A stretch of DNA of 64,000 nt, from positions 62,001 to 126,000 of the forward strand of contig WWBZ02000017.1 in assembly GCA_011503125.2 (NCBI GenBank). The letters are read 5' to 3'. Origin of the DNA: Botryosphaeria dothidea (Eukaryota > Ascomycota > Dothideomycetes > Botryosphaeriales > Botryosphaeriaceae). The notes beneath the pieces were generated by a model. The model saw only the letters and a list, made by a program, of their open reading frames with translations. It had not been told where the DNA came from and searched no databases. Positions 1-64,000 of this stretch are shown here, piece after piece (the stretch's first letter is position 1; each line of letters begins with the position of its first letter). A program made the position numbers and the translations under genes.

Positions 1-1725
1 GGTAAGGCCTAGTACTCGTAGATTAAGAAAAGATCTAACCTATATAAGTAGATTAACTAGTAGGCCTATTCTTACTATTATAGCTAGTAGTTATTCTTAG
101 GCGACGTAGTTAAAGACTTTTTTTATATTAAGAAATAAGGCCGAGGTTTTATACTTTTTACGGCGATTCTTCTCGGCGATATTTATTAATAGTAGAGCGG
201 TATTAATAGTAGATTTCTTTAGCCTTTCTCTAATTTAGAAGGAATCTAGAAGAGAGATTATTTCTACTAAAAAGCCTAGCCTTCTTACTAGTATCTATTT
301 AAGAGTTTTTTCTAGGTAATTAAGAAGTAAAATTACTCTATAAGCCTTTAGAATAGATTCGTCGGGTTTATTTAGCTTCTTTAGAATTATACCGGTAGCT
401 CTTCTCTAGTATAACGAATAGTATCTATATATAAAAAGTAGGCTATATACCTAATAGAAGGCGTTAGAAGTAGTTTTAAACGCTTAGATAATTATCTCTT
501 ATATTATAGCGTCTAGGCCTAAAGTCGTGCCTTTTATTTAATTTAAGTATATTTTTTCTAGTTCCGTATAGCTAAGAATAGGCTATTTCTAGTCTTTAGA
601 GAGGGAGTAACTATTCTACTTAAACGGAGGGGCTAAAAAAGATATAGAAAAGAGGCCCTCTCTTAGGGTAGAGTACTATCCCTTAAAACTAGTCTTAACT
701 TAGCTATCTTTTTTCTTTATAAGAGAAATTTAATCGTAGAATCGCGGCTTCGTATAGAATATAGCTTTATATATATCTTAGAGAGAGTTTAACGAGAGAA
801 ATTAATTCTAGTATTAACGTTTAGCTTACTTAATCGCGTTAACGAAGGTTTTCCGAGTTTCTAGATATTTTTACTTATCTCTCTTCGTAGAAGAGTAGAA
901 GAGAAGGCGAGTCTTTCGTTTTAGCTCTTACCGTTTAGTAGATAGCTTATCGTTCTACTACGGTTTCGATTTTAGTCCTAGTTTAAGGCGGGAAATAGTA
1001 AGATTCGTAGCGTAGGAGATAGCTTTAGTTAGCGTATCTTCTAAATTATCTAGCGCTAGTATTTTTAGTAGTTTAGCGGCTACTATCTCTTTCGAAAGAA
1101 AGAAGAAAGATTTTAGATTACGGGCTATTACTAGTACGTTTAGAAGCTTTTTTTTAACTTTCTCTTAGAAAATTAAGAAGAACTTTTTCTAGTCTACTTT
1201 TATAGTATTAAATTAGGTTATAGTAGTAGGAGAATCCGCTATAGAGCCTCTAGTTTCTATCTTAAAGAATATCGGATAGTAATCTAAGCCGAAGTCGTCG
1301 AGAACTTACTAGTCCTTTATCTTATTAGATAAATTTTAGATTATTATAGTTAGATTAAGAACCGTAGGGCGTACTAGATCCGGTTTAAAGAAGATAGCTT
1401 CTCCTACCGTATTTAGTAGCTCTAGATTATTTACTTCTATCTATTTAACTAGCCTAAAGACTTCTTATATTAGTTAGATAAGAGGGTCCTACTATAGATA
1501 GTATTCGTTAAAGTTTCCGAGAATTATAGAGGGTTCGAGAATACTTAAGTACTCTAGAACTCTTTCTAATATCTTAGAAGATTCTTCTTATCTTTAAGTA
1601 GCCTAGTTATAGAGGTTTATTATCCGAAATAAAGAATAATTTAGTTATTAAACTTCTAATACTATACTATCTTCGCTAGTAAAAAGAGCGGCTCTATTTA
1701 CTTTAACCCTATATATAAAGCGGGA
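1..1725 (-). pseudogene. LINE-C family copy, endonuclease and reverse transcriptase remnant (RIPed, 5'-truncated)
   Basis: On the minus strand this reads as the second ORF of a Tad1-like LINE. The apurinic-type endonuclease starts near 1725, and a reverse-transcriptase block lies near the left edge (a LFLNIKKVFNYV-type motif at about 70-115). It aligns with the plus-strand piece at 59861-60898, and its first 90 bases align with 52684-52770. CA and TG are almost absent, stops lie in all frames, and conserved Trp/Gln positions have become stops, so RIP has killed it. Homology to the LINE-C copy stops near 1725, which suggests 5' truncation. The 3' end lies beyond the left edge, so its target duplication cannot be checked. 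The LINE assignment is firm; the exact 5' limit is approximate. Confidence 0.75.
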
Positions 1726-2031
1726 GATTACTTTTAACTAATACGTTATATTAGAACTACGCTAAGATCGATATCTATCGAAAGCCCCTAATTCTTTTAG
1801 CTAGAGTCTCGAATTCTAGCTTTATAGCTATACGCGCTACTACGTAGTATAGAAATAAAGAGATACTAGCTAAGAAACTATACCTACGCGTAATCTATAT
1901 CCTACTATATCTACTACGACCTCTTAGACTCGGCCTAAATTTTATATAAAGGTAGAGAAAGACTAGAAATAATAGAAGACGAAAGTATATTATATCTATA
2001 GTAATTAAACGCTCGTAATTCTACTTCTTTT
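1726..2031. other. RIPed spacer, unassigned
   Basis: AT-rich sequence with no CA/TG and no open frame, between the truncated LINE and the 5' LTR of Gypsy-1. Before Gypsy-1 inserted it was continuous with 13737 onward, so it may hold the 5' end or upstream flank of the second LINE-C copy. No repeat or motif is recognised in it. The last five bases (ctttt, 2027-2031) are the likely left target duplication of Gypsy-1, against cttct at 13732-13736. Confidence 0.4.
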
Positions 2032-2215
2032 TATTAGAGTCTAAAGCCTTAGAATTAAGCCTTAGAGAATTATCGGTAGATTACGTAACGCTAAGCCTTT
2101 CTTATATATAACTTTTCTCTTTTTTCTATAACTTCTTCTCTTTCTTCTTAAGTCTAGCTTAACGTACTTAGCGTAATAAATCTTTTAGCGATTATCTTAA
2201 GGTTAAGCCCTAATA
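2032..2215 (+). repeat. Gypsy-1 5' LTR (184 bp)
   Basis: RIPed version of the LTR that in Gypsy-2 begins TGTTAGAGTC and ends GAGCCCTAACA. Here the ends read TATTAGAGTC and CCCTAATA. A TATA-like stretch and the AAGTCTAGCT motif proposed to lie at the RNA 5' end are still visible. Confidence 0.88.
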
Positions 2216-2271
2216 TTAGCTAGACTTTATCTATTAGATTTACTAGATATCGGATTACTAGTATAGTCGCG

Positions 2272-2352
2272 TACTAAAATTACTAGAATTACTAAAATTA
2301 CTAGAATTACTAGAATTACTAGAATTATTAGAATTACTAAAATTACTAGAAA
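2272..2352 (+). repeat. 9-bp minisatellite upstream of Gypsy-1 gag
   Basis: About nine tandem copies of ACTAGAATT with RIP-type variants. The same place in Gypsy-2 (20820-20860) has about five copies of the un-RIPed unit ACTGGAATT/C. It lies between the primer-binding site and the gag start. Copy number differs between the two family members. Confidence 0.85.
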
Positions 2353-3088
2353 ACGAAATTATAACGCCTAAGAACTAATAATAAATATAAAAGCTCTAAG
2401 AGGTAGCGTAGCTACTATAGTAGATAATAGTCTAGATAAGTACGCTTATAACTAAGATAGAATAACTAGAAAAGAGATAAAAGATATCGGAGAACGGAAA
2501 TAAAGATACGTAACTACCTTCTTCTAAACTCTCTAGAAAAACTTCGGGAAGTATATTAACCTCGATAAGCGACACGGTAGAAGATAAGCCGACTAAGAAT
2601 CTTAGATCTCTCGTAGAATTCTTCGGTAATAGAAATAAATTAGAATTCTAGATTATATAGGTATAGGTAAAGCTCGTAGTAGACTATACGAGTTATACTA
2701 AAGCTACGAAGTTTTTTATACTTTATAATCGGCTTAGAGGCGAAGTAGCGCGTTAGCTATAGCCCTAGATATAAGCTAGTATTAATACGACTAGTATAAC
2801 TACTTAGTATCTACTAGATTAGCTACGCCTATTATTTAGCGACCCCTATATATAAGAGAAGGCCTAACGTAAGCTATATAAGCTATACTAAACTAATAAG
2901 CTCTTTATAGAGTACTTTACCGAATTTTATAAGCTCGTATTAGAGGCGGAAGATACTAACTAGCCGGACGAGATTCTTAAGGCCTACTTAGAAGTAGGGC
3001 TTAGCTAGAAGCTCTAACGAAGTATAATTAGCCTTAGAAGTATAAGCTAGTTCTTTAAAAACTACTATACGGAGCTAAAACGTATTAG

Positions 3089-3460
3089 TATAATAAACGG
3101 ACCTTAGAGGGCGGAGAGACGAGATAACGAAGCCGGTAAAGGTAGTAGGGGTAAAGCAATGCCGAAGTATAAGGGTGTAGTTTAAAGGGCGAGGGTATAA
3201 GGTGCGAAAGACGAGGGACGAGGGACGAGGGACGAGGGAGGCAAGCAAGGTCTAATTTAAGGCGTACCAAGTTATACGCGAGAAATACTTATTGCTAGAC
3301 TAAAGAACTAACTATAAAGCAGAGGGGCGAGCTTTATATATATAAAGAACGAACTAAAATACTAGCTTCCTAATTTATAAGCAGGTAAGTCTAGATCTAG
3401 ATTTTAAATTAACGAAGGTAAACGAGAGGTAAGGGGTCTAAGCAAGCCACGTTTATAATA
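3089..3460 (-). repeat. Gypsy-4 3' LTR
   Basis: Matches 8471-8842 with a few C/T and G/A differences. It holds four tandem copies of GACGAGG (plus strand, 3210-3237) and a TATA-like run near 3332-3350. The TTGCTAGACT stretch (plus strand, 3292-3301) has the same sequence as the primer-binding site, so on the minus (RNA) strand it is complementary to it. Confidence 0.9.
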
Positions 3461-3529
3461 GTAGGCTCTCCTCCCTAGGGATAAGTTCCTACGAGCCTTT
3501 AGCTTAAGGGTCGAGGTTTCGAAGGGTAA

Positions 3530-6500
3530 CGTTTATAGAACGTATTAAGGGCCTTAAGGTCTTTAATAAGGTCGTAAGGTTCCCAGGTTAGTGTCGAGTA
3601 ACTAGTCTATTTTACGAGGTATTTTAGTTGTCTCCGGGTTGCTTTAACGTCTAGAATCTCTTCTACCCTATACTCTTCTTCGCCGTTAACGATAACGGGC
3701 GGAGGCGGAGGTTAGACTTAATTAGGCAAGGAGTTAGAGGCTGCGGGTTCGAGTAAAGAGACGTGGAATATAGGGTGGACTTTCATCGTCCTTAGTAGTT
3801 CTAGGCGATAGGCATAGGTCGAGATCTTCTCTAGGATAGGAAAGGGGCCAAGGCGTTTAAAGTTAAGTTTATCCGAAGGCCTTGTTGTCGAGATATGCCT
3901 TCTTAGGAGCCAAATAAGGTCACCAGGCTTAAAGACGGGTGGCGAAATACGGTCTTTATTGGCCTATTCTGCGTAGGCGTCTTATGCGAATCGAATTTCT
4001 TAGCGAAGGTAGTTTTCGAGGTTTTCGAGGTTCTCTTAGAAGAGGCGTAGGGGTTCGAGGGGGGCTAAGATCGAGTCTTTTTATAGAATCTTATAACGAG
4101 GGTAGAAGCCGTAGTTTGCGAAGAAAGGTGTAACCTTAGTCGTAGTCGAGATCGTATTATTATAAGCGAATTTAGCAAGGGAGAGAAAGTCGTTCTAATC
4201 GTCTTATTAATACGAAACGTAGGCACGCAGGTATTATTCGAGAATAGCGTTAATACGCTCTGTCTGGCCGTCGGTTTGCGGGTAGAAAGCCGTACTAAAG
4301 TTAGTCTTAATAGATAGGGATCTACTAAGAGTTCTAGTAAATTTAGAGGTAAAAATCGAGCCGCGGTTAGATACGAAGTCGTCGGGTAAGCCATGTAGTC
4401 GAAAAACGTAGTCTCGATAAAGCTTAGCAAGCTCTATCGAATCGAGGGTTATTTGGCAAGGGATAAAGTAAGCTATTTTAGTTAGTCGATCTACGACTAC
4501 TAGTATAGCATCGAACGAGTTAGACGTTGGAAGTCCCGTAATTAAATTAAGAGAAACGGATTGCTAGCGGCGTTGTGGCACTTTAAGGGGTTTTAAATAT
4601 CTATAGGGGGCATGTCGAGCGGGTTTAATTCTTTGGCAGGTCTTATAGTTTCGTATAAAACGAGCTACTATCTGGCGTAGACCTGGCCACCAGAAATCAC
4701 GAGTAACGAGTTTAAATATTACTACTTGGCCTAGGTATCTAGCAGCCGGATACGAGTATCGAGAGCTAATAATCCTTTAGCGGAGGCTTAGATCTTTAGG
4801 AATATAGATAAGTCCATTAACTAGTAATAGACCATCGTTATCCTTAGAACATGCGCCTAAATCTACCTTAGGATGTCGAAGTACGTAGGTATCGAGTAAA
4901 GTAAGGATCTCTTGTCTAAGAGTATCCTTATCGAGTGCTAAGCGAATATCACTAGCCAGAGACGGTTCTAGCCTAGCGATTAAATATCGAGTAGAAATAA
5001 GGGTCGAAATTTCGAATTTTTTAGAGGTAAGGATCGTAGTAGGGGGTAGGCGCCCCTCTCGAGCAGGGAGGTCTCCTAACCGTCTTATTAACGCATCCGC
5101 GCGTTGATTCTTAGTTCCTGGGCGGTAGACGATCTTAAAGTCGAGTTCTAAGAGTTTAATTGCCCAGCGTGCTTGCCGACGGTTTAGAATTTGCTTAGAG
5201 GCAAAGCTAGTCAAATTCGAGTAATCTATAAGAACTAGGAGTGGCGAGGAGAGGTTAATAACGAGGGAACGGTATTCCTTTAGGGCTTCCACAATAGCTA
5301 AGAGTTCCTTATCTCCAATACTATAGTTCTGCTCTACGGGGGTCATTTTCCGAGAGTAGTAGGCGATAGGATGTAGGATTCTTCTGCCATCCTCGTAGGT
5401 TACCCATTAGGACAAAATTACGGAGATAACAAAGTCGGATAAGTCGGTTTTAAGGATAGTTTCGAGTTAGGGGTTAAAGTATCGGAGGATTAGGTAAGAG
5501 TAGAAGGCTTCCTTAAGATAAGTAAATGCCTTATCCTATTCTTTTCCCCAAGTAAAACGAATATTCTTAGCTAGGAGCCTAAAGAGGGCTCTAGCTTTTC
5601 GAGAGTATCCTTTAATAAATCGTCGGTAAAAGTTTACAAAGCTAAGGAACGATTAAAGATCTTTAACTAAGCGGGGAATCTCCCAGTCTTTTACGGCGGC
5701 TACCTTAGCTAGGTCTATAGAGATACCGTCTAGGGAGATAACGAAGCTAAGGAACGTAGTCGAAGTCGTATAGAAGTTACATTTTTCGCCTTTAACGTAT
5801 AAGCCTGCTTCACGAAGCTTTTCGAGGACTAATCGGACGTGTTCGTGGTGCTCCTCCTTAGTTTCCGAGTAGATAAGGATATTATCTAGATAGACGACGC
5901 ACTAGCGGTTAAGATATTCACGTAGCGTATCGTTAACGAATTATTAGCAGGTAGCAGGCGTATTCGTAAGGCTAAAGGGCATAATAAGGTATTCGTATAG
6001 GCCATAGCGAGTCCTAAAGGCGGTTAAGTGTTCGGAGCCTTCCTTAATCCGGATAAGGTTATAAGCACCGCGAAGGTCGAGTCGAGTAAAAATACGAGAG
6101 CCCTAAAGTTAACGGAGAGTCTCGTTGACTAAGGAGAGTAGATAACGGTTCTTTTTCGTAATACCATTTAGTTCGCGATAATCCACGTAAAAACGAAGGC
6201 CGCCACCTAGCTTCTTAATAAAGAGAATAGGGGACGCAGAGGATAAGGATAAGGGCCGAATAAAACCTTTCTTAAGGTTTTCATTAAGGTATTCACGTAG
6301 AGCCTTAAGCTCTAAATCGGACATTAAGTAGAGAGGACCGAATGGGGGTTTCTTGCCCTCTTCTAATAAAATCTTATAATTAATATATCGATGTGGGGGA
6401 AGCCTATCGGCCTCTTTCTTCGTAAAGAAGGGAAGAAGATAGTAGAATCGAGCGGGGATTCGTGAGCGGAGGGTTTCGAGTTCTTGTTCTAGGGTTTATT

Positions 6501-7010
6501 GTTCCGTTTTCTTAAGGTTATTAAGGTGTTCTTAGATCTCCTTAATTAATACGGCGTATATCCTAGTCTTATCTCGTTAGACGTAACGAGTAAGGGCGGC
6601 GTAGGATATAGTAGCGTAAGAGATCGAAGGCGAATTAGGAGGCGAGGGGGAAAGCGTAGTTGTGGGTTAGCGAGTAGGTAAGCAATTTGCTTGGCAAAAA
6701 GGGGAGGCGAAGGTAATCGTATTTTTTGACTATAGGACGTGTGGATTATGTCGTTCTAGCCAGGGTTTTCCTAGGATAATTAAGTATTAACCGAGCTTAG
6801 TTACTTAGAAGGTAACGAGTTCTTAATGCTAATTAATATTAAGTTAAAGGTCGGCCTCGTGGGTAATCCGTCCGGCGATAGATCCGTCCGCGAGTTCGAG
6901 GGATTTAGCTTGGGGTTTTTAGCGTGTAGGGATCGAATGGGATGTAATAAAGGCATTATCTACAAAAAGGGACGAGGCACCAGAGTCTAACATAGCCGAA
7001 GTTTCGATTT
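3530..7010 (-). pseudogene. Gypsy-4 pol remnant (PR-RT-RNaseH-INT-chromodomain)
   Basis: Minus-strand reading from 7010 downward. The aspartic protease motif DSGAS is near 6990. Reverse transcriptase runs about 6330-5700, with an open stretch at 6109-6324 ([20 protein letters not shown]) and a YLDN box near 5880 that would be YLDD before RIP. RNase H and linker are open at 4777-5346 ([17 protein letters not shown]). Integrase covers about 4740-3900 and a chromodomain about 3700-3540 (EEYRVEEILD...QLKYLVK). TAG and TAA codons separate the blocks. Order and chromodomain identify a chromovirus polyprotein; it cannot be translated as one protein. Confidence 0.85.
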
Positions 7011-7299
7011 TATTATTAACTACTAATTTAAGGATAAGGAGCGGACGTTTTCTAAGATCTATAGCACGGGGCTGTAGAGTACGGGGTTCTAAAGATAAAA
7101 ACGAGAGTATTCCAAGATTTAAAGACGCGAGGGAAGCAAGAATAGAAAACTAATTCGAAGTAGAGATCGGATAAGGGCTAGGTAGGTGCCGGGAGCTACC
7201 TAGCCTTCTACGTTTTTTAATACGTAGAGGACTAACGCTATAGGAGGTGTTATCGGTTAATTTAGGGTAGTTAGTAACGTAGGTGTATGCGAAGTCGTG

Positions 7300-8345
7300 T
7301 TGAGTTTAAGCCCCTTAGCTTTAGCTTTAGGGCACTCTTTAATCTAATAGTTAGGGTTACTATAGTAGGCGCAGAGGTTGTTAGCTTTCCGGTAAGCCTT
7401 TCGAGCGGTGGCATCTAGTTCTATAGGTTTACCTTAAGGAATCGAGGTTGGCGTAGGAGACGAAGGTTGGGGAGCAGTTGGTGTAAAGAGAGGAGTCGAG
7501 GTAGGGATACGAGTTACGGGCATCTTTTTCTTAATTGTTCGAGCATAGAGTTGGTTGTCCAACGCAATGCAGGTTTTAGCGAATTTTCCGAATTCTATTA
7601 GTATAGAACGTCCAATAAGAAGGTCCTTAAGATTCTCCTTAAGGCTAAGGCGAAAGTAGTAGATCTTAACTACGTTTTCTTTCTAACCGAGGGTCGTAAT
7701 AAGCGAGAGGAACCGTAAGTAGTAAGCCGAGTAGGACTTATCTTGTTTAAGTGCGAGGAGGGATCGTTCGGCCGTTGCGTAAGCGTTAGGATCGTTGAAT
7801 ACGGCCTTAAGAGCTTAGTAGAAGGACTTATAGTTGTCGAATTCTATAGAGCCGTTCGAAGCAGAGACGTAAGGAGCAAACCAGGTGTAAGCCGCATCGC
7901 GAAGATATGAACTAGCGTAGGTAATCTTAGCTATATCCGTTGTAAAGGTAGATAGGTCCGAGGCAAATTTAAGTTAAAGTTGCGTGGCGAAGTTCTAGAA
8001 CCGAGTGCGTTCTCCTTTAAAGGGTTCTAGATCCGATACCTTAGGGATGCGGGGACGAGGGGTAGGAGTTTCTAAAGAAGATACTATAGACGTAGTAGCC
8101 GGAGTATTAGTAGGGAGGTTCGGGGCTAGTAGTTAGAGTCGGGCGAAGGCTTTATCTTGGCCGAAACCGTAGTAGTAAAAGATGTAAGCAACTTGGGCGT
8201 TCGTAGCATTCTTAGGGATAACTAGTAAATCGATATCGGATCTTAGGTAGGATTATCTTCCTCTAGCGTACGCCTGGCTAAGGGTAACGCGTAGGGAAAC
8301 CGGGATATCTTCAGGGAAGGTAGGACGAGCATTAACAGGGATAGG
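7300..8345 (-). pseudogene. Gypsy-4 gag remnant
   Basis: Minus-strand gag. The C-terminal zinc knuckle CX2CX4HX4C is still recognisable near 7330-7385, but the second Cys and the His have become Tyr and a Trp has become a stop, all explained by RIP on the coding strand. Upstream is a capsid-like region with a retained high-charge composition. No complete frame remains. Confidence 0.65.
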
Positions 8346-8458
8346 GACTTAATCGAGGATTTAGAAAAGCGTCTCCCAAGGGTCGGGAGGCGGGTCGTTT
8401 CCTATTTCGAAGGCTATAGTCTTGGGCTTGGACGAGAGCTTTAGGCCTACTAGATAAG

Positions 8459-8468
8459 AGTCTAGCAA
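8459..8468 (-). promoter_or_regulatory. Gypsy-4 putative self-priming primer-binding site
   Basis: Two bases inside the 5' LTR, the minus strand reads TTGCTAGACT. Its complement AGTCTAGCAA is present in the LTR (minus strand of 3292-3301; RIPed to AGTCTAGTAA at 8674-8683), about 40 nt downstream of the TATA-like run, where an RNA 5' end is expected. This matches the Tf1/sushi self-priming arrangement rather than a tRNA primer. Confidence 0.6.
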
Positions 8469-8470
8469 AA

Positions 8471-8842
8471 TATAATAAACGGACCTTGGAGGGCGGAGAG
8501 ACGAGATAACGAAGCCGGTAAAGGTAGTAGGGGTAAAGCAATGCCGAAGTATAAGGGTATAGTTCAAAGGGCGAGGGTATAAGGTGCGAAAGACGAGGGA
8601 CGAGGGACGAGGGACGAGGGAGGCAAGCAAGGTCCAATTTAAGGCGTACCAAGTTATACGCGAGGAATACTTATTACTAGACTAAAGAACTAACTACAAA
8701 GCAGAGGGGCGAGCTTTATATACATAAAGAACGAACTAAAATACTAGCTTCCTAATTTATAAGCAGGTAAGTCTAGATCTAGATTTTAAATCAACGAAGG
8801 TAAACGAGAGGTAAGGGGTCTAAGCAAGCCACGTTTATAACA
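8471..8842 (-). repeat. Gypsy-4 5' LTR
   Basis: The upstream LTR relative to the minus-strand element, 372 bp like its partner. It begins TGTTATAAACG on the minus strand. It has the same four GACGAGG units (8592-8619). It is followed on the right by the ATTAG target duplication. Confidence 0.9.
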
Positions 8843-11800
8843 ATTAGTAACTAACTTAAAGCCTTTAATCTAAGAAATATAGAAAAGAAGCCTTAGTAGA
8901 GCTAGTAATAAGACTAGTAGCGTAATTAAAATAAGGTTAGCTTAGTAGAATCTACTAGTAGGTAGTTAGGATCTAAGCTAAAACCGACTACGCCCTAGTA
9001 AGATAAAATAGACTAGAAATCTATAGAGCCTATAAGAGCCGTCTAAGAACGTCGTATTAAGTAGGTAGATAAGTAAGAGATATAAAAATATAAGAATAAA
9101 GATCGTTATCTACGCTATAGCGACTCTAGATATAGAATTATCTAGTATCTATAGCTACTACTAAGGAGGCTAGTAAGGCTTATAAAGCCTATCTAATAAA
9201 AGAAATACGTAGAACCGGAACTAGAAGACTTAGAGGACGAGTCCTCCTCCTAATAGTCGGAAAACTAAAAGCTTCTATTAAAAATCGTAGGTAGAAGCCT
9301 ATAGTAGAGGAAAAGTAGAAAGTATAGAACGAATAGCGTAAGTAGTAATGCAAGCTAGAATAAGATTTACTTCTTACCTTAGTTATAATTAATAAAGAGT
9401 CTTTTAGTAAAGCTCTCGCCGATACTAGTTATAAATTCTACGCTATTATAAGCTATAGTTTTACTAAACGCTATAATCTCCCGCGTATAAAGATCTTCCT
9501 AAGAATACTAGACGGACTTATACCTATAGAATAGAAAATAGACGAGGTTATCTAGGCTAAAGTAGATATTAAAGACTACTACTAGAAGCGTATATTTTTC
9601 TATATTATATCTAGGCTTTCTAGTTACGATCTAATATTAGAAAGCCTATAAATAGTATAAGAAAAAGCGGTACTCGATTAAAGTAAATAGATTATTACCT
9701 TTAAGAATATAGAGCTAGTAGTAAAATAAGTAACGGATCTCTCTAGCCCTTAGAATAAGCTTATCGAAGCCTCTATCTTTAGTTACCTCTTAAGAAACCG
9801 AGAAAAGAAAGGGTACTAAGTCTTTATAGCGAGTCTAGTAGATATTAATAAGACTCTTTAAGAGAAAACTCTTATAGATACTTAGGCCCGACTATCTAGC
9901 TAGGTAGACCCTCGATAGATACGACTATTTAATAAGAACGAGGCGGATAAACTCCTACCGTATCGGCCTAGAATTAACTATCGAATCGAATTAGAAAAAG
10001 ATAATAACGATAAGACCCCGGATGCTCTATAGGGACCCCTATATAATATATCCCGTAACGAGCTTCTAGTACTTAGAAAGACTCTTAACGAACTACTCGA
10101 TAAGAGGTTTATTTAGATAAGTAACTCTCTAGCTACTACGCTAGTACTATTCGTTAAGAAACTAGACGGAGGTCTACGCTTCTACTACGACTATCGGGTA
10201 CTTAACCGGATTACGAGAAAGAACCGCTACTTCTTACTACTTATTTAAGAGACTCTTAATAGAATTAGTAAGGCGAGATAGTTTATAAAGCTAGATATAA
10301 CTACTACCTTCTACCGGATACGAATTACTAAAGAGAGCGAATAGTTAACGATATTCCGGACTCGATTCGGACTCTTCGAATAGCTAGTAACGCTCTTTAG
10401 ACTAGTAAACGCCCTAAGTACCTTCTAACGGTATATTAATTAGACTCTAAAAGACTTTCTTAATAACTTTATCTCCGCGTACGTAGATAATATCTTAATT
10501 TTTATAGATAGATTCCGCCGAGCGTACCGAGAAAAGATTAATAAGGTCTTAGAGAAACTAGATACTATAGGCCTATAACTTAACCTAAAGAAATATAAAT
10601 TCGAAGTCTAGTCGACTAAATATCTAGAATATATTATTAAAGTAGGTAAAGATATCCGTATAGACCCGAAAAAGACTAAGATAATTTAAGAGTAGAATAC
10701 TCTAACTACGGTAAAAGGCGTACTTAGTTTCCTCGGTTTTACGAACTTCTATTAGCGTTTTATTAAGGGCTTTTCTAACCTAGTAGTCTCTTTAGTATTA
10801 CTTACGAAGAAGAACGTACCCTTCTAATAGAACTAGGAAACCGAGCTCGCGTTTAGAAAATTAAAAAAGGCTTTTATTACGGTACTAGTTCTTATATAAT
10901 TCGATCTAGAGAGAAAGACGATCCTCGCTATAAACTTCTTAGAATACTATATAGAAAGAGTACTTTAATAGTACGATAATAACGGTTTTCTACGTTCCGT
11001 AGCGTTTTTTTCGAAGAAGAACCTACCCGCGGAATATAACTACCTAATCTACGATAAGAAACTACTTATAGTAGTTAAATATCTATACTAGTAGAATACC
11101 GAGCTAAGAGAACTATACTAGTTTAAGATTCTTACCGACTATAAGAATCTAAAGTACTTTACTACGGCGAGAAAACTTTCTAAGAGATAAATTTAATAGT
11201 AGAGGGAACTTAGCCGCTTTTTTTTTATTATCGAATATACTCTAGAAAGAACTAACGGACTAGCCGACGTATTAATAAGAAGGAACTAAGACTTGCCTAT
11301 AACGGATATAGACGAGAGACTTAAATAAAGAACGGCTTAATTACTCTAGTTAATACCCTATAGATTAGTTCTTAATACTAGATTACTAGAGAATTCTAAA
11401 GAATAAGAATAGAGTAATAAAGATTTACTTCTATCTAAAGAAGCTATAGTAATTAAACCTCGATAAGTACGACTAGAATAATAAGTACGAGAACTCTCTT
11501 TTTTAGAGAATTAATAGTAAGAGGTACTTTAGTAGAACTAAGTATTAAGGTAACTCTAAGAAGTAGTATAACGAAGAGAAAGAATCTTTCTATTAGAGTT
11601 TATAACTAAGTTTAAGATCTCGATCGCGGAGTATTTACTAGACTATTAAGGAAACCTCCTCTTTAGAAAAAAAAGATAGATATCGAACTTCGAGCTACTA
11701 CGAATAAGAATTATCTAAGAGATATATAACTCTTCTCTCTTAGTATATCCCGGACGCGTTTAAACTATCTTCCTCGTAGTAAGGTACTTCTTCTAGCTAG

Positions 11801-13390
11801 AATTCGTTAATAATATCTAGAGGTTTTATAGGAACTATAACGTCTATAGAAGGATTAAGGTCTAGAGAGATTAAAAGTAAGAGTTATTTAAACCGTTACT
11901 AGTACTAAGTCGTTAATAGAGAGAGATCTCTATTAACTTTATTAGGCCCCTACTATTAAGTAACGGATACGAGATATTTATAGTAATTACTAATAGGCTA
12001 GAGAAAGGAGTAATTCTTAAGATCTACTCGAATACTAAGACGGAAACTATTATAAAGCTCTTTATTATATACTTCTACTAAAACTATAGAGTTCTAATAG
12101 TAATAGTATCTAATAAAGAAACGTAGTTCGTTAGCCTTCTCTAGTAATATATTTATTAACTACTTAAGATTAAGAGGCGTATCTTAACGGCCTACTATTC
12201 TTAAACGAACGAATTAATAAAAAGAATAAATACTAAAGTAGAAAGAAAGCTCGCGCTATTTATAGAGTACTATTAATAAGACTAGGCGGACCGGTTATCG
12301 GTAGTCTAGTTAGCTCTTAACGAAAGAATCTTAACTACGACGTAGATAAGCCCGTTCTTTCTTTTCTACGGGTACTATCTTAAGCCTCTAAAGCTATCTA
12401 AAGATATCTAATCTAGTAATCTCTAAAGAAACTTCTTAGTAGTAAGGGCCGATATAATTATAGTAAAGATTAAAGAAGTAATAGACTAGATATAAATAGT
12501 AATAGCGGATATATAGTAGGAATAGAAACGGTAGGCTAACCGGTAAAGAAATCTATTTTCTACGTATAAGGTAGGTAATAAGATCTAGCTATATCTAAAG
12601 AATCTAAGAATAGATAGACTAAGTAAGAAGCTCGATAATAAGATAGCTAAGTTTATCGTTATTAAGATAGTTAGATTCTATAGCTATAAGTTAGATATTT
12701 CTAGAGTAGTATATAACGTCTTTAACGTAGATCTACTTCGGCTAGCGGGAATAGACTCTTTACTAAGCTAAGTATAGAACGACTATTAATTACTACCGGT
12801 TTAGATAGATAGTTAAAACGAATAGAGAATAAAGGGAATTCTAAATAAGCGAATAGTAAGAAAACTAGAATAAAGAAGCCGCTAACTCTAGTATTAAGTT
12901 AAATAAGAAGAATATATAAGGCTAATATAGAAACCGGTATTAGTACTATAGAATATAGTAGTACTAGATACGTATCTAAAATAGAAGAACCGATAAGAGC
13001 TCTAGAAAACTAAGCGGAGACTATAGATAGATAAAAGATTAAGCGGTTTAGCCCGGCCGGAGCCGAGCCTATATATACTAGATAAGTACTATACTACCCG
13101 CCCTAAGGGCGAGCGAGATATAAGCGGTTATCTAGTATAGGTATTATAGACTATAGGACCTAGTTCCGTACCGGATAACTCTCTCCCTACTAATAGATAG
13201 GCCCTTAATTCGATAGCTAGTCGACAAGCTTATAGGAGCCAATTAACTAAGGGATATCGCCACCCTAAGGCACGTATTACCGCACCTGCTGTCGGTTAGC
13301 CAAGTTTCCAACTACACCATGTAGCCGTTTAATGGTTCAGGGTTCGCTTTTTCAACCTATATACCCACACCCACTAAAAACGCGACCGAC

Positions 13391-13455
13391 AAGCAAGTAA
13401 GGCAAGCAGGGCAAACAGGGCAAGCAGGGCAAGCAGGGCAGGCAGGGCAGGAAGG
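13391..13455 (+). repeat. 9-bp minisatellite, 3' region of Gypsy-1
   Basis: About seven tandem units of GCAAGCAGG with single-base variants. The Gypsy-2 counterpart at about 41021-41131 has roughly eleven units, so the array length is variable. Confidence 0.85.
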
Positions 13456-13483
13456 GTCAAAAAAAACAGGGAAAGGTCAAAAA

Positions 13484-13532
13484 GCAACAGTCCCCACCCG
13501 GATTCGAACCCGTAACCTCTCGAACCGGGAGG
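13484..13532 (-). other. tRNA 3'-half-like segment in the Gypsy-1 3' region
   Basis: The minus strand contains GGTTACGGGTTCGAATCCGG, which has the TTCGAAT T-loop and a box-B core. The matching 5' half (D-arm, box A, acceptor strand) is not found upstream, and the T-stem has a mismatch, so this is not a tRNA gene. An identical segment sits in Gypsy-2 near 41163-41212. It is probably a captured tRNA or SINE fragment. Confidence 0.45.
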
Positions 13533-13547
13533 AGGAGGGGGGGGTGA
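13524..13547 (+). promoter_or_regulatory. Gypsy-1 polypurine tract
   Basis: GGGAGGAGGAGGGGGGGG lies directly before the 3' LTR with three to four bases between, the normal site of plus-strand priming. It is un-RIPed, as expected for a purine run lacking CA/TG. Confidence 0.7.
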
Positions 13548-13731
13548 TGTTAGAGTCTGAAGCCTCAGGATCAAGCCTTAGAGGATCATCGGCAGATCAC
13601 GTGACGCCAAGCCTTTCTTGTATATAACTTTCCTCTTTCTTCTACGACTTCTTCTCTTTCTTCTTAAGTCTAGCTTAACGTACTTAGCGTAATAAATCTT
13701 TTAGCGATTATCCTAAGGTTAAGCCCTAATA
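13548..13731 (+). repeat. Gypsy-1 3' LTR (184 bp)
   Basis: Begins TGTTAGAGTC and ends CCCTAATA. The first half is un-RIPed and carries the CACGTG palindrome; the last part is RIPed. Confidence 0.9.
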
Positions 13732-13736
13732 CTTCT

Positions 13737-14210
13737 TATATAAATTCTACTCCTAAAATCCTATAGACGAAAATTTCCTCTACGAAATATCTATTATCTA
13801 ATATCTAAGCCTATCTAACGATATACCTCTAGACCCTCTAAGTAGCCCGCCGCCTAATAGAATAATTCTAGGCTCTTCTATTACGAGCTTCTTAGCCGTA
13901 TCTACGAAATACGAAACTTCTTAACTAAACTAGACTAAAATTTATATAAAAGACGCCTAAGAGACTTCTATCTAAACTCTTATCTCTAAAACTTAAGACT
14001 AGAAGCGGATAATTAATCTAACTAGTCTCTTCTCTTCTCCGGTCTTTAGATACTAGATACGTACTTAGTTTACTTCTACGAAGATATTCCGTTTCTTTAG
14101 CGAGGCTCTCGACGCTACTCTTAACTATTTAATTAAAGCGGCGGATCTTAAGAATAGTAAGAAAAAAAGCCTAGAAATCCTCGACCTTATAAATATTTTC
14201 CGCGAATATA
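13737..14210 (+). pseudogene. LINE-C gag, N-terminal piece (RIPed)
   Basis: The last part reads on plus as LEILDLINIFREY and stops at 14210, where LINE-A begins. The same frame continues, as IEKDILNRLKSIL, on the minus strand from 54525 downward. The two pieces were therefore adjacent before the inversion described in the findings. TTTTCCGCGAATATA at 14196-14210 is one half of LINE-A's original target duplication. The frame carries many RIP stops. Confidence 0.65.
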
Positions 14211-14419
14211 TAGATAGATAGATAAATTTATTTCTTCCCGATATAGCTCCCTTACGGGTCCATGCGGGGCTGGCTATCTATAGTTATTTTACACGAGGGG
14301 GAAAACCTTTTCGCCTGGCAAAAACCCCTCCTCTCTCTCTGGGCATGCTATCCTATACTAGTTCTTATTTTTTCTTCTTACTAGTAGCGGCTGCTATAAT
14401 AGCCCTATATTTACCTGCT

Positions 14420-17400
14420 AGACCTATCTCTTTAGTCCTTATCCTCGTAGTTATCCGGGTCCTAGTAGTCCTAGTAGTCCTAGTTGTCCTCCTAGTTCCT
14501 CTTCCTAGTTATCTTCCTATATTAGTTCCCTTGCTAGGCTAAATTACTTAAGCAGCCCTAGGCGTAAGAACTAGTCTATTACTACTTTAATCTCCTTCTT
14601 TATTAAGAGGAGGGAGTAGTAGTCCGTAGTCCCTACCCTTTAGAGTATCTATATCCTACTCTATTAGAAGTAGGGGTAGAAGAGGAGGATATACTTTGGG
14701 GTTTGTCTATGCTAGCCGTATGAATAGGCAGGACTAGGGTGCCCTAGCACCTTGCGCCTTAAGAGGAAGTCCTCTAGTCTAATATACTCTATACGTAGTA
14801 GGGTAGCGAGTATACTCTATGGCTTGGATAGTTCGCTGTGGATTTATCTAATTTTTAGGTTCTACTATATGCTTTAGGCTACTAGCTTATCTTATCTTCC
14901 CTAGCTAGTAGACTTTATCTATCTCTCCTTCCACTTATTTCTATATACTATACGTAGCTTCGTTCGCTCTAGGAGACTCTAGTAGGTAGAGGGGTAGTAG
15001 TTAAGGAGTAAGTTTGCCTTTTTTCTAAGTAGGGTTCTTCTAGTAGGGCTAGTGGCGCCTCTAGTACTTAGAGTAGCCCGAGCTATCTATTTAATACTCT
15101 AGTAAGTTTCCTCTACTACTGTCGCGACTAGGCTATCCCTAGCTCTAATAGTCTAGGCTAGTGCTAGTTCGTCTAGGTGTAGTAAGAGTGGGGGAATTCC
15201 TATCTTATACTCTAAGGTTTATATGCTAGTTGACTTATACGCCCCTAAGATAGTGCGTAGGCACTGGTTTTGGATCTTCTTTAGTGGCTGGATGGTTGTT
15301 TTTCTCTACCCTAGGATTCCCTCTAGGGTATACTATATCCTATAGCCGTAGGTGAGGACTAGCCTTACTACGGCCGTATAGATATGACGGGCTTTAGTAA
15401 ATGAGGCTCCCTAGGTAGACGCCGCGAGTCTAGAGAGAGATATGCACTGTTTAATTGCCTTAGCTCCTATTTCCCTAATATGGGGTCCCTATCTAAGCTT
15501 GTTGTCTACGTAGACTCCTAGAATCTTAATTGTAGGCTCTAGGCATCTAGTAAATCCAGGGATACGGATCCCTGCTACTATATTAAATCTCCTTAGTTTC
15601 CTTATAAAATAAATAAGGTGATACTTATCGGGCGAGAAAGCTAACCCGTGGGTAGCTGCCTAGTGCTCGCAAATTTAATATGCTCCCTCTAGTGTCCTAT
15701 AGTTCTATTCTATAGATCTACTAAAGGTTAGGATATTGGTATTATCGACGAATCTAAGGGGGAAGGTATTGCCCCTGCGTAGCTGTGTAAGTAGATTAGA
15801 AGCAAAGAATAGATAGAGTATCGGCGATAGTAAGGATCCCTAGGGAATCCCGGTTAAGGTCTAGATTGGTGGACTAGTAAAGTCTCCGAAGGATAGCTAA
15901 GTAGTACGGTCCTGTAGAAAGGATCGGGTGAATCTTTCTACCTATTCTGGGAGTTTTGCCATCCTTATATTATAGAGAAGCCTTCTATAAGATACGTGGT
16001 TATATGCTCCCGAGATATCCAGGCTAAGGACTAAAGCTACTAGCCCTGGGTCTTGTGCCTAGATAGTATAGATCTGTTCTGTAAGCAGGTTAAGAGCTGC
16101 TACTGCGGATCTGTTTCTCCTAGCTCCTATCTATGTATTAGGGAGCAGGCCGTATGCTTTAGTAGCCTGGGAGATTCTATCTGCTATAATCCTCTTAAGT
16201 AGCTTCCCTAGCGTATTAAGTAAAGCAATCGGCCTAAATGACTTGGCTTTGGTATAGTCGTCCCTCTGTGGTTTCCTGAGGACTACGGTAATAGAGCTTT
16301 TGAACTGCCTAGGGTGGTATCCAAGTGCGAGGCATCCCTGGAAGAGCCTAGTGAGGGGTCTCCTTAGTGTCTTAGCGCATTGCTTTAGGAACCTGTTAGT
16401 GATCTTGTCTGGGCCTGGTGCCTTATCTAGGGGAAGCTTCTTAATAGTATGGAGGACCTGCTCTTCAGTAAGGTCTTGGGGAATCTCTACTGGCACTGGG
16501 TATATACACCCATCCAGATCTGAGAGGTCGGTGGCCCTAGGAGGTGGGAAGAACTGGTTGGTAAGGATTTCTGCCTTGGACTGGTTGTCGTAATGTAGTT
16601 GTTCATCTGCTCCCTGGAGGGGTGGGAACTGAGGTGGGGCTAGAGGTTCCAGTGCCCTTGTTCTTGCCTACTTTGAGAGCTTCCAGAGTATAGATGGGTC
16701 CGAAGTAATCTTAGCTACTGTTCTGCGCCATGCTTTTGTTCTATCTCTTCTGATCTGCCTCTTCTTGCTATTAGCAATAGTTTGGTATACTACCCAGTCC
16801 TCCTCCCTCCCTGTGGCCGTCCACTTCCTTCTAGCTGCTCTAGCCTAGTGCACTAGGTCCGAACACTCCTTTGTCCATTGTATAGAGGCCCAGGGCGAGG
16901 GTCTCGCTACTGGGATGGTCTCCTGGATTATCCTTTGGATGGCCTCCTAGAGTAGTATAGTAAAGTAATCTAGGTCTGCTTTAGTGTTAAGAGGGGCTGC
17001 TTTAAGGTGTTCGAGCTTTAATTGGAGTATATTATTAGTTCTCTTCCAGTCTGCTTTCTTCCACTGGGGCCTTAGGAGGCGTAGTTCTGCGGGGGTAGGA
17101 GAAAAATTAAGTGTAGTGAGGATAGGTAGGTGGTTAGAGGATAATTCGAGCTCCTAGCTAACTCTATAGCTAAGGATTCTCTCCTCTAGCTACCGTGATA
17201 TAAAGATAAGGTCTAGAGTACTCTCGCTGCTACTATCTCGTCTAGTAATAGTGCCCCTTAGAAGGGCTAGGTTAAGATTAGCTGCGGTAGCTATCTCAAT
17301 TAGGTTATCCGCTAGGGTGTGGTGTATTAGGGAGGTTATACCTCCCTAGATAGGATAGTGGAGGTTAAAGTCCCCTAGGAGAATGTGCTCCCCTGGTTTT

Positions 17401-17795
17401 CTAAGAACTTCCGGTAGAAGAGATAGGGTTTCTAGCGCTGTACTAGTATGAGAGGCTGGCGGGGGATTGTAGCAGTTATGGATATAGATTATATATGTCC
17501 TAGTAATGAGGGATAGTGTGATAAGATCTGGTGAATGGACTGTTGCTTGCTAGGAGTCGGGGCTAATGGCCTTGCTTATAAAGAAGCAGGTTCTTGCCAC
17601 TCCCTCCTAGGGAAAAACTATATAGTAGGTAGAGTATCTTGCTGTTGTCTTGACCCTCGGGTTCCTCTAAGGTTCCTAGATAGCTAGGATATAGTGGATC
17701 TTTGGGTCTACTTCCTTGAAGAGCGGGAGTATTATCCTATCCTTGCTCTTATAGACGTTATACTGTATAATAGAGAGAGAGCCTATGTCTAATAT
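14420..17795 (-). pseudogene. LINE-A ORF2 (endonuclease-reverse transcriptase), broken
   Basis: Aligns with the minus-strand complement of LINE-B 56098-59475. The segment 16131-16496 encodes the RT entry (LDKAPGPDKITNRFLKQC, then SFRPIALLNTLGKLLKRII). Numerous TAG/TAA codons and Ile/Val-to-Met type changes follow RIP. No uninterrupted ORF2 exists. Confidence 0.8.
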
Positions 17796-17799
17796 TGAC

Positions 17800-19348
17800 T
17801 TCCTTCTATCTCTAGGTCCGGCTGCGAGGGGGCTAGTAGTGTGGGCTGTGAGGAGGGAGTTCCCGCGGGCTCCTCTAAGGCGTGTTGTGAGCTGTTAAGT
17901 CTGGTGAACCTTATTTGGTTAGGAGGCGGGGGGCGGCTTAAGTCTCTTAGCCTGCCTGGTCCCCTCTTAACCGGCTCCTCCTCCCTAATCCTCTTCCTTA
18001 GTCCAACGGTCAACTAGTTAGTTTAAGGCTGTGTTTTGGTTATTAGGGGTCCTTCCCGGTGCCTTTCTAGTGCTGCTAGGCGGGCCTGGGCGGCCTTAGC
18101 ATGGCAGGCTCTGCGTACTAGGCAGGAGTTACTCCAGGCTGTATGCCTTTGAGAGTAGTTTGCGCACTATATACTTTCCTTAGGGTAGTTCCTAGTATTA
18201 TATGCCTTGCTGCACTATCCGCACTTTTCCTCCTTTTTATAATAGTTGGTAATATATCCGTAGGCCTGGCACTTGAAACACTGGGTTACTATAAAGGCTG
18301 CGTTATAGTACTGCGCTATATAGATAGCAAAGTTAATAATAAGCCCCTTATTAATAATCTGGTTAGCGGTTTTGGGGTTTGTGGTGCTAAGGATAATAGC
18401 CGAGTAAGTTTTCCCCTCTAGGAGCTTCCTCTTTAGCTAGGCCAGCTTACTAATACGTAGTCCTGGGTGTAGAGATAGGTTCTGCTCCTGGATGGTTTGG
18501 ATGGCTTGGGGGTCTATAGTATCGATTCCTTCTCGAGGGACGTTATGTACTAGCACTAAGTATAGCTGCTGGTTAGGCCTGACTTCTTTTCCTAGTCCTG
18601 TAGTCCATTCCTGGTCCTGGAGAAGGGCTGTTCTGGTTGCTTCATCCGGTATAAAGATCCTAACGTCTCTACTAGGGAGCTTCTTGGCAGCAAGTACTTT
18701 CTTACACGCCCAGCTTTTTCCTGCCTGGATCTTTCTGATGATTGCCTCATTTAAGAGCTTGGCTATTTCTTATCTATTTGCTGTCTCTAGGAAGTGGAGG
18801 GTAAGTTTAGTGGTGGCTGGGGGGGTAGGGGGCTTCGGGGCTGCTTGGGCTACAATTTGTGCCCAGCTGCGAGTGTTGGGTGTGGGTGTAGAGGTAGCCT
18901 GGATACGGTTGACTGTCTTTTAGACCTGTTGGACCTCTTTGAGGATGTCCTTAAGGCCTGGCTCCTTGGTGGCTGCCTCCTGGCAGATAGTAATATGATC
19001 CTGGAAGATTGTCTTGGCAATGTCAAGAAAATTTTTCACCTGGCTAGAGAGGACTGAAGGGAGGCTAGCGGATGTTTGTAGGGCTTGGAGGAGGGTGTCT
19101 GCTGTTTTTAAGGCTCTCTTAACGTATTCTACGCTGTATTGGGTGCTCTGCGGTTTCTTGGGGGTGTATTGGGGCTAGGTAGAGGTAGTCACTGGGGGAG
19201 GCTGTTCGCCTCTTCCTGTGTCCTCTATATCAACCACTTCGCGGCTGCAGTTGTCTTGAGTACTATTTTAGGACTCGCGAAGCCTAGGAGAGTCCCTAGG
19301 GCCCTCTCCCGGCGCCGTAGCTTGGGGTCGATTTTTTGGTGTGGTCAT
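17800..19348 (-). pseudogene. LINE-A ORF1 (gag-like), broken
   Basis: Counterpart of LINE-B 54545-56104. The Pro/Arg-rich end (17789-18013) reads KRIREEEPVKRGPGR as in LINE-B. The zinc-knuckle region is at about 18080-18270. Several in-frame stops. Confidence 0.75.
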
Positions 19349-19363
19349 GTTTCTTCATCGGTT

Positions 19364-19409
19364 CTAATATCTTTCTATAAGCTATCTCTATACCGCTACT
19401 ATTATAATA
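19364..19409 (+). repeat. Copia-3 5' LTR, 3' fragment
   Basis: These 46 bases match the last 46 bases of the Copia-3 3' LTR (52638-52683). The first 16 (CTAATATCTTTCTATA) recur, inverted, at 59685-59700, where the remaining 160 bases of the LTR lie. Together they make 206 bp, the exact length of the 3' LTR. Confidence 0.9.
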
Positions 19410-20578
19410 GATTATAAGTCCGGATTCGTATATTCGATAGAGAAGCTTTTTAAGTATTTCCGCTAGATATAGAATTTCTTAAACGTTTACGAAAAGACGT
19501 ATTACCTCTATAGTTAGGTCTATATATAACCTAGTACTAGTAGCTAAATACGGTTCTTATTAATTAAAGAAATTAGTAGCGCGACTAGACTACGTATCGC
19601 GATTAGTTCGCGTACTCGAGAAAGCTATATTCTTAGGCCTAGGTTTACGCTAGAAGAATTAGTACTCGACGTCTATTATTACCCCGCTAGAAGTAGACGT
19701 CTTACTACTAATAACCGCTCTACTACGTATCGTTTAATTACGTAGTCTCTTTTAAGTAACTTTCCTTCGCACTTTAAATAACTACTATTTAATACGATCT
19801 TTTATACGTAATATATTAGATACGATTAACCGTAGTTTACTCTTTCTACTATAATTATATTCTTATTTTCTTACTTTCTCTTAATATAGACTCTTCTAAC
19901 TCTTTTATAAAGCGTTAGCCCGTTCTAATTCTTTTAAGATAAAATAAGAACGCCTAGTTCCCGTTAATAAAGATATAGCTAGAAGGTAAAGGTCTATACT
20001 ATACTATTACTAACTCTACTAATTCTTCTATACTAGATAGTTAGTTTAGTATAGAATTTAGAAGTACTAAGGACGACTCGAGGGCCTAGTATTAGATAAG
20101 AATTTATATTAACGAAGACGATACTAAGAGAGTACGAGACCTTAACTTAGCTAAGCTCGTATAGAAATCTTTAAAGAATAAGTACTTAGAGAAGCTCTAA
20201 GATATTAGTAGGTAATATCTACTAAACTACGTTAATTACTAAATAGAGCCTAAAACTACTATTAAGACCGTCTAGACCTAGCTTTAAACGCTAGAAAAGA
20301 AGCTCGCTACCTTCGATAAGAATATAAAGAATATTACTTTAGAGAAGGCACGCTTCTAGCGTCTATTATAAGCGCTTCTAAACTCGTACTAGTCGATCTA
20401 GATAAGCCTTAACGTCTAGAAGGATATCTCGGTCGAGGACGGTATTATACTACTATAGAAGAAGAAATTACGTTAAAATAGAACCTCTACTACGCTCGTA
20501 GTAAGATAATAGAATTAAAATAGAATCTCCGCCGGACCTCGCCGTTATAGTCTAATAAGAGATAGATAAAGCGGGTAC
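19410..20578 (+). pseudogene. Copia-3 gag remnant with primer-binding site
   Basis: Starts with GATTATAAGTCCGG directly after the LTR. This is a RIPed relative of the GTTATGAGCCCGG primer-binding site of Copia-1, complementary to the initiator tRNA-Met anticodon loop. Downstream is a RIPed gag-like region (for example DDTKRVRDLNLAKLV near 20117-20160). No zinc knuckle could be assigned. It ends at the Gypsy-2 insertion (GGTAC at 20574-20578). Confidence 0.6.
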
Positions 20579-20762
20579 TGTTAGAGTCTAAAGCCTTAGG
20601 ATCAAGCCTTAGAGGATCATCGGCAGATCACGTGACGCCAAGCCTTTCTTGTATATAACTCTCCTCTTTCTTCTACGACTTCTCCTCTTTCTCCTTAAGT
20701 CTAGCTTAACGTATATAGCGCAATATACCTTTCAGCGATCATCCTGAGGTTGAGCCCTAACA
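20579..20762 (+). repeat. Gypsy-2 5' LTR
   Basis: TG...CA ends. It has a CACGTG palindrome (TCACGTGA) near 20627-20634, a TATA box (TATATAA, 20652-20658) and AAGTCTAGCT at 20697-20706, whose complement is the primer-binding site. Confidence 0.93.
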
Positions 20763-20764
20763 TT

Positions 20765-20774
20765 AGCTAGACTT
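20765..20774 (+). promoter_or_regulatory. Gypsy-2 putative self-priming primer-binding site
   Basis: AGCTAGACTT lies two bases after the LTR and is the exact complement of AAGTCTAGCT at 20697-20706, about 45 bases downstream of the TATA box. A transcript starting there could fold back and prime reverse transcription, as in Tf1/sushi elements. Confidence 0.6.
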
Positions 20775-20819
20775 CACCTATTGGATTTACTGGACATCGG
20801 ATCACTGGCACAGTCGCGC

Positions 20820-20860
20820 ACTGGAATCACTGGAATTACTGAAATCACTGGAATTACTGG
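20820..20860 (+). repeat. 9-bp minisatellite upstream of Gypsy-2 gag
   Basis: Four to five copies of ACTGGAATT/C just before the gag ATG; Gypsy-1 has about nine. Confidence 0.8.
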
Positions 20861-20871
20861 GAAACGGAATC

Positions 20872-22020
20872 ATGACGCCTAAGGACTAATAGCAAATATA
20901 AGAGCCCCGAGAGGTAGCGCAGCTGCTATAGCAGATAATAGCCTAGATAAGCACGCTTACAACTAAGGTAGGGTAACTGGAAAAGGGGTAGGAGACACCG
21001 GAGAACGGAAATAAGGACACGTAACTACCTTCTCCTAAACTCTCCGGAAAAACTTCGGGAAGTGTATTAACCTCGGCAAGCGATACGGCAGAAGGCAAGC
21101 CGACTAAGAACCTCGGACCCCTCGCAGAATTCTCCGGTAATAGGGATAAATTGGAACCCTGGATTACGTAGGCACAGGCAAAGCTCGCAGTGGACTACAC
21201 GAGTTGCACTAAAGCTACGAAGTTTTTTATACTTTATAATCGGCTTAGAGGCGAAGCAGCGCGTTAGCTGTAGCCCTAGGTACAAGCCAGTATTAACACG
21301 ACCAGTATAACTGCTCAGTGCCTACTGGATCAGCTGCGCCTATTATTTGGCGACCCCCATATACAAGAGAAGGCCCAACGTAAGCTGCACAAGCTACGCC
21401 AAACCAACAAGCCCTTTATGGAGTACTTTACCAAATTCCGCAAGCTCGTGTTAGAGGCGGGAGGTACCAACTGGCCGGACGAGATTCTTAAGGCCTACTT
21501 AGAAGTAGGGCTTAGCTAGGAGCTCCAACGAAGTATAATTAGCCTTGGGAGCACAAGCCAGTCCTTTGAGGACTACTGCACGGAGCTGAAACGTGTCAGT
21601 GACTAACTTAAAGCCTTTAACCTAAGGAATATAGGAAAGAAGCCCTAGTAGGGCTGGCAACAAGACTGGTGGCGTGGTCAAAATAAGGTTGGCTCGGCAG
21701 GGTCCACTGGCAGGCAGTCAGGGTCCAAGCCAAAGCCGACCACGCCCCAGCAAGATAAAATGGACTGGGAACCCACAGGGCCTGCAAGGGCCGCCCAAGG
21801 ACGTCGTGTTAAGTAGGTAGACGAGCAAGAGATGTAAAAACGCAAGGATGAGGGTCGTTGCCTACGCTGTGGCGACTCTAGGCATAGGGTTGCCCAGTGC
21901 CCATGGCTACCACCAAGGAGGCCAGCAAGGCTTGCAAAGCCTACCCAACAGGAGGAATACGTGGGACCGGAACTAGAAGACTTGGAGGACGAGTCCTCCT
22001 CCCAGCAGTCGGAAAACTAA
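20872..22020 (+). pseudogene. Gypsy-2 gag, 382 codons with RIP stops
   Basis: From the ATG at 20872 the frame runs without indels to TAA at 22018-22020, apart from TAG/TAA codons at Trp/Gln positions. It has a capsid-like region (PFMEYFTKFRKLVLEAG near 21415) and a perfect zinc knuckle CLRCGDSRHRVAQC (about 21859-21900, CX2CX4HX4C), then an acidic tail. The pol frame is -1 relative to gag. It is open from the CTA that overlaps the gag stop (GGA AAA C|TA A), the same layout as in Gypsy-3, though GGAAAAC is not a canonical slippery heptamer. Confidence 0.8.
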
Positions 22021-24978
22021 AAGCTTCTGTCGAAAATCGCAGATAGGAGCCCATAGTGGAGGAAAAGCAGGAAGTGCGGAACGAATGGCGCAAGCAGCAA
22101 CGTAAGCTAGAACAAGATTCACTCCTTACCCCAGTTATGATTAATAAAGAGTCTTTCGGTAAAGCTCTCGCCGATACTAGTTGTGAATTCTACGCTGTTA
22201 TAAGCTACGGTTTTGCTAAACGCTGCAACCTCCCGCGTATAAAGATCTCCCTAAGGACACTAGACGGACTTACACCTATAGAATGGAAAATAGACGAGGT
22301 TGCCTGGGCTAAAGTAGACATTGGAGGCCACTGCCAGAAGCGCATATTCTTCTACATCATGCCTAGGCTTTCCGGTTACGACCTAATATTAGGAAGCCTA
22401 TGGATAGTATAGGAAAAAGCGGTACTCGATCAAAGTAAACGGACTATTACCTTTAAGGACACAGGGCTAGTAGTAAAATAAGCAATAGATCTTCCTAGCC
22501 CTCAGGGCAAGCTCATCGGAGCCTCTGCCTTTAGTTACCTCTTAAGGAACCGAGAAAAGAAAGAGTACTAAGTCTTTATAGCGAGCCTAGCGGACATTAA
22601 TAAGGCTCTTTAAGAGAAAACCCCCACGGATACTTAGGCCCGGCTACCTAGCTAGGTAGACCCTCGATAGATACGTCTATTTAATAAGAAGGAGGCAGAT
22701 AAACTTCCACCGCACCGGCCTGGAATTAACTACTAAATCGAATTAGAAAAGGATAGCAACGGCAAAACACCGGACGCCCCATAGGGACCCCTATATAATA
22801 TGTCCCGTGACGAGCTTCTAGTACTTAGGAAGACTCTTAACGAACTACTCGATAAGGGGTTTATCCGGGTAAGCAATTCCCCGGCCGCTGCTCCCGTACT
22901 ATTTGTTAAGAAACTAGGCGGAGGCCTACGCTTCTGCTATGACTACCGGGCTCTTAATCGAATTACGAGAAAGGACCGCTATCCCCTACCACTGATCTAG
23001 GAGACCCTCAATCGGATTAGTAAAGCAAGATGGTTTACGAAACTGGATGTAACTGCTACCTTCTATCGGATACGAATCGCGGAGGGAAGCGAGTAGTTAA
23101 TAGCATTCCGGACCCGATTTGGACTCTTCGAATGGCTAGTGATACCTTTTAGACTAGCAAATGCCCCGAGTACCTTCCAACGGTATATTAATTGGACCCT
23201 AAAGGACTTCCTTAACGATTTTGTCTCCGCGTACGTAGATAATATCCTAATCTTTACGGACGGATCCCGCCGGGAGCACCGGGAAAAGGTCGATAAGGTC
23301 TTAGAGAAATTGGATGCTACAGGTCTACAACTCGACCTAAAGAAATGCGAATTCGAAGTCTAGTCGACTAAGTATCTTGGGTATATTATCGAAGCAGGTA
23401 AAGGTATCTATATGGACCCGGAAAAGATTAAAGCAATTTAAGAATGGAAAGCTCCTATCACGGCAAAGGGCGTACTCGGTTTCCTCGGTTTTACGAACTT
23501 CTATCGGCGTTTTATTAAGGGCTTTTCTAACCTAGTAGCCCCTCTAGTATTACTTACGAGGAAGAACGTGCCCTTCCAATAGAACTAGGAAACCGAGCTC
23601 GCGTTTAGGAAATTGAAAAAGGCTTTTATCACGGCACCGGTCCTTATGTAATTCGACCCGGAACGGGAGATAATTCTCGCCACGGACTCCTTAGGATACT
23701 ATACTAGAGGGGTGCTCTAACAGTTCGATGACGATGGTTTTCTACGGCCCGTAGCGTTCTTCTCGAAAAAGAACCTACCCGCGGAATACAACTACCTAAT
23801 CTACGATAAGGAACTACTCGCAGTAGTTAAGTGCTTACGCCAGTGGGATGCTAAACTAAAGGGGCTACATTAGTTTAAGATCCTTACTAATTATAAGAAC
23901 TTAGAGTACTTTACTACTGCGAGGAGACTCTCTAAGAGGCAGATTCGATGGTAGAGAGAGCTTAGCCGCTTCTCCTTTATTATTAAATATACGCTAGGAA
24001 AGACTAACGGATTGGCGGACGCATTGACAAGAAGGGACCAGGACCTACTAACCACGGATATGGACGAAAGGCTCGAATAAAGGACGGCTTAACTGCTCCA
24101 AACAACGGCCCAAGGACTCGTGCTGAACACAGGCTCACCGGAAGACCCAGAAGAGCAAAGAAACTGGGATAACGGAGACCTGCTATTATTAGAAGAAGCC
24201 ATGGCAGTCGAACCTCGACAGGCACGACCAGGACAACTCGGATAAGAACTACCTCCCCTTGAGGAACAATAGCAAGAGGCACTCTAATAAGACTAAGTAC
24301 TAAAGCAACTCCGGGAAGTAGTATAACGAGGAGAAAGGACCTTCCCACCGGAGTTTGCAACTAAGTTTAAGATCTCGATCGCGGAGTGTTTACTAGACTA
24401 TTAAGGAAACCTCCTCTTTAGGGAAAGGAGATAGATACCGGACTCCGAGCTACTACGAACAAGGATTATCTAAGAGATGCATAACTCTCCCCTCTCGGCA
24501 CACCCCGGACGCGTTTAAACTACCTCCCTCGTAGCAAGGCACTTCTTCTAGCTAGAATTCGTTAACGATATCCGGAGGTTTTATAGGAACTATAACGTCT
24601 ATAGAAGGACTAAGGTCTAGAGGAATCGGAAGCAAGGGTTACTTAAACCGTTACTAGTACCAAGTCGTCAATGGAGAGAGATCTCTATTAACTTTGTTGG
24701 GCCCCTACTATTAAGCAACGGATACGAGATGCTTATGGTAATTACTAATAGGCTAGGGAAAGAAGTAATCCTTAAGGCCTGCCCGAATACTAAGACGGAA
24801 ACCATTACAAGGCTCTTTATTGCATGCTTCTACCGGAACTACGGAGTCCTAATAGTAATAGTATCTAATAGGGGAACGTAGTTCGTTAGCCTTCTCTAGC
24901 AACGTATCTATTAACTACTTAAGATTAAGAGGCGCATCTTAACGGCCTACTACCCTTAAACGGACGGATTAACGGAAA
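22017..24978 (+). pseudogene. Gypsy-2 pol, first part (PR-RT-RNaseH-INT)
   Basis: Protease-like ORF 22056-22412, with ADTSCEFYAVIS where DTG is expected and LILG downstream. Reverse transcriptase 22800-23450 ([30 protein letters not shown] near 23229, a RIPed YVDD). RNase H about 23680-24050 ([36 protein letters not shown]). Integrase about 24300-24978, ending at TDGLTE, where Gypsy-3 inserted. The frame is crossed by TAG/TAA codons. It resumes at 32998 as RINTKVERKLALFVEHY. Confidence 0.85.
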
Positions 24979-25058
24979 TGTTACGGCGCAGCCTCCACAG
25001 GTTGAGGAAGTTAGGGATCAGCCCCGCCGGAACAACAGAAGTCGGGGTCATAAAGATC

Positions 25059-25189
25059 CGAGGTCACGTGACCTCGCGCTCAACTAGACCCACCCGCTCA
25101 GATTGCCAAGGCTGCCTGAGCGGGCCCCACCTACTGAGCCATCCTGCTCAATCACAACAGCTCGCTCAGAAGACTACGCGCCATTGAGC
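25059..25189. promoter_or_regulatory. Gypsy-3 LTR candidate operator cluster
   Basis: CGAGGTCACGTGACCTCG is an 18-bp perfect palindrome with an E-box core of the kind bound by bHLH proteins. It is followed by GCTCA or TGAGC at 25078, 25096, 25117, 25135, 25146, 25164 and 25185. Two of these form the ends of the CCCGCTCAG/CTGAGCGGG inverted repeat, which places CCG and CGG triplets in inverted order. It lies about 50-175 bp upstream of the TATA box; binding is inferred only. Confidence 0.5.
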
Positions 25190-25234
25190 GCAACCCGCCT
25201 ATTAAGCACATAGATTGTATAGAACTCTCCTACG

Positions 25235-25242
25235 TATATAAA
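25235..25242 (+). promoter_or_regulatory. Gypsy-3 TATA box
   Basis: TATATAAA in the U3-like part of the LTR; the RNA start is expected about 30-40 bases downstream, near 25271. Confidence 0.65.
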
Positions 25243-25458
25243 CCACGCTCTCTAGATAGCTTTGACCTTCGTGGTCAACTTCAATAACAATTCAGCACCA
25301 ATTGTTAGTAACAAGGCCTTCGCACGCAGTGCTCAGTCTTCAGTCGTCTACTCGTTCCTCACGTACCTCTTCTTGTACCCACTCAAGGAAAACCCTCGAC
25401 AGGTTTCCACCCTCTTTGGTGTTTGGATCCTTAGAGGTAGAGGCCCGCTCGTTACACT

Positions 25459-25466
25459 TTGACCAC
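25459..25466 (+). promoter_or_regulatory. Gypsy-3 putative self-priming primer-binding site
   Basis: TTGACCAC begins two bases after the LTR. Its complement GTGGTCAA is at 25271-25278, where the transcript is expected to start. Same offset as in Gypsy-2 and Gypsy-4. Confidence 0.55.
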
Positions 25467-25553
25467 CATCCTTGCAAGGAGAGGGACCGTTCAGGAAGAA
25501 CGAGTTATTAGGTTAAGTATCACCCCGCCTAACGCGTTTAGGGAAAGCATACA

Positions 25554-27383
25554 ATGGCACCAGGATCTCAGATGGACGTCGACCCAACGGAGGGCCGCGC
25601 TGAGGGTGCCCCAGGGCGTGCTCCGCCCGCGCTGCAAACAGAGCCTACCAGAGCTGAGCTCTTACAACTCATCGAGGAGTTGAAAGCTCAGAACGCTCGA
25701 CTGATCGAGCACACGACAAAGCGGAGCGCTACTAAGGTTAAAGTAGCGGCACCCGAGAAGTTCGATGGGGACAGGAAGAAGCTCCAATCCTTCCTACTCC
25801 AGATGCAACGCTACCTCCAGTTTAACCAAGCACAATTCGACAACGACGCCGAAGAAGTGCTCTTCGCATCAACCTACCTCAGAGGAACGGCAGAAGCATG
25901 GATGGAACCATACCTTCGCGACCACCTAGCCAACGAACACTCTCTCGAGAAGAGACGGGCAAAGACCAAGGAAATCTTCGACACCTACACGGGATTCGCA
26001 GACAACCTTAGGGCCACTTTCAACGATCGGGACGAAGTCCGCAAAGCCTCTAACGATATTATGACCGTTAGACAGATGGGATCTGTAGCTGTCTACGCAA
26101 CCAAGTTTCAGCAGCTTGCAGCCTACCTCGAATGGTCAGACGAGACTTTCCGCGACCTCTTCTATAAAGGCCTGAAGGACGAAGTCAAGAAGAACATGAT
26201 CACTCACGAATACCCACCTACCTTTCAGAAGATGGTAGACCTTGCGTCTCAGATCGACGGTCGCATGTACGAATGGAAGATGGGTTCTCGACAATCCAAC
26301 ACCTCGAAGCCCCGCCGTGAAAGAACAACCCTCGAAGGCGGAGACGCTATGGCCCTCGACGCGGCCAACAGACAGGATTCCAAGAAGGGCAACAATGGTC
26401 ACAACAACAAGAAGCCCAAGGGACCTAACCCGAACTGGACGGATGAGCAGAAACAGCGCTATAAGGATCGACTCTGCATCACCTGCGGCAGTGACAAACA
26501 CTTCTCTCCTAAGTGTCCGCAGAACCCTCGCAGCAAGAAGGACAACAAGCAGACTTCGAGCGCTCAGCGTGAAGCGTCGGTTGCATCTCGCCAAGACAAC
26601 CACGATACGCTACACTGGACAGCCTGTTACGATGACGGCTGTCAGACGCACCAAACCAGCAAGGATATCTCTGGATGGTACCCCCACGAACCTCGAAACT
26701 TCGGTATGATGACCAGGAACGAAGAAGTCATCGAAACCGACGATATCATCGATAGTTTCCCTCTAGACGACGAACTTGTCAACAGCGAAACAGGAGAACT
26801 ATACGAGAGTACTAGTGAAACGCAGTCAGATAATGCACCTATACCATCGGACAAACTAGACACCCTCGTCTCGTTAGAAGTTCTCGCTGAAAGATACGGC
26901 ATTGGCAACCACCTACGGGACGAATGGGGCAATCTTAGTCAAACAATCTGGATTCCGCATCAGAAAGGCATCGCGCTTACGGTCATTTGGGGATGGCGTC
27001 AGAACACCCTTTGGGAAACCCGAATTGAACAAGACGGGAAGAAGTACGAACTTCCGGTGACCAAAGAAACGACACTCGTCGAACGCCACCACCAAGGAAC
27101 CTCAGCACGCGAGCAAGCAGACTACGACTCCCTCCGGGAACTAGCACGGATTCTCTGCCAGTACGGCACGGCAACGATCCAGCATCGTACACTCCAGTGG
27201 ATTCCGGACAAGAAGCTCAATCGACCAACCTTTAGATATCAGGTTCGAAAGGACAAAGTCTACTGGCGAAGGAAGCAGAACTCCGACAAATGGACCAACT
27301 GGAAGCAAGCATATCTCCAAGTCAACGAATGGGAAGACTATATGCACAGTGAAGTCTACGGCTACCCTATGCCAAAAAACTAG
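25554..27383 (+). CDS. gag: Gypsy-3 Gag (609 aa)
   Basis: Structural protein that assembles the cytoplasmic virus-like particle and binds the element RNA. The N-terminal part is acidic with a coiled-coil-like stretch (about residues 25-50). The capsid-like domain at about 60-240 contains LRGTAEAWMEPYLRDHL and TYTGFADNLRATF. A basic linker precedes one perfect zinc knuckle, CITCGSDKHFSPKC (residues 308-321, CX2CX4HX4C). About 290 residues follow the knuckle, much longer than usual; the last 170 or so are rich in Trp and charged residues and look folded, but I do not recognise them. The ATG at 25554 is the first good start after the LTR and leaves a 97-base leader. It ends in AAA AAC TAG, a slippery site into pol. 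Confidence 0.93.
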   Translation: MAPGSQMDVDPTEGRAEGAPGRAPPALQTEPTRAELLQLIEELKAQNARLIEHTTKRSATKVKVAAPEKFDGDRKKLQSFLLQMQRYLQFNQAQFDNDAEEVLFASTYLRGTAEAWMEPYLRDHLANEHSLEKRRAKTKEIFDTYTGFADNLRATFNDRDEVRKASNDIMTVRQMGSVAVYATKFQQLAAYLEWSDETFRDLFYKGLKDEVKKNMITHEYPPTFQKMVDLASQIDGRMYEWKMGSRQSNTSKPRRERTTLEGGDAMALDAANRQDSKKGNNGHNNKKPKGPNPNWTDEQKQRYKDRLCITCGSDKHFSPKCPQNPRSKKDNKQTSSAQREASVASRQDNHDTLHWTACYDDGCQTHQTSKDISGWYPHEPRNFGMMTRNEEVIETDDIIDSFPLDDELVNSETGELYESTSETQSDNAPIPSDKLDTLVSLEVLAERYGIGNHLRDEWGNLSQTIWIPHQKGIALTVIWGWRQNTLWETRIEQDGKKYELPVTKETTLVERHHQGTSAREQADYDSLRELARILCQYGTATIQHRTLQWIPDKKLNRPTFRYQVRKDKVYWRRKQNSDKWTNWKQAYLQVNEWEDYMHSEVYGYPMPKN

Positions 27384-27431
27384 ACGGCCCTACGGCAATG
27401 GGACCAACCCAGGGGCCACAGTCTAGGTCCC
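27374..27431 (+). promoter_or_regulatory. Gypsy-3 -1 ribosomal frameshift signal
   Basis: A AAA AAC (27374-27380) is in the correct phase (CCA AAA AAC TAG) directly before the gag stop. A five-base spacer leads to a possible H-type pseudoknot: stem 1 pairs GGCCC (27386-27390) with GGGCC (27413-27417); stem 2 pairs GGGACC (27400-27405) with GGTCCC (27426-27431). The -1 frame is open from CTA at 27380 straight into pol. Confidence 0.7.
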
Positions 27432-30400
27432 TTCATATGGTATCGCGCACATCGGAAACGGAAACTCTTACCGGACCAAACCTATGGAAACAGTTCAAGA
27501 CACAAGGAATACTCAACGGAGTACCCACTAGAATCCTGATCGATACAGGATCAAGCGGAAATTTCATCCACAACGAGCTTGTGCAGAAGATGAATATCCC
27601 ATACCGCAAGAAACAGGAACCGTATCCCCTCAGTGGATTCGACGGATCCCAGGCAGCCTACGGAGAAGGCTGGGTAAAGATAGAAACGGAGGAAGCAACC
27701 CTCCAGATAGGGAACCATCAAGAACGGATTTCCCTCGACGTCCAACGTATTCCTGGGCACGATATCATTCTAGGTATGCCCTGGATCCGGACACAGAAAC
27801 CTATCTTCGACTTCGGAGAAGGAGACTCCATTATCTTTCGAGAGGAGCTCGAGGACCTCCTACGAAAACAAGGATTACAGAAGGAGAATGGGTTGTTGGA
27901 TACCCTTCGAAAGCTCCTATCGACATCAACACGGGAAGTAGCCAGTGTAAGGCCTGAATGTGGCAACTGTGTAGGCGACTCCGATAGTGGTGTAAGTCAG
28001 CACCAGGACTGCGACGCAAGTAGCGAAGCCTCCTCGGTAAAATGCAACCCTATTGCAGGAATAAGCCCTACTAAGCGAAACGATACCCCCGACTTAAGAT
28101 ACGACTCTAGCCACGATGGCGTGAGGCCCAGTGACGGCAGCATCAACGGCAATGATGGCGTAAGGCCCAGCGACGGCAGCATCAACGGCAACCTTAAGGA
28201 AAGCGTAAAACAGGACCAGGACAGTAGCGTACGAGACGCCGCCTCCTCGGTAAAATGCAGCACCTCAAGCGGAGTAAGACCAACCGAGTCTAGTATTCCC
28301 GACGAACAAGTACAGCATACGTCACGAAGGACTACGAGGAAAAGGCATAAGGCTAAGAGTAAGGCTTCGCGTAAGCAATTAGCAGCCACTGAACCTCAAG
28401 TCGACGTCCAGACAATCTCAGGAGAGGCATTCAAGCGTATGAGACGCCAAGGCCAGCAGGTCTGCCTCATGTACATCAAACCCTCACAGGCGGTGCAACA
28501 GAGAGCACTAGCCAAGGCCGCACGGGAAAGGCTTAAGGATGAGGATAGTCCTACTCCCATTGGAGGAGACGATCCCGCGAGGATTAGAAGGGGACAACAC
28601 GGTAGTTTGGAGACATGGAACAATCCATACGGAGAACCTCCAATACCGGAAATGGAAACGGTACCCAGCGAGTACTGGGACTTAAAAGCCGTTTGCCAAG
28701 AAAGAGGAAAAGGAGATTTGCCGAAGCATCAACCATGGGACCACGAGATTCCACTCAAGCCGGGCACGAAGCCAGCTTATAAGCCCATCTACTCCTTATC
28801 AGCAAAGGAAATGGAGGCTTTAAGGGAATACATCGAGAAGAACCTCGAACGCGGATATATTCGGCCTTCAACGTCATCAGCCGGATATCCGATCCTTTTC
28901 GTCCCAAAGAAGAATGGCAAACTACGCCTCTGTGTCGACTACCGACAACTCAACGACATCACGATCAAGAACCGCTATCCGCTCCCACGCATCGACGAGC
29001 TCCAGGACAAGTTAGGGAAAGCAAAGTACTTTACGAAGCTGGACCTCCGGGAAGGATATCACCTGGTTAGGATCAAAGAAGGGGAAGAATGGAAGACAGC
29101 CTTCAGAACGAGGCTAGGACTCTACGAGTATACGGTTATGCCATTCGGGCTTACCAACGCGCCAGCAACTTTCCAAAATCTTGTCAACGATACGCTGCGC
29201 GAATACTTGGATATCTTCTGCTTAGCTTACCTCGACGATATCCTCATCTTTTCAGAGACCCTCGAGGATCATAAGAAGCATGTCAGAAAGGTCCTAGAAG
29301 CCCTCCAGGCAAAGAATCTGTCTATCGCACCCGAGAAATGCGAATGGCACGTTCAAAGGACAGAATTCTTAGGCTTTGTCATCACCCCAGGTCACGTCGG
29401 TATGGACGACTCGAAACTGGATTCCATTAGAGAATGGCCAGTACCCAAGACGATCAAGGAAGTTCAGTCTTTCCTTGGATTCGCGAACTTCTACCGAAAG
29501 TTCATTTGGAACTACTCAAAGGTCACGGAACCTTTAACGCGACTCACTCGAAAGGAGCATGGCTTCAAATGGGGAGACGATCAGCAGCAAGCCTTCGAAT
29601 CGCTTAAACGCATGTTTTGCGAAGCACCGGTTCTAGGGATATATGATCCCGACAAACCTATCGAAGTAGAAACTGATGCGTCAGGATTCGCCCTCGGAGC
29701 ATGTCTCAGCCAGCCTGACGATCAAGGTCGATGGCACCCAATCGCGTTTTACTCTAGGAAGTTCACACCGGCAGAGCTCAACTACGATACTCACGACAAG
29801 GAGCTCTTAGCTATCGTCTCAGCATTCAAGCAATGGAGACACTATCTTGAAGGAGCCAGCTACCAGGTGGTAGTGCACTGCGATCATCAAAACCTCACGC
29901 GCTTCACCACGACTAAGGAGCTGAACCGACGACAGGTTCGCTGGTCTGAAGAAATGGCCTCCTACGATTTTAAGATTACACATAGAAAAGGTGTAGATAA
30001 CGCCGCCGCTGACGCACTCAGTAGAAGGGTAGACTACATGGAAGGACGAATCGAGCCGCACCCTGCAGTGTTCGCAGTGGATAGCGATGGATCGCTCACC
30101 CTTGCCAGACCGTCTTTCCCAATGCTTCGCATCGAGTCAAACCCATGGCATCTGAAGATCCGAGAAGCATACGCACAGGACTCCTTCGCGCAGGAACTTT
30201 TAGCGCTTGAGGACGACCCGCGTATTGCTCGAGATAGGGAAGGAACGCTTCTCTTCAAAGGATTAATCTATGTCCCGGCAAGACTGCGAGAAGTACTAGT
30301 CAAGGATATACACGAAGCACCCGCGCATGGACATCAGGGCATCGACAGGACAACCGAAAGGATCACACGAAACTTCTACTTTCCAGGGTTACGGAAGACA

Positions 30401-32191
30401 GTCCAGCGCATAGTCTCGCAATGTGACCTTTGCATTAGAAGCAAAGCCGCGACACACGCTCCGTACGGACAACTACAACCCCTAGAAGTTCCAGAACGAC
30501 CATGGCAATCGGTTACGCTAGACTTTATTACGAAGCTGCCACAGTCTAGAGACTCGCTTACCGGAGTTAAGCACGACTCGATCCTAGTCTTTGTCGACAG
30601 ACTCACGAAGTACGCTTACTTCTTGCCCTACCTCGAGGCATCGAATGCAGAGCAGCTAGCTCATACGTTCCTCCGATACATCTTCGCGGATCACGGAATG
30701 CCGGAAGAACTGGTTTCGGACAGAGATAAGCTAATGCGTTCTGAATTCTGGCAAACGCTCATGCGTCAACTTGGGGCTAAGAACAAACTCTCTACAACCG
30801 CACACCCGCAAACGGACGGTCAGACAGAACGGATGAACCGGACTCTCGAACAATATCTCCGCTGTTTCGTCAACTACCCACAGGACGATTGGGCCACATG
30901 GCTACCTATGGCACAGTTCGCCTACAACAGCGCCAAACAAGAGTCAACCAACGTATCCCCGTTCTTTGCCAACTATGGATTCGAACCAGACGCGTATAGA
31001 GAAGCCATCCCAAGTCGAAAATTGGCCCAACAAGGTGTTCTTAAAGCCGAGCAGCTAAAAGAACTACACAAAGCCATCAGTCTCGACCTCGAGCACGTAC
31101 GAATCATGATGTCCAAGTACTACAACAGACGGCACCAGGCGGCACCGAACCTAAAGAGGGGGGATAAAGTATACCTCCTCACAAAAAACATCAAATCGAA
31201 GCGACCAAGCGACAAATTGGATTTCAAGAAAACCGGTCCATTCGAAATTTCAGAAAAACTTGGAAACGTTACGTATCGACTCAAATTGCCAGCAACGACA
31301 CGAATGAATTCCACCTTTCACGTGGCATTGCTCGAGCCAGCACCAGAAAACGCCACAATCCCAGAAACTCCAGAAGAGATAATCCCAGAAAACCCAGATG
31401 CCGAAGAAGACGAATACCCAGTCGAGAAAATCTTAGACTGCAAAAGATTCGGACATCAGCTCAAATATCTTGTCAAATGGGAAGGATACGGAAATGAGGA
31501 TAACCAATGGGTACCCAAGGACGACATACATCCAGATCTCGTCACAGAATTCCACCGTCAAAATCCCGACCTCCCACGGAAACGAGGTCGTCCCCGAACG
31601 AGAACGGCGAGAGACCCTCAAGATAGGGGGATAAACGGGCAGAATTCACAGGCTCAGGAGAGCACGGAGATTTCGCACCAGCCACAGGCTCGCCGGCAGA
31701 CTCGGCAGACTCAGCCACATGCGGCGCAGCAAGACCCACCGTCTCGTGACGTGGCCGTTTTGACGCGGACGGACCCTCAGAATTCTCAGGGTCAGGAGCG
31801 TACCCCTCATCCTCGGCCAGCGCAGCCAGCAACTCCTCCGCTTCCCGACGATCATGCTCATCCAACGCGGCCAAACTACCAGACTCAGCAAGAAGAGCCT
31901 TGTAACCACGCTCCTCCAATAAACGCTGGTTGGCCCGCAACCGTTTCAAACGAGCAGCAACAGTCCCTAGCTCTTTCTCCTGGCATCGCAGGACCTCCTC
32001 ATGACGACGATGCATCTCCTCTTGCTCCCGCCGTAAGCGCACTCGCTCTTCCTCCTGAACAGCACGGAGCCTATCAAGATCAGCCAGAGAAGCCAGAAAC
32101 TTCTCTTGAGCCTCGGCCTCCTTGGCCTTTAACTTCTCCTGCTCGCGGCGAAGACTTAAGGCTAGAAAACGTGAGCAAGCATCCCGGATAG
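27398..32191 (+). CDS. pol: Gypsy-3 Pol polyprotein (1597 aa from the internal ATG)
   Basis: Copies the element RNA into DNA and inserts it. Protease DTGSS at residues 49-53, then a long acidic linker with a duplicated GVRPSDGSINGN block. Reverse transcriptase about 455-680, with YLDD at 611-614. RNase H about 755-885, with the first catalytic Asp at 760. Integrase HHCC zinc module about 970-1015 (H-X-H...CDLC). Core with D1042, D1108 and E1144; 35 residues separate the last two, the classical D,D35E. Chromodomain about 1336-1390 (YPVEKILD, QLKYLVKWEGY), typical of chromoviruses and expected to direct integration to methylated-histone chromatin. Residues 1390-1597 are low-complexity and lie opposite the antisense gene. 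The product is probably made as Gag-Pol by the -1 shift from 27380; the ATG at 27398 is the start of convention only. Confidence 0.95.
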   Translation: MGPTQGPQSRSLHMVSRTSETETLTGPNLWKQFKTQGILNGVPTRILIDTGSSGNFIHNELVQKMNIPYRKKQEPYPLSGFDGSQAAYGEGWVKIETEEATLQIGNHQERISLDVQRIPGHDIILGMPWIRTQKPIFDFGEGDSIIFREELEDLLRKQGLQKENGLLDTLRKLLSTSTREVASVRPECGNCVGDSDSGVSQHQDCDASSEASSVKCNPIAGISPTKRNDTPDLRYDSSHDGVRPSDGSINGNDGVRPSDGSINGNLKESVKQDQDSSVRDAASSVKCSTSSGVRPTESSIPDEQVQHTSRRTTRKRHKAKSKASRKQLAATEPQVDVQTISGEAFKRMRRQGQQVCLMYIKPSQAVQQRALAKAARERLKDEDSPTPIGGDDPARIRRGQHGSLETWNNPYGEPPIPEMETVPSEYWDLKAVCQERGKGDLPKHQPWDHEIPLKPGTKPAYKPIYSLSAKEMEALREYIEKNLERGYIRPSTSSAGYPILFVPKKNGKLRLCVDYRQLNDITIKNRYPLPRIDELQDKLGKAKYFTKLDLREGYHLVRIKEGEEWKTAFRTRLGLYEYTVMPFGLTNAPATFQNLVNDTLREYLDIFCLAYLDDILIFSETLEDHKKHVRKVLEALQAKNLSIAPEKCEWHVQRTEFLGFVITPGHVGMDDSKLDSIREWPVPKTIKEVQSFLGFANFYRKFIWNYSKVTEPLTRLTRKEHGFKWGDDQQQAFESLKRMFCEAPVLGIYDPDKPIEVETDASGFALGACLSQPDDQGRWHPIAFYSRKFTPAELNYDTHDKELLAIVSAFKQWRHYLEGASYQVVVHCDHQNLTRFTTTKELNRRQVRWSEEMASYDFKITHRKGVDNAAADALSRRVDYMEGRIEPHPAVFAVDSDGSLTLARPSFPMLRIESNPWHLKIREAYAQDSFAQELLALEDDPRIARDREGTLLFKGLIYVPARLREVLVKDIHEAPAHGHQGIDRTTERITRNFYFPGLRKTVQRIVSQCDLCIRSKAATHAPYGQLQPLEVPERPWQSVTLDFITKLPQSRDSLTGVKHDSILVFVDRLTKYAYFLPYLEASNAEQLAHTFLRYIFADHGMPEELVSDRDKLMRSEFWQTLMRQLGAKNKLSTTAHPQTDGQTERMNRTLEQYLRCFVNYPQDDWATWLPMAQFAYNSAKQESTNVSPFFANYGFEPDAYREAIPSRKLAQQGVLKAEQLKELHKAISLDLEHVRIMMSKYYNRRHQAAPNLKRGDKVYLLTKNIKSKRPSDKLDFKKTGPFEISEKLGNVTYRLKLPATTRMNSTFHVALLEPAPENATIPETPEEIIPENPDAEEDEYPVEKILDCKRFGHQLKYLVKWEGYGNEDNQWVPKDDIHPDLVTEFHRQNPDLPRKRGRPRTRTARDPQDRGINGQNSQAQESTEISHQPQARRQTRQTQPHAAQQDPPSRDVAVLTRTDPQNSQGQERTPHPRPAQPATPPLPDDHAHPTRPNYQTQQEEPCNHAPPINAGWPATVSNEQQQSLALSPGIAGPPHDDDASPLAPAVSALALPPEQHGAYQDQPEKPETSLEPRPPWPLTSPARGEDLRLENVSKHPG

Positions 32192-32416
32192 AAGAAAAGA
32201 CCACCTACCTCCAGAAAGCGACATCTTCTTCGCATCACACATCGTAGTACCCTTCGCAATACAAGCACCACAACGATCGTGTTCCGGAGCAACCTTACAC
32301 GGCCTACCGTTTAGTTCACAATCAAAGCAGGGACGAATCGCGGGAAAGGAAATAGACTCCACGAGGGCCGCCAAACGACGTCGTTCCTCCGTAGTATCCC
32401 GCTTACGTTTAGACAT
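31542..32416 (-). CDS. Antisense two-exon gene: Zn(II)2Cys6-like, coiled-coil protein (275 aa predicted)
   Basis: Exon 1 is 32209-32416 and exon 2 is 31542-32161, joined over a 47-base intron (GTAGGT donor at 32208, TGCTCACG branch-like site, TTTTCTAG acceptor ending at 32162). 208 + 620 coding bases make exactly 276 codons with stop. The start MSKRKRDTTEERRR is basic. Next comes a six-cysteine cluster with spacing CX2CX6CX8CX2CX7C, which fits the fungal Zn(II)2Cys6 pattern, though the usual Lys/Arg-rich loop between Cys 2 and Cys 3 is weak. Exon 2 opens with about 110 residues of Glu/Arg/Leu-rich coiled coil, then an acidic segment, an SKRPR basic patch and a Ser/Pro-rich end. Cluster plus coiled coil is the layout of Gal4-type DNA-binding proteins. 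It lies wholly inside the element, opposite the pol tail. Function is inferred; splicing is unproven. An in-frame upstream ATG exists at 32587, inside the LTR. Confidence 0.72.
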
Positions 32417-32502
32417 GATGGACTTACGGAGAGAAAGTAAGCCAGGAAGAACCCACAAGGAAATAGGCAATACGGAAGAATCTTCGGGCCGAAGATCCTT
32501 AA

Positions 32503-32514
32503 GGGGGGGGATAG
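32503..32514 (+). promoter_or_regulatory. Gypsy-3 polypurine tract
   Basis: GGGGGGGGATAG ends exactly at the 3' LTR start; standard plus-strand primer site. Confidence 0.85.
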
Positions 32515-32992
32515 TGTTACGGCGCAGCCTCCACAGGTTGAGGAAGTTAGGGATCAGCCCCGCCGGAACAACAGAAGTCGGGGTCATAAAGATCCGAGGT
32601 CACGTGACCTCGCGCTCAACTAGACCCACCCGCTCAGATTGCCAAGGCTGCCTGAGCGGGCCCCACCTACTGAGCCATCCTGCTCAATCACAACAGCTCG
32701 CTCAGAAGACTACGCGCCATTGAGCGCAACCCGCCTATTAAGCACATAGATTGTATAGAACTCTCCTACGTATATAAACCACGCTCTCTAGATAGCTTTG
32801 ACCTTCGTGGTCAACTTCAATAACAATTCAGCACCAATTGTTAGTAACAAGGCCTTCGCACGCAGTGCTCAGTCTTCAGTCGTCTACTCGTTCCTCACGT
32901 ACCTCTTCTTGTACCCACTCAAGGAAAACCCTCGACAGGTTTCCACCCTCTTTGGTGTTTGGATCCTTAGAGGTAGAGGCCCGCTCGTTACA
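32515..32992 (+). repeat. Gypsy-3 3' LTR (478 bp)
   Basis: Same length as the 5' LTR, and I see no difference between the two. On the minus strand it could drive the antisense gene, whose start lies about 100 bases from the LTR edge. Confidence 0.96.
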
Positions 32993-32997
32993 GGAAA

Positions 32998-33230
32998 GGA
33001 TAAATACTAAAGTAGAAAGGAAGCTCGCGCTGTTCGTAGAGCACTATTAATAAGACTGGGCGGACCGGTTACCGGTAGTCTAGTTGGCTCTTAACGGAAG
33101 AACCTTAACTACGACGTAGGTAAGCCCGTTCTTTCTTTCCCACGGGTACTATCTCGAGCCTCTAGAGCTATCCGAAGATATCTAACCTAGTAACCTCTAA
33201 AGGGACTCTCTAGTAGTAAGGGCCGATATA
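32998..33230 (+). pseudogene. Gypsy-2 integrase continuation
   Basis: Resumes the frame cut at 24978: RINTKVERKLALFVEHY, then WADRLP-like and VSPFFLSHGYYLEPLELSEDI. Contains RIP stops. Ends with TAAGGGCCGATATA, the target duplication of SINE-1. Confidence 0.8.
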
Positions 33231-33837
33231 GATAGATAAATTTAATTTTAAGCTGATTTAGCTCCCCGAAGGGTCCATGCAGCTGTGGCTATCTATAAGG
33301 GTATATGGAAGGGGAAACCGTGGCTACTTTCTTGGGATAGCCCGGGTAAAAACCTTCCCTATCTACAATGGTAGTATCCGCAGATACTCTATTTAGTATG
33401 GTTTTTCTATATACCGGTAGCGGTGTCTAAAGTAGGAAGAGTAGCTAAGAGGGAGGAACTGTAGAGAGAGGTGACTGTAAATCTTAAGACTAAGCCGTAA
33501 GAAGTCCCGGCTTACCTATTTATAAGCGCTGGTAAAGCGCTCTTAAAATTTATTTTTAGAAGCGCCTAGCTGGCCCTTCTCCCCCTTGTTACCGCTAGAG
33601 AGAACGCGGGTACGTATGCTTTTATAGTGGGACGTACATGCCACTTGTGGCCCACCCTAACCACCTGTGGATTTTCCCCCTTATTACCGCTAGGGAGAAC
33701 GCGGGTACGTGTGCTTTTAACGTGGGACGCACATGCCACGAGTAGGTAAGCGGTCTAAGATTCGAACTTAGAACCTGTGCCACCCTAGAAAGGCCAGGTT
33801 ACCGTGGAAGTGTACCCTACCAGTACACCACCCCGCC
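33231..33837 (-). mobile_element. SINE-1, least mutated copy
   Basis: 607 bp with a perfect 14-bp target duplication TAAGGGCCGATATA (33217-33230, 33838-33851). On the minus strand the head begins GGCGGGGTGGTGTACTGG and carries a T-arm, TCTAAG-TTCGAAT-CTTAGA (6-bp perfect stem), with a box-B core GTTCGAATC, so it is tRNA-derived. The body has an internal duplication of about 110 bp. The last 90 bases match the 3' end of LINE-A/B and end in (TATC)n. It has no ORF and must be mobilised in trans. Little RIP, so it is a younger insertion than SINE-2 and SINE-4. Confidence 0.9.
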
Positions 33838-34093
33838 TAAGGGCCGATATAATCGTAGCAAAGATTAAAGAGGTGACGGACTAGGTATAAATGGCAATGG
33901 CGGATATATAGCAGGAATAGAAACGGCAGGCTAACCGGCAAAGGAACCTATCCCCTACGTATAAGGTAGGTAATAAGGTCTAGCTATACCTAAAGAACCT
34001 AAGGACGGATAGACTAAGTAAGAAGCTCGATAATAAGGCAGTTAAGTTTACCGTCATCGAGGTAGTTAGATTCCATAGCTATAAGTTGGATAT
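33838..34093 (+). pseudogene. Gypsy-2 integrase C-terminal region
   Basis: Continues Gypsy-2 pol (aligns with Gypsy-1 about 12450-12710), with RIP stops. Ends in GATAT (34089-34093), the Copia-1 target duplication. Confidence 0.75.
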
Positions 34094-34241
34094 TGTTGGA
34101 AATTACGTGTTTTGCATATTGCTTTTGCAACACCAGATAGCTTAGTCACTCACTTACGTATATAAGGAGGGTAGGCCACCTACGCCCTTCCTCCTCATGC
34201 CAATCATCAATAGATCATTATTGTTCATCAATATACCAACA

Positions 34242-34255
34242 GTTATGAGCCCGGG
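34242..34255 (+). promoter_or_regulatory. Copia-1 primer-binding site (initiator tRNA-Met half)
   Basis: GTTATGAGCCCGGG is complementary to the GGGCTCATAAC anticodon stem-loop of initiator tRNA-Met, the half-tRNA priming known from Drosophila copia and Ty5. Copia-2 has the RIPed form GTTATAAGCCC. Confidence 0.7.
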
Positions 34256-34550
34256 ATCACTTCCAAAACTCGTTATCCATCGTTTGATCTCTGTATAAGC
34301 GTCTCATACGCTTATAACGTTCTCTCTGCGGCATCCAGAAGAACACTATATTATTACACCCTGCTATAACACACTGCGACCGTGCGACGGCTTCCCTCCA
34401 CGTGTTATTTCATCAATAGTTATCACGACACAGCTATTTGCCTCAACATCGAGCATCTTAAGTGTCTGATACACGTTCCTAGCTAGCTTTAACCCTTTTG
34501 GTTAGCTGTACGACGTCAACTGACGAATAGCACCTATTCGTTACCCACTA

Positions 34551-35660
34551 TGTCGTCTTCGAAGCCAATTATCGTCCTCAAGTCTTCGCAAGACTGGGAT
34601 GAATAGTTCTTTATCGTCCAATCGCGTGCAAAGAAGGCTCGCTTATACGACTACATCGATCTAACCAAGGACTCACGTCCGCAACAACCAATCGCGCCTA
34701 CCAAGCCTCCTCTACCAACAGGCAACATCACCGACGCGGATCGTGAGGAGTATAAGTGGAAGCGCGAGGACTATAAGGAGGATAAAAAGGAGTACGACAG
34801 GCAGATGCGAGAGCTCAATAACCTCTTATCACTCATTAAAGACTCAGTGTCTTAGCCACTGCTGCCGCTCCTGCGCAAGATCGAGGACTCTTATCCCTAT
34901 GCGCAGTTGCGCGCTCTACAAGCTCGACTCCAACCTTCCGTCTCTACACAATAGGAGTTTATTCTCAACAAGCTCCGCGAGCTTGAGAAGCCTCCAACTA
35001 CCCAGAGCACTGAAAAGTGGCTCACACAATGGGAAGAGTGTGTATTCAAAGCACGCTCTCTTGGCCTCTCTGATGTCGAAGGCTCTCGAGGAGTAAATGC
35101 ATTCCTCAAGCCTATCATGCAACACGACTCAGAATACGCTAGCCCTATCCTTCGTGAGCTGCGACTCGGTACTAAGACGCTTAACGTTTCAGATGTCATT
35201 GTCGATTATCGTGAGCATGCTCGCCAGAAGCAAGCGCTTATAACGAACAAGACTTATGCGACCTTCGCAGCTACTCTACGAGGCGAGGAGCAGCCGCAGA
35301 AGCCTCCTAAATGCTTATATGGACTCTTACACTAGTACTTCCAGTGCTTCTATCTCAATCCGAACGCGCCTAACCGTCCTGCCGACTTCAAACCAAATAA
35401 GAAGGTCCAGGATAAGATCCTTAAGCTCATGAAGAATGATAAGATCAAGACGCAAGTTGAGAATGCACTCAAGCGCGGTACACCGCCAACACCTCACACA
35501 CAAGGTAACAAGGGTAAAGGCAAGGAGCCTAAGCCTGACACGCTTGCAAATGATAATAATAGTGATAACGAGCAAGGATCTATTAAGTCCTTCCCAGCCG
35601 TTGTTGCGCAGTCATTTGCTACGCACCGAGACTCGCGTCCAACCACGTTGGAGCTCTCAT
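34551..35660 (+). pseudogene. Copia-1 gag
   Basis: ATG at 34551 (MSSSKPIIVLKSS). It continues through TAG codons at former Trp/Gln positions to the zinc knuckle CLYGLLH-stop-YFQC near 35311-35350. This matches the short fungal Copia knuckle C-X-C-G-X2-H-X4-C, with its second Cys changed to Tyr. A Lys/Asn-rich linker follows. Confidence 0.75.
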
Positions 35661-38600
35661 AGATCGCAGATACTGGTACCACTCATCACGTGTGTAACAG
35701 ATATATGCGCAAAAGGTTTATCAAGACACGCAACGCAGGTCCAGATGACTTCGTAATCTGCGGTAACACGCGTGTGCCTATTAAGAGCTTCGGGAATGTC
35801 ACAGTTAATGCCCGCAACGGAAAGAAGAGCAAGGTTATTACCCTTCGTGATGTAGCCTACGTCCCAGCATTCATAGGCAACTTAGTCTCTATTTCTAAGT
35901 GCAATGAGAAAGACGTTCATATGGATACTAAGAGTCTTCGACTCTATAAGGACGACACTATAGTGTGTGTCCTTACTCCGTCTGAAGGACAGTTCTTTCT
36001 TGAACTACACCAAGCAGAGTCCGTACTAGCTATTACGAGTGCTGCGACCACCCGTAGTCTCCTAGCTGAACAGTGGCATAGAGTCTTTGCTCATACTAAC
36101 TACCACGCTATTAAGGCGTTGCTTATAGCTGTTACCGGCGTAGAGTTTACGAACGACGTCGTGCCTATTCACTGCGACACCTGCTCGCGAGCAAAAGCTT
36201 ATTAGCTTATTACGCGAGACTTATCACTAGAGGAAGCTCGCAACGAGTTATTCTTCCGAGTCTCATTTGACCTCATCCAGATGACGCCCGCCTTCAATCA
36301 ACACGAGTGAATCACTCATATCGAGTGTATAAAGAGCAACTATGTCTTTACCCGCACCTATATGCTCAAATCAGACTACAACACGCTCATTCTCGATATT
36401 CTAAGTATAATCGAACGTCGCTTTGACGCTCTCACTGCGTTCTTTCGAACTAATGGCGAAAGATCACTTAATACCGCGTTTAAGGCTGAACTTAAGCGAA
36501 GAGGAATCACAATAGAGGTCTCAGCACCCTATACACCTGCTTAGAACGGACATGCCGAGAGAACTAGTTAGTCTATTATTATCAAAGCACGAGCAATGCG
36601 TATCGGGGTAAACCTCCCTGAACGCCTATAGCTAGAGATAGTCCTAGCAGCAACGTACATATATAATCGGACGCTAAGTAAAGTCCTTAAGTGGAAGACG
36701 CCCTTCGAGCTTGCTTATAGCATTAAACCAAACGTAGCTCACATGAGAGTCTACGGATGCAAGGCCTACGCCCTTAACAAAACTATCCCGCGTAGTAACA
36801 AGCTCCAAGAACGAGCCCTCGTTGGCTATCTTGTTGGGTATGACTCCACCAATATCTACCGGATATGGTATCCACCAGGGGACCGTATCATCCGCTCAAG
36901 AGACGTCAGTTTTAACGAGTTATCAAAATACTCACCAGATGAGCAAGAGCAGTATCAAGAAATCGAGGATGTAGAAGAGGAGCCTTAGGAGGTAATTCCT
37001 CGCATCCGTCTAGGCTCTGAGGACCTTATCACGTCAGATTCGTCGTCCAGTAAAGATGAGGAGGTTACTCATGAGCAAGCCACTAATATAGAAGAACAAC
37101 CTACTTCGTCATCAGATGGACAACAACAAGGCATACTGCCTAATAAACCAGATGTACAATATACTTAACTACATACACCATCGCCGTCCACCACGGACAA
37201 TAGTATACCACACCCACTAAGCGATGACGTCTTGCCGTCACCTACTCTCAGAGACTCGCACACCTTAGGGGGTGAGGAAGACGAATAATAGCAAGAGGGA
37301 CGCCTTGGTCGTCTCCTCCCTGGTCAATACGATACTAAGCCTAACCTAGGAGCAGCACGGGGCAATCGTGCACCCCTTGCAGCCAATATCAACGCGGACC
37401 CTAACCCGAACCTTATCATCGAAGGTCCAAGGAATCGAAGAAGAGCTGCGCATGCCGCGAAGGTTATCAGTAACGCTTACTATAAGCAGACCTTTCTCGC
37501 CGCGAGCATGTGTGCACTGCTTAAACACGCTCCTACGGGTAATCACGAGCAAATATCTTAACCTACTACACACGAGGATCCTCCACCCTCATATCAGTTA
37601 GAGGAGCTTCCTCCTCTACCACGCATTCATCGGGACAACCTTCCGCCCGAGCCTCGTTACTATAAGGATATTCTCAAACACCAACTCAAGCCTTATCTCT
37701 TTCAAGTACTCTACCGTAAGCTATAGGAAGGCAATGGTAAGGGGGTGTGGATCGTTGTAGACGAGGATCAAGCACGCAAGGCCAACAAAGAGGTCATTCC
37801 TCTTACATGGGTCTTCAAATACAAATTCGATAAGAAGGGATATCTCACTAAGATTAAGGCACGAGTATGCGTACGAGGTAACCTCCAAGTCTCCTACCAA
37901 GACACATATGCGGCTACCCTTGCCTTCCGCATCTTTCGCACGCTTATAGCGATTATCTGCGCATTCGACCTCGAGATATGGCAATACGACGTCGTTAATA
38001 CCTTTCCTCATGTCCCTCTCGATTAACCAACCTTCTGCCGAGCACTAGAAGGCATGACACTTCCTTATAGGAAGATCTTATTGCTTAAGAAAGCTCTCTA
38101 TGGGCTTAAAGAGTCGCCAGCGTTGTGGCAAAAGCACTTTCAAGCCACGCTCAAAGACCTAGGACTTGAGCCTGTGCTAGATGCTCCATGTCTCTACGCA
38201 AACGAGCACCTCTTTGTGTTCTTCTTCGTAGACGATATTATTATAGCCTTTCCTAAGAAGGATGAGCTATTCGCGCACGTATTCGAACAAGACCTCTTTT
38301 AGCGCTACGAGATACGTAAGATAGGAGAAGTTTAGTAGTTCTTAGCTTTACGAATCGTCCGTAATCGAAGTAAGCAACTGCTATAGCTATTATAGGAGTT
38401 ATACCTTACTAGCCTTAGGGCTAAATATAACGTTAAAGAATTATCGGTTGCCACGCCTCTTCCGATAGAGGACCTACCTACCCCAAATAACGAGGCTCAT
38501 GCAACACCTCAAGACATCCATACGTTCTAGAGTAAGATAGGATCTGCCTAGTTCGCTGCTATTAGCACGAGACCTAATATAGGCCACGCCTGCTCAGCCC

Positions 38601-39200
38601 TCTCTACGTATTTAACGAACCCTTCTAAGCGACACCTCTATCTTGTACACCGCCTCCTAGAATATCTCGTAAACACGAAGGACCTCGCAATTATATATAA
38701 CGGCAACGTAGTAAATAATCAACGCATCTTCGTGCCTAGCAGTAATGCATCCTTCGCAAATAACACGGCTATACGCCGTAGTTACCAAGGATTACTTATA
38801 ATGCTATTCGACGGACCCGTGGACTAGAAAGCCTCCAAGTAACTAATAGTAACGACCTTAACAACGGAAGTAGAGCTCCTCGCTCTATTAGAGACTGCTA
38901 AGCAAGTATACTAGTAGAAACGCTTCTTTAGAGGCATCCAATTTGAGCCAGGTCACCTCGTTTAGATCGAGTATAACAACATATAGACGCTCCGCCTTAT
39001 AGAAGAGAACGTCGGAAAGCTTGTTACGAAGCTTCGTCACGTTGATATCTATTACCACTAGCTTAGGCAAGAGACTCAAGCAGGCAACGTTTACTTTAAA
39101 TAGACACTAATAGCTTAGATGATCGCAGACGGTCTCACAAAGCCGTTAACAAAGCAAAAGCACGCCCACTTTATGCAAGGCTTAGGCCTCTTATTACTAC
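35661..39200 (+). pseudogene. Copia-1 pol (PR-INT-RT-RNaseH)
   Basis: Protease IADTGTTHHVCN at about 35663. Integrase HHCC module (QWHRVFAHTNYHAIKALL...CDTCSRAKAY) to 36205, catalytic core to about 36560, and the GCKAYALNKTIPRSNKLQER block at 36743-36988. Reverse transcriptase 37745-38302 (PLTWVFKYKFDKKGYLTKIKAR; FFVDDIIIAF intact). RNase H about 38500-39190, ending IADGLTKPLTKQKH-like. The frame is split by at least ten stops. Confidence 0.85.
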
Positions 39201-39503
39201 AATAGTAATTATAAGCGTACACACCGCTTAAACCAGATTATCACCATTTTATTTATATATTTCGGTAATCACGTTCCTTTTACACTATTAAAGGTCAACA
39301 CTAAGTAGATTATCGCGCACTGCCCGATCGGACACCACGCGAAGGGGGTATGTTGGAAATCACGTGTTTTGCATATTGCTTTTGCAACACCAGATAGCTT
39401 AGTCACTCACTTACGTATATAAGGAGGGTGGGCCACCTACGCCCTTCCTCCTCATGCCAATCATCAATAGATCATTATTGTTCATCAATATACCAACAGA
39501 TAT

Positions 39504-39582
39504 CCCCGGAGCGGTGCACAACGTCTTTAACGTGGACCTACTCCGGCTAGCGGGAATAGACCCTTTACTAAGCTAAGTATAG
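39504..39582 (+). pseudogene. Gypsy-2 pol remnant between Copia-1 and LINE-E
   Basis: Short piece of Gypsy-2 (aligns with Gypsy-1 about 12700-12775). It ends in the LINE-E target duplication TAAGCTAAGTATAG (39569-39582). Confidence 0.8.
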
Positions 39583-40393
39583 TAATATAACTACCTTAGA
39601 ATAGGTTCCCGGCCACCGGAATATAGTAGGAAACGAAGAAGCTGATTCCCTAGCAAAGTACGCGGCAAAATGCCCTCCAAAAACTAAAGAATCTAGCCTA
39701 GCTTTCTACCGAATGCTAGTAAAGCAAGAACTAGATAAGGAGTGGCTCTTCAAAGCGGAAAAGCTTAAGAAACTAGCCCGAGAATCCTCCTATTTAAAAA
39801 CGTTTAGTTGGAAAATAAGGAAAAAGCTAAATCTCCCTCCTACGGAGCGGGAAATAGCCTCCGCCTTTTACCAACTAAAAGTAGGACACGGCTACTTTAA
39901 GTCCTACCTATATAGGTTCTCCTACGCGGAAACGGACCTATGTACGTGCGGAACGGCCAAACAAACCCCTAGACACCTTATACTAGGATGTTCTCTTTAT
40001 AAAGCCCCCCGGCTTAAAATAAAAGAACGCCTAGAGACACTACGCCCTAGCCTTAATTCGGTTTTAAATACCCGAGAAGGTATTCTAGCTATGCTAGAAT
40101 ATCTAAAAGAAACGAGGATCGCTACGCGGAAATGGCGCCTTAACGAACTATCCGAGGGGATTTAAAATACCTACTTATCCGCTTACGCTCCTTACCTACT
40201 ACTTCTTTAAACCCTCTTACTTTCCTTAGTATTAGTTATCTCGAAAGCCTAGATCTAACCGTTTCTTTTCTCTAACGTGCCTTTACCTTTCTCGAAACTA
40301 CGCACCCCCTAGGAAGCTCCTTTAAATAGGGCCGTCTAGATAGTTTTTAACTTAGAGTAGACGTAAAATAAATTAATTAATTAATTAATTAAT
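39583..40393 (+). mobile_element. LINE-E: 5'-truncated LINE of a second family
   Basis: About 0.8 kb with a perfect 14-bp target duplication TAAGCTAAGTATAG (39569-39582, 40394-40407) and a (TTAA)n tail. It holds only the end of ORF2, as expected for dead-on-arrival LINE insertion. The tail differs from the (TATC)n of LINE-A/B, so a different lineage made it. Confidence 0.85.
39600..40165 (+). pseudogene. LINE-E ORF2 C-terminus (RNase H end and Cys/His motif)
   Basis: The frame reads LE-stop-VPGHRNIVGNEEAD, the end of an RNase H domain with one RIPed Trp. It is then open for the rest: 150 residues from the Met at 39713 to a stop at 40165. CTCGTAKQTPRHLILGC (CX2C...HX4C) is the LINE C-terminal zinc motif, also seen in LINE-B. 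The first half of RNase H and everything upstream is missing. Confidence 0.8.
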
Positions 40394-40407
40394 TAAGCTA
40401 AGTATAG

Positions 40408-41221
40408 GACGACTATTAACTACTACCGGTTTAGGTAGATAGTTAAGACGAATAGAGAGTAGAGGTAGTCTTAAGTAAACGAATAGTAAGAAAACTAGGG
40501 CAAAGGAGGCGCTAACTCTAGTACTAAGTTAAATAGAAAGGGTATATAAGGCTAATATAGGAACCGGTATTAGCACTATAGGATATAGTAGCGCTAGACA
40601 CGTATCTAAAATAGAAGGACCGACAAGAGCTCTAGGGAACCGAGCGGAGACTACAGGTGGACAAAAGGTTAAGCGGTTTAGCCCGGCCGGAGCCGAGCCT
40701 GTACACACTAGATAAGCACTATACTACCCGCCCCGAGGGCGAGCGAGGCATAAGCGGTTACCTAGTATAGGCATTATAGACTATAGGACCTAATCCCGTG
40801 CCGGACAACCCTCTCCCTGCTAATAGGCAGGCCCTTAATTCGATAGCTAGTCGATAAGCTCATAGGAGCTAGTTAACTAAGGGATGTCGCCACCCTAAGG
40901 CACGTATCACCGCACCTGCTGTCGGTCAGCCAAGTTTCCAACTACACCATGTAGCCGTTTAATGGTTCAGGGTTCACTTTTTTTCAACCTATATACCCAC
41001 ACCCACAAAAAACGCGACCGACAAACAAGCAAGCAAGCAAGGCAAGCAGGGCAAACAGGGCAAGTCGGGCAAGCAGGGCAAGCAGGATAAGCAAGGCAAA
41101 CAGGGCAAGCAGGGCAGGCAGGGCAGGAAGGGTCAAAAACAGGGAAAGGTCAAAAAGCAACAGTCCCCACCCGGATTCGAACCCGTAACCTCTCGAACCG
41201 GGAGGAGGAAGGGGGGGGTGA
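40408..41221 (+). pseudogene. Gypsy-2 chromodomain and 3' noncoding region
   Basis: The first 230 bases give a RIPed chromodomain (SKRIVRKLGQRRR, then V-K-stop-KGY and EPVLALQDTVALDTYLK-like). Noncoding sequence follows, with a 9-bp GCAAGCAGG minisatellite (about 41021-41131), a tRNA T-arm-like segment (about 41163-41212) and a polypurine tract GGGAGGAGGAAGGGGGGGG just before the LTR. Confidence 0.75.
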
Positions 41222-41405
41222 TGTTAGAGTCTGAAGCCTCAGGATCAAGCCTCAGAGGATCATCGGCAGATCACGTGACGCCAAGCCTTTCTTGTATATA
41301 ACTCTCCTCTTTCTTCTACGACTTCTCCTCTTTCTCCTTAAGTCTAGCTTAACGTATATAGCGTAATATATCTTTTAGCGATTATCTTAAGGTTAAGCCC
41401 TAATA
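41222..41405 (+). repeat. Gypsy-2 3' LTR
   Basis: 184 bp. The first 130 bases are un-RIPed; the last 50 or so are RIPed like the Copia-3 sequence that follows. Confidence 0.93.
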
Positions 41406-41526
41406 GATACTACCTCTATAATCGAAACTACCGCGTTCGCGACTATAAATATCTTTTAAAAGCGTATAGTCTTATATAGAAGAAGCGCGTAGCGCGGAGA
41501 AGCTAGCTACTTTATCTTACTATATA
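41406..41526 (+). pseudogene. Copia-3 internal piece between Gypsy-2 and LINE-D
   Basis: RIPed, no open frame. Ends in ATCTTACTATATA, the LINE-D target duplication. Confidence 0.65.
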
Positions 41527-42572
41527 AATAGATAAATTTATTTCTTCTCAATATAGCTTCCTTACGGGTCTATACGGGGCTAGCTATCTATTATTATTTT
41601 ATACGAGGAGGAAAACCTTTTCGTCTAGTAAAACCCCTCCTCTCTCTCTAGGTATACTATCCTATACTAGTTCTATTTTTTCTTCTTACCGGTAGCGGCT
41701 ACTATAGTAGCCCTATATTTATCTACTAGACCTATTTCTTTAGTTCTTATCCTCGTAGTTATCCGGGTTCTAGTAGTCCTAGTAGTTCTAGTAGTTCTTC
41801 TAGTTTCTCTTTCTAGTTACCCTCCTAGATTAGTTCTCTTACTAGGCTAAATTACTTAAGTAGCCCTAGGCGTAAGAACTAGTCTATTACTACTTTAATC
41901 TTCTTCTTCGTTAAGAGAAGGAAATAGTAGTCCGTAGTTTCTATCTTTTAGAGTATCTATATTCTACTCTATTAGAAGTCGGGGTAGAAGAGAAGGATAT
42001 ACTTTAGGGTTTATCTATACTAGCCGTATAGATAGGTAGGGCTAAGATATCCTAGTACCTTACGCCTAAAGAGAAAGTCTTCTAGTCTAATATACTCTAT
42101 ACGTAGTAGAGTAGCGAGTATACTCTATAGCTTAGGTAGTTCGCTATAGATTTATCTAATTTTTAGATTCTACTATATACTTTAGGCTACTAGCTTACCT
42201 TGCCTTCCTTAGCTAGTAAACTTTATCTATCTCTTCTTCTACTTATTCCTATATATTATACGTAGTCTTATTCGCTTTAGGAGGCTCTAGTAGGTAGGAA
42301 GGTAGTAGTAAAAGAGGGAGTTTGCCTTTTTTCTAAGTAGAGATCTTCTAGCTAGGCTAGCGGTATCTCTAGTACTTAGAGTAACCCTAGCTATCTATTT
42401 AATACTCTAGTAAGTTTCCTCTACTACTACTATAACTAGGCTATTTCTAGCTCTAATAGTTTAGGCTAGTACTAGTTTATCTAGGTATAATAAGAGTGGG
42501 GGAATCCCCGTCTTATACTCTAAGGTTTATATACTAGTTAACTTATATACTCTTAAGATAATACGTAGATAT
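41527..42572 (-). mobile_element. LINE-D: 5'-truncated, heavily RIPed LINE-A/B family copy
   Basis: Aligns with LINE-A from its 3' end (14216) to about 15264. Perfect 13-bp target duplication ATCTTACTATATA (41514-41526, 42573-42585). Only the end of ORF2 and the 3' region are present. Confidence 0.9.
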
Positions 42573-43765
42573 ATCTTACTATATAGCTAAAGACTCTATA
42601 AGATTAAATTAACTAACTAAAGACCTTCTAAGCCGTCGAGAATAAGTCTATCTACGATAATAAAGCTACTAAAAGCTAAGAAATTAGTAGTAAAAAAGAG
42701 AACGTTAAGAAGATTACTATACTATTAAAATCTATTACTAGTAAGCTTTCTAAAGATATCTAAATTATAGATTCCGCTATATCTATATATATAACTAACT
42801 AATACTAACTTTTTAGTAGACCTCTAACCCGTATTATAAGGCGTATAATTAAAGTTAGTAGAAGAGTATTATACGCTAACTACGTCGGCTTAGTTATATT
42901 AGTAGATAAGTACGGTAATTCGATTTCTTTATTCTCTATTCTTTACGTTCTAAAACTAGATATAAACCTTCTCTCTAGCCGATAGATATATAAGAACGGA
43001 CTAAAGAGTTCTTTTAATAATCGTTTCCTCTATCTTAGAGATCGGTACGATAAAAATATTCTTATCGCCTAAGAGAATAGAGGAGTTTACCTTATAGATA
43101 AGGTTAAACTAATAAGTAAATACTTCGCGCTATCGGCTCTCGAGATAGCGTAATAATAGATTTAACTAGCTACGCTAGCCCTAGCCTATAGTAAGGTAAA
43201 TTCGTAGACCGAGTTACTAATAGCCTATAAAATCTAAACTACTAAATAAGAATAAGACCCTACTCTAGAGATAATAGTAACTAACTAAAAGATTAAGCTA
43301 TTTAGACTATAGTATAGAAGATTTAGATATCTTAGTAAGTAAAAGCTAGTAGAGCTATATAAGATAACGACTCTCGTAGAGCCGATTCCTACTATAGCGG
43401 AGAAAGACTACGTATATAAAGTATATACCCTTACTAAAATAAAAAATAAGAAAGAGTACTACGTAAGTAATAGAAAAGCCGTAAGTCTATTACTTATTTT
43501 AATCGACGTTTACGGCCCGCTATTAGAATCTTAGGCTAGCTACTACTACTTTTTTAAAATCGTCGATAATTACTTAAGAAAGATATAGACTATCGCGCTT
43601 AAGAGGCGAGAGAAAGTACTATACGTCTTAAACGAATAGCGCGTAAAGATAGAACTTTAAGAAGAAGTAAAGCTCGCTATCGTTTATAGCGATAACGCTA
43701 CTAAGCTTAAGGCTATCCTTAATTAGTAGTACGTAATTCTTAGAATTACTTTCTAATATACTATT
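42573..43765 (+). pseudogene. Copia-3 protease and integrase N-terminal region
   Basis: Protease-like IIDSAISIYITN near 42757-42800. Integrase core start (ILIDVYGPLLES, then FKIVDNY) near 43500-43570 and VYSDNATKLKAILN near 43683. Interrupted by Copia-2 at 43765. Confidence 0.7.
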
Positions 43766-44179
43766 TATTAGACTATTTTACCTTACTATCTTAGGCGTTA
43801 TATTCTTTTAGATATTAAGATTAATATCTTTATTTGCTACCTCCTTACTACTCCTTATATTTATAAGCTTCGGATATTAATATCGGCTTCTATTCTCCTC
43901 GGTTATTTAAATACTCTTTTATATATATAAGTAAGCCTATCGACCTCCCTCTTAGGAGATAGGTAGAATCTACTCTCTTTTCTAACCTTATAACTCTTTA
44001 CTCTAAAATCTAATAGTTATAAGCCCGGGGGGACGCTACGGCTAGACGCTAAGACTACCCTACTTCTTAGCTCTTTACTAATTAACTCTCCTACTTAACT
44101 AAGTACTCTTTACTAATACGTAACTACTATTATCTACGGCTTCTACCCGGTTATAGGCTACGGCGACTAAACTAATAAC

Positions 44180-45250
44180 TTAACACGGAGCTATACTAGC
44201 TACTACCTCTACTCGAATCTAACTAGATTAATAATAACTTACTAATAATATAGGAGACTCTATTAAATCCTATATACTTACTAAGTCTTCGGACTAGAAT
44301 TACTAGTTATTCCTAGTAAAAGGAAGAGCCTAGAATACTAATATCTAGAGCCTCGTTAATCCTTTACTAATAACTAAATCTTAGGGTACTACTAAACCTA
44401 AGAAACTAATAATTTAAGGTATAGTTACTACTAATAAGAAGCTTACTTATAACTATAAGATAAGTAACTACCGCGTAGACTACGCACTCTACGAAAAATA
44501 ATAAAAGGCACTTACTAATCTTGCAACCTATATCTAGGACTTAATCGCCACGAATCTGCTCCCGTATATTAGTAATACGGATTCGGATAATTATCCTTAG
44601 ACCTATCTAACAACGCTTAAAGCTAAACTTGTACTAACTAACGAAGCTATAGATCTAGAACTCGAATAGCAGTATAATTAGCTTAAGCGAGGTCTATCTA
44701 ACTAGAATATTAAGAAATAGCTTTAATCTTAGGAAGAGGTCTATACTAAAGCCAAGTAACGCGACTTACTATAAGTTAAAGACGACCGACTAGTTAGAGA
44801 CTTTCTCCTCTCTCTTCGAGGAATCGATTCTACCTACTCTTAGATAGAACTATACCTTCTACGAGGCTAAGAAACTAAGCTAACCCTTTATAAAGCTATT
44901 AAAGACTATAGGCAACACCTACGCATCGAGAATCTCGAGAAACTATCTAAATCCTCGAAGCACTTAGCCTTCCCGGCCACTTTCAAGGGCAAGGAATAGG
45001 AAAACAACGAAAAGCTACCTTGTATCTGTGGACTCAATTACTAGTATAAGGACTGTTTCTACCTAAACGAGGATATACGGCCCAAGCACTAGACACTAAA
45101 CAAGGCTGCTTAAACACGTGTTAACGAGAAACTTAAGGATCTAAAAATTAAGGCACGAATCGACTATGCACTAAATCGAGAAAAGGAAAGACAACTCGGT
45201 TCTCTATCTACTACAAACACGACTACAACTCTAACACCCAACGTTTAAAG
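44180..45250 (+). pseudogene. Copia-2 gag
   Basis: RIPed in the first part, readable near the end: PCICGLNY-stop-YKDCFYLNE at about 45021-45070 is the fungal Copia knuckle C-X-C-G-X2-H-X4-C with the His changed to Tyr. Confidence 0.7.
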
Positions 45251-45299
45251 TAAATTACCTTTAATCGAGGTCGCCTTATTCTCTATTATTAGCCACTCT

Positions 45300-48200
45300 A
45301 TAAGGAGAGCTAATACCTCTCTTTAGTTATCCTAGATTCTCGACTCTAGAATAGATTATCATATCTACAACCGATCTATACAGGATAGATTCAAACAAAC
45401 CAGAGCTACTGAACTAGACGAATACCTCACCTATAGAGAAATAACTATACTAATTACTACGTATAGAATAGTTACTGTTAACGTTAAGATACTATCTAGT
45501 AAAGGCTATATTACTCTCTAAGATGTTGCAATGTCTCTATCTTTTATGGCCAATCTTATATCGCTTGACAAAGCTCTTAAAGCAGGAATCGACTAGAACC
45601 CAAGGACTAGAACTCTAAGCAAAAACAATCAGACTCTCTGCTTCACTAAACGATATAACGGACATTTCTACCTTAAACGCAATACAGCACCGCTCCAAGC
45701 TTACTCTTCACTTCTCGCAACTCAACTAACTACTTTCGCAACCAAAGCCGCACACATTACCAACTAGCACCGCATCCTTAGCCACGCTAGCCAGGAAACT
45801 CTTTAACATCTCGAAGAATCCACCGAAGGAACACAAATTACTTCATCACCATCTAAACAACCCCTTTAGCACTGCGAAACCTGTGCACTATCAAAGGCAT
45901 ATAGGATCGTCTCTCGATCTTCAGATAAAGAAGAAGAACCAACTAAGCCTTTCTTACGCGTTACATTCGATATTCTCCAGCTTATACCAGCTTATAACGG
46001 AGATAAATGGACAGCTTATCTTGCTTGCTCATTATTAAACTTTATCCTCCTATTCACATACAGGCACAAATCAGACACAGCGGAACTTGCCATCTATAGA
46101 CTTAAAATTATTAAGATCCGCTACCAGGGCAAGGTTATCTTCTTCAGAACTAATAGAGAAACTACACTCGGAAATACCTTTCTCTCCTATCTTATAGATC
46201 ATGGAATTACCCTTGAAACCTCAGCTCTAGCAACACCCGAGCAAAACGGACACTCTAAACGCTTAGGGGGTGTACTTCTTATTAGAGCACGAGCCATGCG
46301 AATTGGCGCGAACCTTCTAGAAAGACTATGGCCTAAAACTATCCGAGCCGCCGCCTATATCTATAACAGGACTCCACTCAAGAAACTCGGCTGGATTACA
46401 CCTTTTAAAAGAGTCACTGGTAATAGACTAAATCTCTCGCATCTTAAAGCCTACGGATGCAAAGCCTACTCTCTACGCAAAGATCTTCTACGCACTTATA
46501 AGCTTGCTAAACGAGTATTCATCGGATATCTTGTTAGGTACGACTCGACCAACATCTTCCGCATCTGGATCCTAAGCCAGGATAAAGTAATACGGACCAG
46601 AGACGTTACTTTTGACGAAAACAGCTTCTTCGATCCATTAGAGACTAATATCGGTAAAACCCTTGGAAAGGAGATAATTGAGACTCTCAATACTCCTGCT
46701 CTGCCATTAATCTATGGTCTTATGCCTCAGGAAGAACCTGAATCCTCTACCCTCAATCAACACAATCAGACAACAAACTAATAATCTCAAGCTGAGAAAG
46801 ACCCATTAACTCAAACGCTACCTACACCCTCAGAATCAGTAGAACCTAAAGTAGGACCTCTCGAATCAGAAGAAGAACAAGAACAAGAATAAGAACAAGA
46901 ACAAGAACAAGAACAAGAACAAGAACAAGAACAAGAGCAAGAGCAAGAGCAAACTGAACAACGACTCGGACCTCTACTACCTGCCCAATATAACACTCCA
47001 CCTCAACTAGGCGCTGCTCCCGGCAATAGAGCACCACGAGGAGCAGATATCTCAGCCACATTTACTAAAGAAACTATTATTCTAGAAAACAGCTCACGAA
47101 GTTCTCGGAATCAAAATCCAAACTACAGCAATGACCCTTTTAGAAAGCCTCGAAAACCACGAAAAGAAGTATATACTGCAACACTTGCTCAAGCTCAAGA
47201 ACAACCAAAATCGACTTTCTACAACGCGTTCTCAGCTGCAATTAACACTCTAAAACCTAAGTCTAAAGTTCATCGAGATAATCTTCCTCTAGAACTAAAG
47301 AACTTCGAGGAACTCCTTAATTATCTATTCAAGGACGGATTTTTAACCGCACTTCTCGAGGAAATCCAGAAACTTAAGCAAATCCAAACCTAGATACAAG
47401 TCCCAGTTACTCAAGCACATAAGGCAAAGAAACGGATTATTCCACTCACCTAGGTATTTAAGTATAAGTTTAACGAAGAAGGATACCTTATTAAGTTCAA
47501 AGCTCGACTCTGTATTAGAGGAGACCTTCAATCAACTGCTTAGGATACCTACGCTACCACGCTTACTACACGAATCTTTAGAGGACTCATGGCAATTATG
47601 GCTGCTTTCGACCTTGAATTAAGGCAGTACGATGTTATCAATGCGTATCTACACGTCCTAATCGACGAGGAAACATATTATAAACCACTACTAGGCATGA
47701 AAATCAAGGACGGACTCGTTCTCCTACTCCTACGAGCACTATATAGACTTAAATAATTATCAGCTCTCTGGCAAAAGCACTTATCAAAAACACTTTAAAA
47801 TCTCGGCCTTACTAAAGTGCTAGAAGCTCCTTGCCTATTCACAAACGAATATATAGTCCTATTCTTCTTCGTGGATGATATCGTTATCATCTACCATAGG
47901 GATTATACTGCCTATATCGACGAATTCCAACGCAAACTCTTCGAAATCTACGAGATGCGATACCTTGGCGAACTCTAATGGTTTCTAGTAATTAGGATCA
48001 TTCGAAACAGAGACGAACGTAAACTCTGGCTATGCCAAGACTCCTACATTGCCAAACTTGCTACGAAATTCAACGTTAAAGAGGACTCGAAGCGCTCAGT
48101 TCCTCTCCCACCTAATGAACCTATTACTCAGAATCCCGACCAAGCTACGGACCAAGATATATACGCTTTTCAGCAGAAAGTCGGATCAATCAACTACGCT

Positions 48201-48815
48201 GCAGTCTACACCAGACCAGATATTACATACGCAGTATCACGACTCTCTAAACACCTACAGAATCCTTCAGCTCAGCACCTTCATCTAGCTCAACGAGTTC
48301 TTAAATATCTATTATACACTCGAAGCTACTCTCTCACGTTCTCAGGATTTATACATTCCACTAAGGATCTATTCATTGCTTCCAGCGACGCCTTATTTGC
48401 TTCGGATATCGATACAAGAAAGAGTATTCAAGGCTTCCTCTTTCGACTCTTTGGAGGAGCAATCGACTAGAAAGTAGCCAAACAACGCACTGTCACTACA
48501 AGCAGCACTAAAGCCGAATTACTCGCTCTCTTAACCACCGCCAAGGAGACTATATAGTAGGAAAACCTCTTCAAAGCAATCGACTTCTCGACTAGACATC
48601 AGACGAAGATCCAGTGTGATAATACTTAGACAATTCGCCTACTTAACGAAGAGACATACAAGCTTATTACAAAACTTCGTCATATTCAAATCCACAGCCA
48701 CTAGCTACGCCAGGAAGTACAAGAAGGCAACATCTCAATTTCCTGGACTTCTACTACAGAGACAATCGCAGATAGACTTATAAAACCTCTCAACAAACAG
48801 AAACATTAATACTTT
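45300..48815 (+). pseudogene. Copia-2 pol
   Basis: Integrase about 45700-46640, with an open 161-residue C-terminal part at 46296-46781 (WPKTIRAAAYIYNRTPLKKL, then LKAYGCKAYSLRKD). A (Glu-Gln)n linker lies at 46865-46950. Reverse transcriptase about 47380-47990 (FFFVDDIVIIYH intact near 47865). RNase H about 48370-48800 (SDALFAS, TSSTKAELLAL). Few stops in this half (for example TAG at former Trp codons), so it decayed late. Confidence 0.82.
46865..46950 (+). repeat. Hexanucleotide GAACAA repeat in Copia-2 pol
   Basis: About 13 copies of GAACAA/GAGCAA encoding alternating Glu-Gln between integrase and RT; one unit is RIPed to GAATAA. Confidence 0.85.
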
Positions 48816-49197
48816 CTTTAACAGATTGGACTCGAAGACATCACTACCAAATTGCAAGACAACTAACTACTCTGCTCAATTTCTCACACTCAATGCTACG
48901 TTTTACTATCACGACCCTCCTAATGCGTACACGTCGTGAAGGGAGTGTGTTAGACTATTTTACCTTACTGCCTTAGGCGTCACATTCTTTTAGATATCAA
49001 GATCAACATCTTTATTTGCCACCTCCTCACTACTCCTCATATTCACAAGCTTCGGATATCAACATCGGCTTCTGTTCTCCTCGGTTATTCAAACACTCTT
49101 TTATATATATAAGCAAGCCTATCGACCTCCCTCTCAGGAGACAGGCAGAATCTACTCTCTTTTCTAACCTCACAACTCTTCACTCTAAAATCCAACA

Positions 49198-52100
49198 CTA
49201 TTCCGTATTAGTTAAGTTAAAATAGTATAGTAGAGCGAGCTATCTAGACTATAGAAGTCTAAGTAAGAGTAATACTAAAAGAAGTAAAACTTCTAATAGA
49301 CTTTTAGGTAGAAGTAGCCGAGACCGATACTTACCTACGAAATTAGACTATAACTAGACCTTTTATTAACGGAAAACCTACGATCTCTAAGAAAGCGTTT
49401 ATAAATTAAAAGTTAAGTATCGACTATATACGCGTCTAGGGATATAAGATCTACTTATATATTAACCCTAAATCTCTACTAGTTAGTTTAAGGTATAATA
49501 AGTTTATAGACCGAGTAAGAGTAGAAGTCTTTATAGAATACGTAGACGAAACTAAAAAGTAGTACTATTTATAGACTCCGAATCTTAGAAGAATAATCCG
49601 TAGTTATATAGTACGGTTCTCGGAAAGCGAAAAGAGAGGGGATATTAATCTAAAACTAAAGGTTAAAGTAAGTAGTAATATAGTTCTCTAAAGGCGACCT
49701 ATAGGTCGTCTAAAGAAAATTCTATTTACTTTAAAACTAGTTATAGAGAAGAGAAAAAGTACGCTAGAAGTAGAAGAGGAGGTAGACTTAGAGGCCGACT
49801 ACGGATCTAATATTTAGAAACGAGAGGATAAGAAGACTTAATTCTATAACGCTCTAATAATACGTTCGTAGTCGAGCGTAGCTTAGCGATTAAAAACGGA
49901 TCTAGCTATAGTAGATAGTACTATATTAAATATAGATCCGTAACTAAAAGCGTAGAAGCGTCTATCTACTATCTAAAAGAAGATAAGTAGATCTAGAAGA
50001 AAGAAACGCGCTAAACGTCCGCGACTAGAAACGTTTATAGAAGTATATATTCTAAAGCGTAAAAGATTAGAAGAGAATATAACTACGGGGAAGCCGGTAG
50101 TAAAAGTATCTTAGAGCTTATTTACGCTTATTAGCTAAATACTAGTTAAGTACTACTAACGCTCTAAGATATAAGTATTCTACGCGCTCTTAGTAGTACT
50201 TAGTAAGATAATAGAATCGAAAATTCTAACGCTAAAAACCTACGTAGAAGTAGTAGAAGATAAGTAATTTAGTAAGCTTTAGAGAAAAGTAATCTAGAAT
50301 AAACTTACTACTCTCGCGTTAAATAGTATATAGAAAGAAGTTATATCTCTAAAAGAAGTAAATATTATAATAAGTAAGTAGGTTTTTAAGCTAAAATTTA
50401 ATATTAATAGCTTATTTAAAAAGGCTAAAGCTCGCTTTATTATAAGAGGTTTTACTTAACGGTTTAGACTCGACTTTTAGAATATCTTTACCCCTATCGT
50501 CCGTTATAAGACTCTTCGAACGTTCCTAGCTATTATTACGCTCTTTAATATAAAGCTCTACTAGATTAATATTAATAATATCTTTACTAAGTTACGTCTT
50601 CGCGAAGATATCTATATAGCTCTACTAGATAAAGTAAGAGTCGTACCCGAACGCGTCTTTAAGCTTCTACGTAGTCTATACGGTCTTAAGTAAGCCGTAT
50701 AGGACTAGAATAGTAACTATATAAAAATACTAAAAGATATCGGATTCCGTTAAAGCCTAGTAGATCTATATCTACTAGTTTACGACGAAAGGAAAATACT
50801 ACTACTTATATACGTAGATAATATTCTAGTTACCGCCTAAAGCGGTTAAATAGAAGATATTATCTAGTTTAAAAACGTAATTAGTAAGGCCTTTAAGATT
50901 AAGGATTTAGAGAAGATAAAGAAGATTCTTAGTATCTAAGTTACTCGTAATCGTAGGCACTAGACGCTACGTCTTAATTAGTCTTATTACTTATAAGAAA
51001 TACTTTAGTTACTTAGTATAGAATAGAATAAGTTAAGACTATCGATACTACTAATAAACGAATACGATACGCTTTAACCCGCCGGGCTAGAGAATAAGAG
51101 AATCGACCTAAAGAAATATTAGTATACCGTTAGAAAACTAATATACCTTACGGTTCTTATACGTCCGGATCTTATATTTCTAATAGGATAACTAAGCTAA
51201 TATCTAAGCAATCCCGTAGAATACTACGGCTAAGTACTTAAAGGCCTTCTACGATATCTTAGATTAACGGCCGATCTAGAAATTATATATAAGAATAGTA
51301 GGAGCCCTAGTCTTATTAGCTACTCGGATTTAGACTATACTATAGATAAGATAAATAGAAAGTTAATCTTCGGATTTATCTTTCTACTAGTAAACGGACT
51401 AATTAGCTAGAGAAGCTAAAAGTAAAAATTAGTAGCGACCTCTATAGCTAAAGCCGAATATATAATAATATCTATCTACGCTAAGAAATCCTAATAGCTC
51501 GTTAGACTATTACGAGATATAGGCGTAGAAAAGTATCTAGGGCGATTCTCTTACTAGAAGTAACTACGCGAGAATAAGAAGTTTCGTAGTTACTATATTA
51601 ATATAAAGGCGGGGTAGTATATTAGTAGGGTATACTTTTACGGTAACCTAGCCTTTCTAGGATAGTATAGGTTCTAAGTTCGAATCTTAGACCGCTTACC
51701 TACTTATAGTATATACGTTCTACGTTAAAAGTATACGTACCCGCGTTCTTCCTAGCGGTAATAAGGGGGAAAATCTATAGATAGTTAGGGTAGGCTATAA
51801 GTAGTATGTACGTTCTACTATAAAAGTATACGTACCCGCGTTCTCTCTAGCGGTAATAAGGAGGAGAAGAGCTAGCTAGGCGCTTCTAAAAATAAATTTT
51901 AAGAGCGCTTTACTAGCGCTTATAAATAGGTAAGCCGGGACTTCTTACGGCTTAGTCTTAAGATTTATAGTTATCTCTCTCTATAGTTCCTCCCTCTTAG
52001 CTACTCTTTCTACTTTAGATACCGCTACCGGTATATAGAAAAACTATACTAAATAGAGTATTTACGGATACTACTATTATAGATAGAAAAGATTTTTACC

Positions 52101-52477
52101 CGGGCTATCCTAAGAAAGTAGCTACGGTTTCTTCTTCTATATACTCTTATAGATAGCTATAGCTATATAGACCCTTCGGGGAGCTAAATTAGCTTAAAAT
52201 TAAATTTATCTATCTATCTATATTAATATAAAGAGAGATAACTAGGCGGTACTAAGTCTAGTAAAGAATCTATAGATATATAATAGATTAAAGTATATCG
52301 ATATTTACTATTATAATATCCGTAATCTTATATAAAGAAACCGGATTTATATCGAGTATATATATACTAAGAATATAGTAGCGGACGGGCTTACTAAGTT
52401 CTTACTAAGAGAAGGTTTTTAAAGATTTATTAGCTAACTAGAACTCGAGAAATTACGGTATAACGGCTAAGTAGAAG
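49198..52477 (+). pseudogene. Copia-3 integrase end, RT and RNase H
   Basis: Heavily RIPed. Integrase continues near 49220. RT about 50380-51000 (FNINSLFKKAKARFIIRGF; LIYVDNILVTA with YVDD changed to YVDN). RNase H about 51290-52420, with SINE-2 inside it. Ends LADGLTKFLLR-like near 52390. Confidence 0.78.
51608..52220 (+). mobile_element. SINE-2 (heavily RIPed)
   Basis: 613 bp, perfect 12-bp target duplication TATTAATATAAA (51596-51607, 52221-52232). Same head, internal duplication and TATC tail as SINE-1. Nearly all CA/TG lost, so it was present when its Copia-3 host was RIPed. Confidence 0.9.
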
Positions 52478-52683
52478 TATTAAGAAAATAGCCGTACTAG
52501 CTATAGTTTAGTTATCTAGTAATACTAAATAAGTAGACTAGTTAAGGGCTACTAGGCCTTTCTAGATAGAACTAGTATAGTACGTAATCTATACGTATAT
52601 CTTCTAGTATAGTTACGGTAGATAGAAGAAAAAAAAACTAATATCTTTCTATAAACTATCTCTATACCGCTACTATCGTAATA
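52478..52683 (+). repeat. Copia-3 3' LTR (206 bp)
   Basis: TATTAAG...GTAATA, RIPed TG...CA ends. Matches the split 5' LTR (19364-19409 plus 59685-59860). Followed by target duplication CGAAA. Confidence 0.88.
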
Positions 52684-53078
52684 CGAAATAAAGAATAATT
52701 TAGTTATTAAACTTTTAATACTATACTATCTTCGCTAGTAAAAAGGGCGGCCCTATTTACTTTAATTCTACGTATAAAGCGGAAGATATAAGCTAGAATA
52801 CGGGGCCTTAAGCTAGAAAAGAAAACTAAGAAAGTTTAGACGAAAGAGAGATAGTTAATAGACCGTACTTCTTATAGATTAGAAGAGCTAGTAATAAACG
52901 GTTCTTAGATAAGAATAATATCTATTTTAAGCTCTATTACTAGCTATAATAGCTCTTTAGTAGCTAGGCTTTTCCGGGCGACGTTAGCTTCTAGTACTCT
53001 TATATATTCTATAAATATAGAGTCTAATTCCGCTTAGAGTGGGTCGGAAATTTTAATTTCCTATATTTTTTAGCTTTA
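52684..53078 (-). pseudogene. LINE-C gag end and endonuclease start
   Basis: The minus strand reads an endonuclease N-terminus (ARKSLATKELL, then a RIPed QEP box as stop-EPFITSSSNL) and meets the Copia-3 insertion at 52684. The next part of the frame is at 59866 onward on plus. RIPed. Confidence 0.7.
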
Positions 53079-53690
53079 GCGGGGTAGTATACTAGTAGAG
53101 TATACTTCTATAGTAATCTAGCCTTTCTAGGGTAGTATAGGTTCTAAGTTCGAATCTTAGACCGCTTACCTACTCGTGGTATATACGTCCTACGTTAAAA
53201 GTATACGTACCCGCGTTCTCCCTAGCGGTAATAAGGAGGAAAATCTATAGGTAGTTAGGGTGGGCCATAAGTAGTATATACGTCCTACTATAAAAGTATA
53301 CGTACCCGCGTTCTCTCTAGCGGTAATAAGGGAGAGAAGGGCTAGCTAGGCGCTTCTAAAAATAAATTTTAAGAGCGCTTTACTAGCGCTTATAAATAGG
53401 TAAGCCGGGACTTCTTACGGCTTAGTCTTAAGATTTATAGTTATCTCTCTCTATAGTTTCTTTCTCTTAGCTACTCTTCTTACTTTAGATACCGCTACCG
53501 GTATATAGAAAAACTATACTAAATAGAGTATTTACGGATACTACTATTATAGATAGGGAAGGTTTTTACTCGGGCTATCCTAAGAAAGTAGCCACGGTTT
53601 CCCCTTCTATATACTCTTATAGATAGCTATAGCTATATAGACCCTTCGGGGAGCTAAATTAGCTTAAAATTAAATTTATCTATCTATCTA
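53079..53690 (+). mobile_element. SINE-3 (intermediate RIP)
   Basis: 612 bp, perfect 15-bp target duplication TATTTTTTAGCTTTA (53064-53078, 53691-53705). All family features are present. Keeps some TG/CA that SINE-2 has lost. Confidence 0.9.
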
Positions 53691-54540
53691 TATTTTTTAG
53701 CTTTATAGAAGACTTTTAGTAGAAAGAGTCTCTTATTAGTTACTCTTTTAGCCTTCTCTTTAGTAGAGAAGGCTATATAGATTAAGCTAGCCTATTAGGC
53801 TTTCCTTCGAGATTTAGAGGTTAGTTAGTATAGCTCTCTAATTACGTTTAGGCCTTAGTTAAAAGCCTTAACCTCTTCCTTAATAAAAAAAGAGAATTTC
53901 TTATTCGTATAGTTCTAGAAAATAGTTATAGGAACGCCGTATATAGCTATCTTATACTAGAGCCTATTAATCTTAAGGTTATAAAAGAAGGTAATCTTTA
54001 AGATAATAGTAGAGTTCTTAGCTAGAAAGTCTACTATATAGGCTTCTATATACGTAAGAACTATATTTTTCTTCTCTAATATCGAGACGGTTAAGATAAC
54101 TAGGTTATTTAATTTAAATTCGGCTTTAAAGGCTTTATTTATTACGTTACGGAGATAGAGTAGGTGTAGAGAGATCTCGTTCTAAGGCTTTAGAACGACC
54201 TATCTTTCTCTAATCGGGGCGGGCTTTAGAGCCGGTCTAGTCCTCTTCGTTAGGAGGACTATTTACTATTCTCTTTACTTAACTACTTTCGCGTAGATAG
54301 AAATACGGGCTTAGGAGGCCGAAGTAGTTTAGGAAGCTTAACGAGATTAGAGGAGCCGGGGAGCCTAGAGAAGCTAGGGGGCTTAAGAGACCTAAGAAGC
54401 TTAGCGGCCTTAGAGGACTTTAGTTAGTTCTCTAGTCTAGTTAGCTAGTACTCTTATCGTATTCTCTATTAAGCGGATTTAGATAGCTAGAATAGATTTT
54501 AACCGGTTAAGTATATCTTTTTCTATATATTCGGGGAAAA
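53691..54540 (-). pseudogene. LINE-C gag, central part (RIPed)
   Basis: The minus strand reads IEKDILNRLKSIL near the start and NYTNKKFSFFIKEEVKAFN, then AFSTKEKAKRVTN, later, typical of LINE ORF1 RNA-binding regions. TATATTCGGGGAAAA at 54526-54540 is the second half of LINE-A's original target duplication. Confidence 0.68.
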
Positions 54541-54544
54541 AAAC

Positions 54545-56104
54545 ATGACCACACCAAAAAATCGACCCCAAGCTACGGCGCCGGGAGAGGGCCCTAGGGA
54601 CTCTCCTAGGCTTCGCGAGTCCCAAAATAGTACTTAAGACAACTGCAGCCGCGAAGTGGTTAATGTAGAGGACACAGGAAGAGGCGAACAGCCTCCCCCA
54701 GTGACTACCTCTACCCAGCCCTAATACACCCCCAAGAAACCGTAGAGCACCCAGTACAGCGTAGAATACGTTAAGAGAGCCTCAAAAACAGCAGACACCC
54801 TCCTCCAAGCCCTATAAACATCCGCTAGCCTCCCTTCAGTCCTCTCCAGCCAGGTGAAAAATTTTCTCGACATTGCCAAGACAATCTTCCAGGATCATAT
54901 TACTATCTGCCAGGAGGCAACCACCAAGGAGCCAGGCCTTAAGGACATCCTCAAAGAGGTCCAACAGGTCCAAAAGACAGTTAACCGTATCTAGGCTACC
55001 TCTACACCCACACCCAACACTCGCAGCTGGGCACAAATTGCAGCCCAAGCAGCCCCGAAGCCCCCTACCCCCCCAGCCACTACTGAACTTACCCTCTACT
55101 TCCTAGAGACAGCAAATAGACAAGAAATAGCCAAGCTCTTAAATGAGGCAATTATCAGAAAGATCTAGGCAGGAAAAAGCTGGGCGTGCAAGAAAGTACT
55201 TGCTGCTAAGAAGCTCCCCAGTGGAGACGTTAGGATCTTTATACCGGATGAAGCAACCAGAACAGCCCTTCTCTAGGACCAGGAATGGACTACAGGACTA
55301 GGAAAAGAAGTCAGGCCTAACCAGCAGCTATACTTAGTGCTAGTACACAACGTCCCTCGAGAAGGAATCGACACCACAGACCCCCAAGCTATCCAAACCA
55401 TCTAGGAGCAGAACCTATCTCTACACCCAGGACTACGTATCAGCAAGCTGGCCTAGCTAAAGAGGAAGCTCCTAGAGGGGAAAACTCACTCGGCCATCAT
55501 CCTTAGCACCACAAACCCCGAAACCGCTAACCAGATTATTAATAAGGGGCTTGTTATTAACTTTGCTATCTATATAGCGCAGTACTATAACGCAGCCTTT
55601 ATAGTAACCCAGTGTTTCAAGTGCCAGGCCTACGGTTATATCACCAACCATTGTAAAAAGGAGGAAAAGTACGGATAGTGCAGCAAGGCACACAATACTA
55701 GGGACTGCCCTAAGGAAAGCATACAGTGCGCAAACTGCTCTTAAAGGCATACAGCCTAGAGCAACTCCTGCCCAGCACGCAGAGCCTGCCATGCTAAGGC
55801 CGCCCAGGCCCGCCTAGCAGCACCAGAAAGGCACCGGGAAGGACCCCTGATAACCAAAACACAGCCTTAAACTAACTGGTTGACCGTTGGACCAAGGAAG
55901 AGGATTAGGGAGGAGGAGCCGGTCAAGAGGGGACCAGGCAGGCCAAGAGACTTAAGCCGCCCCCCGCCTCCTAACTAAATGAGGTTCACCGGACTCAACA
56001 GCTCACAACACGCCTTAGAGGAGCCCGCGGGAACTCCCTCCTCACAGCCTACACCACTAGCCCCCTCGCAGCCGGACCTAGAGATGGAAGGAAGTCAATG
56101 TTAG
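54545..56104 (+). pseudogene. LINE-B ORF1 (gag-like, 519 codons with RIP stops)
   Basis: ATG at 54545; no indel down to TAG at 56102-56104. About a dozen TAG/TAA codons stand where Trp or Gln is expected. The C-terminal half has three Cys/His knuckles: CFKCQAYGYITNHC near 55618-55659 (His changed to Tyr), then CSKAHNTRDC and CANCS-stop-RH. The end is Arg/Pro-rich. It binds LINE RNA in related elements. The stop overlaps the ORF2 start (ATGTTAG, 56098-56104), which suggests coupled translation. Confidence 0.83.
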
Positions 56105-59100
56105 ACATAGGCTCTCTCTCCATTGTACAGTATAACGTCCATAAGAGCAAGGATAGGGTAATGCTCCCGCTCTTCAAGGAAGTGGACCCAAAGATCCACT
56201 ATATCCTAGCTATCCAGGAACCTTAGAGGAACCCGAGGGTTAAGACAACAGTAAGACACCCTGCCTACCATACAGTTTTTCCCCAGGAGGGAGTGGCAAG
56301 AACCTGCTTCTTTATAAGCAAGGCCATTGGCCCCGACTCCTAGCAAGCAACAGTCCATTCACCAGATCTCATCACACTTTCCCTCATTACTAGGACACAT
56401 ACAATCTATATCCATAACTGCTATAATCCCCCGCCAGCCTCTTATACTAGTACAGCGCTAGAAACCCTATCTCTTCTACCGGAAGTTCTTAGAAAACTAG
56501 GGGAGCACATTCTCCTAGGGGACTTTAACCTCCACCATCCTATCTAGGGAGGTATAACCTCCCTAATACACCACACCCTAGCGGATAACCTAATTAAGAT
56601 AGCTACCGCAGCTAATCTTAACCTAGCCCTTCTAAGGGGCACTATTACTAGACGAGATAGTAGCAGCGAGAGTACTCTAGACCTTGTCTTTATATCACGG
56701 TGGCTAGAGGAGAGAATCCTTAGCTGTAGAGTTAGCTAGGAGCTCGAATCATCCTCTGACCACCTACCTATCCTTACTATACTTGATTTTTCTCCTACCC
56801 CCGCAGAACTACGCCCCCTAAGGCCCTAGTGGAAGAAAGCAGACTGGAAGAGAACTAATAATATACTCCAATTAAAGCTCGAACACCTTAAAGCAGCCCC
56901 TCTTAACACTAAAGTAGACCTAGATTACTTTACTACACTACTCCAGGAGGCCATCCAAAGGACAATCCAGGAGACTATCCCAGTAGCGAGACCCTCGCCC
57001 TAGGCCTCTATACAATGGACAAAGGAGTGTTCGGACCTAGTGCACCAGGCTAGAGTAGCTAGAAGGAAGTGGACGGCCACAGGGAGGGAGGAGGACTGGG
57101 TAGTATACCAAACTATTGCTAATAGCAAGAAGAGGCAGATCAGAAGAGATAGAACAAAAGCATGGCGCAGAACAGTAGCTGAGATTACTTCGGACCCATC
57201 TACACTCTGGAAGCTCTCAAAGTGGGCAAGAACAAGGGCACTGGAACCTCCAGCCCCACCTCAGTTCCCACCCCTCCAGGGAGCAGATGAACAACTACAT
57301 TACGACAACCAGTCCAAGGCAGAAATCCTTACCAACCAGTTCTTCCCACCTCCCAGGGCCACCGACCTCTCAGATCTAGATGGGTGTATATACCCAGTGC
57401 CAGTAGAGATTCCCCAAGACCTTACTGAAGAGCAGGTCCTCCACACCATCAAGAAGCTTCCCCCAGACAAGGCACCAGGCCCAGACAAGATCACCAACAG
57501 GTTCCTAAAGCAATGCGCTGAGACACTAAGGGGACCCCTCACCAGGCTCTTCCAGGGATGCCTCGCACTTGGATACCACCCTAGGCAGTTCAAAAGCTCT
57601 ATTACCGTAGTCCTTAGGAAACCACAGAGGGACGACTATACCAAAGCCAAGTCATTTAGGCCGATTGCTTTACTTAATACGCTAGGGAAGCTACTTGAGA
57701 GGATTATAGCAGACAGAATCTCCCAGGCTACTAAAGCATACGGCCTGCTCCCTAATACACAGATGGGAGCTAGGAGAAACAGATCCGCAGTAGCAGCTCT
57801 TGACCTACTCACAGAACAGATCCATACTATCTGGGCACAAGACCCAGGGCTAGTGGCTTCAGTCCTTAGCCTGGATATCTCGGGAGCATATAACCACGTA
57901 TCTTATAGAAGGCTTCTCTACAATATAAGGATGGCAAAACTCCCAGAATGGGTAGAAAGATTCACCCGATCCTTTCTACAGGACCGTACCACTCAGCTAT
58001 CCTTCGGAGACTTCACCAGTCTACCAATCTAGACCTCAACCGGGATTCCCCAGGGATCCTCACTATCGCCGATACTCTACCTATTCTTTGCTTCTAATCT
58101 ACTTACACAGCTACGCAGGGGCAATACCTTCCCCCTTGGATTCGTCGATGATACTAATATCCTAACCTTTAGTAGATCTACAGAATAGAACTATAGGACA
58201 CTAGAGGGAGCACATCAAATTTGCGAGCACTGGGCAGCTACCCACGGGTCAGCTTTCTCGCCCGACAAGTATCACCTTATTCATTTTACAAGGAAACCAA
58301 GGAGATTCAATATGGCAGCAGGGATCCGTATCCCTGGATTTGCTGGATGCCCAGAGCCTACAATTAAGATTCTAGGAGTCCACGTAGACAACAAGCTCAG
58401 ATGGGGACCCCATATTAGGGAAACAGGAGCTAAGGCAATCAAACAGTGCACATCTCTCTCTAGACTCGCGGCGTCTACCTAGGGAGCCTCATTTACTAAA
58501 GCCCGTCATATCTATGCGGCCGTGGTAAGGCCAGTCCTTACCTACGGCTGTGGGGTATGGCATACCCTAGAGGGAATCCCAGGGTGGAGAAAAACAACTA
58601 TCCAGCCACTAAAGAAGATCCAAAACCAGTGCCTACGCACCATCTCAGGGGCGTATAAGTCAACCAGCATATAAACCTTAGAGCATGAGACAGGGATTCC
58701 CCCACTCTCACTACACCTGGACGAACTAGCACTAGCCCAGGCTATTAGAGCTAGGGATGGCCCAGTCGCGATAGTAGTAGAGGAAACTTGCCAGAGTATT
58801 AAATAGATAGCTCGGGCTACTCTAAGTACTAGAGGCGCCACTAGCCCTGCTAGAAGAACCCTGCTTAGAAAAAAGGCAAACTCACTCCTCAACTACTGCC
58901 CCTCTACCTACTAGAGTCTCTCGGAGCGAACGAAGCTACGCATAGCATATAGGAACAAGTAGAAGGAGAGATGGATAAAGTCTACTAGCCAGGGAAGACA
59001 AGACAAGCCAGTAGCCCAAAGCATATAGTGGAACCCAAAAATCAGACAAATCCACAGCGAACTATCCAAGCCACAGAGCACACTCGCCACCCTACTACGT

Positions 59101-59475
59101 ACAAAGCATATTGGACTAGAGGACTTCCTCTCAAGGCGCAAGGTGCCAGGGCACCCTAGTCCTGCCTGTCCATGCGGCTGGCATAGACAAACCCCAAAGC
59201 ATATCCTCCTCTTCTGCCCCCACTTCCAATAGGGCAGGGCATAGATGCTCCAAAGGGCAGGGACCACGGACTACTACTCCCTCCTCTCAACAAAGAAGAG
59301 GATCAAAGCAGCAACAGACTGGTTCTTACGCCTAGGGCTGCTCAAGCAATTCAGCCTGGCAAGGGAACTAATATAGGAAGATAACCAGGAAGAGGAACTA
59401 GGAGGATAACCAGGACCACCAGGACCACTAGGACCCGGACAACTACGAGGATAAGGACTAAAGAGATAGGTCTAG
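56098..59475 (+). pseudogene. LINE-B ORF2 (endonuclease-reverse transcriptase)
   Basis: Endonuclease 56110-56810: QYNVHKSK, AIQEP, LLGDFNLHHP, SSSDHLPIL. The reverse transcriptase is largely open at 57040-58032 (DKAPGPDKITNRFLKQC, FRPIALLNTLGKLLERII, LDISGAYNHVSY), then GIPQGSSLSPILYLFF and FVDDTNILTF near 58144. C-terminal zinc motif CPCGWHRQTPKHILLFC near 59170. I see no clear RNase H between RT and this motif, unlike LINE-E. Stops near 58030 and elsewhere come from RIP. The C-terminal stop is uncertain (59374 or later). Confidence 0.85.
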
Positions 59476-59684
59476 TAGGTGAATATAGGGCTGCCACAGC
59501 AGCCGCTACTGGTAAGAAGGAAAAACAAGAACTAGTATAGGATAGCATGCCTAGAGAGAGAGGAGGGGTTTTTGCCAGGCGAAAAGGTTTTCCCCCTCGT
59601 GTAAAATAACTACAGATAGCCAGCCCCGCATGGACCCGTAAGGGAGCTATATCGGGAAGAAATAAATTTATCTATCTATCTATC

Positions 59685-59860
59685 TATAGAAAGATATTAG
59701 TTTTTTCTTCTTCTATCTACCGTAACTATACTAGAAGATATATATATAGATTACGTATTATACTAGTTCTATCTAGAAAGGCCTAGTAGTCCTTAACTAG
59801 TCTACTTATTTAGTATTACCGGATAACTAAACTATAGTTAGTACGGCTATTTTCTTAATA
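59685..59860 (-). repeat. Copia-3 5' LTR, 5' fragment (inverted)
   Basis: Complement of LTR positions 1-176 (compare 52478-52653). Begins with the 16-bp repeat TATAGAAAGATATTAG shared with 19364-19379 and ends CTTAATA, followed by TTTCG, the Copia-3 target duplication. Confidence 0.9.
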
Positions 59861-60898
59861 TTTCGGATAATAAACCTCTATAACTAGGCTACTTAAAGAT
59901 AAAAAGAATTCTTTAAGATATTAAAAAGAGTTCTAGAGTACTTAAGTATTCTCGAACCCTCTATAATTTTTAGGGACTTTAACGAATACTATTTATAGTA
60001 GAACCCTCTTACCCGACTAATATAAGAAGCTTCTAAGCTAGTTAAATAGATAGAAGTAAATAATCTAGAGCTACTAAATACGGTAGAAGAAGCTATCTTC
60101 TTTAAACCGGATCTAGTACGCTCTACGATTCTTAATCTAACTATAATAACCTAAAATTTATTTAATAAAATAAAGAACTAGTAAGTTCTCGACGACTTTA
60201 GCTTAGATTACCGTCCGATATTCTTTAAGATAGAAACTAGAGGCCCTATAGCGGATTCTTCTACTACTATAATCCGATTTAATACTATAAAAGTAGACTA
60301 GAAAAAGTTCTCTTTAATTTTCTAAGAGAAAGTTAAAAAAAAGCTTCTAAACGTACTAGTAATAGCCCGTAACCTAGAATCTTTTTTCTCTCTTTCGAAA
60401 GAGATAGTAGCCGCTAAACTACTAAAGATACTAGCGCTAAATAATTTAAAAGATACGCTAACTAAAGCTATCTCCTACGCTACGAATCTTACTATTCCCC
60501 GCTTTAAACTAGAACTAAAATCGAAACCGTAGTAGAACGATAAGCTATCTACTAAACGGTAAGAGCTAAAACGAAAGATTTATCTTCTCTTCTATCTTTC
60601 TACGAAGAGAGATAAGTAAAAATATCTAGAAACCCGAAAAACCTTCGTTAACGCGATTAAGTAAGCTAAACGTTAATACTAGAATTAATTTCTCTCGTTA
60701 AACTCCTTCTAAGATATATATAAAGCTATATTCTATACGAAGCCGCGATTCTATAATTAAATTCCCCCTATAAAGAAGAAAGATAGCTAAGTTAAGACTA
60801 GCTTTAAGAGGTAGTACTCTACTCTAAGAGAGGGCCTCTTTCTTATATCTTTCTTAGCCCCTCCGTTTAAATAGAATAGTTACTCTTTCTCTATATAA
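59861..60898 (+). pseudogene. LINE-C endonuclease and linker (RIPed)
   Basis: Continues the frame cut at 52684: near 59966 it reads FRDFNEYYL-like (the GDFN box), then LELLNTVEEAIFFKPDLVRSTILNLTI. Aligns with the complement of 600-1640. Homology ends near 60898; the next 40 bases are unassigned. Confidence 0.75.
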
Positions 60899-60949
60899 GG
60901 TAGTAAAGCCGAAATAATAGTATTACTTTTAACTAAAAATCTATATATA

Positions 60950-61569
60950 GATAGATAGATAGATAGATAAATTTAATTAAGCTAATTTAGCTCCTCGAAG
61001 AGTCTATATAGCTATAGCTATCTATAAGGGTATATAAAAAAGAAAACCGTAGCTACTTTCTTAGAATAGCTTAGGTAAAAACCTTCTCTATCTATAATAG
61101 TAGTATCTATAGATACTCTATTTAGTATAATTTTTTCTATATATTAGTAGCGGTATCTAAAGTAGAAAGAGTAGCTAAGAGAGAGGGGAACTATAGAGAG
61201 AGATAACTATAAATCTTAAGACTAAGCCGTAAGAAGTCCCGGCTTATCTATTTATAAGCGCTAGTAAAGCGCTCTTAGAATTTATTTTTAGAAGCGCCTA
61301 GCTAGTCCTTCTCCCTCTTATTACCGCTAGAGAGAATACGGGTACGTATACTTTTATAGTAGGACGTATATACTACTTATAGTCTACCCTAACTACCTAT
61401 AGATTTTTCTTCTTATTACCGCTAGAAAGAATACGAGTACGTATACTTTTAATATAGAACGTATATACTACGAGTAGGTAAGCGGTCTAAGATTTAAACT
61501 TAGAACCTATACTATCCTAGAAAGACTAGGTTACCGTAGAAGTATACCCTACTAATATACTACCCCGCT
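60950..61569 (-). mobile_element. SINE-4 (heavily RIPed)
   Basis: 620 bp, target duplication AAAATCTATATATA (60936-60949, 61570-61583). Same architecture; (GATA)n on plus at 60950-60967 is the longest tail of the four. Confidence 0.88.
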
Positions 61570-61583
61570 AAAATCTATATATA

Positions 61584-61740
61584 AGAAGAAAGAAAAGAGA
61601 GTCTAGAAAGAGAGAGCGAAGAGTAAATATACCTAGTCGCTTAGCGCTAGGCCTGTATTTTAATATCTAACTAAGTTATTCTTAGTATAGCTAGAGCCTC
61701 TAGTTACTATTAAGTATCTACTTAGTTATCTAGAATAGTA
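61584..61740. other. RIPed spacer, possible Gypsy-5 3' region
   Basis: Purine-rich start, no CA/TG, no frame. It lies just past the C-terminal end of Gypsy-5 pol and may include its 3' untranslated region; no LTR could be identified. Confidence 0.3.
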
Positions 61741-62784
61741 GCGTTTAAAAAGCCTAATACTATTTTTTTCTTCTCTAAGCGAGATTTACTAAGCTTCTTA
61801 AAAAATTCGAGTAGCTTAGACGCGTTCTTATAGTATACGTAGTATTTACGGATTTTATTAGGAGTATTCTTATAGTTATTCTAGTATTACTATAGAGAAT
61901 TAGAGTTCTACTTATTCTAGTTACCTATAAAGATAATCTTATACTATACTCTATATCTTAAATTTTAGTAGTCTACTATCTCTAGTACTTTCTACTTCTT
62001 ATAAGTTTTATTCTCGTTCTTATTAAAGATTATATATACTAGGCTAGACTTCTAGACCTAATTCGGATATAGATTATCTAAGATAAGATATAGCTTCTAG
62101 GGGTAGAATATAGAAAAGATTTCTTTCTCTTATATATAAGGAGGTATAGTAACTTCGTATACTTTACCGTTAATTAACCTAGTAATTTTCTACGGACTAA
62201 GATTCTTTAATAAGAGAGACTTACTATTCCGTTCTAGGTTAAAGTCTTAGGCGTTAATAAATACTTTATCGTTTATATAGAAGATAGAGTATAGCTAGCG
62301 GAATTTATCTATATAGCGGGCTTATTCTTCTTATATCTAGACTAGTTAATCTTAGAGAAAGCTTCTTATAGTATTTAACCTTTTAACTAACCGGTCTACC
62401 CTAATTACTTCTACTTTTCTAGTACCCTAGTAGATTTTTATAGATTCTAAGCTAGTACGTAGATAGAATCTATTATCTATAAAGAATAGCGATATACTAG
62501 TTAATACGCTAATATACGTATTAGCTATAAATTTAGCTTTAGATAGAAAGTCGACCTAGTTATCTTACGCGTAGTTAATATATATCCGGAGGTACTTTTT
62601 AAGATCTTTAATAAAGCTCTCGCTTTAGCCGTTAGTCTAGGGGTAAAAAGTAGTTAATATTTTAACCTTTACGTTATATCGTTCTATAATTCTTCTATAG
62701 ATATAAGAGTCTATAGCGCTATCTCGGTCGGAGATAATATTTATTAGAAAACCTCGTATATAAAAGAGGCGGCGGTTTAGAGCC
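61740..62784 (-). pseudogene. Gypsy-5 pol remnant (integrase and chromodomain)
   Basis: The minus strand reads GFLINIISDRDSAIDSYIYRRII and then NVKVKILTTFYP (integrase core, second Asp onward), through LNTIRSFL-like and NDKVFINA-like linkers, to a chromodomain-like end (VLEIVDY-stop-NLRYRV-stop-YKIIF) near 61900-61990. Heavily RIPed. It is cut at 62784 by Copia-4. A family distinct from Gypsy-1 to -4. Confidence 0.75.
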
Positions 62785-62982
62785 TGATGGATGTGGTGCG
62801 AAAGGATGATCGATTGAAGAGAGAGTTGGCAGGGGTTGATATACCCAACTGCCAAGCTCTGCTCGTTAAGCGAGCTATTAGAGCTAATCTGCCAATGGTC
62901 TTGGAGATATGAGTGAACAAAGAGAACAAAGGAAGAGTCATTCCAGGCCCATGGCCTCCACTGCAGTCCATGCATTCCATCA
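62785..62982 (-). repeat. Copia-4 3' LTR (198 bp)
   Basis: On the minus strand it starts TGATGGAATG and ends CATCCATCA, giving a 7-bp inverted end (TGATGGA/TCCATCA). A purine tract CCTGGGGGGTG precedes it. Un-RIPed. The partner LTR lies beyond the right edge; GAGCC at 62780-62784 should be the target duplication. Confidence 0.8.
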
Positions 62983-63033
62983 CACCCCCCAGGGCATGAG
63001 AGGCTGAATGAGAGCCTGACCTTTATTCGAGTC

Positions 63034-64000
63034 CTACAAACTCTGTTTTGGAAGTTCTTGTAGGCCCAACTGGTTCACGAAGCGTCGAAACTTCGTAAGT
63101 GGTAGAGGCTTCGTAAGTCCGTCAGCAATCATATCGTTGGTCGATACGTATAATAGCTGGATATTGCCGTGTGTAACCTCCTCGCGTATATAGTGCCAAT
63201 ACACTTCAATGTGCTTAGTCCTTGTGTTGTTGAATCTCTCTGGCCTTGTAAGTGCAATTGCTGGCTTATTGTCGCCCTCTAGTCGTAGTGGGTGAAGGTC
63301 AGTATAGTCGTATTGCAGCTCCTGAAGGAGTCGCTTAAGCCATATTGCTTCTTTTGCCGCATGCGTCATTGCGACGTACTCGGCCTCAGTGGACGATGTT
63401 GCAACGAGGCCCTGACGGCTGCTCTTGTATGAGATAAGTCCGCCTGCTGCTTTGAATGCGTAGCCAAAAGTGCTGCTCCTATTATCTGCGTTGTCGGCAA
63501 ATGCTGCATCAGCTGCGCCGTGGAGTTGTAATCCAGGCGGGCCGTATACGCCTTTATGGTGTAGCTGTAGACCTAACACGCCTTCCTCTACCCCCCCAAG
63601 GCATATAGCAAGGTCAGGGTATGTGTTAAGGTAGGCAAGTACGCGTTTAGCGTGGGAGAGGTGCTCCTCGCTAGGGTTATGCGTAAACTGACAAAGCTTG
63701 TGAGTGGCGTATGCAATGTCGGCGCGTGTCATGTTGGCTGCGTAGCCAATAGAGCCTATAAGGCTTTGATATTCGCTAGTGATATTCGGGCTAGCTGTGC
63801 TCTTGAACGGCTGAAGATTGGCACCGTCCGGTACCATGGGCGTGTTTGTGTGCTTGCTGTTGCTCATGCCGTATTTGTGTACAATTTCTTCGATGTACGT
63901 GTCCTGTGATATCCAGATACGTCGAGTGCGGCGACAGCGTATAATACGCATGCCTAAGTAATGACGTACTGGGCCAAGGTTGCGTAGCTCATAGCGTTCA
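63034..64000 (-). CDS. Copia-4 Pol C-terminus: RT end and RNase H (partial)
   Basis: Open from the right edge of the window to a stop at 63034. It begins with the end of RT (RYELRNLGPVRHYLGMRII and SQDTYIEEIVHKYGM), continues through the connection (PYR-like TRADIAYATHKL, HAKRVLAYL), and covers the Copia RNase H (ADAAFADNADNRSSTFGYAF, ATSSTEAEYVAMTHAAKEAIW, LEGDNKPAIALT, KHIEVYWHYIREEV, ADGLTKPL). No stop, frameshift or RIP, so this copy may be functional. The rest, including the primer site and 5' LTR, is outside the window. Confidence 0.92.
   Translation of the reverse strand, partial: ERYELRNLGPVRHYLGMRIIRCRRTRRIWISQDTYIEEIVHKYGMSNSKHTNTPMVPDGANLQPFKSTASPNITSEYQSLIGSIGYAANMTRADIAYATHKLCQFTHNPSEEHLSHAKRVLAYLNTYPDLAICLGGVEEGVLGLQLHHKGVYGPPGLQLHGAADAAFADNADNRSSTFGYAFKAAGGLISYKSSRQGLVATSSTEAEYVAMTHAAKEAIWLKRLLQELQYDYTDLHPLRLEGDNKPAIALTRPERFNNTRTKHIEVYWHYIREEVTHGNIQLLYVSTNDMIADGLTKPLPLTKFRRFVNQLGLQELPKQSL

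Follow-up and report, generated by a model that had tools for sequence, protein, structure and literature searches.

Does the strand opposite to the pol gene of a fungal retrotransposon encode a protein of the element's own, and what might such a protein do? The question is raised by an element located in the window, that is, the whole 64-kb stretch of Botryosphaeria dothidea DNA analysed here. The order protease, reverse transcriptase (RT), RNase H, integrase and chromodomain between two LTRs identifies it as a Ty3/gypsy chromovirus, with the following parts.

24979..25278, plus strand: 5′ LTR, 300 bp
25554..27383, plus strand: gag ORF, with a Ty3 capsid (Retrotrans_gag)
27398..32191, plus strand: pol ORF, encoding protease, RT, RNase H, integrase and chromodomain, with a low-complexity tail over antisense exon 2
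32480..32496, no strand assigned: 17-bp palindrome ATCTTCGGGCCGAAGAT, between the antisense ATG and the polypurine tract
32501..32510, plus strand: polypurine tract AAGGGGGGGG, adjoining the palindrome
32515..32814, plus strand: 3′ LTR, identical to the 5′ LTR and presumed source of the antisense promoter

On the minus strand, an ATG at 32416 opens a frame that runs to a GTAGGT donor at 32208 and resumes after a TAG acceptor ending at 32162, and the stop codon ends at 31542. The initial annotation had claimed two minus-strand frames joined over a 47-base intron into exactly 276 codons, and joining the exons reproduced this (276 codons including the stop, or 275 amino acids).

32209..32416, minus strand: exon 1, 69 codons plus one base, with a basic N-terminus and a six-cysteine cluster
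32237..32329, minus strand: the cluster CX2CX6CX8CX2CX7C, within exon 1
32162..32208, minus strand: intron, 47 nt, phase 1, with the GTAGGT donor, a branch-like site TGCTCACG upstream of the TAG acceptor, and the acceptor in the context CTAG
31542..32161, minus strand: exon 2, a helical or coiled-coil half followed by the C-terminal half, overlapping the pol tail
31860..32156, minus strand: predicted long-helix (coiled-coil) stretch with approximate bounds, placed by analogy with the AlphaFold model of the relative P0008 and by alignment
31749..31760, minus strand: basic motif KRPR; KRxR occurs in all 12 aligned proteins and is a possible nuclear localisation signal

The antisense gene does not simply mirror pol, since exon 1 lies wholly outside it. 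Pol ends at 32191, so that its stop codon, on the opposite strand, falls within the antisense intron and only exon 2 overlaps pol. The gene has the position and orientation of an aORF-3R, an antisense additional ORF between or overlapping pol and the 3′ LTR, and its coding sequence is conserved in most family copies among the matches listed, as in that class. The annotated proteins P0001, P0003 and P0006 span the same exon junction.

Is the antisense frame under selection as a coding sequence? In eight diverged copies, dN/dS was 0.06-0.35 in exon 1 and 0.17-0.30 in exon 2 (except for 0.59 in type C), whereas exon 2 translated in the pol frame gave 1.4-2.1. The RIP-dead copy L029, which serves as a control, gave a value of about 1 in exon 2. 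The excess of synonymous changes had p<=0.002 for exon 1 in each of groups A, B and C; for exon 2 the probability was below 1/5000 in groups A and B, and only p=0.12 in type C. Substitutions in exon 2 fall on the antisense wobble sites, which are second positions of pol; the pol wobble sites show the fewest changes in groups A and C, with no enrichment in B. In 39 of 40 copies, the window copy counted, the GT..AG signals hold their position, although the intron sequence diverges by 30-52% between groups. Across versions the intron is 45-49 nt long and in phase 1, the protein has about 200-275 amino acids, and the indels that separate the groups within the gene are multiples of three. With dN/dS, permutation tests and conserved splice signals in agreement, it was confirmed that the antisense frame is a genuine intron-bearing gene under purifying selection, borne by the element, as had been proposed. 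In these copies, the constraint on exon 2 resides in the antisense frame and not in the pol tail. The further proposal that the pol tail exists because of selection on the antisense frame stood in one respect, in that the tail residues opposite exon 2 follow the antisense constraint and are not conserved as such. Against the rest of it, the window copy has no stop in its pol frame, a condition reproduced by only 0.7% of synonymous shuffles of that copy (1% for L049 and 24% for L087), so that translation of the tail probably continues.

How far does the gene extend? The same gene was found at the same place in sister elements whose clearly different integrases match at 63% and 51%, both figures being depressed by RIP. 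Protein searches, in which the best ~8000 candidates were scored, returned 13 database proteins. The gene is easily missed by gene models, which omit exon 1: among the matches listed, most of the cysteine cluster is missing from 11 of the 13 proteins, and those that bear a name are annotated as hypothetical. None of these 13 has another Pfam domain except the chimeric P0002, and capture of a host gene was rejected on this ground within the ~8000 best candidates scored; the gene may still descend from an unrelated-looking host ancestor. Residues 1-68 alone as a query gave 15 candidates, none at E<=10. No relatives of the protein were detected in the viral contigs scanned, and nothing of weight among the NCBIfam profiles. 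An exon 1 query against solved structures gave three marginal matches, all to one unrelated hydrogenase subunit. The literature searches and the passages of the papers cited here yielded neither a mention of this gene in Botryosphaeria nor a cysteine-cluster antisense gene in a fungal element.

What kind of protein is encoded? Zn(II)2Cys6 clusters (PF00172) have the spacing CX2CX6CX5-12CX2CX6-9C, with basic residues between the second and third cysteines. In six frames of the window, the sole match to this pattern is the antisense cluster, whose spacing in the window protein is just as first described; 100 dinucleotide shuffles gave 0 matches. Conservation of the cysteines between copies had been named beforehand as a point on which the proposal could fall, and the six-cysteine pattern is kept in 67 of 78 loci, with only Cys or Tyr codons at the six positions in all 67. 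The Zn(II)2Cys6 spacing is found in the window gene and type E and not in the L049, L050/L051 and L080 families; the interval between the second and third cysteines is 11 or 16 in related families. Against the Pfam Zn_clus gathering cut-off of 21 bits, exon 1 of the window copy scored 11.0 bits, out of register, and that of L087 (type E) 14.2 bits, in register. No Zn_clus match was listed for L054 exon 1, L049 or P0008, none at E<=10 for the whole window protein, and profile comparison by hhalign gave a probability of 6.6%. The basic loop RxRKxK is absent from the window copy, which has ELNGRP there, and L087 has RSSNSK. Of the Zn(II)2Cys6-like label in the initial annotation, the compatible spacing survives, but every version tested scored below the cut-off, the window copy lacks the basic loop, and related families depart in spacing. 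The long coiled coil is supported by the long confident helix in the AlphaFold model of P0008 rather than by a dedicated coil predictor; an exon-1 frame modelled alone had a pLDDT of 56 and was uninformative. The cluster would bind zinc and the helix would mediate dimerisation.

It was further revealed that the last ~1 kb of the element (the N-terminal half of the antisense gene, the leader and the LTR) occurs as diverged cassettes. At least five are carried on nearly the same pol: A, B and C judged by DNA, and E by an integrase 92-94% identical. In 16 of 18 pieces of gag, RT and integrase, groups A-C are 0.8-3.8% apart. The C-terminal half of exon 2 is the more uniform part between these groups and the window copy.

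31800..31950, no strand assigned: mosaic breakpoint zone, where groups A, B and C each break inside exon 2, within ~150 bp

On the pol side of this zone, divergence is about 0-4% per 100 bp (5-7% over 300 bp in type C), and on the LTR side it is 7-52%. Across 72 loci with 14 LTR types and 12 gene types, the gene type co-segregates with the LTR type, apart from one rearranged copy and two clear recombinants, L055 and L120, which join the window-type LTR to another gene type. Since these two are unmatched, a matched pair is not strictly needed for insertion, and strict co-evolution of LTR and gene is unsupported. The palindrome ATCTTCGGGCCGAAGAT, the best candidate for a target site, is the same in 19 of 19 aligned leaders, which were picked for having it; because it stays constant while the cysteine domains differ, it fits type-specific recognition poorly and is disfavoured as a type-specific operator.

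I favour, with a probability of about 0.5, the reading that the antisense protein is a nuclear regulator of the element's own LTR, most likely a negative or tuning one. A minus-strand transcript would start in or near the 3′ LTR, be spliced once, and be translated into a protein of ~200-275 amino acids with a basic N-terminus, a zinc-binding six-cysteine cluster, a dimerising helix, the KRxR signal and a variable tail. The dimer would then act in the nucleus on LTR/PPT-proximal DNA and set the expression of the sense genome. Observations that speak against this reading are the sub-cut-off Zn_clus score and the missing DNA-contact loop of the window copy, as well as the weak constraint in exon 2 of type C (p=0.12, dN/dS 0.59). 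In addition, gene and LTR are neighbours, so that linkage with template switching explains their co-segregation without co-adaptation. It is doubtful, though conceivable, that protein and LTR form an exchangeable 'immunity' cassette, in which each protein type would recognise its own LTR type and limit or protect copies bearing it, and elements would escape by taking up another cassette while retaining their gag-pol.

Could the frame be a chance or mirror ORF? Long antisense ORFs do arise by chance and exon 2 overlaps an open pol frame, but exon 1 is constrained outside pol and the exon 2 substitutions sit at antisense wobble sites; the codon-position, permutation and dN/dS tests rule this out. 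It is very improbable that the antisense RNA is the functional product, as a dsRNA trigger or by interference, with an incidental reading frame: a review reports that such transcripts can trigger siRNAs, but the amino-acid constraint, the three-multiple indels and the conserved splice signals argue otherwise. A role in the retrotransposition complex instead of transcription (nuclear import of the pre-integration complex, a nucleic-acid chaperone, or a partner of integrase or Gag) is unlikely. Nucleic-acid chaperones and particle proteins also have cysteine clusters and coiled coils, and the KRxR motif and the more uniform C-terminal half, coded beside the chromodomain, would suit such a role, which a 2020 review names for plant antisense ORFs. 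A structural partner of conserved gag-pol would not, however, be expected to occur in five or more N-terminal types that are strongly diverged while pol is nearly the same.

About equally unlikely is an anti-silencing factor that opposes host silencing of its own family and diversifies in an arms race. The N-terminal half diversifies together with the non-coding LTR, resembling the pattern described for VANC, and these elements suffer heavy RIP mutation in their host; yet older copies do not escape RIP, and the targets of VANC are described as often tandem repeats, whereas positions 31000-33000 hold just two short arrays, each with some two copies, and neither lies in the 3′ LTR. The chance falls a little short of even that the mosaic is no more than a side effect of template switches between co-packaged RNAs during minus-strand synthesis, which is compatible with the other readings; LTR and gene would then stay linked as neighbours and would not match in function. 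In reverse transcription the 3′ LTR is copied first, the antisense gene next and pol only afterwards, so that a switch ~1 kb in yields exactly such a mosaic. The unmatched L055 and L120 agree with this, as does the uncoupling of LTR type from the internal region in Podospora crapaud. The clustering of the A, B and C breakpoints within ~150 bp is left unexplained, though shared homology could account for it.

According to a review, antisense genes were recognised in LTR retrotransposons years ago but still lack an assigned function. Here the case is clean: coding selection was shown against the pol frame that overlaps the gene, a RIP-dead copy served as natural control, and one fungal genome offers many near-identical copies with natural LTR/gene pairings and recombinants. 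If the protein regulates its own LTR, fungal chromoviruses would possess an HBZ-like self-regulator, and a handle on copy-number control.

How does the gene compare with known systems? The protein resembles Gal4-type Zn(II)2Cys6 proteins in six compatibly spaced cysteines followed by a helix, and differs in profile score, hhalign probability and the missing RxRKxK of the window copy. HBZ of HTLV-1, a bZIP factor, is described as antisense, spliced, started from the 3′ LTR, and inhibitory to Tax-dependent activation; the arrangement is alike and the domain unrelated, so that the likeness is one of analogy only. Temperate phages, which swap repressor-operator modules, offer a likeness to the supposed cassette exchange. 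VANDAL elements of Arabidopsis are DNA transposons, unlike the Ty3/gypsy element here. Their VANC proteins are described as element-encoded anti-silencing factors that diversify with the element's own non-coding DNA, again an analogy only. In Podospora crapaud, the word 'antisense' is absent from the main text of the report. The antisense ORFs that a review lists for plant Gypsy elements (Grande gene23, RIRE2, and Retand ORF4/TRP28) share position, orientation and family-wide presence; the Grande protein is described as nuclear and that of Retand is suspected of DNA binding. They carry other domains (TRP28, SMC-like), Retand is given as a non-chromovirus, and the accessible part of the sources makes no mention of a six-cysteine cluster. 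No protein labelled brtn is among the matches listed in the protein searches, two of which scored the best ~8000 candidates. The initial annotation knew of no chromovirus with such a gene, but brtn is already published as an additional antisense gene between pol and the 3′ LTR in Boty-like chromoviruses of Botrytis cinerea (Zhao et al. 2011, Virology 417:248), and a Monilinia transcript is reported to resemble truncated Pol and BRTN. Boty, compared by description only, is likewise a fungal Ty3/gypsy chromodomain element with an antisense gene at its 3′ end. The antisense position is hence known from brtn, and the gene described here is a further instance of that arrangement.

The host element, in an assembly of 51.7 Mb, is bounded by identical LTRs of 300 bp each, 7,536 bp apart. 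The initial annotation joined two minus-strand frames over a 47-nt intron into 276 codons, and both the coordinates and the count (stop included) were reproduced. The product is a 100% match to a B. dothidea database protein, P0001. The features are as follows.

25554-27383, gag, ORF of the Ty3/gypsy chromovirus
27398-32191, pol (protease, RT, RNase H, integrase, chromodomain)
32416-32209, minus strand, antisense exon 1, entirely off pol
47 nt, minus strand, antisense intron; the pol stop falls inside
31542-32161, minus strand (read 32161-31542), antisense exon 2

The six-cysteine pattern has a single match in the six frames of the window and none in 100 shuffles. Elsewhere in the window, direct repeats of 153 bp, 98% identical and 5,257 bp apart, flank ORF fragments at 34094-39503; the stretch is probably a second LTR element and looks Copia-like, judged by eye only. 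At 39713-40165 (+), a 150-aa ORF resembles by eye the C-terminal part of a LINE-type reverse transcriptase/RNase H.

A DNA search of the same genome gave 41 rows (the best 40 of 62 candidates scored), two of them one place, and 40 places including the window's own were taken for comparison. Twenty are near-identical copies, the window's own counted; the others carry RIP mutations or damage, or belong to the diverged groups A (L034-L037 and the more mutated L041-L043), B (L038-L040, L045, L046) and C (L047/L054, one place). A protein search gave 112 exon-level matches, and the additional loci brought in types D and E as well as several sister families. In one near-identical copy, L028 (G000:C15:1477-3501), the intron is one base longer and exon 2 one base shorter by alignment; thus exon 1, the intron and most of exon 2 form one open frame. 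An annotated B. dothidea protein, P0002 (SLS57_006002), carries NAD-binding-type Pfam domains (PF05368, PF13460, PF01370) at its N-terminus, fused to the coiled-coil half of the antisense product, and is either a chimeric gene or a gene-model error.

The aligned intron, 46-49 nt in length, starts with GT and ends with AG in 39 of the 40 copies, the exception being L044. The donors are GTAGGT, GTAAGT, GTGAGT or GTAAGA, and the branch-like sites are GCTCAC (GCTTAC after RIP), GCTAAT, GTTAAC or GCTGAC. Type E (L087) has a phase-1 intron of 45 nt. Among five copies read of the L049 sister family, all have CTAAC close to the acceptor; the donor is GT in three (L052, L081, L082) and AT, a RIP change, in two (L049, L083). 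Since the intron is in frame in L049 and type E, the unspliced product is open there too. The gene models of P0001 (B. dothidea), P0003 and P0006 (Macrophomina phaseolina), which are predictions, not transcripts, span the same junction and begin late within exon 1. A donor-like GTAAGT hexamer lies at 32422-32427 (-), just upstream of the antisense ATG, and is shared by the leaders aligned for the window type and for A, B, C and D (L034-L056) and by three of four L049-family leaders; it could serve a second splice form skipping the cysteine exon, or be a recombination mark.

Is the antisense frame under selection? By coordinate arithmetic, antisense positions 3 and 2 in exon 2 are pol positions 2 and 3, respectively. 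When RIP-type changes are excluded, differences from the window copy at antisense codon positions 1/2/3 are 4/3/19 (L034), 12/11/24 (L038) and 14/14/24 (L047) in exon 1, and 16/9/32, 19/16/39 and 45/33/57 in exon 2; type E also has a third-position excess in exon 1 (16/10/26 and 15/11/30). The same changes were relocated by permutation. In exon 1, antisense-synonymous changes exceed expectation in A (20 vs 8.8), B (18 vs 10.1) and C (20 vs 9.7, on 135 bases only), with p<=0.002. In exon 2, the excess in A (35 vs 17.5) and B (41 vs 23.2) was reached in 0 of 5000 permutations, and C gave 41 vs 35.4 (p=0.12), while pol-synonymous changes are below expectation in all three groups (p 0.002-0.017). 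NG86 dN/dS, with RIP changes retained and stop-containing codons skipped, was computed for eight diverged copies and one control. The antisense values for A, B and C are 0.06-0.11, 0.32-0.35 and 0.25 in exon 1 and 0.17, 0.27-0.30 and 0.59 in exon 2, whereas exon 2 DNA in the pol frame gives 1.81-1.97, 1.59-2.13 and 1.36. The RIP-only control, L029, gives 1.09 and 1.24 in exon 2 and is undefined in exon 1 (6 amino-acid changes, 0 synonymous). Thus the antisense frame is constrained (0.06-0.59) while pol residues drift (1.36-2.13), as the proposal that antisense selection shaped the pol tail would have it; but the tail itself seems to be kept open, since its stop-free frame across exon 2 is equalled by only 0.7% of synonymous shuffles in the window copy and 1% in L049. 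In L087 the frame has one stop, which is unremarkable (24%). On this reading of the sequences, the pol tail would be a translated but little constrained extension.

The cysteines were scanned in the 78 loci that include the 3' region (L085/L105 and L047/L054 each being one place), allowing Cys, Tyr or Arg at six positions and taking the best candidate by Cys count per locus. All 67 loci with the pattern have only Cys or Tyr codons at these positions, and TGY to TAY is a RIP change, so the cysteines are conserved between copies; the other 11 comprise four without the anchor sequence and seven without the pattern. The spacings are as follows.

2-6-8-2-7, window and groups A-C
2-6-9-2-7, type D
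2-6-8-2-6, type E
2-16-8-2-7, L049 family
2-11-8 or 9-2-7, sister families L050, L051 and L080

The spacing nearest to Gal4 is that of L087, an unbroken type E gene. Pfam Zn_clus scores 11.0 bits, out of register, on window exon 1 and 14.2 bits, in register, on L087 exon 1, both below the cut-off of 21. Compared as a profile with 12 of the 16 host zinc clusters that were fetched, the cluster aligns in register at 6.6% probability. The protein is therefore called Zn2Cys6-like here, as in the initial annotation, and not a member of the family. As for the long coiled coil, the AlphaFold model of P0008 (12 sequences) has a confident helix at 82-146, whose first part is an in-frame intron stretch retained in that record; the cysteine region has low confidence.

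The same gene was found at the same place in L049 and L050, whose integrases match the window's at 63% and 51%, figures that overstate the distance because both are RIP-mutated. The gene appears to predate the split of these families. Excluding RIP changes, A, B and C are 0.8-3.8% different from the window in gag, RT and integrase (16 of 18 pieces; gag and RT of L038, unaligned, left out). Beginning at about 31,800-31,950 and continuing through the LTR end, these copies diverge from it by 7-52% per 100 bp. RT third positions differ by near 4.5-7%, about five-fold below those of exon 1 (28-35% in A and B), which speaks for exchange of a 3' cassette of about 1 kb rather than for protein constraint. 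Type E lies on a pol with integrase 92-94% identical (L085, L087); for type D, RIP-mutated, the chromodomain alone was compared (82-88%). Clustering by transversion distance (cut 0.06, sister families included) placed 72 of 78 loci in 14 LTR types and 12 gene types. Each LTR type has one gene type, with two exceptions. LTR type 4 comprises 23 window-type copies, the damaged L048, and L055 and L120, whose gene is of type D; LTR type 1 comprises seven D-like copies and L032, which is rearranged. Gene type 7 is shared by LTR types 2, 3 and 4, and gene type 4 by LTR types 8 and 9. L055 and L120 are recombinants of a window-type LTR and a type D gene. L055 and L056 both carry the D gene, but their leaders and LTRs are different as far as a common CCGTAAGTC, which looks like a recombination point. 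L111 (G000:C8:22600-24420), without the cysteine pattern, stands apart from all other loci of the transversion clustering in both LTR and gene type.

A palindrome, ATCTTCGG[GC]CCGAAGAT, adjoins the polypurine tract, 63 bp ahead of the antisense ATG. The genome has 64 occurrences of it and 0 of the reversed pattern; among the 50 sites listed, 46 have an antisense gene match no more than 1.2 kb away, and the gene was also seen on reading the remaining four (L080-L083). The palindrome and polypurine block (32480-32510) is nearly invariant among elements with integrase matches of only 51-63%. The palindrome may serve the antisense protein as a common site, take part in polypurine-tract priming, or do both.

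These features fit an element-encoded nuclear regulator that would act near its own LTR. The proposal of a self-limiting factor is a leaning within this, because the gene is antisense and its product would be expected in proportion to integrated copies. The initial annotation knew of no described chromovirus with this gene. Citing texts (PMC8365987, PMC7264820, PMC4227169, PMC5987419) report an antisense gene, brtn, in Boty (Zhao et al. 2011), which may be the same gene or a different one. The word "antisense" is absent from the main texts of a fungal survey (PMC3248453) and of the crapaud paper (PMC10787394), the latter describing LTR/internal discordance. From the parts of the literature consulted, the closest working analogue of the proposed regulator is HBZ, the antisense factor of HTLV-1, and the closest as to diversification is VANC, the anti-silencing proteins of Arabidopsis VANDAL elements.
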